This document shows, one piece after another, positions 1-58,116 of a DNA stretch of 58,116 nt (position 1 is its first letter; each line of letters starts with the position of its first letter). The notes beneath the pieces are model-generated. The model saw only the letters and a program-made list of their open reading frames with translations, had not been told where the DNA came from and searched no databases. The stretch comes from Candidatus Saccharimonadota bacterium (GTDB taxonomy: Bacteria > Patescibacteriota > Saccharimonadia > Saccharimonadales > Saccharimonadaceae). The DNA lies in the NCBI GenBank assembly GCA_027312225.1, contig DAICXK010000006.1, positions 1 to 58,116 on the forward strand, in the 5' to 3' direction. The translations under genes and the position numbers were made by a program.

Positions 1-385
1 ATTCTCAGGCGCGGCTGAGGATAAAGACGGGCCAAGTAATGCTGCTGCGATGCGACTTGATGCGATGCATCAAGGCGTGCCTTCTGAAGCTATTTTGATT
101 GAGGAGGTGTCCGAGAATACACGGCAAAATGCCGAGATGACGAGCGAGTTGCTGAGGAGTAACAATATTTCCGATATCATCTTGGTGACTTCGGGGTATC
201 ATATGCGCCGAGCCATGCTGGAGTTCACAGCACTCACGCGTGATGACAATGTCACAATTCGCTCATCTCCGACTAACGATATCCATTGGGGTTGGTGGTG
301 GTGGATGACGCCTCGTGGCTGGTGGCTGGCAACAAGTGAATTTGGGGGCATTATTGCGTTGTATCTTGGAGGATCAGCGTCATGA
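1..385 (+). CDS. YdcF/ElyC-like DUF218 protein, C-terminal part (5' end outside window)
   Basis: The open frame enters from the left edge and ends in a TGA that overlaps the next ATG by four bases (ATGA). The readable part starts with a Ser-Gly-Ala turn and continues through a segment rich in E, N, T and R (SENTRQNAEMTSELL), then a hydrophobic strand and TSGYHMRRA. This is the usual C-terminal half of the DUF218 fold, whose members act on envelope metabolites or are uncharacterised. The tail is tryptophan-rich and ends in a hydrophobic stretch that may touch the membrane. Translational coupling to mnmA is likely from the overlap. The family is an inference from motif pattern, because the N-terminal half is missing. 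Confidence 0.6.
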   Translation, partial: FSGAAEDKDGPSNAAAMRLDAMHQGVPSEAILIEEVSENTRQNAEMTSELLRSNNISDIILVTSGYHMRRAMLEFTALTRDDNVTIRSSPTNDIHWGWWWWMTPRGWWLATSEFGGIIALYLGGSAS

Positions 386-1410
386 CGCGAGTGTATGTTG
401 GGATGAGTGGCGGTGTAGACAGCAGCGTAACGGCGGCACTGTTAGTTGAGCAGGGCTACGATGTAACAGGCGTCTATATGAAAAACTGGACACAAGACTT
501 GCCTGGCATGAAATGCCCATGGGCAGACGATTTGGCAGATGCAAAACGGGTGGCCGTACAGCTTGGCATTGACTTCAAAGTTTTTGATTTTGAGAAAGAG
601 TACAAGCAGAATGTCGTTGATTACATGATTGACGAATATAAGGCGGGGCGCACGCCAAACCCAGACATTATGTGCAATCAAGAGGTGAAATTCAAGCTAT
701 TTCTCGAAGCAGCCCTGGCGGACGGAGCAGATATGATTGCGACGGGGCATTATGCTCGTACCGAGAATGGCATGTTGCTGCGCGCAAAAGATGAGAACAA
801 AGACCAGACGTATTTCTTGTATCGCGTGACGTCTGAGGCGCTTGAGAGGACGTTATTTCCACTGGGTGGTTATCTCAAGTCTGAAGTGCGCGATCTGGCC
901 AAAGAACGAGGACTATATACGGCGAGCAAAAAGGAAAGCATGGGGATTTGCTTTGTCGGCAAGGTCGGGATTCGCGATTTCCTGAGTCAGTATGTCGAAG
1001 CAACCCCCGGCAAGGTTATCGACAAGCAATCGGGCAAGGTGTTGGGGCATCACGACGGTGCGATTTTCTACACAATCGGCCAGCGGCACGGGCTTGATAT
1101 CGGTGGTGGCCTCCCGTATTATGTTGCCAGCAAGGATATGGACAAGAACGAGGTGTATGTGACGACACAACTCAATGATGAGGGTTTATGGAAGTCTAAC
1201 GTCGCCCTTCATTCGCTCCACTGGATTGGCCAGCAACCTACTGATGGTGAGTATCATATTCGCATTCGCCACCGTGCGCCGTTAATCACGGCTACGCTGC
1301 AAGGTTCAACCCTGCAACTGTCTGAGGCGCAGCGGGCCATCACTCCTGGTCAGTCGGCCGTCATCTATGACGGTGAAGTCTGCCTCGGCGGCGGCATTGT
1401 GATACAATAA
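382..1410 (+). CDS. mnmA: tRNA-specific 2-thiouridylase MnmA
   Basis: This enzyme installs the 2-thio group on U34 of tRNAs for Lys, Glu and Gln, using ATP and a sulfur relay. The 342-residue product has the N-type PP-loop SGGVDSS at residues 9-15. Two cysteines lie where MnmA has its catalytic pair: C98 in PDIMCNQ and C190 in GICFVG. ATGHYAR and DQTYFLYR are also present, and a beta-barrel C-terminal domain follows. The length is slightly short of the usual 360-370. The start overlaps the stop of the upstream DUF218 gene, and alaS begins five bases after the stop, so the three genes probably share one transcript. Confidence 0.95.
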   Translation: MTRVYVGMSGGVDSSVTAALLVEQGYDVTGVYMKNWTQDLPGMKCPWADDLADAKRVAVQLGIDFKVFDFEKEYKQNVVDYMIDEYKAGRTPNPDIMCNQEVKFKLFLEAALADGADMIATGHYARTENGMLLRAKDENKDQTYFLYRVTSEALERTLFPLGGYLKSEVRDLAKERGLYTASKKESMGICFVGKVGIRDFLSQYVEATPGKVIDKQSGKVLGHHDGAIFYTIGQRHGLDIGGGLPYYVASKDMDKNEVYVTTQLNDEGLWKSNVALHSLHWIGQQPTDGEYHIRIRHRAPLITATLQGSTLQLSEAQRAITPGQSAVIYDGEVCLGGGIVIQ

Positions 1411-1415
1411 CAGAT

Positions 1416-3296
1416 ATGAATGCTCAACATATCCGCAACGAATATCTCAAGTTTTTTGCCGACCGGCAACACAAAGTTATTAATCGCGCGCCGTTGGTGC
1501 TCCACAATGATCCGACAACGTTGTTTACGGGTAGTGGAATGCAGCCACTATTGCCGTATCTACTTGGTCAGCCCCATCCTGATGGGGTGCGTTTGACCGA
1601 TAGTCAGACTTGTTTGCGTGCGCAGGACATCGAAGATGTGGGCGATAATCGTCACACGACCTTCTTTGAGATGCTGGGTAACTGGAGTATGGGCGACTAT
1701 TTCAAAGAGCAGCAGATTCGCTGGTTCTTCGAGTTTTTGACAGATGTCGTCGGGCTTGATCCTAACAAAATCTATGTGACGGCATTTATTGGCGATGAGA
1801 CACACGGTATCCCACGTGATGATGAGGCGGCGAACATTTGGCAGAAAATATTCGAAGAAAAGGGTATTGAAGCTAAAATTGTTGAAGTTGGTAGCCAGGA
1901 AGATGGCGACAAGCGCGGTATCAACCCGGGCGAGCGAATCTTCTTTTATGATGACGGTGAGAACTGGTGGAGTCGCGGCGGTGGCCTCGACAAGACACCA
2001 ATCGGCGACCCGTGTGGTCCCGACAGTGAGGTATTTTATGATTTTGGTCCGCAAAATCATGACGATAGCTATGGTAAGGCGCACCCAGCCAGTGATGGCG
2101 GGCAGTTTATGGAGATCGGCAACCAAGTCTTTATGCAGTACCGTAGACTAGAAGACGGTAGTTTTGAGCCGCTTGAAAAGAAAAACGTTGACTTTGGTGG
2201 CGGCCTCGAACGTATCGCAGCCGCCAGGATCGACAGTCCTGACGTATTCAAGATTAGCTTGCTGTGGCCAATTATTGAAAAGCTACAAGATCTTAGTGGT
2301 AAGAAATACGAGAGTAATACCAGCAGCATGCGTGTTATCGCCGATCATTTGCGTGCCGCGGCGTTCCTAGCAGTTGATGGTGTTGTGCCAAGTAATAAGG
2401 AGCAGGGGTACGTGATGCGTCGCCTTTTACGCCGCGCAATTCGTTTTGCATTTGATCTTGGTCTTGAACAGAACTTCTTTGAAGAAATCGTGCCGGTAAT
2501 CGCGGATCTCTACGCCGCAGATTACCCTGAAGTTGCTGAGAAGCGCAATGAGGTCGTGGCGGTACTTGCCAAGGAAGAAAAAGTATTTCGTCAAACACTA
2601 CGAAAGGGCTTGAGACAACTCGAGAAATTTGCTGTTGACGGGCTGACTGGCGTCGAGCTGTTTACGTTGTATGATACATTTGGCTTCCCCGTAGAATTAT
2701 CGACCGAAGAGGTGTTCAAGCAAAATATTAAACTGTCGGAAAACTGGCGCGAAGAATTTGATGTACAGATGGCCGAGCAACGGGCACGCAGCCAGACAGC
2801 TGCAAAGGGTACGTTCAAGGGAGGCCTAGGCGGCAGTACGATGGAACATCGTAAACTTCACACCGCAAACCACCTGATGTATGCAGCACTGAAAAAGGTT
2901 GTTGGCGAGCACGTGACACAGCACGGTAGTAATATTACCGAAGAACGCCTGCGCTTTGACTTTAATAACGACGGCAAGGTGCCGCGCGAACAGCTTGATG
3001 AAGTTGAGCGTATGGTGAACGAATGGATTGCGTGGGATCTCCCCGTTAGTTTCAAGGAATATCCAACTGACGAGGCCTTCAAAATGGGTGCAATTGGTGC
3101 CTTTGGTGATCGCTATGGTGATACCGTGAAGGTATATCAAATGGGCGAAGGTGACCGACGTGTATCATTTGAGATTTGTGGTGGTCCTCACGCCGACCAC
3201 ACCGGACAATTGGCCGAAGGTGGCAAGAAGTTCAAGATCACTAAAGAAGAGGCCTCAAGTGCAGGCATTCGCCGTGTTAAGGGCGTACTGGCTTAG
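1416..3296 (+). CDS. alaS: Alanyl-tRNA synthetase, short form
   Basis: The protein charges tRNA-Ala. It has 626 residues, against about 870 in typical bacteria. The class II catalytic core is at the N-terminus (motif with FTGSGMQP, then FFEMLGNWSMGDY), followed by the tRNA-recognition helices and a second-additional editing domain. The editing zinc ligands are visible as HTANH and CGGPHADH. The protein stops just after that domain, at a conserved-looking ASSAGIRRVKG end, so the DHHA1 and C-Ala oligomerisation/tRNA-elbow region is absent. The clean end suggests a natural short form, not a truncation. It follows mnmA by five bases and converges on the next gene with only two bases between the stops. 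Confidence 0.95.
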   Translation: MNAQHIRNEYLKFFADRQHKVINRAPLVLHNDPTTLFTGSGMQPLLPYLLGQPHPDGVRLTDSQTCLRAQDIEDVGDNRHTTFFEMLGNWSMGDYFKEQQIRWFFEFLTDVVGLDPNKIYVTAFIGDETHGIPRDDEAANIWQKIFEEKGIEAKIVEVGSQEDGDKRGINPGERIFFYDDGENWWSRGGGLDKTPIGDPCGPDSEVFYDFGPQNHDDSYGKAHPASDGGQFMEIGNQVFMQYRRLEDGSFEPLEKKNVDFGGGLERIAAARIDSPDVFKISLLWPIIEKLQDLSGKKYESNTSSMRVIADHLRAAAFLAVDGVVPSNKEQGYVMRRLLRRAIRFAFDLGLEQNFFEEIVPVIADLYAADYPEVAEKRNEVVAVLAKEEKVFRQTLRKGLRQLEKFAVDGLTGVELFTLYDTFGFPVELSTEEVFKQNIKLSENWREEFDVQMAEQRARSQTAAKGTFKGGLGGSTMEHRKLHTANHLMYAALKKVVGEHVTQHGSNITEERLRFDFNNDGKVPREQLDEVERMVNEWIAWDLPVSFKEYPTDEAFKMGAIGAFGDRYGDTVKVYQMGEGDRRVSFEICGGPHADHTGQLAEGGKKFKITKEEASSAGIRRVKGVLA

Positions 3297-3298
3297 TC

Positions 3299-4228
3299 TT
3301 AGAACTGTTCGTCAGTCGACGCGAAATCTTTAAGATCAGGCTCGATTGCTGTCAAGAATCGGTCGCAAATAACCGTCCATGCAGCATAGTCGCGCGTTGG
3401 GTCGATGAAGGTGAGCTCGTCAGCCTCGTGATGTTCAGCAAAGCGTTTTTCAAGCGTCATTGGTTCTCCTAAAACAGGGGTATTGACGACGTTTTGGTGA
3501 AGATCAGTCTTGGAGGATTCTTCGAGTGATATGACTTCGGCAAGTTCGAGCTTGCTTTGTAGGCTGCTATAACGAGGGAATTCACCTTCGGCAAGTCGCG
3601 CCATCAGCGTCTCACCTGTCGGAGTCGTAAAGACTGATGAAGTCGTAATTGTCGATTGGCCGTCATGATGCCCAAGTGTCATGAGAAGTTGTTCGGCAAG
3701 CGTGAGTTCTGGATCTCGTGGAACGTCGAGCTGACTCTCAACAAAGGTGGGTGCGGCAGTCGGGTCGCGTTCATTATATTGCCTGGCATAGGCAAGCGCT
3801 GCTAGGAGCGCGACTCCGACATGAGGGCCAACGGTATGCGTAATATCATCCATGCTGTATGACTCGACATGATGCAGGAATCCACCGTTTGTCGTCTGAA
3901 GCGTATGGGCTTTGCTGTCAGCGGTAAAACGAATATCCAGGCTGGCTGGACCATTTTGCGGGTCTCGCAAGTAGGCGCGTAAATTGTCGATGACGCAGTG
4001 CGAAGAGGTGATATAGGGTGTGAGTTCTGGTGGAAAGCGTGTATCGAGCAGCGTCGGATGAAGTACGATGGGCTCGCTCATGACATGCTCGGTCAATCGT
4101 AGCGCGCGGCGATGGTACATGATTTGTTCAAACTCTCGCGTAAAGGGAAGCGCCTCGACAATTTCAACCCGTTCCATTAGCGCAGGATCAAAGGCACTGT
4201 TGTCTGGTGGAGGAAAGTCAAGACTCAT
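3299..4228 (-). CDS. Hypothetical protein, 309 aa
   Basis: I do not recognise this protein. It is soluble, acidic and proline-containing, with no signal peptide or membrane helix and no obvious catalytic motif. The middle has a histidine-rich stretch (GFLHHVESYSMDDITHTVGPHVG) followed by an alanine-rich helix, which could form a metal or active site but is not diagnostic. It is transcribed towards alaS and the two stop codons are two bases apart with no terminator, so the transcripts must overlap. Its upstream region is AT-rich and is shared with the divergent ftsA-like operon. Confidence 0.7.
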   Translation of the reverse strand: MSLDFPPPDNSAFDPALMERVEIVEALPFTREFEQIMYHRRALRLTEHVMSEPIVLHPTLLDTRFPPELTPYITSSHCVIDNLRAYLRDPQNGPASLDIRFTADSKAHTLQTTNGGFLHHVESYSMDDITHTVGPHVGVALLAALAYARQYNERDPTAAPTFVESQLDVPRDPELTLAEQLLMTLGHHDGQSTITTSSVFTTPTGETLMARLAEGEFPRYSSLQSKLELAEVISLEESSKTDLHQNVVNTPVLGEPMTLEKRFAEHHEADELTFIDPTRDYAAWTVICDRFLTAIEPDLKDFASTDEQF

Positions 4229-4290
4229 ATAAAAATATTATATCACAAAAATAATAAAAACACAACTTTTGAGCACAAGCGTATTTGGGG

Positions 4291-4296
4291 TATAAT
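4291..4296 (+). promoter_or_regulatory. -10 element TATAAT placing the ftsA-like start at ATG 4308
   Basis: A perfect TATAAT ends two bases before the first in-frame ATG (4299). Transcription would start near 4302-4304, after that ATG, so the usable start is the second ATG at 4308. The mRNA would have almost no leader. I see no convincing -35 box. Confidence 0.65.
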
Positions 4297-4307
4297 AAAT
4301 GACATCT

Positions 4308-5567
4308 ATGGTTTTAGAAAAGATACGCGCTGCGCGCAAGACTAAAGTTGATAATTACATCGTTGCCCTCGATATTGGAACAGAATTCGTCAAGGCCCTG
4401 ATATCTGAGGTAAAGGGCGATTCCTTAGAGATTATTGGAGCAGGTCGTGCTCATCAGGAGCTATCAGATATGCATAGCGGTGCGATTGCAGATATCAGCG
4501 GGGTGGTTCGTAACTGCGAACAGGCACTGGCTGAGGCTGAAGAGCAAGCTGGTTTGCAAGCGAAACGAGTAGTGATTGGAATTGCTGGCGAACTCGTCAA
4601 GGGCGTGACGAACACGATCCGGTATCGTCGTCCGCAACCTGATCGGCCACTCGATAATGCCGAGATGGAATTCATTATCGAAAAAGTGCACGAGCGTGCC
4701 CAAACCAAAGCGCAAAAGCAGATTGCGCTGGAGACAGGCAATGAGGACGTCGAGGTAAAGCTAGTCAACTCGGCGCTTGTCAGTATCCATATTGATGGCT
4801 ATAAAATTTCCAATCCGATTGGATTCCAGGGTCGTGACGTAGCCGTGCAGATTTACACCGCGTTTGCACCAATGGTTCACATCGGGGCACTCGAGCGTGT
4901 AGCGGACGAATTATCATTAGAGCTGCTCGCAGTCGCGGCCGAACCGTTCGCCGTTAGCCGTTCGGTGTTGGGCGATGATGCCAGCAGCAATTTTACTGCC
5001 ATTCTCGTTGACGTTGGTGGCGGTACCACAGATATCGCCGTCGTGAATGATGGTGGCGTCGAAGGTACAAAGATGTTTGGTATCGGCGGACGTAGCTTTA
5101 CACGCACCATTGCCGCAGATATGGACCTTAGCTATAAGGACGCCGAGAAACTAAAACTGAACATCGAGAATGATAGCGTCAAACCGCAAGTCCGAAAGCA
5201 GCTCGATGATTCAGTCGAAAAGACGCTTGATGTATGGATTAGCGGTGTCGAATTGGCACTGAGCGAGTTTGACTCGGTTGATCATCTTCCTCATCGCATG
5301 TTGCTATGTGGGGGCGGCGCCAGCCTCAGTCGGTTAGTTGATGCGCTGGGCCAGGATGGCTGGCACAAAGAATTGCCGTTCACGCGAAAATTGAGCGTGC
5401 ATCATATCAAGCCGGAAGATGTTGTCGGTATCGTGGACGAATCGGGCAAGGTCACCGACCATACCTTCATCACAGCCATGGGGTTGCTGCGGGTAGGATA
5501 TGATACAATGATGGGGAGCAGCGATACTGGTATTAAGGATAAAATTAACAAAATCCTGAGAATATAA
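4308..5567 (+). CDS. FtsA/PilM-like actin-fold ATPase
   Basis: This 419-residue protein has the actin/Hsp70 ATPase fold. Phosphate loop 1 is YIVALDIGTEFVKALI near the N-terminus, loop 2 is ILVDVGGGTTDIAVV around residue 225, and the adenosine motif is MLLCGGGASLSRL around residue 330. Between the loops there is an SHS2/1C-like segment (VSIHIDGYKISNPIGF), as in FtsA and PilM. FtsA tethers FtsZ filaments at division, while PilM organises the inner-membrane platform of type IV pili. The gene is followed two bases later by a one-pass membrane protein, an order like pilM-pilN, so either role is possible. The start at 4308 is chosen because 4299 lies before the predicted transcription start. Confidence 0.85.
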   Translation: MVLEKIRAARKTKVDNYIVALDIGTEFVKALISEVKGDSLEIIGAGRAHQELSDMHSGAIADISGVVRNCEQALAEAEEQAGLQAKRVVIGIAGELVKGVTNTIRYRRPQPDRPLDNAEMEFIIEKVHERAQTKAQKQIALETGNEDVEVKLVNSALVSIHIDGYKISNPIGFQGRDVAVQIYTAFAPMVHIGALERVADELSLELLAVAAEPFAVSRSVLGDDASSNFTAILVDVGGGTTDIAVVNDGGVEGTKMFGIGGRSFTRTIAADMDLSYKDAEKLKLNIENDSVKPQVRKQLDDSVEKTLDVWISGVELALSEFDSVDHLPHRMLLCGGGASLSRLVDALGQDGWHKELPFTRKLSVHHIKPEDVVGIVDESGKVTDHTFITAMGLLRVGYDTMMGSSDTGIKDKINKILRI

Positions 5568-5569
5568 AC

Positions 5570-7204
5570 ATGAATAAAGACGTAGTATATATCGACGTAG
5601 AAGACGACATCACCGCCATTATTGGCAAGGTGAAGGGCAGCAAAGAGAAGATTGTCGCATTGGTACCGCCAAAACGTATTGGTGTTTTGCAGAGCGCAGT
5701 AAATTTGCGTCTTTTGCAGCGGGCTGCCACTCAGTCGAATAAACGGATTGTTTTGATTACAAATAACCAAGCTCTTTCAGCCTTGTCGGCGGCTGCTTCT
5801 ATCCCAGTAGCAAAGAACCTGCAAAGCAAGCCAGAGATTGCTGAAATTCCTGCGCTTGACGTTGACAACGGCGAAGACGTGATTGATGGATCGCAGTTAC
5901 CAGTTGGTGATATCGCCAAGGCACTTGATAAGAATGATGATACAGACGGTGGTGAGGAGCTTATTGAGGGCATTGACCTCAGCGAGACCGAAGAGAATAC
6001 CAGGCCAAAGCCAAAGCCTATCAAAAAATCTTCAGGCAAGAAGGTCCCTAATTTTAACAGTTTTCGTAAGAAATTATTCATTGGGCTGGGCGTTGGCGTC
6101 GTATTGATTGGCGTGCTGGTATGGGCACTTGTTTTTGCGCCAGCCGCGACGGTTATTATTACTGCCCGCACAACGACTGTACCTGTGAGCGGTGTCGTCA
6201 CATTGGCAGCGGCGACCGATGCAGAGGCGGGGACGCTGAAGACATTGACTGAGACAATAGAGCGCGAAGCAAGCGTGGAGTTCGAGGCAACTGGTGAGAA
6301 AGATATGGGAGAAAAGGCAACTGGTGAGGTACGGTTCTCTAACTCGAATCCTTCATCTCGTACGGTTGCAGCTGGTACGGAACTTTCTTCTACAAGCGGT
6401 AAGGTGTATATACTGGATACTTCGGTAACTGTTGCTGGTGCGTCGCTGTCATGGTGTGGCGGAACCCCATGCGCAAGTCCGGGCACTGCTACGGGCTCGG
6501 TGACGGCGGCAGAGGCCGGTACAAGCTATAACGCAGCTACTGGATCGGTGAGCGGTGCGGGCGTTAGCGCGAGCTTTGTTGGCGCAACTAGCGGCGGTAC
6601 GACCAAAGTAGTTCCGATTGTATTGGCGGCTGATGTCCAGGCGGCAAAGGAGAAGCTAGTCGCCGAGGCGACCGACACTATCCAGGCAGAATTAAAAGCC
6701 GAGTTTCCTGATTCTGTACGTGTTATCGACGCAAGCTTTATTGCAGATAGACAAGATGCTGTGTCGACCCCCGCTGTCGGTGCAGAGGCACCAGATAAAA
6801 AGGCAAAGATTACGAGTAAGGTCACGTATCGGTTGAATGGCATTGAAAAGTCAGAGCTAGAAACATACCTCAAAGATGTCCTGAAAAAACAAATGCAGGA
6901 TCAGACTACACAGAAGGTCTACAAATCTGGTATTGACGATGTGAAGTTGAATGATTTTGCGAGGCGCGGTGATGCGCTGACGGTCCGCCTCGTAACAACT
7001 GGTCACATCGGACCTGTTATCAATGAAGACGAGGTAAAAGAGGCGGTTATTGGCAAGAAATTTGGTGACATACAGAATGAACTGACGAAGATTGACGGGG
7101 TAAGTGATGTTGAGGTGAAGTTCCCCTACTTCTGGGTACGTACGGTGCCGAATAATGTTGACAAAGTAACTATCGAGTTTAGCGTCCAGAATGCCAGCGA
7201 ATAA
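5570..7204 (+). CDS. One-pass membrane protein with baseplate-J-like extracytoplasmic region
   Basis: The 544-residue protein has a cytoplasmic N-terminal domain of about 85 residues, an acidic linker with a KPKPKPIKK patch, one membrane helix at about residues 170-190, and a long extracytoplasmic part. That part is rich in Ala, Thr, Val and Gly and contains EKATGEVRFSNSN, VAAGTELSS and a two-cysteine loop (SWCGGTPCAS). This pattern resembles baseplate J-like repeats found in CPR surface proteins. It starts two bases after the FtsA/PilM-like gene and overlaps ruvX by 14 bases. Topology and position match a PilN/PilO-type partner that carries the ATPase to the membrane, but this is inference. 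Confidence 0.7.
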   Translation: MNKDVVYIDVEDDITAIIGKVKGSKEKIVALVPPKRIGVLQSAVNLRLLQRAATQSNKRIVLITNNQALSALSAAASIPVAKNLQSKPEIAEIPALDVDNGEDVIDGSQLPVGDIAKALDKNDDTDGGEELIEGIDLSETEENTRPKPKPIKKSSGKKVPNFNSFRKKLFIGLGVGVVLIGVLVWALVFAPAATVIITARTTTVPVSGVVTLAAATDAEAGTLKTLTETIEREASVEFEATGEKDMGEKATGEVRFSNSNPSSRTVAAGTELSSTSGKVYILDTSVTVAGASLSWCGGTPCASPGTATGSVTAAEAGTSYNAATGSVSGAGVSASFVGATSGGTTKVVPIVLAADVQAAKEKLVAEATDTIQAELKAEFPDSVRVIDASFIADRQDAVSTPAVGAEAPDKKAKITSKVTYRLNGIEKSELETYLKDVLKKQMQDQTTQKVYKSGIDDVKLNDFARRGDALTVRLVTTGHIGPVINEDEVKEAVIGKKFGDIQNELTKIDGVSDVEVKFPYFWVRTVPNNVDKVTIEFSVQNASE

Positions 7205-7601
7205 GACGCTTCTTGGTCTCGATGTAGGTACGACGCGAACAGGTGTCGCCCTGGCCGATACGGGGGTGAGAATCGCTGTCCCGTATGACACTATCGACAT
7301 GGAAGATGGCCCGGTTGAGGCGGTAGGCGAGATAATTGTCAGAGAAAAGGTCGCCACTATTGTTGTAGGGTATCCACGAAATCAGGCGGGGCTCGCGACA
7401 ACACAGACGACACATGTCGAGGAATTCGCCAGGAAATTGGAAGCATTTGATGTGCCAATTGAGTTTCAGGACGAGTCGCTCACGAGCGTGATGGCGGAAG
7501 ATCGGCTAAAAGTACACGGTCGTCCCTATTCGAAGGAAGATATTGACGCCGGGGCAGCGGCGATTATTCTCCAAGATTATATAGAGGCGAATTATGGATG
7601 A
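7191..7601 (+). CDS. ruvX: Putative pre-16S rRNA nuclease / Holliday junction resolvase-like YqgF
   Basis: The 136-residue RNase H-fold protein starts LLGLDVGTTRTGVALAD, with the first catalytic aspartate. It has the conserved VVGYPRNQ strand-loop and ends in SKEDIDAGAAAIILQDYIE, where the last catalytic acid lies. In E. coli this family matures the 5' end of 16S rRNA. The gene overlaps both neighbours (14 bases upstream, 8 bases with mltG), so it is translated as part of one compact operon. A ruvX-mltG pair is common in bacteria. Confidence 0.93.
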   Translation: MPANKTLLGLDVGTTRTGVALADTGVRIAVPYDTIDMEDGPVEAVGEIIVREKVATIVVGYPRNQAGLATTQTTHVEEFARKLEAFDVPIEFQDESLTSVMAEDRLKVHGRPYSKEDIDAGAAAIILQDYIEANYG

Positions 7602-8853
7602 GTTTCGTCGACGGCCGGTAAATAGGGTTACGCGCTCTGTTAACCAACCAGGTGCACCCTCGCAAAGCCCTACACCTCCGCAAGGTAGTATGCCTCCACA
7701 GGCTACTGCGCCGCAGCAGGCACCTGTAACGCCTCAAATGACGCACCAGCCTATTGATGACGCTCCGACCCTTGGGCCAAAACCACCTAAAAAGTGCTGG
7801 AAAAAGAAAATCTTATGGACTGCTATTGGATTTTTGGGGCTTGTTGTACTGGGTGCTGCCGGCGGCTGGCTTTGGTACTCGTCGCAGTTGGCGGCGGTAA
7901 ATAAAGACGACACTCGTAAAATACTCGTTGCTATTGAAATGGGAAGTACGCCAACGCAGATTGCGGCAACGCTAAAGGGCGAAGGGGTGATTCGTGGTGA
8001 AAAGGTGTTTTTATGGTATACACGCTTGAACGGGATGCAGAATAGCCTTCAGGCGGGTTCATACAGGCTTTCTCCGGCCGAAAGTACGCCGCAGATTGTC
8101 GAACACCTTACAAGCGGTAAGGTAGATGTATTCGATGTGACACTTTACCCGGGGGCGGTGCTTGTTGACACTACAAAAACAAGTGAGGCAAAAAAGCTCG
8201 ATGTTACAACTGCCTTGAAACGAGCAGGCTACACCGAGGCCGAGATCCAGGCCGGCTTAAAGGCTGACTATAGCGACTTTAATGCAACACTATTTCAGGG
8301 AAGGCCAGAGACGGCTGATTTAGAAGGGTACGTCTACGGAGAGACCTACCGTCTTTCAAGTAGTGCCTCGGTTGAAGATGTGCTGCGAGCCAGTTTTAAT
8401 GAATTTTGGAAAGTGATACAAGAAAACGACTTGATTGCAAAGTTTAAGGCTCAAGATCTTACTTTGTACGAGGGCATTACGATGGCCTCTATTGTGCAAC
8501 GCGAATCGGGTGGCGATGACAAGGCGGGGATTGCGCAGGTGTTCTTCTCGCGCTATCGTACCGGCGAGGTGCTTGGGTCGGACGTTACGTATCAATATAT
8601 TACCGATAAATTAGGTGTTCCGCGTGATATTAATTACGACTCACCGTATAATACACGCCGTTTTGCAGGGCTGCCCCCTGGGCCAATTGCGAGCCCCGGT
8701 AAAGACGCCTTAATTGCAGTAGGGGCACCAGCAACAAGCGACTACCTCTTTTTCTTAAGCGGGGATGATAACGTGACTTATTTTGCGCGTACTGTTGAAG
8801 AGCACGAGGCAAATATTCGCAATCACTGCCAGCAGAAGTGCCAAATTATATAG
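7594..8853 (+). CDS. mltG: Endolytic murein transglycosylase MltG
   Basis: The enzyme cleaves nascent glycan strands at the membrane and sets their length. The 419-residue protein has a Pro/Gln-rich cytoplasmic N-terminus (about 60 residues), one membrane helix at about 69-92 (WTAIGFLGLVVLGAAGGWLW), a LysM-like segment, and the YceG catalytic domain. The catalytic glutamate is in ASIVQRESGG. The family signatures YNTRRFAGLPPGPIASPG and YLFFLSGDDNVTYFARTVEEHEANI follow. The start overlaps ruvX by eight bases. It closes the operon, and an independent promoter begins 13 bases after its stop. Confidence 0.94.
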   Translation: MDEFRRRPVNRVTRSVNQPGAPSQSPTPPQGSMPPQATAPQQAPVTPQMTHQPIDDAPTLGPKPPKKCWKKKILWTAIGFLGLVVLGAAGGWLWYSSQLAAVNKDDTRKILVAIEMGSTPTQIAATLKGEGVIRGEKVFLWYTRLNGMQNSLQAGSYRLSPAESTPQIVEHLTSGKVDVFDVTLYPGAVLVDTTKTSEAKKLDVTTALKRAGYTEAEIQAGLKADYSDFNATLFQGRPETADLEGYVYGETYRLSSSASVEDVLRASFNEFWKVIQENDLIAKFKAQDLTLYEGITMASIVQRESGGDDKAGIAQVFFSRYRTGEVLGSDVTYQYITDKLGVPRDINYDSPYNTRRFAGLPPGPIASPGKDALIAVGAPATSDYLFFLSGDDNVTYFARTVEEHEANIRNHCQQKCQII

Positions 8854-8865
8854 TAACAAAATAAA

Positions 8866-8894
8866 TTGACATTTACGTCAATAGTTGCTATACT
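8866..8894 (+). promoter_or_regulatory. Sigma70-type promoter of the LysM-CHAP gene with overlapping dyad
   Basis: TTGACA (8866-8871) and TATACT (8889-8894) are separated by 17 bases. This is the best -35/-10 pair I found in the window. A 6-6-6 inverted repeat, ATTGAC (8865-8870) and GTCAAT (8877-8882), covers the -35 box and could be an operator. Confidence 0.8.
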
Positions 8895-8904
8895 CATAAA
8901 TAGC

Positions 8905-8987
8905 ACATTTGCGGCTTCGTCTCCTTACGCCAAACTGGCGTACAGGTGGGCAGATAGAAGTTGACAGATGGGCCTACCGACAAATGT
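8905..8987 (+). ncRNA. Candidate structured 5' leader RNA of the LysM-CHAP gene
   Basis: Just after the predicted transcription start, ACATTTG (8905-8911) pairs with CAAATGT (8981-8987) and closes a domain. Inside it are a perfect 7-bp hairpin (8926-8932 with 8936-8942, loop AAC) and a second stem of 7 bp with one G-U pair (8945-8951 with 8972-8978). Three bases CGG after the outer 5' arm can also pair with CCG at 8977-8979, competing with the last stem. This allows two folds, as in a switch. It does not match the c-di-AMP (ydaO) riboswitch signature that often precedes wall hydrolases. Whether it binds a ligand or protein is unknown. Confidence 0.4.
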
Positions 8988-9042
8988 CGAAACGAATACG
9001 GCAAACTATTGAAACTAATATTATTAATGAAATAGGTCGATC

Positions 9043-9078
9043 ATGTATTCTGTTCCTGCGAGAAGAAAGACAGAGTAA
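9043..9078 (+). other. 11-codon upstream ORF in frame with the LysM-CHAP gene
   Basis: ATG at 9043 opens MYSVPARRKTE and then TAA. The frame continues after the TAA straight into the hydrolase. It could be a leader peptide that regulates translation, or the original start of the gene separated from it by a nonsense mutation. The weak AGG upstream does not settle this. Confidence 0.35.
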
Positions 9079-9120
9079 GGTAGCCGTCCTTGTAGCAATA
9101 CGAGTGACAGGAGAACGAAA

Positions 9121-10254
9121 ATTAGTATTCAAACTCAGCGGCGCACAGCAGGTCTCGAGATTGCCTCGGCTGCAAAGCGCGCTAATAGGCGAAAAAAGGC
9201 TGCAATCAAACCTTCGACGATTGCAATCTACGCGAGTATATTTGTTGCCGCAATTACTGTGGTATCTGTTAGTTATAAGAAGCCAGAGTCAATTACTGCC
9301 ACGGCAAGCGTCAGCGACACAATCTCCCGTCAGTCAGGTGTTCCCGAAACCTCAGTGAACGAGGTTGTTGCGACGTCGATTGCTGCTAATGTTGCTGATG
9401 CTGCCAATCTTCCTATTGCCGCCAACGTATCTAATCTCTCGGTATCTCTTGCCGCTAAGAATGAAATTACTCCGTCGAGTACGACGACAAGCGTAAGTAA
9501 ACAGCAACTTGTTCAACCCGGCAGCGATCGCCGCGAACTTGTAACGTACACAGTAAGGCCGGGCGACACGATTGACTCAGTTGCTACTAACTATGGAGTG
9601 TCCAAAGATACTATTAAATGGGCAAACAATCTCACCTCAGACAGCTTGAGCGAAGGTAAAGAATTAATCATACCACCTGTCGACGGGGTTGTGTACACGG
9701 TCAAGGAGGGCGATACGGTAGAGAAATTAGCAGAGAAGTATAAGGCAAGCCGAGATCGCATTGTTGCGTTTAATGACCTTGAGATTGATGGTCTAAAAAA
9801 AGATGTAAAGATTGTAATCCCTGCTGGCCAGCTTCCCGAGACAGAGCGTCCGGGGTATGTTGCGCCAACGCTATCATACTATTCTACTCAAAGCATAGCG
9901 GGCACCCTATTTAGGGGTAGCTCGGCCGGTAATGGGTACGCATATGGGTATTGTACGTTCTACGCAAAGAACATGCGTCCTGATTTGCCAAACACGCTCG
10001 GTAATGCTAATACGTGGTATGCTCGGGCCGCAGCTATGGGTATTCCTGTTGGCTCGACACCTCGTGCTGGCGCCATTTTCCAGACATCTGTCGGTGGTGG
10101 CGGATATGGCCACGCTGGATACATTGAGAGTGTTGATTATGAGACTGGGACAGTGACGTACTCTGATATGAACGGGTTAGCAGGCTGGAACAGGATTGGA
10201 CGCAGTACGACTACTATCGCAGAAGCATCGGCACGTTGGAACTTTATCTACTAG
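9121..10254 (+). CDS. Secreted or anchored LysM-LysM-CHAP cell wall hydrolase (ATT start proposed)
   Basis: Two LysM repeats (YTVRPGDTIDSVATNYGVS and YTVKEGDTVEKLAEKYKAS) bind glycan. They precede a CHAP amidase/endopeptidase domain with a likely catalytic Cys in YGYCTFYA and His in YGHAGYIE. The only later start, GTG 9259, would remove the hydrophobic segment needed for export. Reading further up gives RRKKAAIKPSTIAIYASIFV plus a helix, a good signal anchor. The frame closes at TAA 9076-9078. Within it, AGGAG (9109-9113) sits seven bases before ATT 9121, which I take as the start (377 aa). An ATG at 9043 in the same frame opens an 11-codon ORF that ends at this TAA. Confidence 0.8.
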   Translation: MSIQTQRRTAGLEIASAAKRANRRKKAAIKPSTIAIYASIFVAAITVVSVSYKKPESITATASVSDTISRQSGVPETSVNEVVATSIAANVADAANLPIAANVSNLSVSLAAKNEITPSSTTTSVSKQQLVQPGSDRRELVTYTVRPGDTIDSVATNYGVSKDTIKWANNLTSDSLSEGKELIIPPVDGVVYTVKEGDTVEKLAEKYKASRDRIVAFNDLEIDGLKKDVKIVIPAGQLPETERPGYVAPTLSYYSTQSIAGTLFRGSSAGNGYAYGYCTFYAKNMRPDLPNTLGNANTWYARAAAMGIPVGSTPRAGAIFQTSVGGGGYGHAGYIESVDYETGTVTYSDMNGLAGWNRIGRSTTTIAEASARWNFIY

Positions 10255-10282
10255 AGCAATAGGGGGGGGAGCTCTTTGCTCT
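10253..10282 (+). terminator. Weak hairpin after the LysM-CHAP gene
   Basis: AGAGCAA (10253-10259) and TTGCTCT (10276-10282) form a 7-bp stem overlapping the stop codon. The loop contains a run of eight G. No T-run follows, so termination is doubtful. Confidence 0.3.
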
Positions 10283-10348
10283 AATCCTTGATTTACGCAC
10301 TGACTTCCTTGAGTAAAGCCACAGCTGTACAAACAGGGGTGATTTTGC

Positions 10349-10354
10349 TATAAT
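10349..10354 (+). promoter_or_regulatory. -10 element TATAAT of obg
   Basis: TATAAT ends ten bases before ATG 10365. Transcription would start about four bases before the start codon, which gives a near-leaderless mRNA. Confidence 0.65.
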
Positions 10355-10364
10355 AGACATAATT

Positions 10365-11663
10365 ATGTTTGTTGATACCGCCAAAGTGTTTATCCAGGCA
10401 GGAAAAGGCGGCGATGGCGCGGTCAGTTTTCGTCATGAAATCTATGTCGATAAAGGTGGTCCCGATGGCGGCGATGGTGGCAAGGGTGGCGATGTTATAT
10501 TTAAGGCGACCGACAACCTCAACACCCTGATTGATTTTCGGTACAAGCCAGAACTCAAGGCCGAGAACGGCACTAACGGCTCCAAGGCAAAGCGCACTGG
10601 CCGATCCGGGGCTGACCTTGTCGTCAAAGTGCCTGTGGGAACCATAGTCAAACGGGATGATACCGTCATTGCTGACTTAACACACCATGACCAAGAGGTA
10701 GTGGTTGCCATGGGCGGCGATGGCGGCTTTGGCAACGCGCATTTTAAATCGTCGGTTCGCCAAACACCACGAATCGCAGAGATTGGTGAGTTGGGCGACA
10801 CGTACGAAGCGGAGCTAGAGCTGAAACTACTTGCCGATGTTGGATTGGTTGGATTCCCGAATGCAGGTAAGTCAACCTTCTTGAGCGTCGTCAGTAATGC
10901 GCGCCCAGAAATTGCCGATTACGCCTTTACGACACTGACACCAAATCTTGGAGTTGCAGATATTGATGATGGATCGCTGCTAATTGCTGATATCCCGGGT
11001 CTCATCGAGGGCGCCAGTGATGGCAAAGGGCTGGGTGATGCCTTTTTGCGGCACGTCGAAAGGACGTCTGTGCTGTTACATCTCATTGATGCATACACTG
11101 ACGATATCGCAGCCGCCTATACTACAATTCGTCGTGAGTTAGAGCTATATAGCCCAGAACTTGTTGACCGGCCGGAAATTATTGCACTGACCAAGACGGA
11201 AGGTCTAGATGAAGAGATTATTGCCATGCAGACCGAAGCGGTTCGTGCAGTTGCCTTGTCTGATGCACCGGTGTTTGCGATCTCGGCAACGGCCCACAAG
11301 GGCCTCAAAGAAGTCCTGCGTGCTCTCAGGAAAGAAGTCAGCCAGGTGCGTGACCGGGTTGCTGAAGAAACTGATAGCGATGACGCGGCTGATTTACCGG
11401 TCATTGGCCTGACTGATGCACAGCGAGAGAACGCGTGGTCAGTAACAGTATCCGACGAAGACGGCATGACAATTTATGAAGTAACGGGCGACAAGATCGA
11501 GAAGTTTGCGAGGCGTACCGACTTTGATAACTTTGAAGGTCTCAATCGACTTCGCGATATCATGAAGAAGCTCGGTATTAGCCACGAGCTGACACGCAAA
11601 GGTGCCACGGGCGAGAGTATCATTCGTATTCATGGTCGTGACTTTACCTTTTTAGAGCAGTAG
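10365..11663 (+). CDS. obgE: GTPase Obg/CgtA
   Basis: Obg is a ribosome-assembly and stress GTPase. The 432-residue protein has all three domains: the glycine-rich Obg fold at residues 1-158 (KGGPDGGDGGKGGDV), the G domain with P-loop GFPNAGKST and switch II DIPGLIEGASDGKGLG, and the C-terminal OCT domain. The G4 motif, normally NKxD, reads TKTE in IIALTKTEGLDEE, so both guanine-contacting residues differ from consensus. The gene is preceded by TATAAT ten bases before ATG and followed 22 bases later by sbcB, which has its own -10. Confidence 0.95.
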   Translation: MFVDTAKVFIQAGKGGDGAVSFRHEIYVDKGGPDGGDGGKGGDVIFKATDNLNTLIDFRYKPELKAENGTNGSKAKRTGRSGADLVVKVPVGTIVKRDDTVIADLTHHDQEVVVAMGGDGGFGNAHFKSSVRQTPRIAEIGELGDTYEAELELKLLADVGLVGFPNAGKSTFLSVVSNARPEIADYAFTTLTPNLGVADIDDGSLLIADIPGLIEGASDGKGLGDAFLRHVERTSVLLHLIDAYTDDIAAAYTTIRRELELYSPELVDRPEIIALTKTEGLDEEIIAMQTEAVRAVALSDAPVFAISATAHKGLKEVLRALRKEVSQVRDRVAEETDSDDAADLPVIGLTDAQRENAWSVTVSDEDGMTIYEVTGDKIEKFARRTDFDNFEGLNRLRDIMKKLGISHELTRKGATGESIIRIHGRDFTFLEQ

Positions 11664-11673
11664 TGACTCGTGA

Positions 11674-11679
11674 TACACT
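11674..11679 (+). promoter_or_regulatory. -10 element TACACT of sbcB
   Basis: The hexamer ends six bases before GTG 11686. Initiation about seven bases downstream of the -10 would coincide with the GTG, giving a leaderless mRNA. The bases AAAAGG in the gap are too close to the GTG to be a normal ribosome-binding site. Confidence 0.5.
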
Positions 11680-11685
11680 AAAAAG

Positions 11686-13104
11686 GTGACAAAGACTTTC
11701 TTTTTTTATGATCTTGAGACCAGTGGTCTGAGCGCACGCGATGATAGGATTATGCAATTTGCGGGGCAGCGTACCGATCTGGATTTTAATCCCATTGGTG
11801 ACCCGGTCAATGAGCTGATTCGCCTGAGCGATGACACGTTGCCGAGTCCTGAAGCGCTGTGCGTCACAGGCATTACCCCGCAGTCAACGATTGCTGATGG
11901 CTATTCTGAGGCAGAGTTCGCGCGTATCATGGTGAACGATATTTTTACTCCTGATACGATCGCCGTTGGGTTTAATAACATTCGATTTGACGATGAATTT
12001 ATTCGTCATTTTTTGTGGCGTAATTTTTATGATCCCTATGAATGGGCATGGAAGGACGGGCGTAGCCGTTGGGATATTCTCGATGTTGTGCGGATGACGC
12101 GTGCGCTCAGGCCTGATGGTATTGAGTGGCCAGTAACTGAGGACGGCAAGGCCACGAATCGGCTGGAGCTACTGACAAAACTCAATGGCGTCGATCATTA
12201 CAAAGCACACGACGCATTGTCTGATGTGATGGCAACGATTGAGGTGGCGAAATTGATTCAGGCACGGCAACCGCAGTTATTCAGTTACTTACTGAAACTA
12301 CGTGACAAGCGCGAGGTGATGGGTCTAGTGAATCTTGACGACAAGCGGCCCTTTGTCTATACAAGCGGCCGTTATGATGCCGAGCATGACAAAACGACGG
12401 TCGCGTTTCCGCTGACGGCTGGGCGCAATGGTAATGTCGTGGTGTATGACCTCAGGTACGATCCAAGTAGTTTTATTGATATGGATCAAAAGCAGTTGGC
12501 CGATATCATGTTTGCCAGTTGGGAAGAACGCAAGGCTGAAGGCTTCCAGAAACTACCCGTTAAAGAGTTGCAGTATAATCGCGCACCTGCGGTCGCTCCT
12601 CTTGGGGTGCTCGAGCAAGAAAGGGGTTGGGATAGGATTCATCTTGATCTCGAGGCCATTGAACGACACAAAAAACTGCTACTGGCAGCACCGCAACTCG
12701 CCGAGAATATCCGTACACTGCTCGAAGGCCGCCCTGAATTTAAGAAATCTCCCGACCCAGAAGCACAATTGTATGACGGGTTTGTGGGTGATAAGGATAA
12801 AATCCGCATTGAATCAGTGCGTAACGCCAACGAGCGCGAGCTGGCTGACTTTCATCCGAGCTTTGATGACGAACGATTGCCACCCTTGCTGCTCCATTAC
12901 AAAGCGCGCAACTATCCTACAACGTTGAGTGAAGGCGAAGTAACTGAGTGGGAGGCGTGGCGAAGCATGCGAATTGCCGCTAAGCTACCATTGTTTATGA
13001 AGTCGTTGACGAAAATGGCGCAGACGGCCTCGGACGACCAACAATTTATCTTGCAAGAACTGCAGCTGTGGGCCGAGAGTATCGCGCCAGCGGTTGATGA
13101 CTAA
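11686..13104 (+). CDS. sbcB: Exodeoxyribonuclease I
   Basis: ExoI degrades single-stranded DNA from the 3' end and acts in recombination and mismatch repair. The 472-residue protein starts with the DnaQ-fold Exo I motif FFFYDLETSGL. It then has ITGITP-like TGITPQST, GFNNIRFDDEFIRHFLWRNFYDPY, SRWDILDVVRMTRALRPDGI and HDALSDVMATIEVAKL, and these match the E. coli enzyme position by position. The C-terminal SH3-like and helical ExoI regions are also present (LLLHYKARNYPTTLSEGE). Start is GTG. Its stop overlaps the convergent membrane-protein stop by four bases. Confidence 0.93.
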   Translation: MTKTFFFYDLETSGLSARDDRIMQFAGQRTDLDFNPIGDPVNELIRLSDDTLPSPEALCVTGITPQSTIADGYSEAEFARIMVNDIFTPDTIAVGFNNIRFDDEFIRHFLWRNFYDPYEWAWKDGRSRWDILDVVRMTRALRPDGIEWPVTEDGKATNRLELLTKLNGVDHYKAHDALSDVMATIEVAKLIQARQPQLFSYLLKLRDKREVMGLVNLDDKRPFVYTSGRYDAEHDKTTVAFPLTAGRNGNVVVYDLRYDPSSFIDMDQKQLADIMFASWEERKAEGFQKLPVKELQYNRAPAVAPLGVLEQERGWDRIHLDLEAIERHKKLLLAAPQLAENIRTLLEGRPEFKKSPDPEAQLYDGFVGDKDKIRIESVRNANERELADFHPSFDDERLPPLLLHYKARNYPTTLSEGEVTEWEAWRSMRIAAKLPLFMKSLTKMAQTASDDQQFILQELQLWAESIAPAVDD

Positions 13105-13403
13105 AGCTCTTGATAGCGACGGCGTGGTCGATCAGACTTCTCTTTGGTCTCTTGAGGGTCTTTCGTGTCGGTTCCGATGAACTCATCATAGAAACTAAGA
13201 CAATACTGGTAGACGACACGATATTTTCTGAGCGAGATAACCAGCACAGTACTGGCGATCATAACAGCGAGCATCGTTGATGGTGCAAGCACGATATTAA
13301 TGCCAGGCACGAAGCCTGAAAGCAAGAATACGATAATCGCGTCAAACCAGACCGTACATACGATAACGCTGAGGATGAGGATAGCGGCGTATAGTTGCTT
13401 CAT
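13101..13403 (-). CDS. Small two-helix membrane protein, 100 aa
   Basis: The product starts MKQLYAAILILSVIVCTVWF, so the first helix is right at the N-terminus. A second helix (TMLAVMIASTVLVISL) and a charged cytoplasmic tail ending SDRPRRRYQEL follow. I recognise no family. The longer frame up to 13523 is not used: a promoter on this strand, TTGCAA (13435-13440) and TATACT (13412-13417) with a 17-base spacer, places the transcription start next to ATG 13403. Its 3' end overlaps the sbcB stop by four bases. Confidence 0.65.
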   Translation of the reverse strand: MKQLYAAILILSVIVCTVWFDAIIVFLLSGFVPGINIVLAPSTMLAVMIASTVLVISLRKYRVVYQYCLSFYDEFIGTDTKDPQETKEKSDRPRRRYQEL

Positions 13404-13411
13404 TTCGACCG

Positions 13412-13440
13412 AGTATAAAGAGGTATCGATAGTATTGCAA
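13412..13440 (-). promoter_or_regulatory. Promoter of the 100-aa membrane protein
   Basis: On the minus strand, TTGCAA and TATACT are 17 bases apart. The -10 ends eight bases before ATG 13403, implying a leaderless transcript. Confidence 0.65.
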
Positions 13441-13521
13441 GCATAGCCAAATTGTGTTGTAGCATTCGATGGGACCGTTAATATATAGACTATCGTCGCA
13501 CAGGGGGATATGCTAAGAGTC

Positions 13522-14568
13522 ATGGCGAGAAAAGCTCATGGTTTTACTATTGTTGAGTTGCTCATTGTGATTATAGTTATTGCTATTTTGGCCACAATCT
13601 CTATTGTTGCGTACAACGGAATTCAAAACAGCGCAGCTGAGACAGCACTCAAATCAGACTTGCGCAATGCGGCGACACAGCTTGGCCTCGCATATGCAAA
13701 TGATGGCGTCTACCCTGGCTTGGCTGCCACGTTGTCTAAAAGCGCGGGAACAACCTTTGAATATGATTCCGATGGCACAGGGTACTGTCTTAGCGCGACG
13801 TCAAACCGACCCGGTGTTGGCGATTGGCACATATCAAATACGCTTGGCCTGACAGAAGGAGTATGTGATGGGCATACGGCAGGACTAGGATCGCCTGAGG
13901 GCTCTACTTTTCTTACGACGGGCGGATTTACTGATATAACGCATTCGTATGGCACCGGGGACACGATGCGAGCCAATATCGCATCTGTTCCAACGGGTGC
14001 ATGGATGGTTGTGGTGTTGAGCTATTGGCCGACCGAAAATGCGACTGCTCCGGCAGGATGGACGACACTTGTGGCACGCAAGACGACCAATACAATGCGA
14101 ACAAGTATCTTTGCAAAGATTAAACAGTCTGGCGATGCCGATAATCAGGATTTCCAGGCAGCAGGGACGAACGGTATTAATAATACCAATGGTGCTTTTC
14201 TATGGGGTCGTAACGGAGCCGCGGTGAGTTCATGGACATTGGGCGAGTTCGGAGATAGGGCAAATAATGCAACGCCAACAACCGCGCTCACTCCAACGCT
14301 TACCACGACGGCCGCTAACTCGTTGGTATTGTCGATTGCAACCGAACGAACGAATGCTGACGAGGCCAACTATGTATCGTTGACAGGCGCAACCCCTTGG
14401 GCATGGGTTCCACAGCCTACGGGTGTTCTTGCGAAGAACCAAACGATTACAGTCGGATACAATGAGCAGGCAGCAGTAGGGCAGTCCCAGGCTATGACAG
14501 TAACATATCCAAATTCAATGAACACAAATGCAACTGCCGTGCAGATTGCCATCCCTCCGGCTAATTAA
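13522..14568 (+). CDS. Type IV pilin-like protein with large C-terminal domain
   Basis: The N-terminus is a class III prepilin signal: short basic leader MARKAHG, then FTIVELLIVIIVIAILATIS with the conserved glutamate at +5 and Phe at +1. Prepilin peptidase would cut after the glycine. The pilin neck (YNGIQNSAAETALKSDLRNA) is followed by about 230 residues rich in Thr, Asn, Ala and Gly, which probably form a beta-sandwich adhesin-like domain. At 348 residues it is much larger than a major pilin. TATGCT (13509-13514) ends seven bases before ATG 13522, so the ATG at 13510, which lies inside the -10, is not the start. No other pilus gene is adjacent. Confidence 0.8.
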   Translation: MARKAHGFTIVELLIVIIVIAILATISIVAYNGIQNSAAETALKSDLRNAATQLGLAYANDGVYPGLAATLSKSAGTTFEYDSDGTGYCLSATSNRPGVGDWHISNTLGLTEGVCDGHTAGLGSPEGSTFLTTGGFTDITHSYGTGDTMRANIASVPTGAWMVVVLSYWPTENATAPAGWTTLVARKTTNTMRTSIFAKIKQSGDADNQDFQAAGTNGINNTNGAFLWGRNGAAVSSWTLGEFGDRANNATPTTALTPTLTTTAANSLVLSIATERTNADEANYVSLTGATPWAWVPQPTGVLAKNQTITVGYNEQAAVGQSQAMTVTYPNSMNTNATAVQIAIPPAN

Positions 14569-14609
14569 CTTCCTAGCTCGCGTAACTTACTTATTTCCTC
14601 GCCTGATGG

Positions 14610-14615
14610 TATAAT
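14610..14615 (+). promoter_or_regulatory. -10 element TATAAT of uvrA
   Basis: TATAAT ends nine bases before ATG 14625. Transcription would start two or three bases before the ATG. Confidence 0.65.
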
Positions 14616-14624
14616 AGACCAGAT

Positions 14625-17435
14625 ATGTCAGAGGTGATTCGAGTTCGTGGTGCGCGTGAGCACAATCTAAAAAACGTGGATGTTGAAATTCCACGCGATA
14701 AACTAGTGGTTATTACTGGCCTGAGCGGTTCCGGCAAATCCAGCCTAGCTTTTGATACGATTTATGCCGAGGGCCAGCGTCGCTATGTTGAAAGCCTGTC
14801 GAGCTACGCCAGGCAGTTCCTGGGCATCATGGATAAACCGGATGTTGATAGTATTGACGGGCTTTCCCCGGCTATTTCCATCGACCAGAAATCAACGAGT
14901 CGTAACCCGCGTTCGACCGTCGCGACCGTCACTGAAATTTATGATTATCTGCGCCTCTTGTACGCGCGCATTGGCGTGCCACATTGTCCGATCTGTGGCA
15001 AAGAAGTTGCTCGCCGTACACCGCAAGATATCATCGACGAAATTATGAAACGTCCTGACGGTACGCGTGTGATGCTGCTGGCGCCGATTGTCAAGCAAAA
15101 GAAGGGTGAGTTTGCGCATATTCCTGAACAATATCAGAAGGCTGGCTTTGCACGTGCACGTGTCGATGGCGTTATCTATGCGCTTGATGAATTCCCCGAG
15201 CTACAGAAGAGCTACAAACACGACATTGAAATTGTCGTTGACCGTATTGCCTTGGGGCCTACGATGGCCAGCCGTATCACACAATCAGTCGAACAGGCGC
15301 TTGAGGTTGCCGATGGCGTTGTTGAGTTACTTGACGCTGATTCTGGCGAGTTAACAACCTATAGCCAACGGTACGCGTGTGTTGATCATCCATCAGAGGA
15401 TATTCCCGAGCTAGAGCCTCGTTTATTTAGCTTTAATTCACCGCAAGGAGCGTGCCCGGTCTGTACTGGCCTTGGTAGCCGTCTTGAGGTTGACCCAGAC
15501 CTGGTATTTAACCCAAATTTGACGATTGCTGAAGGTGCGATTCGTCCCTACAACCGTGTCAATAGTGACGCATGGTACATGAAAAAACTCTCCAAAGTTG
15601 CCGAGGCGCACGGATTTAGTGTGCATGTGCCAGTGCGCGATCTATCCGCCGAAGAGCTGGACAAGGTGCTGTATGGCACGGGTAGCCAGAAGTATACCGT
15701 TGATGTTGGTAGTGGCCGCAGCTATGAATCAACATACGAAGGGGTTATTCCTAACCTTGAACGTCGTCACAAAGAGACTGACAGTGAATTTATGCGCAAA
15801 GATATCGAGCGTTTCATGCGTGAGCGTAAGTGTCATGCCTGTCAGGGCGCTCGCCTGAAGCCTGTGGTGCTGGCGGTCACGGTGCATGGGCTGAGTATTA
15901 TGGACATCTGTGGGCTGGGCATTGATGCGGCCTTGGATGTATTTGCCGAAATCAAGTTAACTGAACAAGAAGAGTTTATTGCGCGTCAGATATTCAAGGA
16001 AATTACCGCTCGACTCGGTTTCATGAGCAATGTAGGCCTAAGCTATCTGGAATTGGGCCGTGCAGCAAATACGCTGAGTGGTGGCGAGGCGCAGCGTATC
16101 CGTCTGGCGACGCAAATCGGCGCGGGATTGCAGGGTGTATTGTATGTATTGGACGAGCCATCGATTGGCCTCCATCAGCGCGACAACGATCGTCTCATTG
16201 CGACACTAAAGAATTTGCGCGATCTTGGTAATACGGTCCTGGTGGTAGAACATGACGAGGATACGATTCGTGAGGCGGATTATCTGCTGGACATTGGTCC
16301 TGGAGCAGGCGTGCATGGCGGGCAAGTGGTGGCGGCTGGTACGCCTGACGAAGTAGCGAGAGACAAGGACAGTATCACGGGGCGTTATCTCAGCGGTGCA
16401 GAGAAGATTGATGTACCGAAAAAACGGCGCTCAGTTGATGCAGACCGCAAACTTATTATTCGTGGTGCTAAAGAGAATAACCTGAAGGGTATCGACGTGG
16501 CGTTCCCGCTAGGTATTATGACGGTTGTCAGTGGTGTGTCGGGTAGCGGCAAATCGACGTTGGTAAACGACATTTTGGCGAAGGAGCTGTCGGCGCGGCT
16601 ACATCGTGCGCAGACCGTGCCAGGTGCACACGAGAACATCGAGGGCATCAAACAACTCGACAAAGCGATTATCATCGACCAATCAGCGATTGGTCGAACT
16701 CCGCGATCAAACCCTGCGACCTATACAGGCATCTTTACGCCGATCCGTGAATTATTTGCTGGTACGCCTGAGGCAAATATTCGCGGTTACAAGGCTGGGC
16801 GCTTTAGCTTTAATGTGAAGGGCGGCCGCTGTGAGAACTGCCAGGGCGATGGCATGATTAAGATCGAGATGCACTTCCTGCCTGATGTGTACGTTACCTG
16901 TGATGTTTGTAAGGGCAAACGCTATAACCGCGAGGCCTTAGAGATAAAATACAAGGGCGTAACGATTGCGGATGTTTTGGAAATGACGGTTGAGCAGGCG
17001 GCAGAGTTCTTCCAGAATGTTCCTGCTATTGCACGAAAGCTCGACACGCTCGTCGAAGTTGGGCTAGGATACATTCGACTTGGACAGCCCGCCACAACAT
17101 TCAGTGGTGGCGAGGCGCAGCGTATCAAACTAGCAACTGAACTTAGTCGTCGTTCTACTGGTAAGACGCTCTATATTCTTGACGAGCCAACAACAGGACT
17201 TCACAGCGCCGATGTCAAGAAATTGCTTCATATCTTGCAGCAGTTAGTTGAGGGTGGTAACAGTATGATTATTATTGAACACAACCTTGATGTCATTAAG
17301 ACTGCTGATTACATCATCGACATGGGTCCCGAAGGTGGACTAGGCGGCGGTATTGTTGTCGCCGAAGGAACACCAGAAGAAATTGCAAAGGTTGCCACTT
17401 CCTTTACTGGTCAATATCTGAAGTCATTACTATGA
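14625..17435 (+). CDS. uvrA: Excinuclease ABC subunit A
   Basis: UvrA is the damage-sensing ATPase of nucleotide excision repair. At 936 residues it has normal length. Both ABC modules are complete: Walker [15 protein letters not shown] and [13 protein letters not shown], and signature motifs [16 protein letters not shown] and [16 protein letters not shown]. Zinc-binding cysteine clusters are present at [16 protein letters not shown], and CENCQGDG with CDVCKGKR. The gene has its own near-leaderless promoter. The start codon of the next gene overlaps its stop (ATGA). UvrC is encoded separately at about 32 kb. Confidence 0.97.
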
Positions 17436-17962
17436 CCTTCTCCCGACATAATCAAAGAATTATAGATTTACCATCTGAGAGGCGCCCAGGTGAAGTGTTT
17501 CATCATGCAATGGCAGCTCGAGCAATGCTAGAGCGTGCGTGGTCTGCGGAAACAGCTTTTCAGGGAATCGCACTGACAGAAGATGACGTTGCATCGCGAG
17601 GGCAGTGCGGTGTATCGAGTTTATGGCTCGCTAGGTATCTTAATAGACAAGGTCTTGATGTTTCCTTTACGGAAGGCAGGATACACCTGTTGAGTGGTGA
17701 GGGCGATGAGCATGTTTGGGTTGAAGTGCGCGGTATAGCTGACGAGCCTTTGGTCGTTGATCTTACATCTGACCAGTATCAATCAGAACTGGGCACGAGC
17801 GTTCATATGGGTGTGTATGCCAATGATTACGAGACGGTTGGACGCTACACGCCAGACCAGCAGTTATCCCCCGATAACGTGCCACGTAGAAAATTGCTGG
17901 CACGATATGCAATTCTTGAACAGAACATTGCGCGTTTACCACGACGCTATCGGTTAGTTTAA
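17432..17962 (+). CDS. Hypothetical protein with Cys-His-Asp pattern, 176 aa
   Basis: I do not recognise the family. The protein is soluble and has a possible catalytic triad in the order and spacing of transglutaminase-like or papain-like folds. C59 is in [16 protein letters not shown] at the start of a helix, H94 is in GDEHVWVEV on a strand, and D110 is in [11 protein letters not shown] on the next strand. In transglutaminase-like proteins the Cys likewise caps a helix and the His and Asp lie on neighbouring strands. The ATG overlaps the uvrA stop by four bases, so the two are translationally coupled, although a functional link to repair is not obvious. Confidence 0.75.
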
Positions 17963-17991
17963 CACTGTTGCGGAGATGGGTTCGGGCGGGG

Positions 17992-18717
17992 CTATTTCTT
18001 TTTGCTGAAGATCGAGCGAATCTCCCGCTTTGTGCCTTCCCAAAGGATGGTGCGGTTTTTCTTATCTTTAAGGATGTGAATAGCGGGCGGTGCAACTGAG
18101 ATAAGAATAATTAGCAAGATGATAGGGAGAAGCACGTGGTCAATATCGAGTCCAGCAGCTTTGAAGGCAGCACCAACCGAATAGCCGAGCGAGGTGACAC
18201 CAAACGTCCAAATAAAGCCACCAACGAGGTTAAAGGCAAGAAATCGCCGATAATTCATCTTTGCCGTGCCTGCAACGATTGGCGCAAATGTGCGAACAAT
18301 CGGCACGAACCGGGCGATGATGATTGTCTTGCCACCATGCTTTTCATAGAATTCTTGCGCTTTTCGAATATGACCTTGTTTGAAGAGGCGGGCATCAGGT
18401 TTCTTAAAAATATGCGGTCCTGTCTTGCGGCCAAACCAGTATCCGACGGTGTCACCAAGAACGGCAGCGATAAAAAGAAGTATCAGGAATAGCCAAAACG
18501 GAATAGGCACGTTGCCAGGCAAGATACCCGAATGATAGAGGACACCGGCGGTGAATAGCAGGCTATCGCCTGGTAAAAAGAAGCCGATCAATAGGCCTGA
18601 TTCGGCAAAAATAACGAAAATGACGGCAAAAATGCCAAGACCAATAATAACGTCAACAAGGTCCAATCCTGGGATGGCACCAAGGGTCAATATACTAGTA
18701 AAAAGAGTTTCAATCAT
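17992..18717 (-). CDS. DedA family membrane protein
   Basis: DedA proteins are inner-membrane lipid flippases or scramblases, including the undecaprenyl-phosphate recycling members. The 241-residue protein has the re-entrant helix motif ESGLLIGFFLPGDSLLFTAGVL and the second signature ARFVPIVRTFAPIVAGTAKM. Several membrane helices follow, and a basic tail (REIRSIFSKKK) ends the protein. On its strand TATACT (18726-18731) ends eight bases before the ATG, another near-leaderless start. It is divergent from the L25 gene. Confidence 0.92.
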   Translation of the reverse strand: MIETLFTSILTLGAIPGLDLVDVIIGLGIFAVIFVIFAESGLLIGFFLPGDSLLFTAGVLYHSGILPGNVPIPFWLFLILLFIAAVLGDTVGYWFGRKTGPHIFKKPDARLFKQGHIRKAQEFYEKHGGKTIIIARFVPIVRTFAPIVAGTAKMNYRRFLAFNLVGGFIWTFGVTSLGYSVGAAFKAAGLDIDHVLLPIILLIILISVAPPAIHILKDKKNRTILWEGTKREIRSIFSKKK

Positions 18718-18761
18718 CCTTGGCTAGTATACCACGGTTAGCCTTAGCTGCCGCTTTTTGT

Positions 18762-18767
18762 TATACT
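18762..18767 (+). promoter_or_regulatory. -10 element TATACT of rplY
   Basis: TATACT lies about 52 bases before ATG 18820. Unlike most genes here, the leader is long and carries a strong ribosome-binding site (GGAGGAG) directly before the start. Confidence 0.55.
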
Positions 18768-18819
18768 AAATACACAATATTATTTCCGTAAAGGTATCCG
18801 AACGAAAAGGAGGAGAGAC

Positions 18820-19497
18820 ATGGGAGATAAAATCAACTTAACGCTAGGGCAGCGCGAGCTGCAGGGTAAGAAAGTGGCACGTCTGCGCAAGGAAGGAATT
18901 GTACCGGGTGTCATCTACGGACACAACCTTGACCCAATGCTGGTGCAGGCACCATACAATATTCTTGAAAAAGCAGTACGCGACGCAGGCAAGCATACGC
19001 CTGTTCATGTAACGATTGATGGCAAAAAGAAGATTACTTTAATCAAAGATATTGACCGCGAACCAGTCAAGATGCGGATTCGTCATGTCTCATTTCATGC
19101 GGTAAAGGCAAGCGATGTCGTGACTGCCGAAGTACCTATTACCCTCACGGGTGAAGGTGAAAGCGCGGCAGAGAAGGCTGGCCTCGTCGTTCTGCAAGCT
19201 ATCGAGCATATCGAGATTAAGGCGAAACCAGCAGATCTACCCGAGGCACTTGAGGTGTCAATTACTGGTCTTGCAACGACTGAGGATAAGTTGACACTTG
19301 GCGATATTACCTTGCCTAACGGTGTTGAATTTGCCGATGCCGAAGTTGATCGCGATCTTGTAGTGGCAAATGTGTACGAACCAGCAGCGTTGCAGGCGGC
19401 AAACGATGCGGCTGGTGGGGACGCTGATGAGGCGAGCGCCGAGGACGTACCGGCTGACAATGGCGAGGATGCGCCTGCTGCCGAAAAAGCAGAATAG
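18820..19497 (+). CDS. rplY: 50S ribosomal protein L25/general stress protein Ctc
   Basis: L25 binds 5S rRNA. The 225-residue form has the N-terminal L25 beta-barrel (GKKVARLRKEGIVPGVIYGHNLDP), the Ctc/TL5 C-terminal domain (ITLTGEGESAAEKAGLVVLQ, LEVSITGLATTEDKLTLGDI) and an acidic Ala-rich tail. A strong GGAGGAG site precedes the ATG, as expected for a highly expressed ribosomal gene. A long perfect hairpin terminator follows. Confidence 0.95.
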   Translation: MGDKINLTLGQRELQGKKVARLRKEGIVPGVIYGHNLDPMLVQAPYNILEKAVRDAGKHTPVHVTIDGKKKITLIKDIDREPVKMRIRHVSFHAVKASDVVTAEVPITLTGEGESAAEKAGLVVLQAIEHIEIKAKPADLPEALEVSITGLATTEDKLTLGDITLPNGVEFADAEVDRDLVVANVYEPAALQAANDAAGGDADEASAEDVPADNGEDAPAAEKAE

Positions 19498-19510
19498 ACG
19501 TTGCCCTTTT

Positions 19511-19544
19511 AATACATACCCCGCAGACTTGCGGGGTATGTATT
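19511..19544. terminator. Bidirectional terminator between rplY and the HTH-Nudix gene
   Basis: A perfect 15-bp stem (19511-19525 with 19530-19544) with a four-base loop is flanked by T-rich sequence on one side and by its A-rich mirror on the other. It separates two convergent genes and overlaps the stop codon of the minus-strand gene. Confidence 0.9.
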
Positions 19545-20250
19545 AATATTCGGTGGTATCGTAGGTGTATTCCTGTGCGTGATAGGGAGTACCTTGGTCG
19601 TGGTGGGTAACAAAATCGTACGCACTTTCAAAATAGTGGTTCTGGATGACAAGCTCTTCTTGGGTCATCCAAAAATTCTTGCCGCCTTCAAACGTTTCCA
19701 TCATCTCACCTGTGACGTTATTGCAGTGCATGATGACAAAAATCTTATCTTCCAATAAGCTGCCGTCAGATGTTTTGTAGTCGCGTTTATGGAAAATATG
19801 GCTGAAAGTGAACACTCCCTCAAGACCTGTTTCTTCTTTCAGTTCGCGCGCTGCTGCCTCTTCAAAACTCTCGCCCCAACGCACTTTGCCGCCGGCACGT
19901 CCGTAGAATCCATACCAAGGCTGTTTGAGGCGTTGTTGAGTAAGAAACTCGCGTCTATCGTTATGTCGGCGCTCAACGAGCAGGACGACAGATACTTTTG
20001 GTTGCTTTTCGATTTCGTTTTCGTCAGTATCCATGCGGTTGGCGTATTCTTTGCCGCGAGGCGTCAGGCTATAGCTGGCATCTTGTTTTTGTATGTAACC
20101 GACTTCGACCAGTTTTTTGATATGAAAGTTAAAATGGTCACTGGTGAGGCCGGTGCGTTTTTGTAATTCGGCAAACCCGGCCTCAGGCACAAATAGTAGG
20201 TGCCTGAGGATTAACGTCTGCGTTTCGTGAATGGCCGGTTCATAACTCAT
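19543..20250 (-). CDS. Winged-helix plus Nudix hydrolase protein
   Basis: The 235-residue protein has an N-terminal winged helix (residues 8-70, with a recognition helix around TGLTSDHFNFHIKKLVEVGY). A linker joins it to a Nudix domain whose box runs through GESFEEAAARELKEETGL, with catalytic glutamates in the EE pair. Nudix-HTH fusions such as NrtR use the Nudix part to sense a nucleotide, but in NrtR the order is Nudix first. The domain order here suggests a separate ligand-sensing regulator or a DNA-tethered hydrolase. AAGGAG stands before the ATG. A perfect palindrome lies about 55 bases upstream. Confidence 0.88.
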   Translation of the reverse strand: MSYEPAIHETQTLILRHLLFVPEAGFAELQKRTGLTSDHFNFHIKKLVEVGYIQKQDASYSLTPRGKEYANRMDTDENEIEKQPKVSVVLLVERRHNDRREFLTQQRLKQPWYGFYGRAGGKVRWGESFEEAAARELKEETGLEGVFTFSHIFHKRDYKTSDGSLLEDKIFVIMHCNNVTGEMMETFEGGKNFWMTQEELVIQNHYFESAYDFVTHHDQGTPYHAQEYTYDTTEY

Positions 20251-20304
20251 AATATTCTCCTTTATTGTATGATTTCCAGCCTAACAAGTTACATCGTAGA
20301 CATC

Positions 20305-20324
20305 TAGTAAAGTAGACTTTACTA
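20305..20324. promoter_or_regulatory. Perfect 20-bp palindrome, candidate operator for the HTH-Nudix gene
   Basis: TAGTAAAGT and ACTTTACTA flank a central AG. The site lies 55-75 bases upstream of the HTH-Nudix ATG and covers the stop codon of the ABC exporter gene. The dyad fits a dimeric winged-helix regulator, so autoregulation is the simplest reading. Confidence 0.5.
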
Positions 20325-22097
20325 TTCCTCGATAAAGCCGCCTGATTGATGTTTCCATAGTGTCGCATAGGTTTTGTTGTTGGCCAATAACTCGGCGTGG
20401 GTACCGTCCTCGATAATCTTGCCATTCTCAAGGACGATGATGCGATCCAATTTAGCGATTGTGGAGAGGCGGTGAGCAACCACGAGGGTTGTTTTGTCTT
20501 GCCATAGTTCACCGAGGGCGATTTGGATGGCATGCTCGCTCTCACTGTCGAGGGCGCTGGTTGCCTCATCAAGGATAATAATCGGTGCATCTTTGAGAAT
20601 AGCGCGAGCAATGGCAATGCGCTGACGCTGGCCACCACTGAGTTTCACGCCGCGTTCACCAACCAAGGTATCAAGGCCGTCGGGCAGATCTTTGATGAAA
20701 TCGTAGGCTTGGGCTCGTTTTGCGGCGGCAATAATTTGGTCGTCGTCAGCGTCTGTTTTACTGTAACGAATATTGTCGCGCAAACTGCGGTGGAACAGTA
20801 ACGGTTCTTGTGGTACATAGGCAATGTGTTTTCGTAGGGAGCGTTGTGAGACGGTTTGAATAGGGACACCATCGATGGTGATGGCACCGGCATCCGTATC
20901 CATCAGTCGCATAATGAGTTTGGTAATCGTCGTTTTGCCGGACCCACTGACACCTACCAGACCAACGCGCTGCTTTGCGGGAATAGTGAGCGAAAAGTTA
21001 TCAAATAGCGGGAGACCGTCGTTGTAGGCATAAGACATCGCATTGATTGCGATGGTACCCGCGGTGACTCGCAAGGCTTTTCGTGAGGTATTGGTCACTT
21101 CGGGCTTTTGCTCCATGATAGCGGTCATCTCTTCCGAGTCGGCGATTATCTGGTGGTAGTCACGCATGATGGAGTGAATATTCCATATTTCTTCGAGCAA
21201 ATTGAAGGTATAGATGAGGCAAAGATAGACCAGGCCGGCGCTGATAACATGTTGCTGAACCAAGAGAATGGCGACTATGAGGGCGGCGATCTTCATCGTA
21301 GCCGTGATGGCCGAATAAACAGATGAGGTTTTGATAAACATGTTGCGAGTCGCGAGTTCACTGTCGAGTACGGCTGATGAGACCTTTCCGAAAAGAGCGC
21401 GTTCGTGGGATTCGTGTCCTTCGATCTTGACAGTCATCATATTACTGAAACTATCGGCTAATTGGGCCGATAGTTTCGAATAGTTTCGTGATCGTTTGAC
21501 AAAGTAGGGTCGCAAGAATCTATTGCCATAATACGTAGCAATAGCAAAAATAGCGGTCAAGACAAACAGAACAACGGCGTAGGGCCACGATATCAACCCA
21601 ATGCCGACGAGGGTGGCAACCAGGCTGGTCAGAATAAACACGATCTTGTAGATGACAAGATTCCAAAAGTCCATAAATGCCTTACCCAGTTTGTTGGTTT
21701 GTGACACTAATGATCCGGCAAATGTATCATTAAAGAACTGAAGGGAATGAGCGGTCGCTTTGTTGTAGGCATCTTCGTACACATTCCGAGCACCCTTGAC
21801 CTGCATGGTCCACATTAAAAAGAGCGTGATACGATAGCCGATGACTTCTGACGAGAGGATGAGAACAAAATAAATAACAACCATCCAAAGAGAAGTTTCG
21901 AGCGTAATTGTGCCGTTTTGCAGTGTCGTCAAAAGATAGGCAATCACGAGCGGTGACAGGTACCTATCAACCACGAGACTTGCCGCTGCCACGGCAATAT
22001 TGGAAAGGGCAGTTTTCCTTAGTCTCATGGCGTGTTGCCAGTGATACCCCAGGATGCGAGTGGCGTGCTGTTTTTGGCTCTTGGTCTGATTAGTCAT
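20322..22097 (-). CDS. ABC exporter half-transporter (second of pair)
   Basis: The 591-residue protein fuses six membrane helices (residues about 25-300) to an ATPase domain. The ATPase has Walker A GVSGSGKTTITKLI, Q-loop YVPQEPLLFHRSL, signature LSGGQRQRIAIARAILKDAP and Walker B IIILDEATSALDSESE. The start MTNQTKSQ at 22097 overlaps the upstream gene stop by eight bases. A longer frame reaching 22208 would lie inside that gene and is rejected. With its partner it probably forms a heterodimeric exporter of lipids, peptides or drugs. The substrate cannot be told from sequence. Confidence 0.92.
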   Translation of the reverse strand: MTNQTKSQKQHATRILGYHWQHAMRLRKTALSNIAVAAASLVVDRYLSPLVIAYLLTTLQNGTITLETSLWMVVIYFVLILSSEVIGYRITLFLMWTMQVKGARNVYEDAYNKATAHSLQFFNDTFAGSLVSQTNKLGKAFMDFWNLVIYKIVFILTSLVATLVGIGLISWPYAVVLFVLTAIFAIATYYGNRFLRPYFVKRSRNYSKLSAQLADSFSNMMTVKIEGHESHERALFGKVSSAVLDSELATRNMFIKTSSVYSAITATMKIAALIVAILLVQQHVISAGLVYLCLIYTFNLLEEIWNIHSIMRDYHQIIADSEEMTAIMEQKPEVTNTSRKALRVTAGTIAINAMSYAYNDGLPLFDNFSLTIPAKQRVGLVGVSGSGKTTITKLIMRLMDTDAGAITIDGVPIQTVSQRSLRKHIAYVPQEPLLFHRSLRDNIRYSKTDADDDQIIAAAKRAQAYDFIKDLPDGLDTLVGERGVKLSGGQRQRIAIARAILKDAPIIILDEATSALDSESEHAIQIALGELWQDKTTLVVAHRLSTIAKLDRIIVLENGKIIEDGTHAELLANNKTYATLWKHQSGGFIEE

Positions 22098-23853
22098 CGA
22101 TAAAACCGCCTGATTGATGTTTCCAGAGCGTGGCATAAATACCGCCATGGGCGATGAGCTCGGTATGGGTGCCATCTTCAACGATGGCTCCTTGATCAAG
22201 GACGACAATACGATCTAATTTGGCAATGGTACTGAGACGGTGAGCGATGACGATACTGGTGCGACCCTTCATAAGGGTGGCAAGCGATTGTTGGATCAAT
22301 TTTTCCGATTCGCTGTCGAGCGCTGAGGTTGCTTCGTCGAGGATGAGGATCGGTGCATCTTTGAGAATAGCGCGAGCAATGGCAATGCGCTGACGCTGGC
22401 CACCGCTAAGTTTCACGCCGCGTTCACCAACCAGCGTGTCAAACCCTTCAGGTAGCTGCTCGATGAACTCCAGGGCATGAGCTTGTTTGGCGGCACGCAG
22501 AATTTGATCATCAGTGGCGTCTGGCCTGCCGTAGGCGATATTGTCGCGCAAACTGCGGTGGAATAGTAATGGTTCCTGCGGGACATAGGCAACGGACTGA
22601 TGAAGACTCTCTTGGGTGACCTCTTTGATATTTTGTCCGTCCAAGGTGATGGCGCCGGTATCGACATCGGCGAACCGTAGTAACAGTGAGACGAGAGTAC
22701 TTTTACCAGCACCGGAATGACCGACGAGACCAACGCGTTGACCCGCCGGAACGGTCAGGGAAAAATCATGGAACAGGTTTTCTGCACCTTTTTCGCCGTG
22801 GGCAAAATTAACGTTGTTGAGTTGCAGTTCACCATCTGTAATACGGAGCGTTGTTGCTTTGGTGGTATCTGTGATGCGAGAAGGCGCTTGTTGATACTCG
22901 ATAAACAACGATGCATCGCTGAGGGAATCCTCGATGCGACGGTAGATGCTATTGAACTCCCACATAAAGCGCGAGATATTCATAAAGTAGTTGAATGCCA
23001 AGAAGAGACCTGCCTTGGTTGAGGCATCAATACCGGTATGCATGATAATCGCCAATGCCAGCACGTTGGCAGCGACATAAAATGGCGAGATCAGCATGTC
23101 GATGCGCGTGTTGTGGTACTGCCATGATTTGTAGGCGCGTTTGGCGTATTCTTTGGCATGCTGCTCGTGCGTATGAAGCTCGCGTGTCTCGGCACCAAAT
23201 GCCTTGACCGCGGCAATGTTACCGATCACATCAGAGACGTGTCCGGACATCTCGGCGTGTTTATCCTCGCGGGCCTTGACGAGTTGTGATCGACGCCTAA
23301 TAAGCGGGCGGACCATGAAGAATACCAGCAGTGTAATCGCCGCAAGGGTGGCTGACAAAACAGGGGAGAGTATACCGAGGACAACGAGGCCAAAGATCAT
23401 TGGTCCCACCTGAGAAAGCACACCAAATGTCAGAGTGTCATAATAACCCTCAAATCGACGCGCGTAGGCGAGGATGTTTTTGGTAATACTACCGGCAAAG
23501 CGATTATTGAAGAAGGAGAGATCTTTGTAAACAAGTTCACGCAAAGCTTGCTGATAGAGCGTCTCAAGTGCTCGCGCTTCAAACTTGGCTATGATAAAAA
23601 AGGCAAGTCTGAACAACATTTCGCCTACTAACCATGCACTCCCAAAGACAAGAAGGTAGATGCCGCCGTTTGTTAAGTCGATCATTTGTTCGCTTGCAAT
23701 GATGCGAGCAATCACTAGGGGCGGGATGTAAAAGATAAGAATAGTCCCAAGGATAACGCCGGCCGTGATTGGCAATGTCTGACGCCAGCCGCGCAAGATG
23801 ACGCGGTTGTAAGCGCGGGCTGTCTCGCGCAAATATGTTTTTTGCTTGGTCAA
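22090..23853 (-). CDS. ABC exporter half-transporter (first of pair)
   Basis: The 587-residue exporter subunit has a membrane domain followed by an ATPase with Walker A GHSGAGKSTLVSLLL, signature LSGGQRQRIAIARAI and Walker B ILILDEATSALDSESE. The ATPase half is very similar to that of the next gene, including YVPQEPLLFHRSLRDNI, which suggests an old duplication. Start is TTG 23853, supported by AAGGAG six to ten bases upstream. Translation is coupled to the second subunit through an ATGACTAA overlap. Confidence 0.93.
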   Translation of the reverse strand: MTKQKTYLRETARAYNRVILRGWRQTLPITAGVILGTILIFYIPPLVIARIIASEQMIDLTNGGIYLLVFGSAWLVGEMLFRLAFFIIAKFEARALETLYQQALRELVYKDLSFFNNRFAGSITKNILAYARRFEGYYDTLTFGVLSQVGPMIFGLVVLGILSPVLSATLAAITLLVFFMVRPLIRRRSQLVKAREDKHAEMSGHVSDVIGNIAAVKAFGAETRELHTHEQHAKEYAKRAYKSWQYHNTRIDMLISPFYVAANVLALAIIMHTGIDASTKAGLFLAFNYFMNISRFMWEFNSIYRRIEDSLSDASLFIEYQQAPSRITDTTKATTLRITDGELQLNNVNFAHGEKGAENLFHDFSLTVPAGQRVGLVGHSGAGKSTLVSLLLRFADVDTGAITLDGQNIKEVTQESLHQSVAYVPQEPLLFHRSLRDNIAYGRPDATDDQILRAAKQAHALEFIEQLPEGFDTLVGERGVKLSGGQRQRIAIARAILKDAPILILDEATSALDSESEKLIQQSLATLMKGRTSIVIAHRLSTIAKLDRIVVLDQGAIVEDGTHTELIAHGGIYATLWKHQSGGFIDD

Positions 23854-23912
23854 AATAGGTCTCCTTGGGTTTTGGTTTGGTATTCAAAAAAGAGTCGCTA
23901 GCGGTTCGGCAC

Positions 23913-23930
23913 GTCCGAACATAAACGAAT
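23913..23930. repeat. Hairpin in the 5' leader of the ABC exporter operon
   Basis: GTTCGG and CCGAAC pair around a five-base loop (CACGT). On the minus strand the hairpin lies in the roughly 100-base leader of the exporter operon, and a T6 run follows a few bases later. It could be an attenuator or an operator. Confidence 0.3.
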
Positions 23931-23959
23931 AGAGGATTCTAGCGAATCATAGTGGTCCT

Positions 23960-23988
23960 AGTGTAATAAATTGTTAACGTCTATGCAA
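23960..23988 (-). promoter_or_regulatory. Promoter of the ABC exporter operon
   Basis: On the minus strand, TTGCAT and TACACT are 17 bases apart. The start would be near 23953, giving a leader of about 100 bases. Confidence 0.5.
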
Positions 23989-23992
23989 TATG

Positions 23993-24280
23993 TTAGGCAG
24001 CGAGTGTAAAGTTGTCGCGGGTGACTTTGGTGCCAATCTTCTTTGCGGCTCGCTTTGCCTTCATGCTTTCGTAGCCACCTTTGAGATTCTCGGTAATGGC
24101 AAGTCCGGCGACACTTCCTCCGGCCACAGCTGCCCCAAAGACGGCAACGGCTGGGGCTGCCACCACCGATCCGACAGCGGCCACTCCCAGGCCAAGGGCT
24201 ACAAGGACCTTGTTGACACGCTTATCAAGGTCGAAACCTTTGTCGATGAGATCTTTTGGCTGTTCTCCAGGCGCACTCAT
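23993..24280 (-). CDS. Small Ala/Gly-rich membrane protein, 95 aa
   Basis: I do not recognise the family. A charged N-terminus (KDLIDKGFDLDKRVNK) is followed by two small-residue hydrophobic segments (VLVALGLGVAAVGSVVAA and AVAVFGAAVAGGSVAGLAI) and a basic C-terminus (KAKRAAKKIG). The Gly/Ala pattern suggests tightly packed helices, as in a hairpin membrane protein. TATGAT lies 11 bases before the ATG on its strand. It stands between the Erm-like gene and the ABC exporter operon with the same orientation. Confidence 0.6.
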   Translation of the reverse strand: MSAPGEQPKDLIDKGFDLDKRVNKVLVALGLGVAAVGSVVAAPAVAVFGAAVAGGSVAGLAITENLKGGYESMKAKRAAKKIGTKVTRDNFTLAA

Positions 24281-24292
24281 ATTACTATTTTA

Positions 24293-25024
24293 TCATACTT
24301 TACTACTAATTGCAAATAACCGCAACCACTCTTCGGTGCTTAGCTGTGAGGGATGCTTTTCGGGTGAAATGTTTGCCTTGGCGCGGTCTGTTGCTTGGAA
24401 TGTTGTTTGATGTCCAAAACATTTTTCAATGAAGGTTCGATAGGCGGCCGCCTCGGACGTATCGAGGAGTGGTTCCTCGCGTAACTTGATCTCTAGTAGT
24501 ACTGTATCGACAGCGGGTGGTGGGGTAAAGTCAGTTTTTTGCAGTGGTTTGCGAATGCGAGCCGTGAACCACGGGGCGATTTCGGCACTCAGCTGGCTGG
24601 TAAAGTGATCATCCCCTGGGACGAGCTTGCGAGCGAATTGTTTTTGGGCGATGAGATAGATGCTACGCGGTGGATTGGTAGCCTGTGTGAGTTTGCGGAC
24701 GATTGACGCCGATAGATTGAAAGGGATATTCGAGAAGACTTTATAGGGAGTATCGGGGAGTGGAAGTGTCGTAATATCTTGGCTGAGGATCGTAACATTA
24801 TCGACATGTCCAAGGTTATTGCGAAGTGTTTGCAGTGCTTTCGGCTCGATTTCGACGGCAACAACCTGCTTGCATCGCCCTGCAAGGACACTTGCGATAA
24901 CGCCGCTACCTGCGCCAAGGTCGTATACTGTATCATTTTTACGAATATTGCTATGCCCGATGAGTTCTGCAACTAACCGTGGGCTACGGAGAAAATGCTG
25001 TGAATACGTGTGGAGGCGTGCCAT
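24293..25024 (-). CDS. Erm/KsgA family rRNA adenine N6-methyltransferase, Erm-like
   Basis: The 243-residue protein has the Erm/KsgA Rossmann fold: SQHFLRSPRLV, SAM motif YDLGAGSG (residues 34-41), AVEIEP, and the catalytic motif NIPF at 99-102. KsgA usually has NLPY. The order NIPFNLSASIVRKL, then IYLIAQKQFARKL, and the end LSTEEWLRLF follow ErmC closely. This points to dimethylation of A2058 in 23S rRNA and possible macrolide/lincosamide tolerance. It may instead fill the KsgA role in a small genome. TACAAT (25032-25037) ends seven bases before ATG 25024, so I prefer this to the ATG at 25033. Confidence 0.85.
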   Translation of the reverse strand: MARLHTYSQHFLRSPRLVAELIGHSNIRKNDTVYDLGAGSGVIASVLAGRCKQVVAVEIEPKALQTLRNNLGHVDNVTILSQDITTLPLPDTPYKVFSNIPFNLSASIVRKLTQATNPPRSIYLIAQKQFARKLVPGDDHFTSQLSAEIAPWFTARIRKPLQKTDFTPPPAVDTVLLEIKLREEPLLDTSEAAAYRTFIEKCFGHQTTFQATDRAKANISPEKHPSQLSTEEWLRLFAISSKV

Positions 25025-25055
25025 GTACTCCATTGTAACAGAGGCGGTTAAATGC

Positions 25056-25061
25056 TATACT
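25056..25061 (+). promoter_or_regulatory. -10 element TATACT of trhO
   Basis: TATACT ends seven bases before ATG 25069. The transcript would begin at or next to the A of the ATG. Confidence 0.55.
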
Positions 25062-25068
25062 TCTATTG

Positions 25069-25986
25069 ATGCAAAAGATTCTCCTTTACTACAAATTTAC
25101 GCCGCTTGCCGATCCAGAGTCGGTGAAGTTATGGCAGAAAACACTGTGCGACAGTTTGAATCTGCGTGGGCGTATTCTTGTGGGCAAGCATGGGCTGAAT
25201 GGCACGGTTGGTGGAGAGGTGGACGACCTGAAAAAGTACATCAAAGAAACAAAAAAGTTAGAAGGCTTCAAAGATATCGTCTTTAAATGGAGCGATGGCG
25301 GGCGTGAAGACTTTCCTCGTATGAGTGTCAAACACCGCCGCGAGCTGGTTGGATTTCAGAACAGCGAAGACGAGTTTGACGTTGATATGGACGGCGTGAT
25401 TGGTGGTGGCACGCACCTGAAACCGAAACAAGTACACGAACTGGTTGAGAAGTATGGAGACCAGGTGGTGTTCTTTGACGGACGTAATGAACACGAGGCG
25501 AAGATTGGGAAATTCAAGAATGCGATTGTGCCAAATACCAACACTTCACGGGATTTTATTGCTGAACTGGAAAGCGACAAGTACGACGACATCAAGGACA
25601 AGAAAGTCATCACATATTGTACCGGTGGTATTCGCTGCGAAGTCATCAGCGCGATGATGAAAAAGCGTGGGTTTAATGATGTGTATCAGATTGATGGCGG
25701 TATCGTGAAATACGCCGAAGCGTACGGTGATGATGGGCTGTGGGAAGGTGCGCTCCGCGTTTTTGATGATCGTATGACCGTCGAATTCAGTGATCATGCG
25801 AAAACAATTGGCGAATGTACGCACTGTGGGGGCAAAACTAGTAACTTTGAAAACTGTGCGCATATGGAGTGCAATGACTTGGTCCTGATCTGTGAAGACT
25901 GCAAAAAGAACCCTGATCTGCTATTCCACACGGCCGATTGCAAAGAAAAGCACGAGGCGAAAATCGGAGTGACGGCGAGCGCTTAA
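25069..25986 (+). CDS. trhO: tRNA uridine(34) hydroxylase TrhO (rhodanese-like)
   Basis: TrhO makes 5-hydroxyuridine at the tRNA wobble position. The 305-residue protein has an N-terminal acylphosphatase-like domain (LLYYKFTPL, GRILVGKHGLNGTVGG). A rhodanese domain follows with the active-site loop YCTGGIRCE, catalytic cysteine C184, and VYQIDGGIVKYAEAYG. A C-terminal region has CTHCGG and CEDCKK pairs that may bind zinc. The start is ATG 25069; the TTG just before it lies at or before the transcription start. Its 5' region is divergent from the Erm-like gene. Confidence 0.93.
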   Translation: MQKILLYYKFTPLADPESVKLWQKTLCDSLNLRGRILVGKHGLNGTVGGEVDDLKKYIKETKKLEGFKDIVFKWSDGGREDFPRMSVKHRRELVGFQNSEDEFDVDMDGVIGGGTHLKPKQVHELVEKYGDQVVFFDGRNEHEAKIGKFKNAIVPNTNTSRDFIAELESDKYDDIKDKKVITYCTGGIRCEVISAMMKKRGFNDVYQIDGGIVKYAEAYGDDGLWEGALRVFDDRMTVEFSDHAKTIGECTHCGGKTSNFENCAHMECNDLVLICEDCKKNPDLLFHTADCKEKHEAKIGVTASA

Positions 25987-26018
25987 GTTTGATAATGGCG
26001 GGTAGGTCGTAAAGTATT

Positions 26019-26783
26019 ATGAATCAACTACGTAATTACAGAATATTCCTGTGGGCATTCACTGCAGCAGTGCTGACGCTCCCAGTTAAATACGTACTGA
26101 ATTATTTTGGCTTGGAGTTTATCGAGCAAACGTCGCTGCACAATAGTGTGATTTCAAGTGTTATCTTTGTCCTTGGTTTCGTGCTGTCGGCAACGATTGC
26201 GGACTACAAAGAGAGCGAGCGAATCCCTGCGGAATTTGCGGCGAATATTGAGGATATGTATAACGATGCTAAGGAAACACACAAAGCCTATCCGAAGTTT
26301 GATCTCGATCATTTTCGTAAAAGCTTGATTGATGTATTGAAGGTCTTTCGCGAAGGGACGAGAGTGAATCGCCGCGGAGCGCGTCGCGAAATCGCTGAGT
26401 TACAAGTGTGCTTTGGCGAGATGGAGCGTGCCGGTGTGCCGCCAAACTTTGTCACGAAGCTGAAGACACAGCAGACTCAGTTGATGCGAAATATGTTCAG
26501 AGTAAATTACATTCAAAAGATCCAGTTTATTCCCTCGGCGTTTCGCCTTATTAAAACTATCTCAATCATGGCAATCGGGTTATTGATGTTTACGAATATT
26601 GATCCATTCTACGGCGGATTGTTCATCGTAGGTGCTATCACCTTTATTCTGATTTACATGATCATTCTTATACACCACATTGCTGTCCCATTTCACGATC
26701 AAGGAAAGTCAAAGGATGACGTCAGCTTATTCTTATTGCGCGAAGCAAAATCCTACCTTGAAGCCGAGGGAAAACACAAGTAA
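26019..26783 (+). CDS. Membrane protein of unknown function, 254 aa
   Basis: The product has two helices at the N-terminus (FLWAFTAAVLTLPVKYVL and VISSVIFVLGFVLSATIA), a soluble charged middle of about 110 residues, and two helices near the end (IMAIGLLMFTNID and IVGAITFILIYMIILIHHIAVPFHD). This two-plus-two layout with an IADYKESERIP loop resembles bestrophin-like or DUF4239 proteins, but I cannot assign it firmly. It lies 30 bases downstream of trhO with no terminator between them. Confidence 0.7.
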   Translation: MNQLRNYRIFLWAFTAAVLTLPVKYVLNYFGLEFIEQTSLHNSVISSVIFVLGFVLSATIADYKESERIPAEFAANIEDMYNDAKETHKAYPKFDLDHFRKSLIDVLKVFREGTRVNRRGARREIAELQVCFGEMERAGVPPNFVTKLKTQQTQLMRNMFRVNYIQKIQFIPSAFRLIKTISIMAIGLLMFTNIDPFYGGLFIVGAITFILIYMIILIHHIAVPFHDQGKSKDDVSLFLLREAKSYLEAEGKHK

Positions 26784-26815
26784 TTCTGTAAAAAAAAGAG
26801 TGATACGCTAAAAGG

Positions 26816-27085
26816 ATGAAACAATTTTACCAAGCTCTTGTTAATACATTGATCTCTAATGTCACGACAAGTTTTTTGTGGTTTGCGCTCATCTTTTAGA
26901 CTTATCTCGAGACGGAATCAGTCCTGGCGACGGGTGTTATTGGTGGCGTCCTCGGCCTCGTATTGGGCGTTGTCGTCTTGGTTAATCCTGTTGTAACAGG
27001 ATTGGTTTTTGTCTGGGCGCTTGGTCTTTATGCGGTACTCTACGGTGCGCTCAATATTGCATTGGCGTTCCGCGTGCGTGCATAA
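26816..27085 (+). pseudogene. Remnant fusing an MFS N-terminus to a DUF308/HdeD C-terminus
   Basis: ATG 26816 opens MKQFYQALVNTLISNVTTSF, which looks like the first helix of a major facilitator transporter. The frame stops at TAG 26897-26899, where a Trp codon would fit. It then reads on without a shift through TYLETESVLATGVIGG into VLGLVLGVVVLVNPVV and YAVLYGALNIALAFRVR. The last two stretches match the end of HdeD/DUF308 membrane proteins. Two unrelated membrane genes appear to have been joined by a deletion that removed most of both. TACGCT with AAAGG lies in front, and a hairpin terminator follows. Confidence 0.65.
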
Positions 27086-27112
27086 AAAGGGCGTTACTCT
27101 CATGAGTACGAG

Positions 27113-27139
27113 CAAAGGACGGCGTCGAGCCGTCCTTTG
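27113..27139 (+). terminator. Rho-independent terminator
   Basis: An 11-bp perfect stem (27113-27123 with 27129-27139) with loop GTCGA is followed by GTTTTG. It closes the trhO-membrane-protein-remnant segment ahead of the arsR promoter. Confidence 0.8.
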
Positions 27140-27253
27140 TTTTGCCCTCTCCTGCCTGTTGTAATTGTAATATATACAACATATGTCTTAAACCGGTTCC
27201 TATAAAAGATTGATAGCTTTGAAAGGGGCTGCCTCTCTATTCAGTCGAAAAAT

Positions 27254-27282
27254 TTGGACAAATAGGAAAATTGCGCTATGAT
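27254..27282 (+). promoter_or_regulatory. Promoter of the arsR-MMPL operon
   Basis: TTGGAC (27254-27259) and TATGAT (27277-27282) are 17 bases apart. Two ATGs (27278 and 27281) overlap the -10, so the first usable start is ATG 27290. The -10 ends seven bases before it. Confidence 0.6.
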
Positions 27283-27289
27283 GAATACT

Positions 27290-27619
27290 ATGAAACAAGA
27301 CTGTCATGATGGGTTCGGAAAGGCTGTTGCCCTGCTAGCGCGTAACCAGCCACTATTCTTTGCTCTTGGTGATATGGCACGGCAAGAAATTATTATCTTG
27401 CTTGGCCAGCACGAGCGACTGAGTGTGGGTGAACTGACAAGCTACACAAAGCTGTCACGTCCGGCGGTGTCGCATCACTTGAAGATTCTCAAGGAAGTTG
27501 GATTACTGCGAGAGACCCGTGCGGGCGTGAGACGGTATTATCAGCCGACATTTCATGAGGCAATTGACAGTATAGAGCAGCTGGTGCAGCAGGTAAGCAA
27601 GATAAAGGAGTTATTGTAA
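27290..27619 (+). CDS. ArsR-family winged-helix repressor
   Basis: The 109-residue protein has the ArsR fold with recognition helix LSRPAVSHHLKILKEVGLLRE and the beta wing RAGVRRYYQP. There is one Cys (DC near the N-terminus) and no CxC or CVC sensor motif at the usual helix, so a classical metal sensor is not evident. The MMPL transporter starts two bases after its stop. The likely role is to repress that efflux operon and its own promoter. The start is set at 27290 because earlier ATGs lie in the -10 box. Confidence 0.88.
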   Translation: MKQDCHDGFGKAVALLARNQPLFFALGDMARQEIIILLGQHERLSVGELTSYTKLSRPAVSHHLKILKEVGLLRETRAGVRRYYQPTFHEAIDSIEQLVQQVSKIKELL

Positions 27620-27620
27620 G

Positions 27621-30008
27621 ATGAGCGAGTGGCTAAGCAAGCTAGGAGAAATGGCGTTTGTACGCAAGTGGTGGGTACTGGGCGGATGGATCGTCGTACT
27701 TGCCGTACTTGGCATACTTGCAGGACAGTTTTTCAAGCAACCGAGCGATGCGATTAGTATTCCCGGTACCCAAGCTCAGAGTGCGCTCGATCGTTTTGGT
27801 GAACTCTTTCCTGATGCCGGGAAAGGCACGGGGCGGATTGTGTTTGAAGCAGGTAGTGATACGAAAATTGCTGACCACAAAGCAGCGATTAGTGTGGTAT
27901 CGCAAAAGCTCCGCGAGACAGAAGGTGTCAGCCAGGTCGTTGATCCATTTATGCTCGATGATATGATCTCGGAAGACGGCCGTGTTGCCTATACAACCGT
28001 TAGCTTGTCAGAAGCGGTCGATGCAATCGACAAACAAACAATTGCCGATATTGAGAGAATTGTGGCAGATGCGCGATCAGACAATTTAGCAGTGGAAATG
28101 GGTGGTGATGTAATCAATAAGGTGCCTAGTGAAATTTTAGGTGTTGGTGAGATTGTCGGTGTGATAATCGCGCTCGGCGTGTTACTGGTCACACTTGGAT
28201 CATTGGTGGCGGCAGGCCTACCACTTGTGATTGCGATTGTGACGGTGGCGGGTGGAGCGGCTGGCCTCTTCGCGCTGAGTGAAGTGGTTGATATTACGTC
28301 GACAACTCCGGTGCTGGCAATTATGCTGGGATTAGCGGTCGGCATCGACTATTCGCTGTTCATCGTGAATAAGTATCGATACTATCTTTTGCAGGGGTAT
28401 GGTTATAAAGAGTCAGCTGCGCGAGCGGTAGCGACGGCGGGTAATGCAGTAGTATTTGCGGCAGCAACGGTCGTCATCGCGTTGTCAGCCCTAACGATTG
28501 TTGGTATTCCATTCATGACAAGTATGGGGTTAGCGGCGGCTGCGACGGTGGCCTTGGCGGCGATTGTCGCGATTACGCTACTGCCTGCGTTGTTTGGTGT
28601 GGCGGGTACACGAATCTTTAGAGGAAAGACGAGAAAAGCAATTGTCGCAGCGCAAAAGAAAGGTCCGCATGAGACGCACCGAGTTAGCCACAAGACTGTA
28701 TGGTACAAGCTGGCTTCACAAATCACGAAGCGCCCGGTTATGATATTGGTGACGGCAATTGTTGTTGTTGCAGTGATTGCCCTGCCGATGAAGTCGTTGA
28801 CACTGGGACTGCCAACTGATGAATTTGCTGCAACCAATACAACTGAGCGCAAGGCGTATGAAGCACTTAAACGTGGCTTTGGTGAGGGCTTTAATGCTCC
28901 GCTAATTATCCTCGCCGAAGGTATTGAGCCAGTTTCTGATGAGGATCGGCAGGCGGTTCGAACGGAAGTGACAAAGGTGTTTGAGCAGCGTCTCATTGAG
29001 GAAACAAAAATACAGACCGATGCATTCCAAAAGCGCATGGCAGCAGCGGAAACACCCGAGCAAGTTATGGCGTTACAGGAAGAGGCGCAGCGTATGCAGG
29101 CGAGTGCCGCCGAGCAGGAAAAGAAGGTTCGCGCTGAACTAGAAGCCCAAATCGCACAGTATTCACAGTTGTATCAGCTAGCAAAGCTGGCCGACCGGGT
29201 TGCAGTATATGATAACGTGCAAAAAGTCACGCCGCTGCTTGTAACCAATGATACGACGAAGGGTGTATTACAGGTGATTCCGGCGACTGGTCCATCTGAC
29301 GAGGCAACGAAACAGTTAATTCACCAGCTTCGCGAGATTGAGACAATCAGGAATATTACAAAAAGTGATTCAGCAAGCCTGTCAGTCACAGGCTCGACTG
29401 CCTTGCAGATTGATATCGACGAGAAGCTAGCAAGCGCGTTGCCGCAGTATTTGCTAGTTGTGGTCGGGCTGTCATTTCTTCTGTTGATGATTGTCTTTCG
29501 CTCTATCTTGGTGCCGCTTAAGGCAACACTTGGTTTTCTCCTATCAGTTGCAGCAATGTTCGGTGCGATGGTGGCGGTATTCCAATGGGGCTGGTTTGGG
29601 TTGGCGGATGCGGCTGGTCCCATTGTGAGCTTTATTCCGATTATTTCTATCGGTGTACTATTCGGCCTTGCGATGGACTATGAGTTTTTTCTTGTTTCAA
29701 GCATCCATGAAGAATATGAGCGAACCGGTAACGCAAGACGTGCGGTGGTTGACGGTTTCGCGGTTGGAAGCAGAGTAGTTGTCGCGGCGGCCGTGATCAT
29801 GGTGGCGGTATTTGCGGGGTTCGTGACGAACCACGATACCACAATCCAAGCAATTGGTTTTGGTCTCGCTGTCGGAATATTTGTCGATGCATTCATCGTC
29901 CGGCTCATTATTGTTCCTGCTGTCATGGCGTTACTAGGTGGCAAAGCGTGGTGGTTGCCAAAATGGCTCGATCGCATCTTGCCGCATGTCTCGATCGAGG
30001 GCAAGTAG
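27621..30008 (+). CDS. MMPL/RND family membrane transporter
   Basis: The 795-residue protein has the two-repeat RND layout. Each half has one helix, a large extracytoplasmic loop, and five helices. Typical MMPL motifs are GLAVGIDYSLFIVNKYR in the first half and GLAMDYEFFLVSSIHEEYERTGNARRAV in the second, where the acidic residues carry the proton relay. The second loop contains a long Glu/Gln-rich coiled coil (about residues 450-520). Substrates of this class are lipids, siderophores or drugs. It lies directly after an ArsR repressor, which suggests inducible efflux. Confidence 0.92.
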   Translation: MSEWLSKLGEMAFVRKWWVLGGWIVVLAVLGILAGQFFKQPSDAISIPGTQAQSALDRFGELFPDAGKGTGRIVFEAGSDTKIADHKAAISVVSQKLRETEGVSQVVDPFMLDDMISEDGRVAYTTVSLSEAVDAIDKQTIADIERIVADARSDNLAVEMGGDVINKVPSEILGVGEIVGVIIALGVLLVTLGSLVAAGLPLVIAIVTVAGGAAGLFALSEVVDITSTTPVLAIMLGLAVGIDYSLFIVNKYRYYLLQGYGYKESAARAVATAGNAVVFAAATVVIALSALTIVGIPFMTSMGLAAAATVALAAIVAITLLPALFGVAGTRIFRGKTRKAIVAAQKKGPHETHRVSHKTVWYKLASQITKRPVMILVTAIVVVAVIALPMKSLTLGLPTDEFAATNTTERKAYEALKRGFGEGFNAPLIILAEGIEPVSDEDRQAVRTEVTKVFEQRLIEETKIQTDAFQKRMAAAETPEQVMALQEEAQRMQASAAEQEKKVRAELEAQIAQYSQLYQLAKLADRVAVYDNVQKVTPLLVTNDTTKGVLQVIPATGPSDEATKQLIHQLREIETIRNITKSDSASLSVTGSTALQIDIDEKLASALPQYLLVVVGLSFLLLMIVFRSILVPLKATLGFLLSVAAMFGAMVAVFQWGWFGLADAAGPIVSFIPIISIGVLFGLAMDYEFFLVSSIHEEYERTGNARRAVVDGFAVGSRVVVAAAVIMVAVFAGFVTNHDTTIQAIGFGLAVGIFVDAFIVRLIIVPAVMALLGGKAWWLPKWLDRILPHVSIEGK

Positions 30009-30023
30009 CTGTAATGACTGTGG

Positions 30024-30029
30024 TACACT
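30024..30029 (+). promoter_or_regulatory. -10 element TACACT of the LiaF-like gene
   Basis: TACACT ends six bases before ATG 30036, giving a leaderless start. Confidence 0.5.
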
Positions 30030-30035
30030 AAAAGT

Positions 30036-30698
30036 ATGAAATCACTTACACGTAGCATCACAGGGTTACTAATCGTAGCTGTCGGGCTCTCGTTCCTTCT
30101 TACTAATCTTAATGTCCTACCGTTTAGTGTGGCGATTGGTGATTGGTGGCCGATGTTTGTCATCGTTGGAGGTATCTTAATACTTTTGAATGACCGAAAA
30201 AACTATTTGTGGGCACTTTTGGTGATTGCGCTTGGTGTTGTATTCCAACTGAATCAGCTGAACATCATCGATGTTAACCCGTGGCAGTTATTCTGGCCAG
30301 CAGTCATTATTATTGTCGGTGTCTCGATTATGACGAGCCATAAGGTGCCACGTAAGAATATCGCAGCGAGTGAGCGTGAAGATGTGACGGCGGTATTGAG
30401 TGGCAGCGAAACGAAAGTGCAATCAAAGGACTTTAAGGCAAGCCGCGTCACGGCAGTATGCGGTGGTGTCACATTGGATTTGCGTGAAGCGACCATCAAG
30501 AAAGAGGCGACGATTGATCTGTTTTCGTTATGGGGGGGCATTGAGATCTACGTTCCAAAGAATGTTATCGTCAAAAACAATACATCAGTAATACTGGGCG
30601 GTGTCGAGAATAATACAGCCGCGGATACTGACCGTGATGCGCCAGTCCTGCATGTGGTTGGCGATGTTGTGATGGCGGGTGTTGAGATCAAGAATTAA
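30036..30698 (+). CDS. LiaF-like membrane protein (cell-wall stress response type)
   Basis: The 220-residue protein has four short membrane helices in the first 105 residues (GLLIVAVGLSFLLTNLNVLPF, WWPMFVIVGGILILL, then two more). A soluble beta-rich C-terminal domain follows with VTAVCGGVTLDLREATI, SLWGGIEIYVP and VILGGVENN. This is the DUF5668 plus LiaF C-terminal arrangement, known from envelope-stress signalling in Firmicutes. No LiaRS-like two-component genes are nearby. It lies 27 bases after the MMPL transporter and may be expressed with it or from its own TACACT. Confidence 0.85.
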   Translation: MKSLTRSITGLLIVAVGLSFLLTNLNVLPFSVAIGDWWPMFVIVGGILILLNDRKNYLWALLVIALGVVFQLNQLNIIDVNPWQLFWPAVIIIVGVSIMTSHKVPRKNIAASEREDVTAVLSGSETKVQSKDFKASRVTAVCGGVTLDLREATIKKEATIDLFSLWGGIEIYVPKNVIVKNNTSVILGGVENNTAADTDRDAPVLHVVGDVVMAGVEIKN

Positions 30699-30714
30699 TA
30701 CGAATAGCGGTGCC

Positions 30715-31515
30715 GTGTTTGACCAGGTCATTCATCGCTATTTACGAGTTCCCTACCGACTTCATATGTCGGTTGTTAAAAAAGGCAGACGACCTCGTCA
30801 GACAATTCTTTTTATTCACGGCATAGGAAATTCAGGATTAGCTTGGAGCGAAGTAATACGTCAGCTGCCCGATGACACGCGTGCCATAACAGTCGATTTA
30901 TTGGGGTTTGGCCAGTCGCGTCGTCCATCATGGGTGGCGTATGATGTTGCGACCCAGGCACGTGCGGTTCTAAGGACATGCCTGCGATATGGTGTGACGG
31001 GTGATATGGTGATCGTTGGGCACTCGATGGGTGCGCTCGTCGCGATAGAATTTGCTCGTCGTTATCCTTTACTAGCGCGCTCGCTGATACTCTGTAGCCC
31101 GCCGCTATACCGGCAGGAGCATCGTCGGCTGTTGCCAAACAGCGAGGCGGCGCTACGTCGTTTGTACCGTGCAGCGCACCAGAGCCCCGAGCAATTTGTA
31201 AAACTCTCAAGCCTCGCGATGAAATATGACTTGATTAATACATCGTTTAATGTGACAGATGAGAATGTAGACAGCTATATGAATGCACTCGAGGCGGCAA
31301 TTATTAATCAGTCGTCCCTTCAGGATATCCGTAAGCTTACATTACCGATTCATATTATTCGTGGATCACTTGATCCTGTGTTGGTGTCCAAGCCTATCAA
31401 GCAGCTTGCAAAAGATCAACCAAATGTGACGGTTTCTACTGTAGCCGCAGGGCATGAAGTGCGAGGAAGATTTATCCCGAAGGTTATAGAGGCTATCGCG
31501 GCTATGCGGCAATAG
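30715..31515 (+). CDS. Alpha/beta hydrolase
   Basis: The alpha/beta hydrolase fold is clear: oxyanion strand ILFIHGIGNSGLAW, nucleophile elbow VIVGHSMGALVA, acid in IIRGSLDPVLVS, and the late histidine in VAAGHEVRG. Length is 266 residues from GTG 30715. Longer reading from GTG 30679 overlaps the LiaF-like gene by 20 bases and is also possible. No signal peptide is seen. The substrate is unknown. The 3' end overlaps the convergent FKBP gene by 14 bases, with no terminator. Confidence 0.85.
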   Translation: MFDQVIHRYLRVPYRLHMSVVKKGRRPRQTILFIHGIGNSGLAWSEVIRQLPDDTRAITVDLLGFGQSRRPSWVAYDVATQARAVLRTCLRYGVTGDMVIVGHSMGALVAIEFARRYPLLARSLILCSPPLYRQEHRRLLPNSEAALRRLYRAAHQSPEQFVKLSSLAMKYDLINTSFNVTDENVDSYMNALEAAIINQSSLQDIRKLTLPIHIIRGSLDPVLVSKPIKQLAKDQPNVTVSTVAAGHEVRGRFIPKVIEAIAAMRQ

Positions 31516-31888
31516 CAACCAGCTCGATATCAAACACGAGATCGCTGTTGGGTGGAATATTTGTTGCGGCGCGAACTGATCCGTATGCCTTCGTTGATGG
31601 GATTACTAAACGACGCACGCCGCCAACGCGCATACCGGGAACACCTTCGGTCCATCCTTCGATAACGCGGTCAAGGGGAAACGTCACAGGGTCACCAAAG
31701 TCATGGCTGCTTTGAAAAATAGTTCCGTCTTTGCATAATGCTCCTGTGTAGTGTGCGGTAATGGTCGCGCCTGGCTGCACCTCATCACCTGTGCCGACAA
31801 CCGTGTCAATCACTTGTAGTTCAGGTGCAGTATCAATTGGTGTAAAGTTTGCGAGTTTGGTTCCTTCGAGTTTTTGAGAATCATTCAT
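31502..31888 (-). CDS. FKBP-type peptidyl-prolyl isomerase
   Basis: The 128-residue single-domain FKBP has VQPGATITAHYTGALCKDGTIFQSSHDFGDPVTFPLDRVIEGW in separate conserved pieces: the HYTG strand, the F-x-S turn and the V-I-x-G-W pocket. The end NIPPNSDLVFDIELVAI is also typical. It lacks a signal peptide and so acts in the cytoplasm. TATACT (31896-31901, minus strand) ends seven bases before the ATG. It is divergent from uvrC and overlaps the hydrolase tail-to-tail. Confidence 0.93.
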   Translation of the reverse strand: MNDSQKLEGTKLANFTPIDTAPELQVIDTVVGTGDEVQPGATITAHYTGALCKDGTIFQSSHDFGDPVTFPLDRVIEGWTEGVPGMRVGGVRRLVIPSTKAYGSVRAATNIPPNSDLVFDIELVAIAA

Positions 31889-31925
31889 AGTGTCTAGTAT
31901 AACATTTAGGAAGTGGGTACTATTG

Positions 31926-31931
31926 TATACT
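31926..31931 (+). promoter_or_regulatory. -10 element TATACT of uvrC
   Basis: TATACT ends six bases before GTG 31938 and 15 bases before ATG 31947. Any start further upstream would lie before the transcript. Confidence 0.6.
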
Positions 31932-31937
31932 AAAGAG

Positions 31938-33491
31938 GTGAATAAGATGCTTGAAGAAAAATTAAAGACGTTGCCTCGGTCGCCTGGGGTCTATTTTCAT
32001 AAGGCGAAAAATGGCGAAGTTATTTATGTTGGCAAAGCGGCGGTGCTGAAGAATCGTGTTCGACAGTATTTCCAAAATAGTCGCGATATGGACATAAAGA
32101 CACAGGCACTTGTGGCTGAAATCTATGACACCGATTGGATTGAGACTGAGAGCGAAATCGACGCCTTATTTTTTGAGAGCGAAATGGTCAAACGATACAT
32201 GCCGCGCTATAACATCTTGCTGCGGGACGATAAAAGTCAGAGCTATGTTCGGATTGATATGAAGAATGAGTGGCCGAGTGTAAGTTTTACACGCAATCCT
32301 GCTGACGACAATGCGGAATACTTTGGCCCGTTCTATAATGGCTATGCGCTTAAGAAGGCACTGCGGTACCTCAGAAAAACATTTCCATATTATACAAAGC
32401 CGCCGCGTGTCGGTGAACGTCCTAGTCTTGACGCGCACATTGGACTAGAGCCGCTAGGGATGAGTAGCGTAGAGTACAAAGCAGAACTACGCAAGCTCAT
32501 TAGCTATATCAAGGGTAATCGTGTTCAATTAGTTCGGGAGCTAGAGCGTGACATGAAGACAGCGGCAGGACTGCAAGACTTCGAAAAAGCAGCTAGTATT
32601 CGCAATCGTTTGCAGAATTTACGGGAATTACAGCGTCGCATTATGTTTGGCGACAAAGAGTTTCTTGACATTAGCAAGGACAAAGCATTGTCACAGCTAC
32701 GTGACCTCCTACTGCTTAGTGCGGCGCCGGCACGAATCGAAGGGTTTGACATCTCTCACATCAGTGGGACAAATGTCGTTGCAAGCCAGGTCGTGTTTGT
32801 GAACGGTGTCAGTAGCCGAAGTGACTACCGAAAATATAAGCTTACAAAACAGCAAAATGATGATTACGCCAGCATGTATGAAGTAGTGTATCGTCGGCTA
32901 TCACCGAAGAATGTTGCCAGTTGGGGGCGTCCAGACCTTATGCTGATTGATGGAGGTAAGGGCCAGCTTGACGCTGCACTAAAGGCGGCCGAGGAGCGTG
33001 AAGTTACACTGCCAATTATTAGCATCGCGAAACGTGAAGAGGAAATTATCGTTCATCGCACCCGATCAGGCATACAAACTGCGCATCTTGAGGAGCTGCG
33101 AAGCGTTGCCTCTGACGAGATGTATGTCGTGCGCGAGGGGGAATACTATGTTATTAATCTTCATCCTGACCAGCGTAATGCTAGTGCTCACTCGAAGAAT
33201 CTACGAGGCGGAACTCTCAGTCACTATTCGGACTCGGTGAAGTTATTCCAGCGTATTCGTGACGAATCTCATCGCTTTGCCGTTAGCTATCACACCGTTC
33301 TTAAACGCCAGCGCCAAACAGCCAGTGTGCTAGAGGAGATTCCTGGCATTGGTCCAGCCACACGTCGAAAGTTAATCAGGCACTTTGGTAGCATGCGCGG
33401 AGTATCGCAGGCAAGCCAAGAGGAATTGGTGGAACTGATTGGAGCGGAAAAAGCGACACGCGTCAAACAGGCACTAGCAGACTCTCAATAG
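31938..33491 (+). CDS. uvrC: Excinuclease ABC subunit C
   Basis: UvrC makes both incisions in nucleotide excision repair. The protein is 517 residues from GTG 31938, or 514 from ATG 31947, and is shorter than the usual 600. It contains the GIY-YIG nuclease (SPGVYFHKAKNGEVIYVGKA), a UVR motif (GLQDFEKAASIRNRLQNL), the RNase H-like endonuclease (EGFDISHISGTNVVAS, LMLIDGGKGQL) and C-terminal helix-hairpin-helix motifs (LEEIPGIGPATRRKLIRHFG). The longer frame from 31890 begins before the -10 box and next to the divergent FKBP start, so it is rejected. AGAGGTG precedes ATG 31947. Confidence 0.95.
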   Translation: MNKMLEEKLKTLPRSPGVYFHKAKNGEVIYVGKAAVLKNRVRQYFQNSRDMDIKTQALVAEIYDTDWIETESEIDALFFESEMVKRYMPRYNILLRDDKSQSYVRIDMKNEWPSVSFTRNPADDNAEYFGPFYNGYALKKALRYLRKTFPYYTKPPRVGERPSLDAHIGLEPLGMSSVEYKAELRKLISYIKGNRVQLVRELERDMKTAAGLQDFEKAASIRNRLQNLRELQRRIMFGDKEFLDISKDKALSQLRDLLLLSAAPARIEGFDISHISGTNVVASQVVFVNGVSSRSDYRKYKLTKQQNDDYASMYEVVYRRLSPKNVASWGRPDLMLIDGGKGQLDAALKAAEEREVTLPIISIAKREEEIIVHRTRSGIQTAHLEELRSVASDEMYVVREGEYYVINLHPDQRNASAHSKNLRGGTLSHYSDSVKLFQRIRDESHRFAVSYHTVLKRQRQTASVLEEIPGIGPATRRKLIRHFGSMRGVSQASQEELVELIGAEKATRVKQALADSQ

Positions 33492-33542
33492 TTATTGATA
33501 CCTGGGGTTGCGGGGCAACGTGTGGATAGTATACTTGAAGAT

Positions 33543-34364
33543 ATGAAGCAACGTGCTTATGGCTTTACCATTGTAGAACTTCTTATCGTCATAGTGGTCA
33601 TTGCTATTTTGGCGGTCATTGCTGTTGTTGCCTATTCTGGTATTCAAAATCAGGCTGTCGAGTCATCAATCCGATCGAGTCTCAAAGACGCACAGACACG
33701 CCTTGCATTGGAGTATACAACCAACGACGTTTATCCTGCGACAGAGGCTGCGATGCGAACGCTAACGGGCTTAAAGGACGGCGGGTCAATTGTGTCAACT
33801 ATTACGAACCATTCAGTTAATCCCAGTGTAGAAACGGTCACGACAGGATTTGGTGGCCCAAATGGATCGACGACTATCGCACGTGATACGAGCCGCGCAT
33901 ATACGGGTGCTGCCTCCTTGCGAGTGACAATGCCCACGGCCCCGAAGGGTCGTCAGCAGTAGGTGCACAGGTATATCGGAGAAGCCCATTTGCATCGTAC
34001 CTTCAACCTAATACGACGTATACTGTTTCGGCATATGTATATGTACCGACCGGCACGGTTGATCTCCAATTATCAGTATAGGGGAGTGGGCGCGCCAGTA
34101 CTGCACCGGGATCAGACTATCGAACATCGGTGAAAAAACCAGTGGAAGCGTATTCATAGGACATTTACAACAAATGATGGCGGCAACATTACGACGTATG
34201 TATTGAACGATGCAGCGGTCCCGGCTGCGGGGACGCAGTTCTGGGTTGATTCAGTGATGTTAACTGAAGGTAGTAGCCCGTATACATATGCTGATGGTGA
34301 ATCGGAAGGTTGGTCATGGAGCGGCAGCCAACATACCTCTACTTCATCCGGCCCCGCCTTGTGA
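33543..34364 (+). pseudogene. Decayed type IV pilin-like adhesin gene
   Basis: MKQRAYGFTIVELLIVIVVI is an intact prepilin signal, very similar to that of the protein at 13522. The first frame ends at TAG 33960-33962 after TAPKG. The coding sense continues in another frame as AVGAQVYRRSPFASYLQP and TTYTVSAYVYVPTGTVDLQL, then hits a TAG within LSV/GSG. After another shift it resumes as RTFTTNDGGNITTYVL and GTQFWVDSVMLTEGSSPYTY up to TGA 34364. The C-terminal part looks like a carbohydrate-binding beta-sandwich. At least two shifts plus one nonsense codon mean it is not expressed in full. TATACT (33530-33535) ends seven bases before the ATG. Confidence 0.8.
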
Positions 34365-34384
34365 TGTGGTAGACTGATGCATAG

Positions 34385-35578
34385 ATGAACGCGACATTTT
34401 TTACGGCTAACCGGACTCAATTGATGGAGCGGTGCGAGGGTGGCGTCCTGGTCTTGACTGCGTACACTGCGCTACAGTTGTCAGCTGATATGGCAGCCCC
34501 ATTTCGTCAAGAGGCAAATTTTTGGTATGTAACAGGTATTGAAGAGCCAGATTGGCAACTGATTGCTACACCAACTAAAAGTTGGCTTGTCGCACCGGAT
34601 ATCTCTGAAATGCATCGAGTGTTTGATGGAGGCCTGTCTGACCAGCAGGCAAAAGCAATAAGTGGCGTCGATACTGTTATTACGAGAGCCGCGTCCAATG
34701 ACCTATTCGCCAGCTTGGCATCCGAGTACAAACTGGCATATGGGCTGGGACGGCATCCGCATCAAAAGTATTTTAGCTTTGAGGTGAATCCGGCGCCAGG
34801 GAAGCTTTGGCGGAAACTTTCGAAGCGTTTTACCGAGGTGCAAGATGCTCGTCCGACTCTCGGTCGTCTTCGCGCTATTAAGCAGCCGGTCGAGGTAGCC
34901 GCCATTAAGGGGGCGATCGACCTGACAGTAGATGCATTTCATCTCGTGAAATCACAGCTTTCTTCATATACCCACGAATACCAAATGGAAGCAGATTTTA
35001 CCTACGCATTTCGGCGTGCTAATGCTATACATGCCTATGATCCAATCGTGGCCGGTGGCGCTAATGCCTGCACGCTTCATTATGGCAAGAACAATAATGC
35101 GCTTGCGCAGTCAGATCTTGTCCTTCTCGATATCGGGGCGCAGGCTGCTGGTTATCCAGCAGACATAACACGAACTTATTCGGTCGGTGGAAGCCCAACC
35201 GCCAGGCAGTGTGCCGTTCATGCCGCTGTTAGGGATGCGCATATGCAAATCATAGCACTTCTTCGTCCGGGGTTGGCATTTGCACGCTATCAAAATGACG
35301 TTGATCTGATTATGAAGGATGCTCTCCGCCGTCTTGACCTACTGCACGAAGAAACAGACTATCGTCGCTATTTTCCTCATGCGATTAGCCATGGTCTAGG
35401 GGTTGATGTCCATGATAGTTTGGGTGGGTTTGAGACGTTTCGTCCGGGTATGGTTTTGACGGTTGAGCCGGGTATCTATATACCAGAAGAAGGGATTGGT
35501 GTGCGTATTGAGGACGATATTCTCATTACAGACTCGGGACACACCAACCTCAGCGAGGCACTATCGCTCGAGTTGTGA
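34385..35578 (+). CDS. pepP: M24 family aminopeptidase P (Xaa-Pro peptidase)
   Basis: The 397-residue protein has the aminopeptidase P N-terminal domain (FRQEANFWYVTGIEEPDW) and the pita-bread catalytic domain. Metal ligands appear in the expected order: D in VLLDIGAQ, D in YPADITRTY, H in AISHGLGVDVHD, E in LTVEPGIYI and E in VRIEDDIL. It removes an N-terminal residue before proline. TAGACT (34370-34375) ends nine bases before the ATG. The next gene begins within its stop region. Confidence 0.93.
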   Translation: MNATFFTANRTQLMERCEGGVLVLTAYTALQLSADMAAPFRQEANFWYVTGIEEPDWQLIATPTKSWLVAPDISEMHRVFDGGLSDQQAKAISGVDTVITRAASNDLFASLASEYKLAYGLGRHPHQKYFSFEVNPAPGKLWRKLSKRFTEVQDARPTLGRLRAIKQPVEVAAIKGAIDLTVDAFHLVKSQLSSYTHEYQMEADFTYAFRRANAIHAYDPIVAGGANACTLHYGKNNNALAQSDLVLLDIGAQAAGYPADITRTYSVGGSPTARQCAVHAAVRDAHMQIIALLRPGLAFARYQNDVDLIMKDALRRLDLLHEETDYRRYFPHAISHGLGVDVHDSLGGFETFRPGMVLTVEPGIYIPEEGIGVRIEDDILITDSGHTNLSEALSLEL

Positions 35579-35595
35579 TATACTACGAGGAAGTT

Positions 35596-35994
35596 ATGAA
35601 AAAGCAATTCGGCGTATTCCTTTTACGGTGCCTTCTTAATTCGTTTGGTTTATGGGTAGCTGTCCGTGTTTTTGGTACAGGTTATACGGATCAAGATTTG
35701 CAGGCCGGATTCTGGGTGTTTATTCTCTCCGGAGTTATCTTCTCGGTTGTGAATGCTCTTCTGAAACCACTTGTTATTGTTTTGTCACTACCGGCGATCC
35801 TGCTCACACTGGGGCTATTCACGATTATCGTTAACGGCCTTATGGTCTATATCGCTCTAAAGCTGACTCCTGGTATTACGATGGCATTCTGGCATTCTGT
35901 TCTAGCGGGAATGGTCCTAAGTTTGATAAACTATATAGTAAGTACGACGATTGAAATGAGAAAGACACGTCGAGATAGTAAGGAGACCGTATGA
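35596..35994 (+). CDS. Four-helix membrane protein of the phage-holin-like superfamily IV type
   Basis: The 132-residue protein has four hydrophobic helices, including LKPLVIVLSLPAILLTLGLFTIIVNGLMVYIALKLTPG in consecutive parts. That sequence, with the LKP and TPG turns, is typical of the chromosomal YvlD/phage holin 4-TMS family. No lysis function is implied. TATACT (35579-35584) ends 11 bases before ATG 35596, so a frame opening at GTG 35575 is not the start. The stop overlaps the secG ATG. Confidence 0.82.
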   Translation: MKKQFGVFLLRCLLNSFGLWVAVRVFGTGYTDQDLQAGFWVFILSGVIFSVVNALLKPLVIVLSLPAILLTLGLFTIIVNGLMVYIALKLTPGITMAFWHSVLAGMVLSLINYIVSTTIEMRKTRRDSKETV

Positions 35995-36224
35995 CACTTG
36001 ATACTTTTCTGCAAATTGTAACTGTAGGATCGGCGATATTGACCGTTGTTGCAATTCTTTTACAACAACGAGGCTCAACGCTTGGTGCTGGGTTCGGTAG
36101 TTCGGGCGAACTGTACACCACACGCCGTGGATTTGATAAGAACTTATTTGACGCCACGATTGTCCTTGCAAGTATCTTTGTCCTTTCAATCTTAACCGGT
36201 CTTCTTATCCCAAGTGTAGGCTAG
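35991..36224 (+). CDS. secG: Protein-export membrane protein SecG
   Basis: The 77-residue protein has two helices separated by a Gly/Ser loop: LQIVTVGSAILTVVAILLQQRGSTLGAGFGSSGEL and FDATIVLASIFVLSILTG. The LLQQR-x-GAGFGSSGE loop is the SecG signature. It helps SecA drive translocation through SecYE. ATGA overlap with the upstream gene and 11 bases to the binding protein gene suggest one transcript. Confidence 0.93.
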   Translation: MTLDTFLQIVTVGSAILTVVAILLQQRGSTLGAGFGSSGELYTTRRGFDKNLFDATIVLASIFVLSILTGLLIPSVG

Positions 36225-36235
36225 GAAGCGAGAGC

Positions 36236-38041
36236 ATGGCGAGCGATACAGATCAAGAAAGGCGGTGGCGGCGATTTCAAAAGATCAGCTTTGATAAGAA
36301 GCAGACACTCAAGCGTATCCGCAAAGTTGAAGTGACGTCAATTCGCCACGCGCATAAATTTGTTTTAAAGCGTTGGCGTAACCTACGTGATGTGCGTCGA
36401 ATTGTTGCTTTCTGGATTGTTACGGTTGGCTGCCTCATCGCCGCCGCCGGCTTGCAGTTGGCATGGGATCGCCAGAGCTACCAGGCAGAGGCGGGTGCGC
36501 TCGGTAGTACCTATGCTGAGGCGGCTATTGGTCCGATTCAGACGTTGAACCCATTGTTTGCCGATACTCCTGCGGAAGAAGCGGTTAGCCGTCTGTTGTT
36601 CTCTCGGATTTTCGTGTACGATGCGACAGGTAATCTCAATTATGATTTGGCGAAGAAAGTTGAGGTGAGTCAAGATAGCTTGGTGTATACGATCACCTTG
36701 CGCTCTGATGTTTCGTGGCATGACGGGAGGACTCTGACGGCAGATGACGTCGTCTTTACGACAGAACTTCTAAAGGACACCTCGACACGTGCCCAGATTC
36801 GAGGATGGGATACAATTGACATAACAAAAAAGGATGACTTTGTCGTAGAATTTAAGTTGAAGTCAGCGTACGCGCCGTTTGAAAGTGCCCTGACATTCCC
36901 GGTTCTCCCAAAGCATATACTTGGTGATGTACCTCATGAATCAATCCGAGAGCATTCATTTAGTAATACACCTATTGGATCTGGGCCGTTCTCGTTCCGT
37001 TTGTTACAGGATATCGAAGCCTCTAGCGAGCGACGTTTCGTCCATCTTAGCGCGAATAAAGATTATTACAGAGGCGCACCCAAGCTTGCTCGGGTACAAA
37101 TATTGTCAGTGCCAGACGAGGCGGCAGTGCTTAATGCCCTGAAGCTAAATGAGGTGAACGGTGCGAGCGGGCTGAGTGTTGCGGCAATGAAGACGCTTTC
37201 GCAAAACCAGCGCTATAGGACGATGTCCCAGCCGATCCAGGGCGGCGTTTACGCGCTTCTTAATAATGATAGTGAGATTCTTTCTGATAAGAAGGTGCGT
37301 CAGGCATTGCAGAGAGCGACCAACGTAGAGGAAGTTCGCCAAAAGCTTGGCGGTGATGTGCCCGCACTTGATCTCCCATACACCGATCTTCAGGTAAGCG
37401 GTAATGTACCAAAAGCCCCATCATTTAACCTTAACGAAGCAAAAAAGCTGCTTGACGAGGCAGGGTGGAAGTTAGATGACAGTGGCACTCGCATGAAAGA
37501 CGGCAAGGAACTGCGCCTATCAGTTGTGACAACGAAAAACGACGAGTATCAAAAAGCACTCGAGACGCTTCTTGGGCAATGGCGCCAGCTAGGCATAAGT
37601 ATTGACGAGCGCGTCATTGATGCATCTGACGCAACGCAGAACTTTGTTCAGGCTACACTGCAGCCCCGAGCATATGATGTCCTGATCTATCAGCTGATGA
37701 TTGGGCGGGACCCTGACGTGTTTGCGTTTTGGCATTCGTCTCAGGCAGTGGCGCGTGGGCTAAATTTGGCAAACTATGCCAATGATCTGGCAGATGACAT
37801 TTTGACGAGTGCCCGCAGTACACGAGGCGCTGCACTGCGTAACACAAAGCACCTGGCGTTTGCCCGTCAATGGCTGGATGATGCGCCAGCAATTGGGCTG
37901 TACCAATCAACAGTCAATTCCGTAGTAAGCAAGAGTGTTCGCGGGCTCGACGGAAGTGATATAATTGTTTCTCCGGGCGAGCGCTTCAATAGTATCCTGT
38001 ACTGGACAGTCGGAGATCGAACGATCTACAAAACTCCATAA
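36236..38041 (+). CDS. ABC transporter substrate-binding protein, family 5 (oligopeptide type)
   Basis: The 601-residue protein has a long basic cytoplasmic N-terminus (about 60 residues), one membrane helix (IVAFWIVTVGCLIAAAGLQLAW), and a family 5 solute-binding domain. That domain includes PIQTLNPLFADTPAEEAVSRLLF, SWHDGRTLTADDVVFT and TPIGSGPFSFR. Such proteins bind peptides or other nutrients. There is no lipobox; anchoring by an N-terminal helix is atypical but fits organisms without normal lipoprotein sorting. No permease or ATPase genes are adjacent. A strong hairpin terminator follows the stop. Confidence 0.9.
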   Translation: MASDTDQERRWRRFQKISFDKKQTLKRIRKVEVTSIRHAHKFVLKRWRNLRDVRRIVAFWIVTVGCLIAAAGLQLAWDRQSYQAEAGALGSTYAEAAIGPIQTLNPLFADTPAEEAVSRLLFSRIFVYDATGNLNYDLAKKVEVSQDSLVYTITLRSDVSWHDGRTLTADDVVFTTELLKDTSTRAQIRGWDTIDITKKDDFVVEFKLKSAYAPFESALTFPVLPKHILGDVPHESIREHSFSNTPIGSGPFSFRLLQDIEASSERRFVHLSANKDYYRGAPKLARVQILSVPDEAAVLNALKLNEVNGASGLSVAAMKTLSQNQRYRTMSQPIQGGVYALLNNDSEILSDKKVRQALQRATNVEEVRQKLGGDVPALDLPYTDLQVSGNVPKAPSFNLNEAKKLLDEAGWKLDDSGTRMKDGKELRLSVVTTKNDEYQKALETLLGQWRQLGISIDERVIDASDATQNFVQATLQPRAYDVLIYQLMIGRDPDVFAFWHSSQAVARGLNLANYANDLADDILTSARSTRGAALRNTKHLAFARQWLDDAPAIGLYQSTVNSVVSKSVRGLDGSDIIVSPGERFNSILYWTVGDRTIYKTP

Positions 38042-38042
38042 C

Positions 38043-38073
38043 AAAGAACCGCTTCGTAACGAAGCGGTTCTTT
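38043..38073. terminator. Strong hairpin terminator
   Basis: A perfect 14-bp stem (38043-38056 with 38060-38073) with loop TAA follows the binding-protein stop. A3 and T3 flanks make it usable from both strands. Confidence 0.85.
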
Positions 38074-38075
38074 AA

Positions 38076-38107
38076 AAATCATACCGTGGTGCGCTGAAGA
38101 GGACTTG
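38076..38107. repeat. Copy A of the tRNA-Leu 3' end plus flank
   Basis: This 32-base segment matches 38213-38244 at 31 of 32 positions. It corresponds to the last 21 bases of the tRNA-Leu gene plus 11 bases beyond it. Each copy is followed on the minus strand by its own, different, hairpin terminator. Confidence 0.85.
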
Positions 38108-38175
38108 GCGAAGGAGCCCCGGCGGGGCGATAGCTTCACTTTTTGCGATAGCAAAAATAGTGGAGGTTCTCGCGT
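38108..38175. repeat. Hairpin-dense spacer between the two tRNA-Leu 3' ends
   Basis: The spacer holds GCCCC/GGGGC flanked by GAAG/CTTC. It also holds a second hairpin made of CACT with TTTTTGC, a GATA loop, then GCAAAAA with AGTG. Next comes GGAGGTTC, the inverse of the GAACCTCC inside tRNA-Leu. No ORF is present. It may be the scar of a lost insertion. Confidence 0.4.
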
Positions 38176-38179
38176 ATAA

Positions 38180-38206
38180 CAAAAACCACCTCGTCATGAA
38201 GTGGTT
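38180..38206 (-). terminator. Terminator of tRNA-Leu
   Basis: On the minus strand AAACCACTTCATGACGAGGTGGTTTTTG forms a hairpin: AAACCAC pairs with GTGGTTT, and the inner part is partly paired. A T-run follows. Confidence 0.6.
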
Positions 38207-38212
38207 TCCTAG

Positions 38213-38244
38213 AAATCATACCGTGGTGCACTGAAGAGGACTTG
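38213..38244. repeat. Copy B of the tRNA-Leu 3' end plus flank
   Basis: This is the intact partner of the copy at 38076-38107. It differs at one base, an A where copy A has G, within the acceptor stem. Confidence 0.85.
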
Positions 38245-38312
38245 AACCTCCACGAGCGCAATGCTCACTAGCCCCTCAAGCTAGCGCGTCTACCAATTCC
38301 GCCACCAGTGCA
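38224..38312 (-). tRNA. tRNA-Leu (GAG)
   Basis: The minus strand folds as a class II tRNA. The acceptor is TGCACTG/CAGTGCA, with a D arm containing GGCGGAATTGGTAGACGC. The anticodon stem is CTAGC/GCTAG with loop TTGAGGG, giving anticodon GAG. It has a long variable arm, T arm GGAGGTTCAAGTCCTC and an encoded CCA. Confidence 0.95.
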
Positions 38313-38432
38313 TATTGGTTGATTTTCTAACAGTGTATTATAGCAGCTATCCTATGAATTATCCAATAGGTATTGATAGCGCTTTTGAACTATTGCCCAC
38401 ACTTCACACGTACCTAAGCTTGACCGAAGGTG

Positions 38433-38438
38433 TATAAT
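38433..38438 (+). promoter_or_regulatory. -10 element TATAAT of the kinase gene
   Basis: TATAAT overlaps the ATG at 38437, so that ATG cannot be the start. The next in-frame ATG is 38452, 13 bases after the hexamer, giving a leader of about seven bases. Confidence 0.6.
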
Positions 38439-38451
38439 GATTACAGAAGTT

Positions 38452-39351
38452 ATGAGTAATTACGAGCATAGCAAGCAGACCGCAGAAACAGAGGTTTTAG
38501 GAGACTCAGGCAACTCTGAACTTCACTTTTATCCGTCCGAATTGGTTGTTGATGGGTATCAAATTGAGAAACGTATCTCAATCACCGGTGCATCGGAAGT
38601 CATGCAGGCGCTCAGCAATGAAACTGGCGAGCTTGTTGCTCTGAAAGTTCCGCGAACGCCGAATGCCGCCGAAATGATACGTCGTGAAGTAAGTGTTCAT
38701 GGGGCGATTGGACAGCACTGTTTTATTGCGGCGATGGTTGGATCTGGGACGCAGCATGGCGCACCGTTTATTGCAACACGTATGCAAGAAGGAGGTACGA
38801 TGGCTGGGCTCGTTCGAGAAACCGAAGTGTCCGATCAAGGTCTTGACAGGCCGGAGCTTCGGCGCCGAATAAAACTACTAGGCCATTGTGCCGCAGGTGT
38901 TGCTGCTTTGCACTCAATGGGATTTGTTCATCGTGATATAAAACCCGCGAATATTGGCATTGGTCGGAATGATACCGCTAGATTGCTTGATTTAGGTATT
39001 GCTGACCGCCCCATGGCTAACCCAGAAATAGAACATATTTGGGGAACTCCAGGCGAGAGTGTTGCTCCAGAGGGCTACCGAGGTGAGGTTTCGTTTCAGG
39101 GTGACGTTTGGGCGCATGCGGTGACTGCTTATCGCATATTAACAGGCGTGCCGGCTTTTGAAGTTCCAGAGGAGAGAACAGTGTTCGGATTTTATTATAA
39201 GGCATCTGAGGGTCTGCGCTATACTCCTCGTGAGTTGAATGACAATATTCCTTCAGACCTTGACCGTATTATTGCTGAATCACTTCATCCCGATCCACAC
39301 AAGCGTCCAACTATCAGTGAGTTGCAAGAGGTGTATGGACGTGCGGCATAG
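38452..39351 (+). CDS. Serine/threonine protein kinase (Hanks type)
   Basis: The 299-residue protein is a stand-alone kinase domain without a membrane helix or sensor domain. Visible residues are the ATP-anchoring K65 in LVALKVPR, the catalytic loop FVHRDIKPANIGIG with D162, the metal-binding motif as DLG (D180) in place of DFG, APEGY at the activation segment and GDVWAHAVTAYRILTG in helix F. The glycine-rich loop (RISITGASEVMQA) is weak. Substrates are unknown. It is monocistronic, between tRNA-Leu and typA. The start at 38452 follows from the -10 position. Confidence 0.9.
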   Translation: MSNYEHSKQTAETEVLGDSGNSELHFYPSELVVDGYQIEKRISITGASEVMQALSNETGELVALKVPRTPNAAEMIRREVSVHGAIGQHCFIAAMVGSGTQHGAPFIATRMQEGGTMAGLVRETEVSDQGLDRPELRRRIKLLGHCAAGVAALHSMGFVHRDIKPANIGIGRNDTARLLDLGIADRPMANPEIEHIWGTPGESVAPEGYRGEVSFQGDVWAHAVTAYRILTGVPAFEVPEERTVFGFYYKASEGLRYTPRELNDNIPSDLDRIIAESLHPDPHKRPTISELQEVYGRAA

Positions 39352-39439
39352 GCGGACGTGGTGATGCCGCATTGCTGATCAGATATAAATGTGGTATGCT
39401 TAGATTAAAGGAGCCTGCCGTGAAGGAGGCGTTATTTTT

Positions 39440-41260
39440 ATGAAAGACCCAAAAAACATTCGCAACATTGCAATCATTGCCCACGTTGACCATGGTAAGA
39501 CAACCATGGTGGATGGGTTGCTCAAACAAAGCAACACCTTCCGCGGCAACTCGGCCGAAATGAGCCAAGACCTCATTATGGATAGTGGTGATCAGGAACA
39601 CGAACGCGGCATCACTATTACTGCCAAGCAAACGTCAATCTACTATAATGATTACAAAATTAACATCATCGATACTCCAGGACACGCCGACTTTAGTGGC
39701 GAGGTCGAGCGCACCCTTAATATGGCCGACGGTGTATTACTGATTGTTGATGCCCAAGAAGGGCCGATGCCGCAAACGAAGTTCGTGTTGACGAAGGCGC
39801 TCGAACTGGGACTAAAACCTGTTGTTGTTATTAACAAAATTGATAAGCCAGCGCGGCGTATTGATGAGGTTGAGGATGAGTTGGCTGATTTATTCCTTGA
39901 ACTTGCGACTGACGATAGCCAACTGCACTACCCAATTTATTATGCGATTGGCCGTGAGGGTAAGGCCTGGGCAACTATTCCAGATAATCCATCAGAACAC
40001 GCAGATCTTACGCCAATTTTCGAGGCGATCATTAACGACATCCCAGCGCCGACAGTCGACGCCGACGGCCCCTTGCAGTTGCTTGTGACCAGCCTAACCT
40101 ATGATTCGTTCCTTGGTAAGTATGCCATCGGACGTGTGTCTCGCGGCGTAGCAAAGCGTGGTCCAGTTGCATTAATCAAGCGTGACGGTACTATCATCAG
40201 TGGTAAGATTGAAAAGATTTTTGGATATCGTGGCCTTGCAAAAGAAGAGATTACAGAAGCAGGTGCAGGTGATATCGTCGCATTGACAGGTATCGCTGAC
40301 GCGCATATTGGCGAGACGATTGCTGACAAGGATACTCCCGAGGCTTTGCCGACTATCGATATCGAAGCACCAACACTCAGTATGTACCTGGGTCCAAATA
40401 CGAGTCCGCTGAAAGGCAAAGAGGGAGAGTTTACAACCGGTCGTCAAATCGGTGATCGCCTTAAGAAAGAACTGGAGACGAATGTTAGTTTGCGTGTTGA
40501 GGACACGGGTATTGGCTATACCGTATCGGGGCGTGGCGAGCTGCATCTGTCTGTATTGATCGAGGCAATGCGCCGAGAAGGCTTTGAATTTGAAGTTGGA
40601 CGTCCGCAGGTTGTTACTGTCGTCGAGGACGGTGTTGAAAAAGAACCGGTCGAGGAACTATATATCGAAGTCGCGCCAGAATTCGTCGGTGCTGTCAGTC
40701 AAGAATTAGGCTCTCGTCGCGCCGAGATGCGTGGTCAAGAGCAAACCAGCAGCGGCACTGCACGAATGGACTATCTCTTGCCTACCCGTGCCTTGATTGG
40801 CCTTCGTAATCTATTGCTGACTGCCACCAAGGGAACGGTGATCTTGAACAGCTTGCCGCATGGCTATCAGCCGCTTGGAGGCAAGCTGCCTCAGTCGCGC
40901 AATGGTGTATTGATTGCATTTGAGGCTGGGACAACGACGCCCTATGCTCTGCAGACTGCAGAGGCCCGCGGTGAATTGTACGTTGGTGCTGGTACGACAG
41001 TGTATGCCGGTATGATTGTTGGCTTGAATCGTCGCGGCGATGACCTGGAAATTAATGTTTGCAAAGCAAAACATCTCACGAATATGCGATCCAGCAGCAG
41101 TGACGGCGTGGTGCAACTAACGCCATTTACCGATCTTAGCCTCGAACAGTGTATTGATTTCATCGAAGATGATGAATTACTGGAAGTGACGCCAAAAAGC
41201 CTGCGTCTCCGTAAACGCTATCTTGATCCCAATGAGCGCAAGCGCGCCAACAAGAGCTAA
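39440..41260 (+). CDS. typA: GTPase TypA/BipA
   Basis: TypA is a translational GTPase related to EF-G that helps 50S assembly. The 606-residue protein has G1 [15 protein letters not shown], the switch I region [15 protein letters not shown]3 [16 protein letters not shown]4 NKIDKPARR, and the TypA-specific C-terminal domain ([30 protein letters not shown] in parts). GAAGGAGG stands 10-17 bases before the ATG in a normal leader, and TATGCT at about 39395 is a candidate -10. The strong ribosome-binding site contrasts with the near-leaderless genes around it. Confidence 0.96.
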
Positions 41261-41261
41261 G

Positions 41262-41291
41262 TTGACGACACAATAGTAATTGTGCTATAAT
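41262..41291 (+). promoter_or_regulatory. Promoter of the Nudix gene with a dyad in the spacer
   Basis: TTGACG (41262-41267) and TATAAT (41286-41291) are 18 bases apart. The spacer holds CACAAT-AGTA-ATTGTG (41269-41284), a dyad that could be an operator. Confidence 0.6.
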
Positions 41292-41327
41292 AAAATTATA
41301 GAGTAGTGATACCACTGCATTTCTTAC

Positions 41328-41360
41328 CTCCAAATACGCACGGGATGGGCGTTTTTGGAG
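41328..41360 (+). promoter_or_regulatory. Leader hairpin upstream of the Nudix gene
   Basis: CTCCAAATACGC and GCGTTTTTGGAG form a 12-bp stem with one T-T mismatch, around a nine-base loop. The 3' arm includes GGAG, which lies 13 bases before ATG 41374. The adjoining AAGGG stays free, so the hairpin could tune access to the ribosome-binding site. Confidence 0.4.
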
Positions 41361-41373
41361 AAGGGCATAGTCT

Positions 41374-41811
41374 ATGCAAAGAGTACCAATATCAAAGTAC
41401 CCGAATACATTCTTTCGGGTCTCATTAAAAGCGGTGATTGAGAATCACAAAGGCGAGATCTTGTGTGTAAAGGAGGCTGGCAGCGAATGGACATTGCCGG
41501 GCGGTGGTCTGGATCATGGTGAGACAGTCGAGCAGGGACTACGGCGTGAACTGTTCGAGGAAGTAGCCTTGGACCAGGACGAGAGCTTTACATTGACTCC
41601 CGTCGGTCATGACGTTATGTGGGTTGAATCAAGGAAAGCGTGGCAGTTGTGGGTGATTTTTCGCGTCTCATTTGACGAGATTCCACTGTTCTCCCGAGGG
41701 GTTGATGCCGATGACATCGCTTTTATTAATCCTCGCACGTTTGCGGACAGTCCGTGGCGCGCACAGCAATTGATATACAAATGGCTCGTTGACCTACCTC
41801 GGTACGAGTGA
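41374..41811 (+). CDS. Nudix hydrolase, 145 aa
   Basis: This is a single-domain Nudix protein. The box GGGLDHGETVEQGLRRELFEEVALD has the required REL-x-EE core, with Ala at the usual Gly near the end. The strand FRVSLKAVIENHKGEILCVKE leads into it. Members hydrolyse nucleoside diphosphates linked to other groups; the substrate cannot be told. It is preceded by a promoter with a dyad in its spacer and a leader hairpin. Confidence 0.9.
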   Translation: MQRVPISKYPNTFFRVSLKAVIENHKGEILCVKEAGSEWTLPGGGLDHGETVEQGLRRELFEEVALDQDESFTLTPVGHDVMWVESRKAWQLWVIFRVSFDEIPLFSRGVDADDIAFINPRTFADSPWRAQQLIYKWLVDLPRYE

Positions 41812-41906
41812 TACTATCATGGTATGCAACGCGTGATGGCTACCACCTATTATCTTGTTCCGTATTACTTGGCGGACTAGTTAATCGTAGCTATACAATA
41901 ACTCTC

Positions 41907-41929
41907 ATCACCGCCGACATGGCGGTGAT
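41907..41929 (+). terminator. Hairpin with T-run in the leader of the TyrA-like gene
   Basis: ATCACCGCC and GGCGGTGAT form a perfect 9-bp stem with loop GACAT, followed by TTTTAAT. A -10-like TATACA (41892-41897) lies just upstream, and AAGGAG with GTG 41952 lies downstream. It may terminate the Nudix transcript or act as a 5' attenuator. Confidence 0.6.
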
Positions 41930-41951
41930 TTTAATAGGAAAAGGAGACAAA

Positions 41952-42665
41952 GTGAAAATAGGAATTATTGGCGGCGGGTCATTTGGACAGTTTATGGCGC
42001 GTGTATTCGTGCCATACCATGAAGTATTTATTTGTAGTCGGCGAACGGACATAATATTACCGGATGTAGACATGATACCGTTTGAAAACCTGGCGAGTAT
42101 GGACTGTATTATATTGGCAATTCCACTCGAGGCGCATCAATCCGTGCTTGCGCGGCTTCGACCAATGCTTCGGCCAGAAACGTTAGTCGTCGATGTTTGC
42201 TCGGTGAAGGTCAGATCGCGAGAGATACTACTCCACGAGCTGTCGGGGCACCCTAATATGCTTATTTGCCATCCGCTGTTTGGACCACAGTCGGCTGCAA
42301 CAGGTACCCAGGGGCATCAATTGATAGTGACCGATGCTATGGGCGATGCGGCGCATCGGATGATTACGTTTTGCCAGGGGGTACTAGGACTGCAAGTAAC
42401 ACACGTCACAGCCGAAGAGCACGACCAGGCGATGGCATATGTTCATGTGTTGACGTTCTTTGTGGCGCGCGGACTCGGCAACATGAACATCGCTCAACTG
42501 CCGTTCGTGACGCCATCATTCCAGTATCTGCAAGATCTCATCAATCTCGATCATCAACACTCTGACGAGCTATTTATGACAATTCAGACAGGTAATCCGT
42601 TTGGTGCGAAGGTACGGCGCGAGGTAGTGCAGGCACTTGGTGATCTCGAGCAGTCATTGGCGTAA
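41952..42665 (+). CDS. TyrA-like prephenate dehydrogenase family oxidoreductase
   Basis: The 237-residue protein starts VKIGIIGGGSFGQFMARVF, a dinucleotide-binding fold. It continues with CIILAIPLEAHQSVLARL, LVVDVCSVKVRSREILLHEL and ICHPLFGPQSA. The last two match the TyrA substrate pocket, including H-P-x-F-G-P. The C-terminal helical half is shorter than in full TyrA proteins. The GTG start follows AAGGAGA by four bases and gives the correct N-terminus of the fold. The frame open from 41808 is not supported because a hairpin with a T-run lies inside it. No other aromatic amino-acid genes are in the window. Confidence 0.82.
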   Translation: MKIGIIGGGSFGQFMARVFVPYHEVFICSRRTDIILPDVDMIPFENLASMDCIILAIPLEAHQSVLARLRPMLRPETLVVDVCSVKVRSREILLHELSGHPNMLICHPLFGPQSAATGTQGHQLIVTDAMGDAAHRMITFCQGVLGLQVTHVTAEEHDQAMAYVHVLTFFVARGLGNMNIAQLPFVTPSFQYLQDLINLDHQHSDELFMTIQTGNPFGAKVRREVVQALGDLEQSLA

Positions 42666-42714
42666 AAGCAGGGTTGAAGACACTATGCAAACTGCCTATA
42701 CTTAACAATAAGGC

Positions 42715-44334
42715 ATGATTAAAAAAACAATAAAAACAGGCATTGATATTACCAGGTCATCAGTCGCAAAAACGGCTGGCCGTAGCCTTGATATTGCCAA
42801 AACGTCTGTCGTGAAAACGGCTGGCCAAGTAAAGCCTGTCGCCAAGAGCCCCGATGAGGGTTTGGGGCAATTGTTCTCTGATGTGCAAGAGCGGCAGGTA
42901 TATAACGATGGCAAGACGTTCGTTGATCTCATTCCCCGCCGTCGCATGAAGCAGATTCAACAAGAATATTTGTTAGAACGCAAAGATCCAAACTTTGACC
43001 TGCATGAATTTGTTAACCGTCATTTTTACGAATTTAATGTCGGTAGGCCAGCGTATGTAACCAAGACGGGTATTACAATGCGAGAACATATCACCGACTT
43101 GTGGAGGGTACTCGAGCGTCGTAATCGGGTTGATCGCGGATCGTTAATCGCTGTGCCACACAAATACATCGTGCCTGGAGGGCGCTTTAGTGAGCAATTC
43201 TATTGGGATAGCTATTTTATTATGCTGGGTCTTGCTGCAGACAAAAAATGGGGCACGATTGAAGGTATGATGAAGAACTATGCGTACATGATTCGCAAGT
43301 TTGGATTCATCCCGACGGCAAATCGCACCTACTTCCTGAGTAGGTCGCAGCCGCCCTTCTTTAGTCATATGGTCAGACTGTTGATGCGGCACAAAGGCCG
43401 TCGTGTGTTGGTTGAATATCTCCCCTATCTTGTTGCCGAGCATAAATTTTGGATGAAGGGCAAAACGAATCTTGAACAAACCGAGCACGCTGCATACCGA
43501 AGGGTAGTCAAGATGAAAAGCGGCATGTTACTTAATCGCTATCATGATGATAAAGTGACACCACGACCAGAATCGTTACGGGAAGACGTTATGACGGCAC
43601 GTGAAGCAGAAGGCAGGGACCCGGATAGGTTGTTCCTCCATCTCCGCACCGCCGCAGAAAGCGGGTGGGACTTTAGCTCGCGCTGGTTTCATGACCCGGG
43701 AGATATTAGAACGATTCACGCGGCGGATATCATTCCTGTTGATCTCAATGCACTCATGTATCATCTCGAGCAAACAATTGCCGAGGGGTATCGATTACTT
43801 AAGAATACTCCGACAAGTCGTCGGTATGCCCTATACGCCGAGCGACGCGCGCGGGCGATAACAGAGTATTGCTGGGACGACGAGCAAAAGTTCTTTGTCG
43901 ATTACAACTTCCACACCAAGAAAGCAACAGGAGTCCTTTCTCTTGCGGCGGCGTTCCCTCTGTATACAAAAATTGCGACAACCAAACAGGCCGCGGCAGT
44001 GGCGGACCGTCTAAAGCGAGACTTTTTGCAAAGTGGCGGGCTTGTTTCGACATTGATTGACAACGGACAGCAGTGGGATAGCCCGAACGGATGGGCACCC
44101 CTGCAGTGGGTAGCGATTCAGGGGTTGCGCAATTATGGCTATCACGACCTTGCTTCAGAGATTAAGAGGCGGTGGCTTGACGTTAATACAAAAGTGTTTC
44201 GCGCCGAAGGCAAGATGATTGAGAAGTATGATGTTATGGGTGAATCTGGTCTCGGAGGAGGCGGAGAGTACCAACTGCAGGATGGGTTTGGCTGGACAAA
44301 CGGAGTTGCTGCGGCTTTGATGGACGAAGAATAG
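42715..44334 (+). CDS. GH37 alpha,alpha-trehalase
   Basis: Trehalase splits trehalose to two glucose. The 539-residue protein carries signature 1 at residues 154-167 (PGGRF, then WDSY) and signature 2 QQWDSPNGWAPLQW, plus GGGGEYQLQDGFGWTNG near the end. The family usually has QWDYPNGWAP, so Tyr is replaced by Ser. The first 48 residues form an unusual extension with a repeated element (SVAKTAGRSLDIAKT and SVVKTAGQVKPVAKS) whose DNA also repeats (AAAACGGCTGGCC). There is no signal peptide, so the enzyme is probably cytoplasmic. TATACT lies 12 bases before the ATG. Confidence 0.9.
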   Translation: MIKKTIKTGIDITRSSVAKTAGRSLDIAKTSVVKTAGQVKPVAKSPDEGLGQLFSDVQERQVYNDGKTFVDLIPRRRMKQIQQEYLLERKDPNFDLHEFVNRHFYEFNVGRPAYVTKTGITMREHITDLWRVLERRNRVDRGSLIAVPHKYIVPGGRFSEQFYWDSYFIMLGLAADKKWGTIEGMMKNYAYMIRKFGFIPTANRTYFLSRSQPPFFSHMVRLLMRHKGRRVLVEYLPYLVAEHKFWMKGKTNLEQTEHAAYRRVVKMKSGMLLNRYHDDKVTPRPESLREDVMTAREAEGRDPDRLFLHLRTAAESGWDFSSRWFHDPGDIRTIHAADIIPVDLNALMYHLEQTIAEGYRLLKNTPTSRRYALYAERRARAITEYCWDDEQKFFVDYNFHTKKATGVLSLAAAFPLYTKIATTKQAAAVADRLKRDFLQSGGLVSTLIDNGQQWDSPNGWAPLQWVAIQGLRNYGYHDLASEIKRRWLDVNTKVFRAEGKMIEKYDVMGESGLGGGGEYQLQDGFGWTNGVAAALMDEE

Positions 44335-44410
44335 CTTGTCGGCGCTATAGCGTTCATGGTATTACGAGTTGAAGAAAAGACGAAAGTCTAGGGAATAGGG
44401 AGATACGGTT

Positions 44411-44992
44411 ATGCTAGACGGGGGGCCGTCACGTACATCACAGGCTGCTGAACGGCGTGCAAGTATGCGCCTCGGTTCATCGCGGCGTCATGAAGAGACG
44501 GCGCAACCTACGGCGGAATCACAGCCCGCTGTTGCGTCATTGGGTCATGCGTCACGGCACAGCAAGGGTGTTATTTGGTGGTGGAGATGACATTTCTTTG
44601 GGGCTGAGATTCCAAAACGACAGCGGTGTACAGTTAGGGCCAATCGGACGTATATCGGTGATGCAAGGAAACGATATTGTCTACGAGGCGAACTTTAATA
44701 ATAGAAACCGCCAGGATGTTATTCTGCCAGACAGCGCACGGCGGTGGGGGTGCCGTTCAACCGAACTGAAGGCTTTGGGCGGTATAGTGTGACGGCATTG
44801 TTTACCTGTGAGTCAAAGAACCAGTCGATTGAGGTAACAAAGGTCTTTTGGGTGATTCCAATGCGGGCGATCATAGGTGCTATCGGCGTAATTATTATTG
44901 TAATTATTGGAGTGATCGCTCTTATCGTTTACATCAGGAAGCGTCGGCACACGAGGCGTCCACGCGCACGAACAGGCCTCCGTGTCCGTTAA
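44411..44992 (+). pseudogene. Broken membrane-anchored surface protein gene
   Basis: Coding sense moves between frames. ATG 44411 reads through a hydrophilic segment (RRASMRLGSSRRHEET) to a TGA after IWWWR. The next sense segment is in another frame: DISLGLRFQNDSGVQLGPIG and ISVMQGNDIVYEANF up to ILPDSARRW. It then shifts back to GVPFNRTEGFGRYSVTALF and a C-terminal helix (IIGAIGVIIIVIIGVIALIV) with a basic tail ending at TAA 44992. A surface protein with one membrane anchor seems to have lost its middle part and its frame. The last bases overlap the rarA stop. Confidence 0.6.
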
Positions 44993-46152
44993 CGGCGTTT
45001 GATCTCTTCAGGCAGAAACCCTTGGTCGTGTTTAAAATCAGCTTCCCACTTATAGTTTTTGGCATATCCAAGATTTTTCATGAGTTTTGTCGGGGCGTTG
45101 CGCAGATGCAGTGGAACTTCCGCGTCAGGGTACTGGCGTGCGAGGGTCTGCGCTTCGTGCATGAGATCGGTGACTTCACGTGATTTTGGTGATCGCGCGA
45201 GAGCGGTAGCGCAGTGATACAAGATATAGCTGCTTTCTGGCATTCCGACTCGCTCGACTGCCTGAAAGGTCGCAGTCGCAAGGGACAGGGCGCCATTGCC
45301 AGCCAAACCAATATCTTCCGAGGCAAAAATGATCATACGTCTTGCGATGAATTTTGGATCTTCACCTGCGTCTATCATGCGGCTCAGGTAATACAGTGCT
45401 GCTTCGACATTGCTCCCACGCATACTTTTAATAAAGGCGGAGATGACGTTATAATGCATATCGCCCTTTTTATCGTATCCGGGAACTTTCTTTTGTGCGG
45501 CGGCTTTGACAATATCGGGCGTTACTTTTTCGTCAAAGCTTAGTGCTAGTTCAAGGTTGCCAAGTGCGACACGTGCGTCACCCCCTGACAGCTCGGCAAG
45601 ATAGTCGAGTGCCTTGGTCGTGACTTCCTTGGTCTTTTTCAGTTGCTTGAGTGCGCGCTTGAGAATGTTGATGATCTCATCTTTGGAGAGAGGCTGCAAT
45701 ACCAGCACTCGCGTACGGCTGAGTAGTGGGGTGATAACTTCAAAGCTTGGGTTTTCCGTCGTCGCGCCAATCAGCGTGATAAGACCTGATTCGACGTGGG
45801 GGAGGAATGCGTCTTGTTGTGCTTTGTTGAATCGGTGAATTTCATCGACAAACAGAATAGTGCGCAGCTGCAGATTCCAATTTTGTTTGGCATGTTCAAC
45901 AACTCGTTCGACGTCCTTTTTCCCACTTGTTACGGCGCTCAGTTCGATGAACTCTGCGTTGACCTCACGCGCGATGATACGGGCAAGTGTCGTTTTGCCG
46001 GTACCCGGAGGTCCCCATAGGATGAGGCTGACGGGCTCTTTTTGCTTAACAATACGCCGCAGGATCTCGGTATCGCCAAGTAGCTGTGTTTGGCCAATCA
46101 CCTCGTCGAGCGTGGTGGGGCGCATTTGTTCAGCCAGCGGTTGTCGATTCAT
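44989..46152 (-). CDS. rarA: Replication-associated recombination protein RarA/MgsA
   Basis: RarA is an AAA+ ATPase acting at stalled replication forks. The 387-residue protein begins [22 protein letters not shown] and has Walker [16 protein letters not shown], Walker [24 protein letters not shown], sensor 1 [11 protein letters not shown], and the C-terminal tetramerisation domain ([26 protein letters not shown]). TATGCT (46159-46164, minus strand) ends six bases before the ATG, with AAGG in the gap. It is divergent from the slipin gene. Confidence 0.95.
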
Positions 46153-46206
46153 CCTTCTAGCATATCAGTGGTATACTAGAAGTACAAACAGCTAAGGAGG
46201 CGAGAC

Positions 46207-46968
46207 ATGGAAGTATTCTTGTGGATGATATTCATCTTTGTAGCGATATTTATCCTAAGTGGTATCAAGGTAATTAACCAGTACGAACGGGGTGTTGTTT
46301 TGACACTTGGTCGTTTTACCGGATTGCGAGATCCAGGCCTTCGTGTCGTTGTGCCGGTCTTTCAGCGATTGATTCGTGTTGATGTACGTTCAATGCCGAT
46401 TGATGTGGCAAAACAAGAGATTATTACCAAAGATAACGTTACGGCCGGAGTTGACGCAATTGTTTACATTCGTGTGATCAACGCTCCAAAGGCGGTGCTA
46501 GAGACAACGAACTATGTCTATGCTACCAGTCAGTTTGCCCAGGCCGCCCTGCGTGACATTACTGGTAACTTTGAACTGGACGAATTGCTGTCAAAGCGCG
46601 AAGAGATTAGCCAGCGGATTAAGGAGATCGTCGATTCACAGACCGACCAATGGGGTGTTGATGTCGAAGCGGTGAAAATCCAGAACATTGAGCTACCGTC
46701 AGACATGAAGCGCGCCATGGCAAAGCAGGCCGAAGCCGAGCGTGAACGTCGCAGTAACATTATCAATGCTGAGGGCGAACGAGCAGCAGCTGAAACGCTG
46801 GCTGATGCAGCACGTATTATCTCGTCGACACCAGGTGCATTGAATCTGCGTACGCTCAATACGATTGAACGTATTAGCACTGAGCCGAGTCAAAAGACAA
46901 CGATGCTATTCCCAATCGAATTGATTGATGCGGTGCGTGACATAGGCACGGGTCTTAATAAGAAGTAG
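46207..46968 (+). CDS. Slipin (SPFH/stomatin family membrane protein)
   Basis: The 253-residue protein has an N-terminal membrane segment (FLWMIFIFVAIFILSGIKVI), the SPFH domain with NQYERGVVLTLGRF and GLRVVVPVFQRLIRVDVR, and an Ala/Glu-rich coiled coil (AMAKQAEAERERRSNIINAEGERAAAETLADAA in parts). Slipins organise membrane microdomains. The usual partner NfeD protease gene is not adjacent. A normal leader with AAGGAGG precedes the ATG. Confidence 0.94.
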   Translation: MEVFLWMIFIFVAIFILSGIKVINQYERGVVLTLGRFTGLRDPGLRVVVPVFQRLIRVDVRSMPIDVAKQEIITKDNVTAGVDAIVYIRVINAPKAVLETTNYVYATSQFAQAALRDITGNFELDELLSKREEISQRIKEIVDSQTDQWGVDVEAVKIQNIELPSDMKRAMAKQAEAERERRSNIINAEGERAAAETLADAARIISSTPGALNLRTLNTIERISTEPSQKTTMLFPIELIDAVRDIGTGLNKK

Positions 46969-47019
46969 CCTTGCTAATCGGTGGTGACTTTAGTAAAATG
47001 TACAGAGTTACCACCCGAG

Positions 47020-47096
47020 GCTCTTTAGCTCAGTTGGTAGAGCAGAGGCCTGAAGAGCCTTGTGTCCCCAGTTCAAGTCTGGGAGGAGCCACCAGA
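47020..47096 (+). tRNA. tRNA-Phe (GAA), integration site of the downstream element
   Basis: The cloverleaf has acceptor GGCTCTT/AGGAGCC, D arm GCTCAGTTGGTAGAGC and anticodon stem GAGGC/GCCTT with loop CTGAAGA, giving anticodon GAA. The T arm is CCCAG-TTCAAGT-CTGGG, discriminator A, and CCA is encoded. The serine recombinase gene on the other strand ends inside this tRNA, so the 3' part serves as an attachment site. Confidence 0.95.
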
Positions 47097-48763
47097 ATAG
47101 GTAATGAGAGGTCAGCAAGCCCAAAAAGCTTTCTGGCCTCTGTTATTTTTGCGGGATTTTCAGTTCCAGTTTTTATTTCTTCATAGGTTGGAATTCGGTC
47201 GAAAAATACGCCAAAGAACTGTGCTTTTTTGACTGGATCAATCTGTTTTATGAGCACTTGGTCAAGGTTTTCGAGAAAATATTTGACCCTGCCGTATACT
47301 TTATTAAAATCGATTGTATTTGAAGTCTTTTTCTTTTCTTTAGCAACCTTAACTTCACCGATCTTGCGTTCGATATCAATCAAGTCTGCCTCCATATATT
47401 TAATAGCCGTTTCGCTTTCAACCATTTTCAGCTTGCGCACCGTTGCGTCGGCTTCGGCCTCAAGCTCTTTAATTTGTCGGTCAAAATGCGCAACATCCGC
47501 TTCTATGACTTGCCGTCGTCGCTCCCACTCGCCCAAGACAGCATTGGATATCAACTCAATTTGCTCAGGCGCTATCGATAAACACTTCACGAAATTAATT
47601 ACCATATTCTCAAGCTCATCTTTCGGAACACGGAAATAATGCCCCTTATCACAGTGATAACCTGCATACAATTTGCCATTACTGCCTCTACTCGAACTTC
47701 CATACATCGGCTTGCCGCATTTTGAACAACCTATGAATCGCCTAAATGCAAACTCTGGATTTTTAGCGCCCTTGGTTCGTTGATGTAACGGTGCCACTTC
47801 TTTTTCTATCGACACGCTGTCACCGGATTCAACTATTACTACTTTGCCTTGATTTGCGGCGTTAAACGTTTCGATACTCACTAGCCCGTCAAAGACAGTA
47901 CGCACTGGCTTACCGTCAGTCCACTTCTCATTATTCACGCCAGCATATATCGGGTTGCGTAATAGCAGATCCATCGCGTCTTTATCGAGCCGATTGCCGC
48001 CGCGCTTGCCGATAATCTTTGTTCGATCAGCCTTGCTACGAACATAGTGCAGGCGCGTCCTAAATCCCATCAGATTCAGTTCGTCGATTATTTCTTTGTC
48101 GTGCTTGATACCAGTTGCCCTAAGTTCAAATAGCTTCTTTATAAATGGCGCTTCTACTGGGTGTGGCTTTAAGACAACGCGCTTGCCATTACGCGTCTCG
48201 ATTTTTTCGGTCATAAAACCGTACGGCGCCTGCCTCATCCAATAGCCTAAGCGTGTGTAGCGTACCTCAGCGCCGATCATACGGCTTAAGATATCTCGTA
48301 GCTCATCCTTCGCTCGCTCGGCCTCCAGATACTCTGTTTTTTGGCTCGGCGAGTAATTGCTCCAGCTATACTCAACTCCCAAGTGCTCAAGGGTATTAAC
48401 GCGCTGCTGACTGATAACACCGTACTTGTCGATAAGGCTCACCCCGATAGCATCAAGCTGGCGTTTCAGCGGCGCATAGAAATCTGCCCCGCCACGAGTA
48501 AACCGGTCAATTGATTTAATTAAGAATAGCTGGATATTATTTCGCCTGTCGGCGCAGTAGTCTATAGCTTCTTGCATCGGCTGGTTGACCTTGGCGCCTG
48601 ATTCGGCAAAGACAAATACTTTTGTGACTTTAGCGCCTAAACTATCAGCAAGCATCTCGAGCTGCTCGCGCTGAGCTTCTGGCGAATCACCTTGCTGAAA
48701 CTGTCTGTCCGACGACACGCGCACCGCGATAACCGCATTGCGCGTTACGAGTTCTGGGCGCAT
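47030..48763 (-). CDS. Large serine recombinase (integrase)
   Basis: The 577-residue protein has the resolvase catalytic domain at its N-terminus (AVIAVRVSSDRQFQQGDS, catalytic serine probably S17). It also has the recombinase domain (IKKLFELRATGIKHDKEI, LLRNPIYAGVN), a zinc ribbon (FIGCSKCGKPMY with YHC downstream), and a long coiled coil near residues 410-490. The last 20 or so residues (APPRLELGTQGSSGLCS) are encoded by the antisense of tRNA-Phe. The protein end is therefore set by the integration site and could differ after excision. A 47-aa ORF overlaps its start by 19 bases. Confidence 0.93.
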   Translation of the reverse strand: MRPELVTRNAVIAVRVSSDRQFQQGDSPEAQREQLEMLADSLGAKVTKVFVFAESGAKVNQPMQEAIDYCADRRNNIQLFLIKSIDRFTRGGADFYAPLKRQLDAIGVSLIDKYGVISQQRVNTLEHLGVEYSWSNYSPSQKTEYLEAERAKDELRDILSRMIGAEVRYTRLGYWMRQAPYGFMTEKIETRNGKRVVLKPHPVEAPFIKKLFELRATGIKHDKEIIDELNLMGFRTRLHYVRSKADRTKIIGKRGGNRLDKDAMDLLLRNPIYAGVNNEKWTDGKPVRTVFDGLVSIETFNAANQGKVVIVESGDSVSIEKEVAPLHQRTKGAKNPEFAFRRFIGCSKCGKPMYGSSSRGSNGKLYAGYHCDKGHYFRVPKDELENMVINFVKCLSIAPEQIELISNAVLGEWERRRQVIEADVAHFDRQIKELEAEADATVRKLKMVESETAIKYMEADLIDIERKIGEVKVAKEKKKTSNTIDFNKVYGRVKYFLENLDQVLIKQIDPVKKAQFFGVFFDRIPTYEEIKTGTENPAKITEARKLFGLADLSLPILVAPPRLELGTQGSSGLCSTN

Positions 48764-48888
48764 GCTTCCTCCTCGGCGATAATTTCAACTAGGAGTGCAA
48801 CAAGCATATGTACGCGTTGCTCGGCCGATAGTTTATAAACTGCCGGTAATGCTATTTCTTTGTTGGTTGCGCCAGTTGTTCTTGCCAT
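48745..48888 (-). CDS. 47-aa ORF overlapping the recombinase start
   Basis: MARTTGATNKEIALPAVYKL starts a 47-residue protein, and a helix (AEQRVHMLVALLVEIIAEEE) follows. GAGGG stands eight bases before the ATG. It is read from the same promoter as the recombinase, and its last 19 bases overlap the recombinase start in another frame, which suggests coupling. Position and size fit a recombination directionality factor or a control peptide, but no family is recognised. Confidence 0.6.
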   Translation of the reverse strand: MARTTGATNKEIALPAVYKLSAEQRVHMLVALLVEIIAEEEACAQNS

Positions 48889-48913
48889 TTTCTACCCTCG
48901 AAGTTGGTTGTTT

Positions 48914-48958
48914 AACTATCCCTTACAGGAATAGTATAGCACCTAAATAGGGATAGTT
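48914..48958. promoter_or_regulatory. Inverted operator pair around the recombinase promoter
   Basis: AACTATCCCT (48914-48923) and its exact inverse AGGGATAGTT (48949-48958) are separated by 25 bases. One lies in the spacer/-35 region and the other near the transcription start. A third partial site, ATATCCCTA, is near 48979. This layout suits a dimeric or looping repressor. Confidence 0.6.
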
Positions 48959-48962
48959 TCAA
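48933..48962 (-). promoter_or_regulatory. Promoter of the 47-aa ORF and recombinase
   Basis: On the minus strand, TTGAAA and TATACT are 18 bases apart. The transcript would start near 48926 and have a leader of about 38 bases. Confidence 0.65.
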
Positions 48963-49093
48963 TACCTTTATGGCTAAAATATCCCTACAAAATCCCCACT
49001 ATGCATGTTTGGTATTTATCATGTTTTTTACTCCTGTTAGCTCTTTTCTTTTTTCTCTCCTTTCTTTATATATACATATAAGGTAAAAAGTGT

Positions 49094-49882
49094 ATGAAGC
49101 GATATGTGCCAAAGACTAGGTATACGGTTTCCAGTAATCAAGTGTTGGTTTTGTTGTACATGTTGAAGTATAGGTTTGTTAGTAGTGATGTATTAGCAGA
49201 TTGCATAGGTAAAGATAGATCAACTATATACGAACGGTTAAGTGTATTAGTCGATCAAGGGTATGTCGTGAAGCTATATGACAAGACCTATCGTTTTAGA
49301 CAAAGACCAGTTATCTACTATCTCGCTCCACTCGGTATACGCTACCTAAAACACCGGGGCTACGAGCGCACGCAGCTGCATTACAAAAACAAAACCTTCA
49401 CCGATGAGCAAATAGACGAACAAATGCTGCTCACAAGCCTCGTGCGCAGCATAGGGAAACAATACACCGGCACGCTTAGTTCATATACCAAATACTTCCA
49501 GAATGGCCACGATTTCTGCCTGACGCCGCCGCCCTATGCCAAACTGGTTGGCAAAACAGATGCAATACCAGACTACTTCATGGAGTATTTCCCAGCCTAC
49601 TACGAGAGCTGGAAAATACGTAAGCGAGTCAACCAACACGACACGTACGCTGATGAGCATGATGACGTACTCCACCCACACCTCCTAATGGTTTGCGGTA
49701 ACAACAGTACCGAAAAGCGGGTTGTGCGGTTTACGGCCAATATGCTGCCAAGTTTTGAGATATTCACGACGACAACTGAGCGGTTGTTGAGCGGCGACAA
49801 GAAAGTATGGCTCAAACCGTACGAAGTGGACTGGGATGATTCGTTAGAGTTTCACGGCTTGCCTCTGAGGTTTGAGGACTAA
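49094..49882 (+). CDS. Replication-relaxation family protein
   Basis: The 262-residue protein has an N-terminal winged helix (LVLLYMLKYRFVSSDVLADCIGKDRSTIYERLSVLVDQGYV in parts) followed by IYYLAPLGIRYLKHRGY and an alpha/beta C-terminal domain. This is the layout of the Replic_Relax family, found in plasmids and integrative elements, where it may help start replication or mobilisation. The first 80 codons are T/A-rich (TTG, GTT, TTA, AGT), while the rest use C-ending codons, so the gene looks mosaic. A weak AAGG precedes the ATG. Confidence 0.75.
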   Translation: MKRYVPKTRYTVSSNQVLVLLYMLKYRFVSSDVLADCIGKDRSTIYERLSVLVDQGYVVKLYDKTYRFRQRPVIYYLAPLGIRYLKHRGYERTQLHYKNKTFTDEQIDEQMLLTSLVRSIGKQYTGTLSSYTKYFQNGHDFCLTPPPYAKLVGKTDAIPDYFMEYFPAYYESWKIRKRVNQHDTYADEHDDVLHPHLLMVCGNNSTEKRVVRFTANMLPSFEIFTTTTERLLSGDKKVWLKPYEVDWDDSLEFHGLPLRFED

Positions 49883-49897
49883 ATAGTTAAAATCAGC

Positions 49898-49903
49898 TAT
49901 AAT
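49898..49903 (+). promoter_or_regulatory. -10 element TATAAT of hsdM
   Basis: TATAAT ends nine bases before ATG 49913, so the type I operon also starts nearly leaderless. Confidence 0.6.
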
Positions 49904-49912
49904 GAAGATAAC

Positions 49913-51451
49913 ATGGCAAGCAAACTCCAAAAACTCGAAGACAGATTATGGCGGGCGGCCGATGAACTCCACGCCAACACCGAACTAAGTTCAAATGAAT
50001 ATTCAGCGCCCGTATTAGGGTTGATCTTCCTTAAGTACGCCGATTACAAGTTCACGGTCCTTACTGAAAAGCTCGGCACAGATAACCCCGACAAGCTAGA
50101 CGTGCAAGCTGAAGGTGTACTTTATTTACCTAAGGAAGCCCGCTACAAGTCACTCATGAACCTACCCGAAGGCTCGGACATCGGCAAAGCCATCAACGAT
50201 GCCATGAAGGCAGTTGAGACCGAGAATGAAGATCTTCGCGGTGTTTTGCCTAAGAGCTACACGATATTTGACAGTCAATCGCTCGTCAACCTTCTGAAAA
50301 ACTTTAATTCCATTGATTTTGCTGAAGGTGACGTATTCGGCAAAATCTATGAGTATTTCCTTGGCAAGTTCGCCATGAAAGAGGGTCAAGGCGGTGGTGA
50401 ATTCTTTACGCCGACTTCCATCGTTAATCTAATCGTTGAGATTATCGAACCGTACAGCGGCAAGATTTTTGATCCAGCTTGTGGTAGCGGCGGTATGTTC
50501 GTACAAAGTGCTAACTTCGTACAGGCACATCACAAGTCTGCAAATACATCTCTTTCTGTTTATGGACAGGAAAAAACGGCCGCCACCGTAAAGCTCGGCA
50601 AGATGAACCTCGCTGTTCACGGTATCTACGGCGATATTCGCCAAGGGAACAGTTATTACGACGATATTCATGATTCCGTTGGCAAGTTTGACTTCGTGAT
50701 GGCAAATCCGCCGTTCAATGTTAGCGGCATCGACAAGGACCGTATCAAAAATGATCCTCGTTATGACTTAGGGGTGCCAAACACAGATAATGGCAACTAC
50801 CTATGGATAGAATCATTTTACCGCGCGCTAAACGACAACGGCCGCGCAGGGTTTGTTATGGCAAACAGCGCAAGCGATGCGCGCAATACTGAGCTGGAAA
50901 TTCGCAAAAAGCTTATAAAGGAAGAGGTTGTCGATGTCATGGTGGCCATTGGACCGAACATGTTCTACACCGTTACGCTACCTTGCCAGCTTTGGTTCTT
51001 AGACAAGCGTAAGAAGAATACTGATCGTGCAGATAAAGTCCTATTTCTCGACGTCCGTCACATTTTTAACCAGATAGACCGCGCACACCGTGAATTCACA
51101 CCACAACAGATTGAATTCATCGCCAATATCGTAAATCTCTATCGCGGAGAAAAGCCAGAATTTCAGCGCGGAAGTGAAGAGCTATTTGCAGAACATGGTT
51201 TGCGGACGGATGAATATCAAGACAGTCTCGGTCTATGTAAAGCTGCGACGATTGATGAAATAGAGAAAAAGGACTGGACTTTAAATCCCGGTCGTTATGT
51301 GGGCGTAAAAGCTGGCATTATTGAGGACATTGATTTTGTGGCTGAGTTTGAAAAGCTCAGAGAAGATATTAGTCTTCTTAATGCAGAGTCTAATGACCTA
51401 GAGGAGCTGATCGAAAATAACGCTCGGGAGATATTGGGTGAAGCTCAGTGA
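49913..51451 (+). CDS. hsdM: Type I restriction-modification system, DNA methyltransferase subunit
   Basis: HsdM methylates adenine N6 within the complex M2S, and with HsdR it protects or cleaves DNA. The 512-residue protein has the N-terminal helical domain ([21 protein letters not shown]), SAM motif [12 protein letters not shown], and catalytic NPPF in [13 protein letters not shown]. The [20 protein letters not shown] motif is typical of the family. Its 3' end overlaps hsdS by 14 bases. Confidence 0.96.
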
Positions 51452-52601
51452 ATTTGTTGACATAAACCCGCGCACCTCACTGCCCAAGGGGACTGAGGCT
51501 GAATTTGTGCCGATGGAAGCACTTAATCCTCAGCGAAGATATGTAAAAACCTATCCCAAAAAGAAATATAGCGGCGGGACAAAATTTATAAATGGCGACA
51601 CTCTATTTGCGCGTATTACACCTTGTTTGGAAAATGGAAAAATCTCACAGTTCATATCTGACAGTAACCTTCCTGCATTTGGCTCTACTGAGTACTGGGT
51701 ATTACGTGCTAAGGAAGGCGTATCAGATCCCTCGTATGTATATTATTTGGCTAAGTCTGAATTATTACGTCGTCCTGCGGAAAAAAGCATGGTCGGCGCT
51801 TCAGGTAGGCAACGTGCTCAAATTGAATCTATTCAAGATATAGATATTGGCAATGTATCACTCGATGAGCAGAAAAAAATTGCCGGTGCCTTAAGTGCTT
51901 ACGATGATTTAATTGAAAATAACTCCAAAAGAATCGAAAAGCTCGAAGCTATGGCGTGCTTGCTCTATCGACACTACTTCGAAGTCCCCGAAGCTACCGA
52001 CTGGGAAGAACTGCCACTGTCAGAGGCGCTACTTGTTCATCGAGGTAAATCATACAAAGGAACTGAGCTGTCGGAAACTCAAGGCCTACCATTCGTTAAC
52101 TTAAAGTGCGTAAACCGTGGCGGTGGATTCAGAAAAGATGGCCTGAAGCTATTCACTGGAGCTTACAAGCAGAACCAACGAGTAGAGCGAGGTGACCTTG
52201 TGATGGCAGTAACGGATATGACACAGGAGCGTATGATTGTTGCGCGAGTAGCACGAGTCCCAAGTCTCGATGGAGGTTCTGGTGTTATCTCTATGGACAT
52301 GGTTAAGCTTGAACCAAAAGAAGGAGTTTCTAAAGACTATCTTTACGCCATGCTACGCTGGTCTCGTTTTTCTGATGAGGTTAAGAATCATGCAAACGGT
52401 GCAAATGTTCTTCATTTACTTCCTGCGCGCATTACAGATTATTCGTTGCCTATGCCACCACAAGCGCTTCAGCGAGGGTTTGCGGAGAAGATCTCGCCCC
52501 TGTTCGACTTAATAGATAATCTTCAGCTCAAAAATGAAGCTTTAGCGAAAGCCCGCGACCTCCTTCTACCTCGTCTCATGTCGGGAGAAATTGATGTCTA
52601 A
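51438..52601 (+). CDS. hsdS: Type I restriction-modification system, specificity subunit
   Basis: The 387-residue protein has two target-recognition domains, each followed by a coiled-coil spacer. Domain 1 is at about residues 1-150 with [16 protein letters not shown] and [33 protein letters not shown] as its helix. Domain 2 is at about 185-360 with LVMAVTDMT and ending [31 protein letters not shown]. The GTG start overlaps hsdM by 14 bases. Both domains are complete, so a bipartite recognition sequence is expected; it cannot be predicted here. Confidence 0.94.
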
Positions 52602-55600
52602 CATGAACCTTAACAGCGAAGACGCTACAACCGAAAAGCCTGCATTAGAATTGCTAACGAATCTTGGCTGGGAAGTATTTGATGCATTTGCGGAAACTGA
52701 CGGCGCGTTGCCTGAATTAACAGGTCGCGAACGCTTGGACGAAGTAGTGCTAATCAAATACCTGCGTCCCGCGCTCGAAAAACTCAACCCTACCGCCCCG
52801 CGTGAAGCTATCGATGCAACAATTACCGAGTTGCAGCGTGATCGTTCAACTATGACGCCGGTCATGGCCAATCAAGAGATATACAAGCTTATCAAAGACG
52901 GCTATAAAACTAGTTTCCTCAATGATCGAGGAGAATCCGAAGACGTCACGGTTTACATTGTTGACCTAATGAATCCAACCAACAATACATTTACGGCTAT
53001 CAGCCAATTTTGGATATTAGGCAGGCTGCACAAACGCCGACCAGACATCATAGGCTTTGTAAACGGCCTACCGCTTGTCCACATCGAACTAAAGGCGCCT
53101 GGAGAAAAAGCAAGTGACGCATATAGGGACAATCTGCGTGATTACCGCGACACTATTCCACAACTCTTTTGGTATAACCAGTTCATCATCATTAGCAATG
53201 GTACTGATTCCCGGGTAGGCAGCATGACGGCGCCGCTCGAACATTTTGCAGAGTGGAAACGCATCAACGACGAAGGCGAAGTAGGTGTCGTAAGTCTCGA
53301 TACCGCTATCCGCGCAACCTGTGCGCCTGAGCGTGCATTGGATATCATTGAAAACTTCGTTTTGTTTACTGTCGGCGATGACGGCAAAACGGTAAAGATC
53401 GTAGCTAAGAACCACCAGTATATTGGGGTTAACAATGCCGTAGAGAGTTTGCGTAGTGGAAATGATGGAAGGCTAGGCGTATTCTGGCATACCCAGGGTA
53501 GCGGAAAAAGCTTTTCGATGGTATTTTTTGCCCAAAAGGTAATGCGAAAGGTGCCGGGTAATTGGACGTTCGTTGTTATCACTGATCGGCATGACTTAGA
53601 TACGCAAATCTACAAGAATTTCGTGCGCTCCGGTGCGGTTACGGAACCCGAAGAGAGCGTGCGCGCTAGCGATAGCACTGACCTACGACAAAAACTCAAA
53701 GATGATCACCGCTATGTATTCACGTTGATTCATAAATTCCAAACTAATGATGGCAGCGAAATGCCTGTCGTCTCAAATCGTGACAATATCATTGTTATGA
53801 CCGATGAAGCGCACAGGACGCAATACGCCACGCTTGCGCTCAATATGCGCAATGCCTTACCAAACGCACGATTCATCGGCTTTACGGGCACGCCACTTAT
53901 AGCTGGCGCAAAGGAAAGGACCAAGGAAGTGTTTGGTGGTTATATCAGTAAATACAATTTCAAGGACGCGGTGGATGACGGCGCAACAGTACCTCTTTTC
54001 TATGAAAATCGCATACCCGAACTGCAATTGACCAATGATGATTTTGACGACGACCTAAACAAAATACTTGAGGCTGCCGAACTAGACGAAGAACAGGAGA
54101 AGCTACTAGAACGCCAGTTTGCAAGACAATACCACCTCGTAACGCGCGAAGACCGCCTAGAACGCGTGGCGAGAGATATAGTTGAGCATTTCATGAACCG
54201 CGGTTACCAGGGTAAAGCCATGGTTGTATCGATTGATAAAGTAACAGCCGTGCGTACCTATGACAAGGTGAAAAAGTACTGGCAAGTAGCTATGGACTCT
54301 ATCCAGCTGCAGCTTGATGCTAATCCAGAGCCAGATGTTCGGGAGCAGTTGGAAGAACAACTGGCCTATATGCAATCTAGCGATATGGCAGTTGTCGTCA
54401 GCCAATCCCAGAATGAGGTTGATGATTTTCGCCAGAAAGGCTTGGATATTTGGCCGCACCGTGAGCGCATGGTCAAAGAAGACCTTGAAGAGAAATTCAA
54501 AAAACCAGACGACCCACTCCGAATAGTGTTTGTGTGTGCGATGTGGATTACAGGGTTTGACGCCCAATCGATTAGTACTATTTATCTTGATAAGCCTATG
54601 CGCGGGCATACTTTGATGCAAACGATAGCTCGAGCGAACCGAGTATTTAAGGGTAAGTCCAACGGTTTAATCGTTGACTATATTGGTGTATTCCGCGATC
54701 TACAAAAGGCCCTGTCTATTTATGGCGAGGGTGCCGACGGTGAGATGCCGGTTAAAGATAAAAAAGAACTAAAGTTTGAGCTAGAAACCGTTTGGGCCGA
54801 CCTTGATGTGTATATTATGCAAAAGGCTGGCCATTCCTTAGCTGAAGTTGAAGAACAACAGGGTTTTGACCGTGTCGCAACCATTGCGAGATTGGTTGAT
54901 ATTATTGTTTCGTCAGAAGAGACTAAAAAGGAATTTGGCAGTCTGGCATATTCGTTCGACAAATTGTTTAAAGCGATCCTACCTGATACAGACGGTAATA
55001 CATACCTACCAACCTACCAATTGCTCCGAACCATTCAAGGACAAATCCGTTCGCTAAAGGGCGAAACCACGATTGACCACGTTACGAAAAGCATCGAGGA
55101 ACTCCTGGATGAGTCTATAGAGGCGGGGAGTTATACAATCAAAGAACTGCAGGCCGATGACATTATTGACCTATCGCAAGTTGACTTTGAAAAATTACAG
55201 CAGAAATTTGGCATCAACAGCAAGAACATCGCGACTGAAAGGCTGAAGAACGAAACCGATAAGAGACTTAAAAAGCTGCTTGACCTTAACAAAACGCGCA
55301 TCAAATTGGCTGAAAAGTTCCAACACCTGATTGACGAATACAATGCAGGCTCTAAAAACATCGAGGAGTTCTTTAACGAGTTGATGGAATTTGCCCACGA
55401 GCTGGACGAAGAGGAGCAGCGCGCCGTACGTGAAGAGATGAGCGAAGAAGAGTTGGTGATCTTTGATTTGATTGTTCGTCCAGGCCCCGAGCTTAACAAG
55501 ACCGAAGTGGGCCAAGTCAAAAAAGCTGCCCGTGATTTGCTTTTAAGCTTGAAACAGCAAAAACTAGTGCTTGACTGGAAGAAGAGCCAGCAAAACCGCG

Positions 55601-55749
55601 CTATTGTACAACGCACTATCCGCGACATCTTGGATGATGAGCTACCCGAAAGCTACGACGACAACTGGCAACGTAAAAAACTCGGTGTACTTTATGAGCA
55701 TATCTATGAGAGCTATGAAAACGCTAATATGAATGTTTACGCAAATTAG
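52594..55749 (+). CDS. hsdR: Type I restriction enzyme, R subunit
   Basis: The 1051-residue motor-nuclease has the PD-(D/E)xK nuclease core near residues 155-170 (GLPLVHIELKAPG). Two helicase lobes follow, with Walker A HTQGSGKSFSMVFF, DEAH box MTDEAHRTQ, FIGFTGTPL and motif VI region TIARANRVFKGK. The C-terminal part is helical and binds the M2S core. All key residues are intact, so the system should be active. ATG 52594 overlaps the hsdS stop by eight bases, with GGGAG upstream. Confidence 0.96.
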   Translation: MSNMNLNSEDATTEKPALELLTNLGWEVFDAFAETDGALPELTGRERLDEVVLIKYLRPALEKLNPTAPREAIDATITELQRDRSTMTPVMANQEIYKLIKDGYKTSFLNDRGESEDVTVYIVDLMNPTNNTFTAISQFWILGRLHKRRPDIIGFVNGLPLVHIELKAPGEKASDAYRDNLRDYRDTIPQLFWYNQFIIISNGTDSRVGSMTAPLEHFAEWKRINDEGEVGVVSLDTAIRATCAPERALDIIENFVLFTVGDDGKTVKIVAKNHQYIGVNNAVESLRSGNDGRLGVFWHTQGSGKSFSMVFFAQKVMRKVPGNWTFVVITDRHDLDTQIYKNFVRSGAVTEPEESVRASDSTDLRQKLKDDHRYVFTLIHKFQTNDGSEMPVVSNRDNIIVMTDEAHRTQYATLALNMRNALPNARFIGFTGTPLIAGAKERTKEVFGGYISKYNFKDAVDDGATVPLFYENRIPELQLTNDDFDDDLNKILEAAELDEEQEKLLERQFARQYHLVTREDRLERVARDIVEHFMNRGYQGKAMVVSIDKVTAVRTYDKVKKYWQVAMDSIQLQLDANPEPDVREQLEEQLAYMQSSDMAVVVSQSQNEVDDFRQKGLDIWPHRERMVKEDLEEKFKKPDDPLRIVFVCAMWITGFDAQSISTIYLDKPMRGHTLMQTIARANRVFKGKSNGLIVDYIGVFRDLQKALSIYGEGADGEMPVKDKKELKFELETVWADLDVYIMQKAGHSLAEVEEQQGFDRVATIARLVDIIVSSEETKKEFGSLAYSFDKLFKAILPDTDGNTYLPTYQLLRTIQGQIRSLKGETTIDHVTKSIEELLDESIEAGSYTIKELQADDIIDLSQVDFEKLQQKFGINSKNIATERLKNETDKRLKKLLDLNKTRIKLAEKFQHLIDEYNAGSKNIEEFFNELMEFAHELDEEEQRAVREEMSEEELVIFDLIVRPGPELNKTEVGQVKKAARDLLLSLKQQKLVLDWKKSQQNRAIVQRTIRDILDDELPESYDDNWQRKKLGVLYEHIYESYENANMNVYAN

Positions 55750-56002
55750 CATTAGCGATTGAATAACGCCCCTACAACAGAATGATTAATACTGATACTG
55801 ATATATAAATTACATTGAGTGTATTTTTCATGTTTATATGCTGGTGATCTCTATCTCTGTTGATTCCGCTAGCTCTCCCTATTATGTCCTGCGTTACAAA
55901 CCCACATATTTTGGCATGACGATGCCCCTATCAGACAACAAGAGCCAACAATGAAAAAGGTGCTTATGCTTAATTTATGTTATTAATACAACAACTACCT
56001 TA
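55750..56002. other. AT-rich intergenic region downstream of hsdR
   Basis: No ORF of note, no clear terminator and no tRNA are visible here. It is much richer in A and T than the hsd genes. It ends at the promoter of the 161-aa gene. Confidence 0.5.
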
Positions 56003-56031
56003 TTTACAAAACTCTGCAGGGAGCATAATAT
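56003..56031 (+). promoter_or_regulatory. Promoter of the 161-aa gene
   Basis: TTTACA (56003-56008) and TAATAT (56026-56031) are 17 bases apart. GCATAAT (56023-56029) and ATTATGC (56046-56052) form an inverted repeat across the -10 and transcription start, a candidate operator. Confidence 0.5.
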
Positions 56032-56066
56032 AGAATTATAAATTAATTATGCGAGGGGAGAACAAC

Positions 56067-56552
56067 ATGGCGTTTGAGGTATTCAAAGAAACCGGCACTC
56101 GTACTCGCGAGTTCATCTCAATTACTGAAACGAAGACCTTCGGCGTGCCTCGTGCCTTCCTAGACAAGCATGGAATCACCGCGCAACACAAAGCCATAGT
56201 TCTTTATGACCCTGACGAAAATAAAGTAGCGTTGCACTTCAGTACGAAAGATACAAAAATCGCTTTTGCAGTACGCATTACAGGGGAGAAGCAAGGTGCG
56301 ATAATAGCTGCACGTAGCTTCTTTGATGTCAAAGGGATCGACGTCAAGAAGTATGCCGGTAGGTACGAGTTCGAAAAGAAATCACTATCAGAACTGGGTG
56401 TCAATTCACCAGGCGAGGCGTTTGTTATTACTCTCAAAGAAAAACCAATTGATGACCCTGCACTGATAAGTAGTGAGGAAGTATCGGCTATCGATGACGC
56501 GGTTTTAAACGAGGACAAACCTGCTATGACTGATCTATTTGGGGAGGACTAG
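56067..56552 (+). CDS. Hypothetical element protein, 161 aa
   Basis: I do not recognise the family. The protein is soluble and acidic, with an N-terminal part of short strands (ISITETKTFGVPRAFLDKHGI, AIVLYDPDENKVALHF) that faintly recalls an AbrB/SpoVT-like swapped barrel. A middle segment (IIAARSFFDVKGIDVKKYAG) and an acidic tail follow. ATG 56067 is preceded by GAGGGGAG. The in-frame ATG 56049 lies before this ribosome-binding site and inside the inverted repeat. It stands between hsdR and the tRNA-like gene. An anti-restriction or regulatory role is possible but not supported by a motif. Confidence 0.65.
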   Translation: MAFEVFKETGTRTREFISITETKTFGVPRAFLDKHGITAQHKAIVLYDPDENKVALHFSTKDTKIAFAVRITGEKQGAIIAARSFFDVKGIDVKKYAGRYEFEKKSLSELGVNSPGEAFVITLKEKPIDDPALISSEEVSAIDDAVLNEDKPAMTDLFGED

Positions 56553-56587
56553 AGAATGTAGATAATTTAAAATTATGTTTTTAATAA

Positions 56588-56661
56588 GGGGCTGTAGTTT
56601 AACGGTAAAACAATTCGCTGACATTGAAATATCGCAGGTTCGACTCCCGCCAGCTCCACCA
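56588..56661 (+). tRNA. Diverged tRNA-Val (GAC)
   Basis: A full cloverleaf can be drawn. The acceptor is GGGGCTG/CAGCTCC with one G-U, and the D stem is GTTT/AAAC with GG in the loop. The anticodon loop CTGACAT gives GAC, the T loop is TTCGACT, discriminator A, and CCA is encoded. Conserved bases are in place, but the anticodon stem has an A-A mismatch at its base and a G-U at the top, and the T stem has an A-C mismatch. It lies in the mobile element, so it is either an element-borne tRNA or a decaying attachment-site copy. Confidence 0.75.
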
Positions 56662-56723
56662 AGGTATGACGACCGACCGTCAAACCATGATAAAAGTATT
56701 AATAAAATACGAAAGGAGCCACC

Positions 56724-56945
56724 ATGGCAAAAATACCAACGAATAGCGGCAAGGGCTGGAGTAAGCAAGAAATTAAGGAAATGCGTACCCTTATTCAGGG
56801 CAACACACCAACGAGGATTATCGGTTTAAAAATGGGACGCACCCCCGCAGCTATAAAAAGCCAAGCATCTAGGGAAAAAATGAGCTTAAAACCTACAAAC
56901 CAAAGCCCATACGGCGCTAAAAAAACAGGCAGCGCCTCAAGATAA
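56724..56945 (+). CDS. Small SANT/Myb-like helix protein, 73 aa
   Basis: The sequence GWSKQEIKEMRTLIQGNTPT starts a three-helix SANT-like fold, and IGLKMGRTPAAIKSQASREKMSLKPTNQSPY completes it in parts. Small proteins of this pattern are widespread in bacteria, and their function is unclear. DNA binding is suggested by GRTPAAIKSQA as recognition helix. A good AAAGGAG lies eight bases before the ATG. A strong terminator follows. Confidence 0.75.
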   Translation: MAKIPTNSGKGWSKQEIKEMRTLIQGNTPTRIIGLKMGRTPAAIKSQASREKMSLKPTNQSPYGAKKTGSASR

Positions 56946-56978
56946 GTGCGGCAGAGTCGGTATGTCATATGCATTTAA

Positions 56979-57016
56979 AATACAAAAGAAGGACCAGATG
57001 GTCCTTCTTTTGTATT
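56979..57016 (+). terminator. Strong rho-independent terminator
   Basis: A perfect 17-bp stem (56979-56995 with 57000-57016) with loop AGAT has a T-rich 3' arm. It ends the SANT-like gene transcript. Confidence 0.88.
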
Positions 57017-57071
57017 CGTTGACATTGAATATAAAGAATATATCACCTTGGGGATATGATGTCAAACCTAC

Positions 57072-57088
57072 TTGATGTATAATATCAA
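57072..57088 (+). promoter_or_regulatory. -10 element TATAAT of the XRE gene inside an inverted repeat
   Basis: TTGAT (57072-57076) and ATCAA (57084-57088) flank TATAAT (57078-57083). A dimer bound here would block the promoter, so autoregulation by the XRE protein is plausible. The -10 ends 11 bases before ATG 57095. Confidence 0.5.
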
Positions 57089-57094
57089 ATAATT

Positions 57095-57307
57095 ATGCCA
57101 TCTAGATCTACAATTTATATAGGCAACCGGCTCCGCGCAGTGCGCATAAACTTAAATCTCACACAAGCTGAGGTTGCCATGCGCGCCGACACAAACACGA
57201 ATTACTACGCCAAACTAGAACGCGGTGAGGCTATGCCTTCCCTTAAGATGCTCGAAAAAGTTATCAAAGCACTAGGCGTTAAATCTTCCGACGTTTTGCC
57301 GTTCTAA
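57095..57307 (+). CDS. XRE-family helix-turn-helix regulator, 70 aa
   Basis: This is a single Cro/C1-type domain: GNRLRAVRINLNLTQAEVAMRADTNTNYYAKLERGEAMPSLKMLEKVIKALGV in consecutive helices. The turn is TQAEVAMRAD and the recognition helix is NTNYYAKLERG. There is no ligand or protease domain, so it acts as a small repressor. It could control its own promoter and the restriction-modification or recombinase genes of the element. Its 3' end overlaps the convergent membrane protein gene by four bases. Confidence 0.9.
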   Translation: MPSRSTIYIGNRLRAVRINLNLTQAEVAMRADTNTNYYAKLERGEAMPSLKMLEKVIKALGVKSSDVLPF

Positions 57308-57921
57308 GTACTCAACATTTTTGTAAGCATACTCGCAAGATAAGTTGCAAGCGTTGCGCCCACTATAAGCCATCCCACTAGCAGTCTATTTCTTTTTGTT
57401 ATGATCATATATCCTATACTGCCAAGTATTACAACTACGAGAACGACTACGCTGTTCGTAAAACCTACGATTAGGCCAGCTAATGCGAGCAACTTGACGG
57501 TGCCGAACCCAATATACGCACCTCTAGAAACGATATATACAACAAGTGATGACACGAAAAGCAACGCTAATCCTTGCAACGACGACCAAAGCACGCTTTC
57601 GTTGATTAGTGATTGTAGATACACATGCAAAATCGCTAATGGCAATAAAAATCTATACACGACCATGTCGGGCAATAAACCCGTGCGACCGTTAATCCTC
57701 GCTAGAAAAATTAGTACAAAAACAATCAACAACCAAACAATATAGGAGGCAACCCTTAGCGCATCCCATGGTTGCATCCACAGCGCAAAAGAGGCAAATG
57801 CAACAATAAAAAATAATAATTCAGGCCATATCAATAGCTTATTCTGCACAACCCTTAAAAAGGGTACATCATCTAATATAAAGTCCTGATTCGGACTTAT
57901 GTTAGTTCTAGTCATTATCAA
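57304..57921 (-). CDS. A24 prepilin-peptidase homologue lacking both catalytic Asp
   Basis: The 205-residue protein has about seven hydrophobic helices and the two landmark loops of A24 peptidases. The first, normally D-x-R-T-x-x-x-P-D, reads NGRTGLLPDMVV, with the first Asp replaced by Asn. The second, normally GxGDxKLL, reads IGFGTVKLLALAGL, with Asp replaced by Thr. Flanking residues are well conserved, so it belongs to the family but is probably not a peptidase. It overlaps the upstream 68-aa gene by 14 bases and converges on the XRE gene. Confidence 0.75.
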   Translation of the reverse strand: MIMTRTNISPNQDFILDDVPFLRVVQNKLLIWPELLFFIVAFASFALWMQPWDALRVASYIVWLLIVFVLIFLARINGRTGLLPDMVVYRFLLPLAILHVYLQSLINESVLWSSLQGLALLFVSSLVVYIVSRGAYIGFGTVKLLALAGLIVGFTNSVVVLVVVILGSIGYMIITKRNRLLVGWLIVGATLATYLASMLTKMLST

Positions 57922-58114
57922 TCCTATTTTTCACCGTTTGCTCATATAACTCCTCTAAGGCGTCAGGGTTTTCAACGGCTATCTTATGGATTGCAGTTTT
58001 TGTGGATTCAAGCATAAACAATGCAAATTCTCGGGTTGCATTCTCAGGGTGAAAAATCTCAAGATATCGCACAACTGCATCGACATCTTCATCTGTAATT
58101 ACATAATCACTCAT
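57908..58114 (-). CDS. Small acidic helical protein, 68 aa
   Basis: I do not recognise this protein. It is acidic and helical (DEDVDAVVRYLEIFHPENAT, ALFMLESTKTAIHKIAVENP), with no signal or membrane segment. Its end overlaps the start of the A24-like gene by 14 bases, so both are probably translated from one mRNA. The upstream region lies outside the window. Confidence 0.6.
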   Translation of the reverse strand: MSDYVITDEDVDAVVRYLEIFHPENATREFALFMLESTKTAIHKIAVENPDALEELYEQTVKNRIDND

Positions 58115-58116
58115 AA

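Follow-up and report, generated by a model that had tools for sequence, protein, structure and literature searches.

A truncated prepilin-peptidase homologue lacking both catalytic aspartates in a tRNA-Phe mobile island of a Saccharibacterial genome

FlaK and TadV/CpaA are active peptidases with two catalytic aspartates, and their genes are found in archaellum or Tad operons. Among the rhomboid proteases, iRhoms and derlins are dead eukaryotic members whose function is proven. In the A24 family to which the prepilin peptidases PilD/GspO belong (MEROPS A24; PF01478 plus PF06750), the two aspartates are described as universally conserved and critical for cleavage (PMC10191384), and the A24_N domain is the zinc-dependent methylase part of PilD (PMC3584216). 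In the literature that we searched, we found no report of a dead A24 family member.

We analysed a window of 58,116 nucleotides (positions 1 to 58,116 of contig DAICXK010000006.1, here C19) from a Candidatus Saccharimonadota bacterium and found that it encodes a protein, P0001, that has the core fold, the helix order and the GxG-VKLL and LLPD loops in common with PilD/GspO. Unlike PilD/GspO, P0001 has no A24_N, both aspartates are replaced, there is no PFGP motif, and the gene sits in a mobile island instead of a pilus operon. A peptidase core without the methylase domain is also what FlaK and TadV/CpaA have. P0001 may resemble iRhoms and derlins in principle, as an inactive membrane protease perhaps holding membrane clients, although the folds are unrelated and the function of P0001 is one that we infer. 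The gene and its two catalytic positions are as follows.

57304 to 57915, minus strand: P0001, A24-like protein of 203 aa, catalytic core only, with N75 and T139 in place of the two aspartates
57691 to 57693, minus strand: Asn75 codon AAC, at the site of the first catalytic Asp (D in 71/71 PilDs)
57499 to 57501, minus strand: Thr139 codon ACC, at the site of the GxGD Asp (D in 71/71 PilDs)

The frame ends with a stop at 57304-57306 on the minus strand and more likely starts at the ATG at 57915 than at a TTG upstream at 57921; the chance of a 203-codon open frame at the composition of the window is about 2.5e-6. P0001 aligns with positions 1-102 of the 104 positions of PF01478 at 20.3 bits (E 8e-4), which falls below the curated cut-off of 26.5 bits, and it matches full-length PilDs with E values down to 1e-9 and 3e-11. 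Both the GxGxVKLL and the LLPD motifs are retained, in agreement with an earlier reading made from the sequence alone (hereafter the sequence-only reading), which had called the A24 loops well kept. It is well supported that P0001 represents an inactive A24 (GxGD) prepilin-peptidase core. Searches of phages, plasmids and viral contigs returned no homologues of P0001, a search of the GTDB contig collection with the P0001 sequence alone returned no match, and NCBIfam, PHROGs and PADLOC gave nothing meaningful.

To locate the catalytic positions, we aligned P0001 with 71 distinct Saccharibacterial PilDs. The two catalytic columns are D in all 71 PilDs and are N75 and T139 in P0001, exactly the replacement by Asn and Thr that had been claimed. 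Since a change from Asp to Thr requires two base changes, a single read error does not explain T139. The aspartates of P0001 are at residues 11, 15, 16, 51 and 83, so nothing beyond residue 83 is able to replace the second-site (GxGD) Asp. The sequence-only reading had named an alignment that places other aspartates in the active site as what would speak against it; we looked for one, and the absence of any Asp past residue 83 rules out such a takeover. It is therefore extremely improbable that P0001 retains peptidase activity by means of unusual catalytic residues: the retained Asp83 of LLPD does lie near the first site in sequence, but the second site has no candidate and cleavage is described as depending critically on both aspartates (PMC10191384). 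P0001 also lacks A24_N (TM1 plus a zinc-binding cysteine loop with four Cys), and the PFGP motif near the C-terminus is lost. With A24_N absent and both aspartates gone, both known activities of PilD, peptidase and methylase, should be gone from P0001, judging from its sequence.

The AlphaFold model of P0001 has a pLDDT of 88.3 and a pTM of 0.81 (input alignment of 28 sequences), with helices at residues 30-45, 52-78, 83-104, 107-130, 137-150, 152-173 and 180-202. As a control, we modelled a canonical PilD core (pLDDT 94.6), which has helices at 3-20, 28-54, 59-80, 84-107, 114-127, 130-153 and 166-189. The seven helices come in the same order in the two models, with lengths within two residues of each other. 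N75 stands at residue 24 of helix 2 (27 residues), where D51 lies in the control, and T139 is residue 3 of helix 5, where D116 lies; D51 and D116 are invariant in the control's own alignment. A lack of structural match to A24 had also been named as evidence against the sequence-only reading, and what we found was a predicted fold that agrees with the control helix for helix. The model supports the compatibility of P0001 with the A24 core fold; as a prediction partly steered by the supplied alignment, it is not independent proof. The Foldseek search that had been proposed was run with the model and gave no match for P0001 in the PDB; this null is uninformative because the canonical control itself reaches only FlaK (E 0.83, probability 0.80), which leaves the search powerless. 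Foldseek of the P0001 model against viral models found nothing.

P0001 lies in an inserted island at a tRNA gene, whose features in the window are listed here.

47019 to 47094, plus strand: tRNA-Phe, the insertion site; synteny with sister genome G045 stops at 47094
47030 to 48763, minus strand: large serine recombinase (PF00239 and PF07508 above cut-off), its 3' end reading into tRNA-Phe
49094 to 49882, plus strand: Replication-relaxation/TrmB-type HTH protein, weak, just under cut-offs; homologue in an element of genome G179 at E 7e-92
49913 to 55749, plus strand: type I restriction-modification HsdM, HsdS and HsdR, island cargo
57095 to 57307, plus strand: small HTH (Xre/HTH_3) gene, PF01381 at 52.9 bits, convergent, other border of the cargo slot described below
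57908 to 58114, minus strand: P0002, 68-aa acidic protein, companion of a PLD nuclease, with homologues in other elements

The corresponding tRNA-Phe locus is present in the sister genome with an empty site, followed by sequence that is found on contig C3 of the host. Because synteny ends at 47094, all sequence from 47095 up to the end of the contig (58482) is an insertion relative to G045. The order along the island is serine recombinase, Replication-relaxation-type protein, type I restriction-modification, tRNA-Val, HTH gene and P0001. The island thus shows the features of an integrative element, a site-specific recombinase, insertion at a tRNA gene and an empty site in a relative, which bears out the claim that P0001 is part of a mobile element. 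The recombinase gene overlaps tRNA-Phe by about 65 nt on the opposite strand, so the target tRNA provides the 3' end of that gene. The tRNA-Val (GAC) inside the island is at 56588-56661. We found no tra genes in the assembled part of the island, up to the contig end; sibling elements carry coupling and transfer genes.

P0001 starts on the stop of P0002, with an overlap of 8 nt (ATGACTAG, 57908-57915). The proposal that the two are co-translated fits this overlap. A role for P0002 as the dedicated partner of P0001 was rejected: P0002 goes with the PLD nuclease, and many such elements have no A24-like gene. Homologues of P0002, which gave no convincing Pfam, NCBIfam or PADLOC match, are present in 32 of 394 genomes of the family, and in most elements examined the homologue follows a PLD-family nuclease; genes for HTH, TraD, VirB2-like and Replic_Relax proteins and for serine recombinases lie nearby. 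A fragment of a PLD-family nuclease is likewise found upstream of P0002, across a 10-N scaffold gap (58117-58126 of contig C19). The corresponding genes are only a few bases apart in genome G098, which makes a merely nominal gap probable here. In at least eight sibling elements, the P0002 homologue and a homologue of the convergent HTH gene abut or nearly do so, and in the window P0001 sits between the two. The same place is occupied elsewhere by an Mrr-type nuclease (PF04471, 94 bits, with a hydrophobic stretch ahead), a 198-aa protein, a 155-aa protein on the reverse strand, or two genes. From these variable contents, we read the spot as a cargo slot and P0002 as backbone. The conserved pair of PLD nuclease and ~70-aa protein, with a convergent HTH gene after it, is the hallmark of a family of integrative/conjugative elements in Saccharibacteria that have a variable cargo slot (57908-58482 of C19; L301-L320).

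We searched several hundred Saccharibacterial genomes and the GTDB contig collection for relatives, with protein or profile. The matches were PilDs some 260-340 aa long and, as the only further truncated proteins, P0003 (genome G511) and P0004 (genome G456); two short PilD matches with both aspartates were set aside, as contig ends cut them. P0003 has 209 aa with the motifs NARTRLLPN and GGGD, P0004 has 216 aa with TNMKYLLLPD and GGGD, and both score above the 26.5-bit cut-off of PF01478 (35.5 and 47.9 bits). Like P0001, they are about 210 aa long, have no A24_N, carry Asn for the first Asp and are accessory to a separate full-length PilD with both aspartates in the same genome. Unlike P0001, they keep the second Asp (GGGD). 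The suggested search for the N/T pair among relatives thus recovered the first-site Asn and, at the second site, an intact Asp. Among the A24 matches in which both columns are aligned, 157 are D/D, and first-site Asn occurs only in P0001, P0003 and P0004; the few other odd letters or gaps in the catalytic columns are partial or misplaced alignments. Truncation and loss of the first Asp are therefore strongly associated (3/3 truncated as compared to 0/157), although these rows are not independent. The P0003 gene is in a cluster at L165 9550-15949 that also encodes an AAA ATPase, an Hsp70-like protein, a protein of 626 aa and a small protein that may have an Excalibur-like end.

P0004, like P0001, is beside mobile-element genes: it is directly downstream of a TraD-like gene and is followed by Replic_Relax and serine recombinase genes. 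This position, together with the TraD and VirB2-like genes of related elements, would fit a protein that scaffolds or helps to assemble membrane proteins of the element itself (VirB2-like subunits, coupling protein), instead of one aimed at host type IV pili. We consider such a role distinctly unlikely for P0001, as most such elements have no A24-like gene, which is thus unneeded for transfer, and the assembled part of the island in the window shows no tra genes.

In a tree, P0003 and P0004 group together with support of 100/99, and the branch that unites P0001 with them has an SH-aLRT of 98-99 and a bootstrap of 30. The P0001 branch is by far the longest (5.6-7.6 changes per site), and a tree test does not reject placing P0001 with the PilDs of its own genus (p 0.57). 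The P0001 core scores 31.9 against the short pair, while PilD pairs score 28.5 ± 8.2 and 43 of 120 do as well; a profile comparison aligns P0001 with P0003 and P0004 including part of the N-terminal tail. On these comparisons, a shared origin of the three truncated proteins is possible, the alternative being that they lost this Asp independently.

The long branch points to relaxed constraint, and the main rival explanation is that P0001 is a decaying remnant, a prepilin peptidase that was acquired by the element, truncated and left to drift without function. The loss of both aspartates and of PFGP fits this, as do the weak codon-usage signal of P0001 and its occurrence as a singleton; each of the three known truncated A24 members is a singleton. 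However, a stop would be expected in P0001 with 95% chance after about 0.13 neutral substitutions per site (~81 substitutions), and all 203 codons are open. The intact frame and the kept GxGxVKLL and LLPD loops argue against long drift, and a pLDDT of 88, a start that overlaps the stop of P0002 and two other truncated forms that likewise have no first Asp and have open frames also count against decay. We regard a remnant as unlikely, though as a serious contender.

The host of P0001 carries pilus genes. The host genome (760 kb, ~97% complete) has two PilC loci and a match to N_methyl at 13510-14565 (27.2 bits, cut-off 21.2), so that the presence of class III prepilins, which the sequence-only reading had stated, holds. 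In its pilus genes, the host is similar to N. lyticus TM7x, which has a two-pilus arrangement and for which a single pilD is listed, and in Saccharibacteria pili serve host binding and twitching, TM7x being naturally competent (PMC12206443). The resident PilD, on contig C21 in a pilus operon, has A24_N and both aspartates (TDFKW and GLGD) and is the sole match to PF06750 in its own genome. As this PilD is separate and keeps both aspartates, P0001 is an extra gene; a first family search had suggested a genome without another prepilin peptidase, which the divergent C21 PilD refutes.

Taken together, these data partly support the sequence-only reading: its A24 homology, its loss of aspartates, its mobile island and its prepilin-bearing host stand, and the host also has a pilus locus. 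We tentatively favour, at somewhat short of an even chance, that P0001 is a pseudoprotease of the mobile element, one that binds helices of the pilin type and modulates the pilus of the host, a function that we infer. P0001 would keep the pocket in the membrane into which class III prepilins insert their N-terminal helix and would bind prepilins or PilD without cutting; this binding would lower or bias the pilus and DNA-uptake machinery of the carrier, and the element would gain either by excluding rivals or by protection against removal via transformation. Conflict between mobile elements and transformation has been documented in other bacteria (PMC11472951). Tuning of the pilus is likelier than complete blocking because TM7x is competent and its T4P-1 pilins resisted deletion (PMC12206443), and full blocking would probably kill the carrier. 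More doubtful is the wider proposal that mobile elements carry a family of catalytically dead prepilin peptidases, which would keep prepilins or PilD bound but uncut and thereby tune the type IV pili and DNA uptake of their ultrasmall episymbiont hosts, or silence them, for the benefit of the element. If true, this would open a direct way to study how mobile DNA manipulates the pili and competence of episymbionts, in which pili drive host attachment, and GxGD membrane proteases would gain a pseudoenzyme counterpart to iRhoms.

P0001 could also act on PilD through mixed complexes and not through prepilins. The two share a fold and the resident PilD keeps both aspartates, but in a pairwise comparison P0001 is only ~25% identical to the resident PilD (E 0.35), and we judge this mode of blocking very improbable. 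That pairwise E value, and the 4 bits that a profile of the own-genus PilDs gives P0001 (mean of 28.5 for other PilD pairs), led us to reject the idea that P0001 was recently copied from the resident PilD, although the tree test leaves room for a grouping with the own-genus PilDs. In this genus, the resident PilDs (L072 1405-2349 and L063 5179-6072) are themselves without the zinc-binding cysteines while keeping both aspartates, and they have LWT instead of the usual LPD or LPN after the first catalytic Asp.
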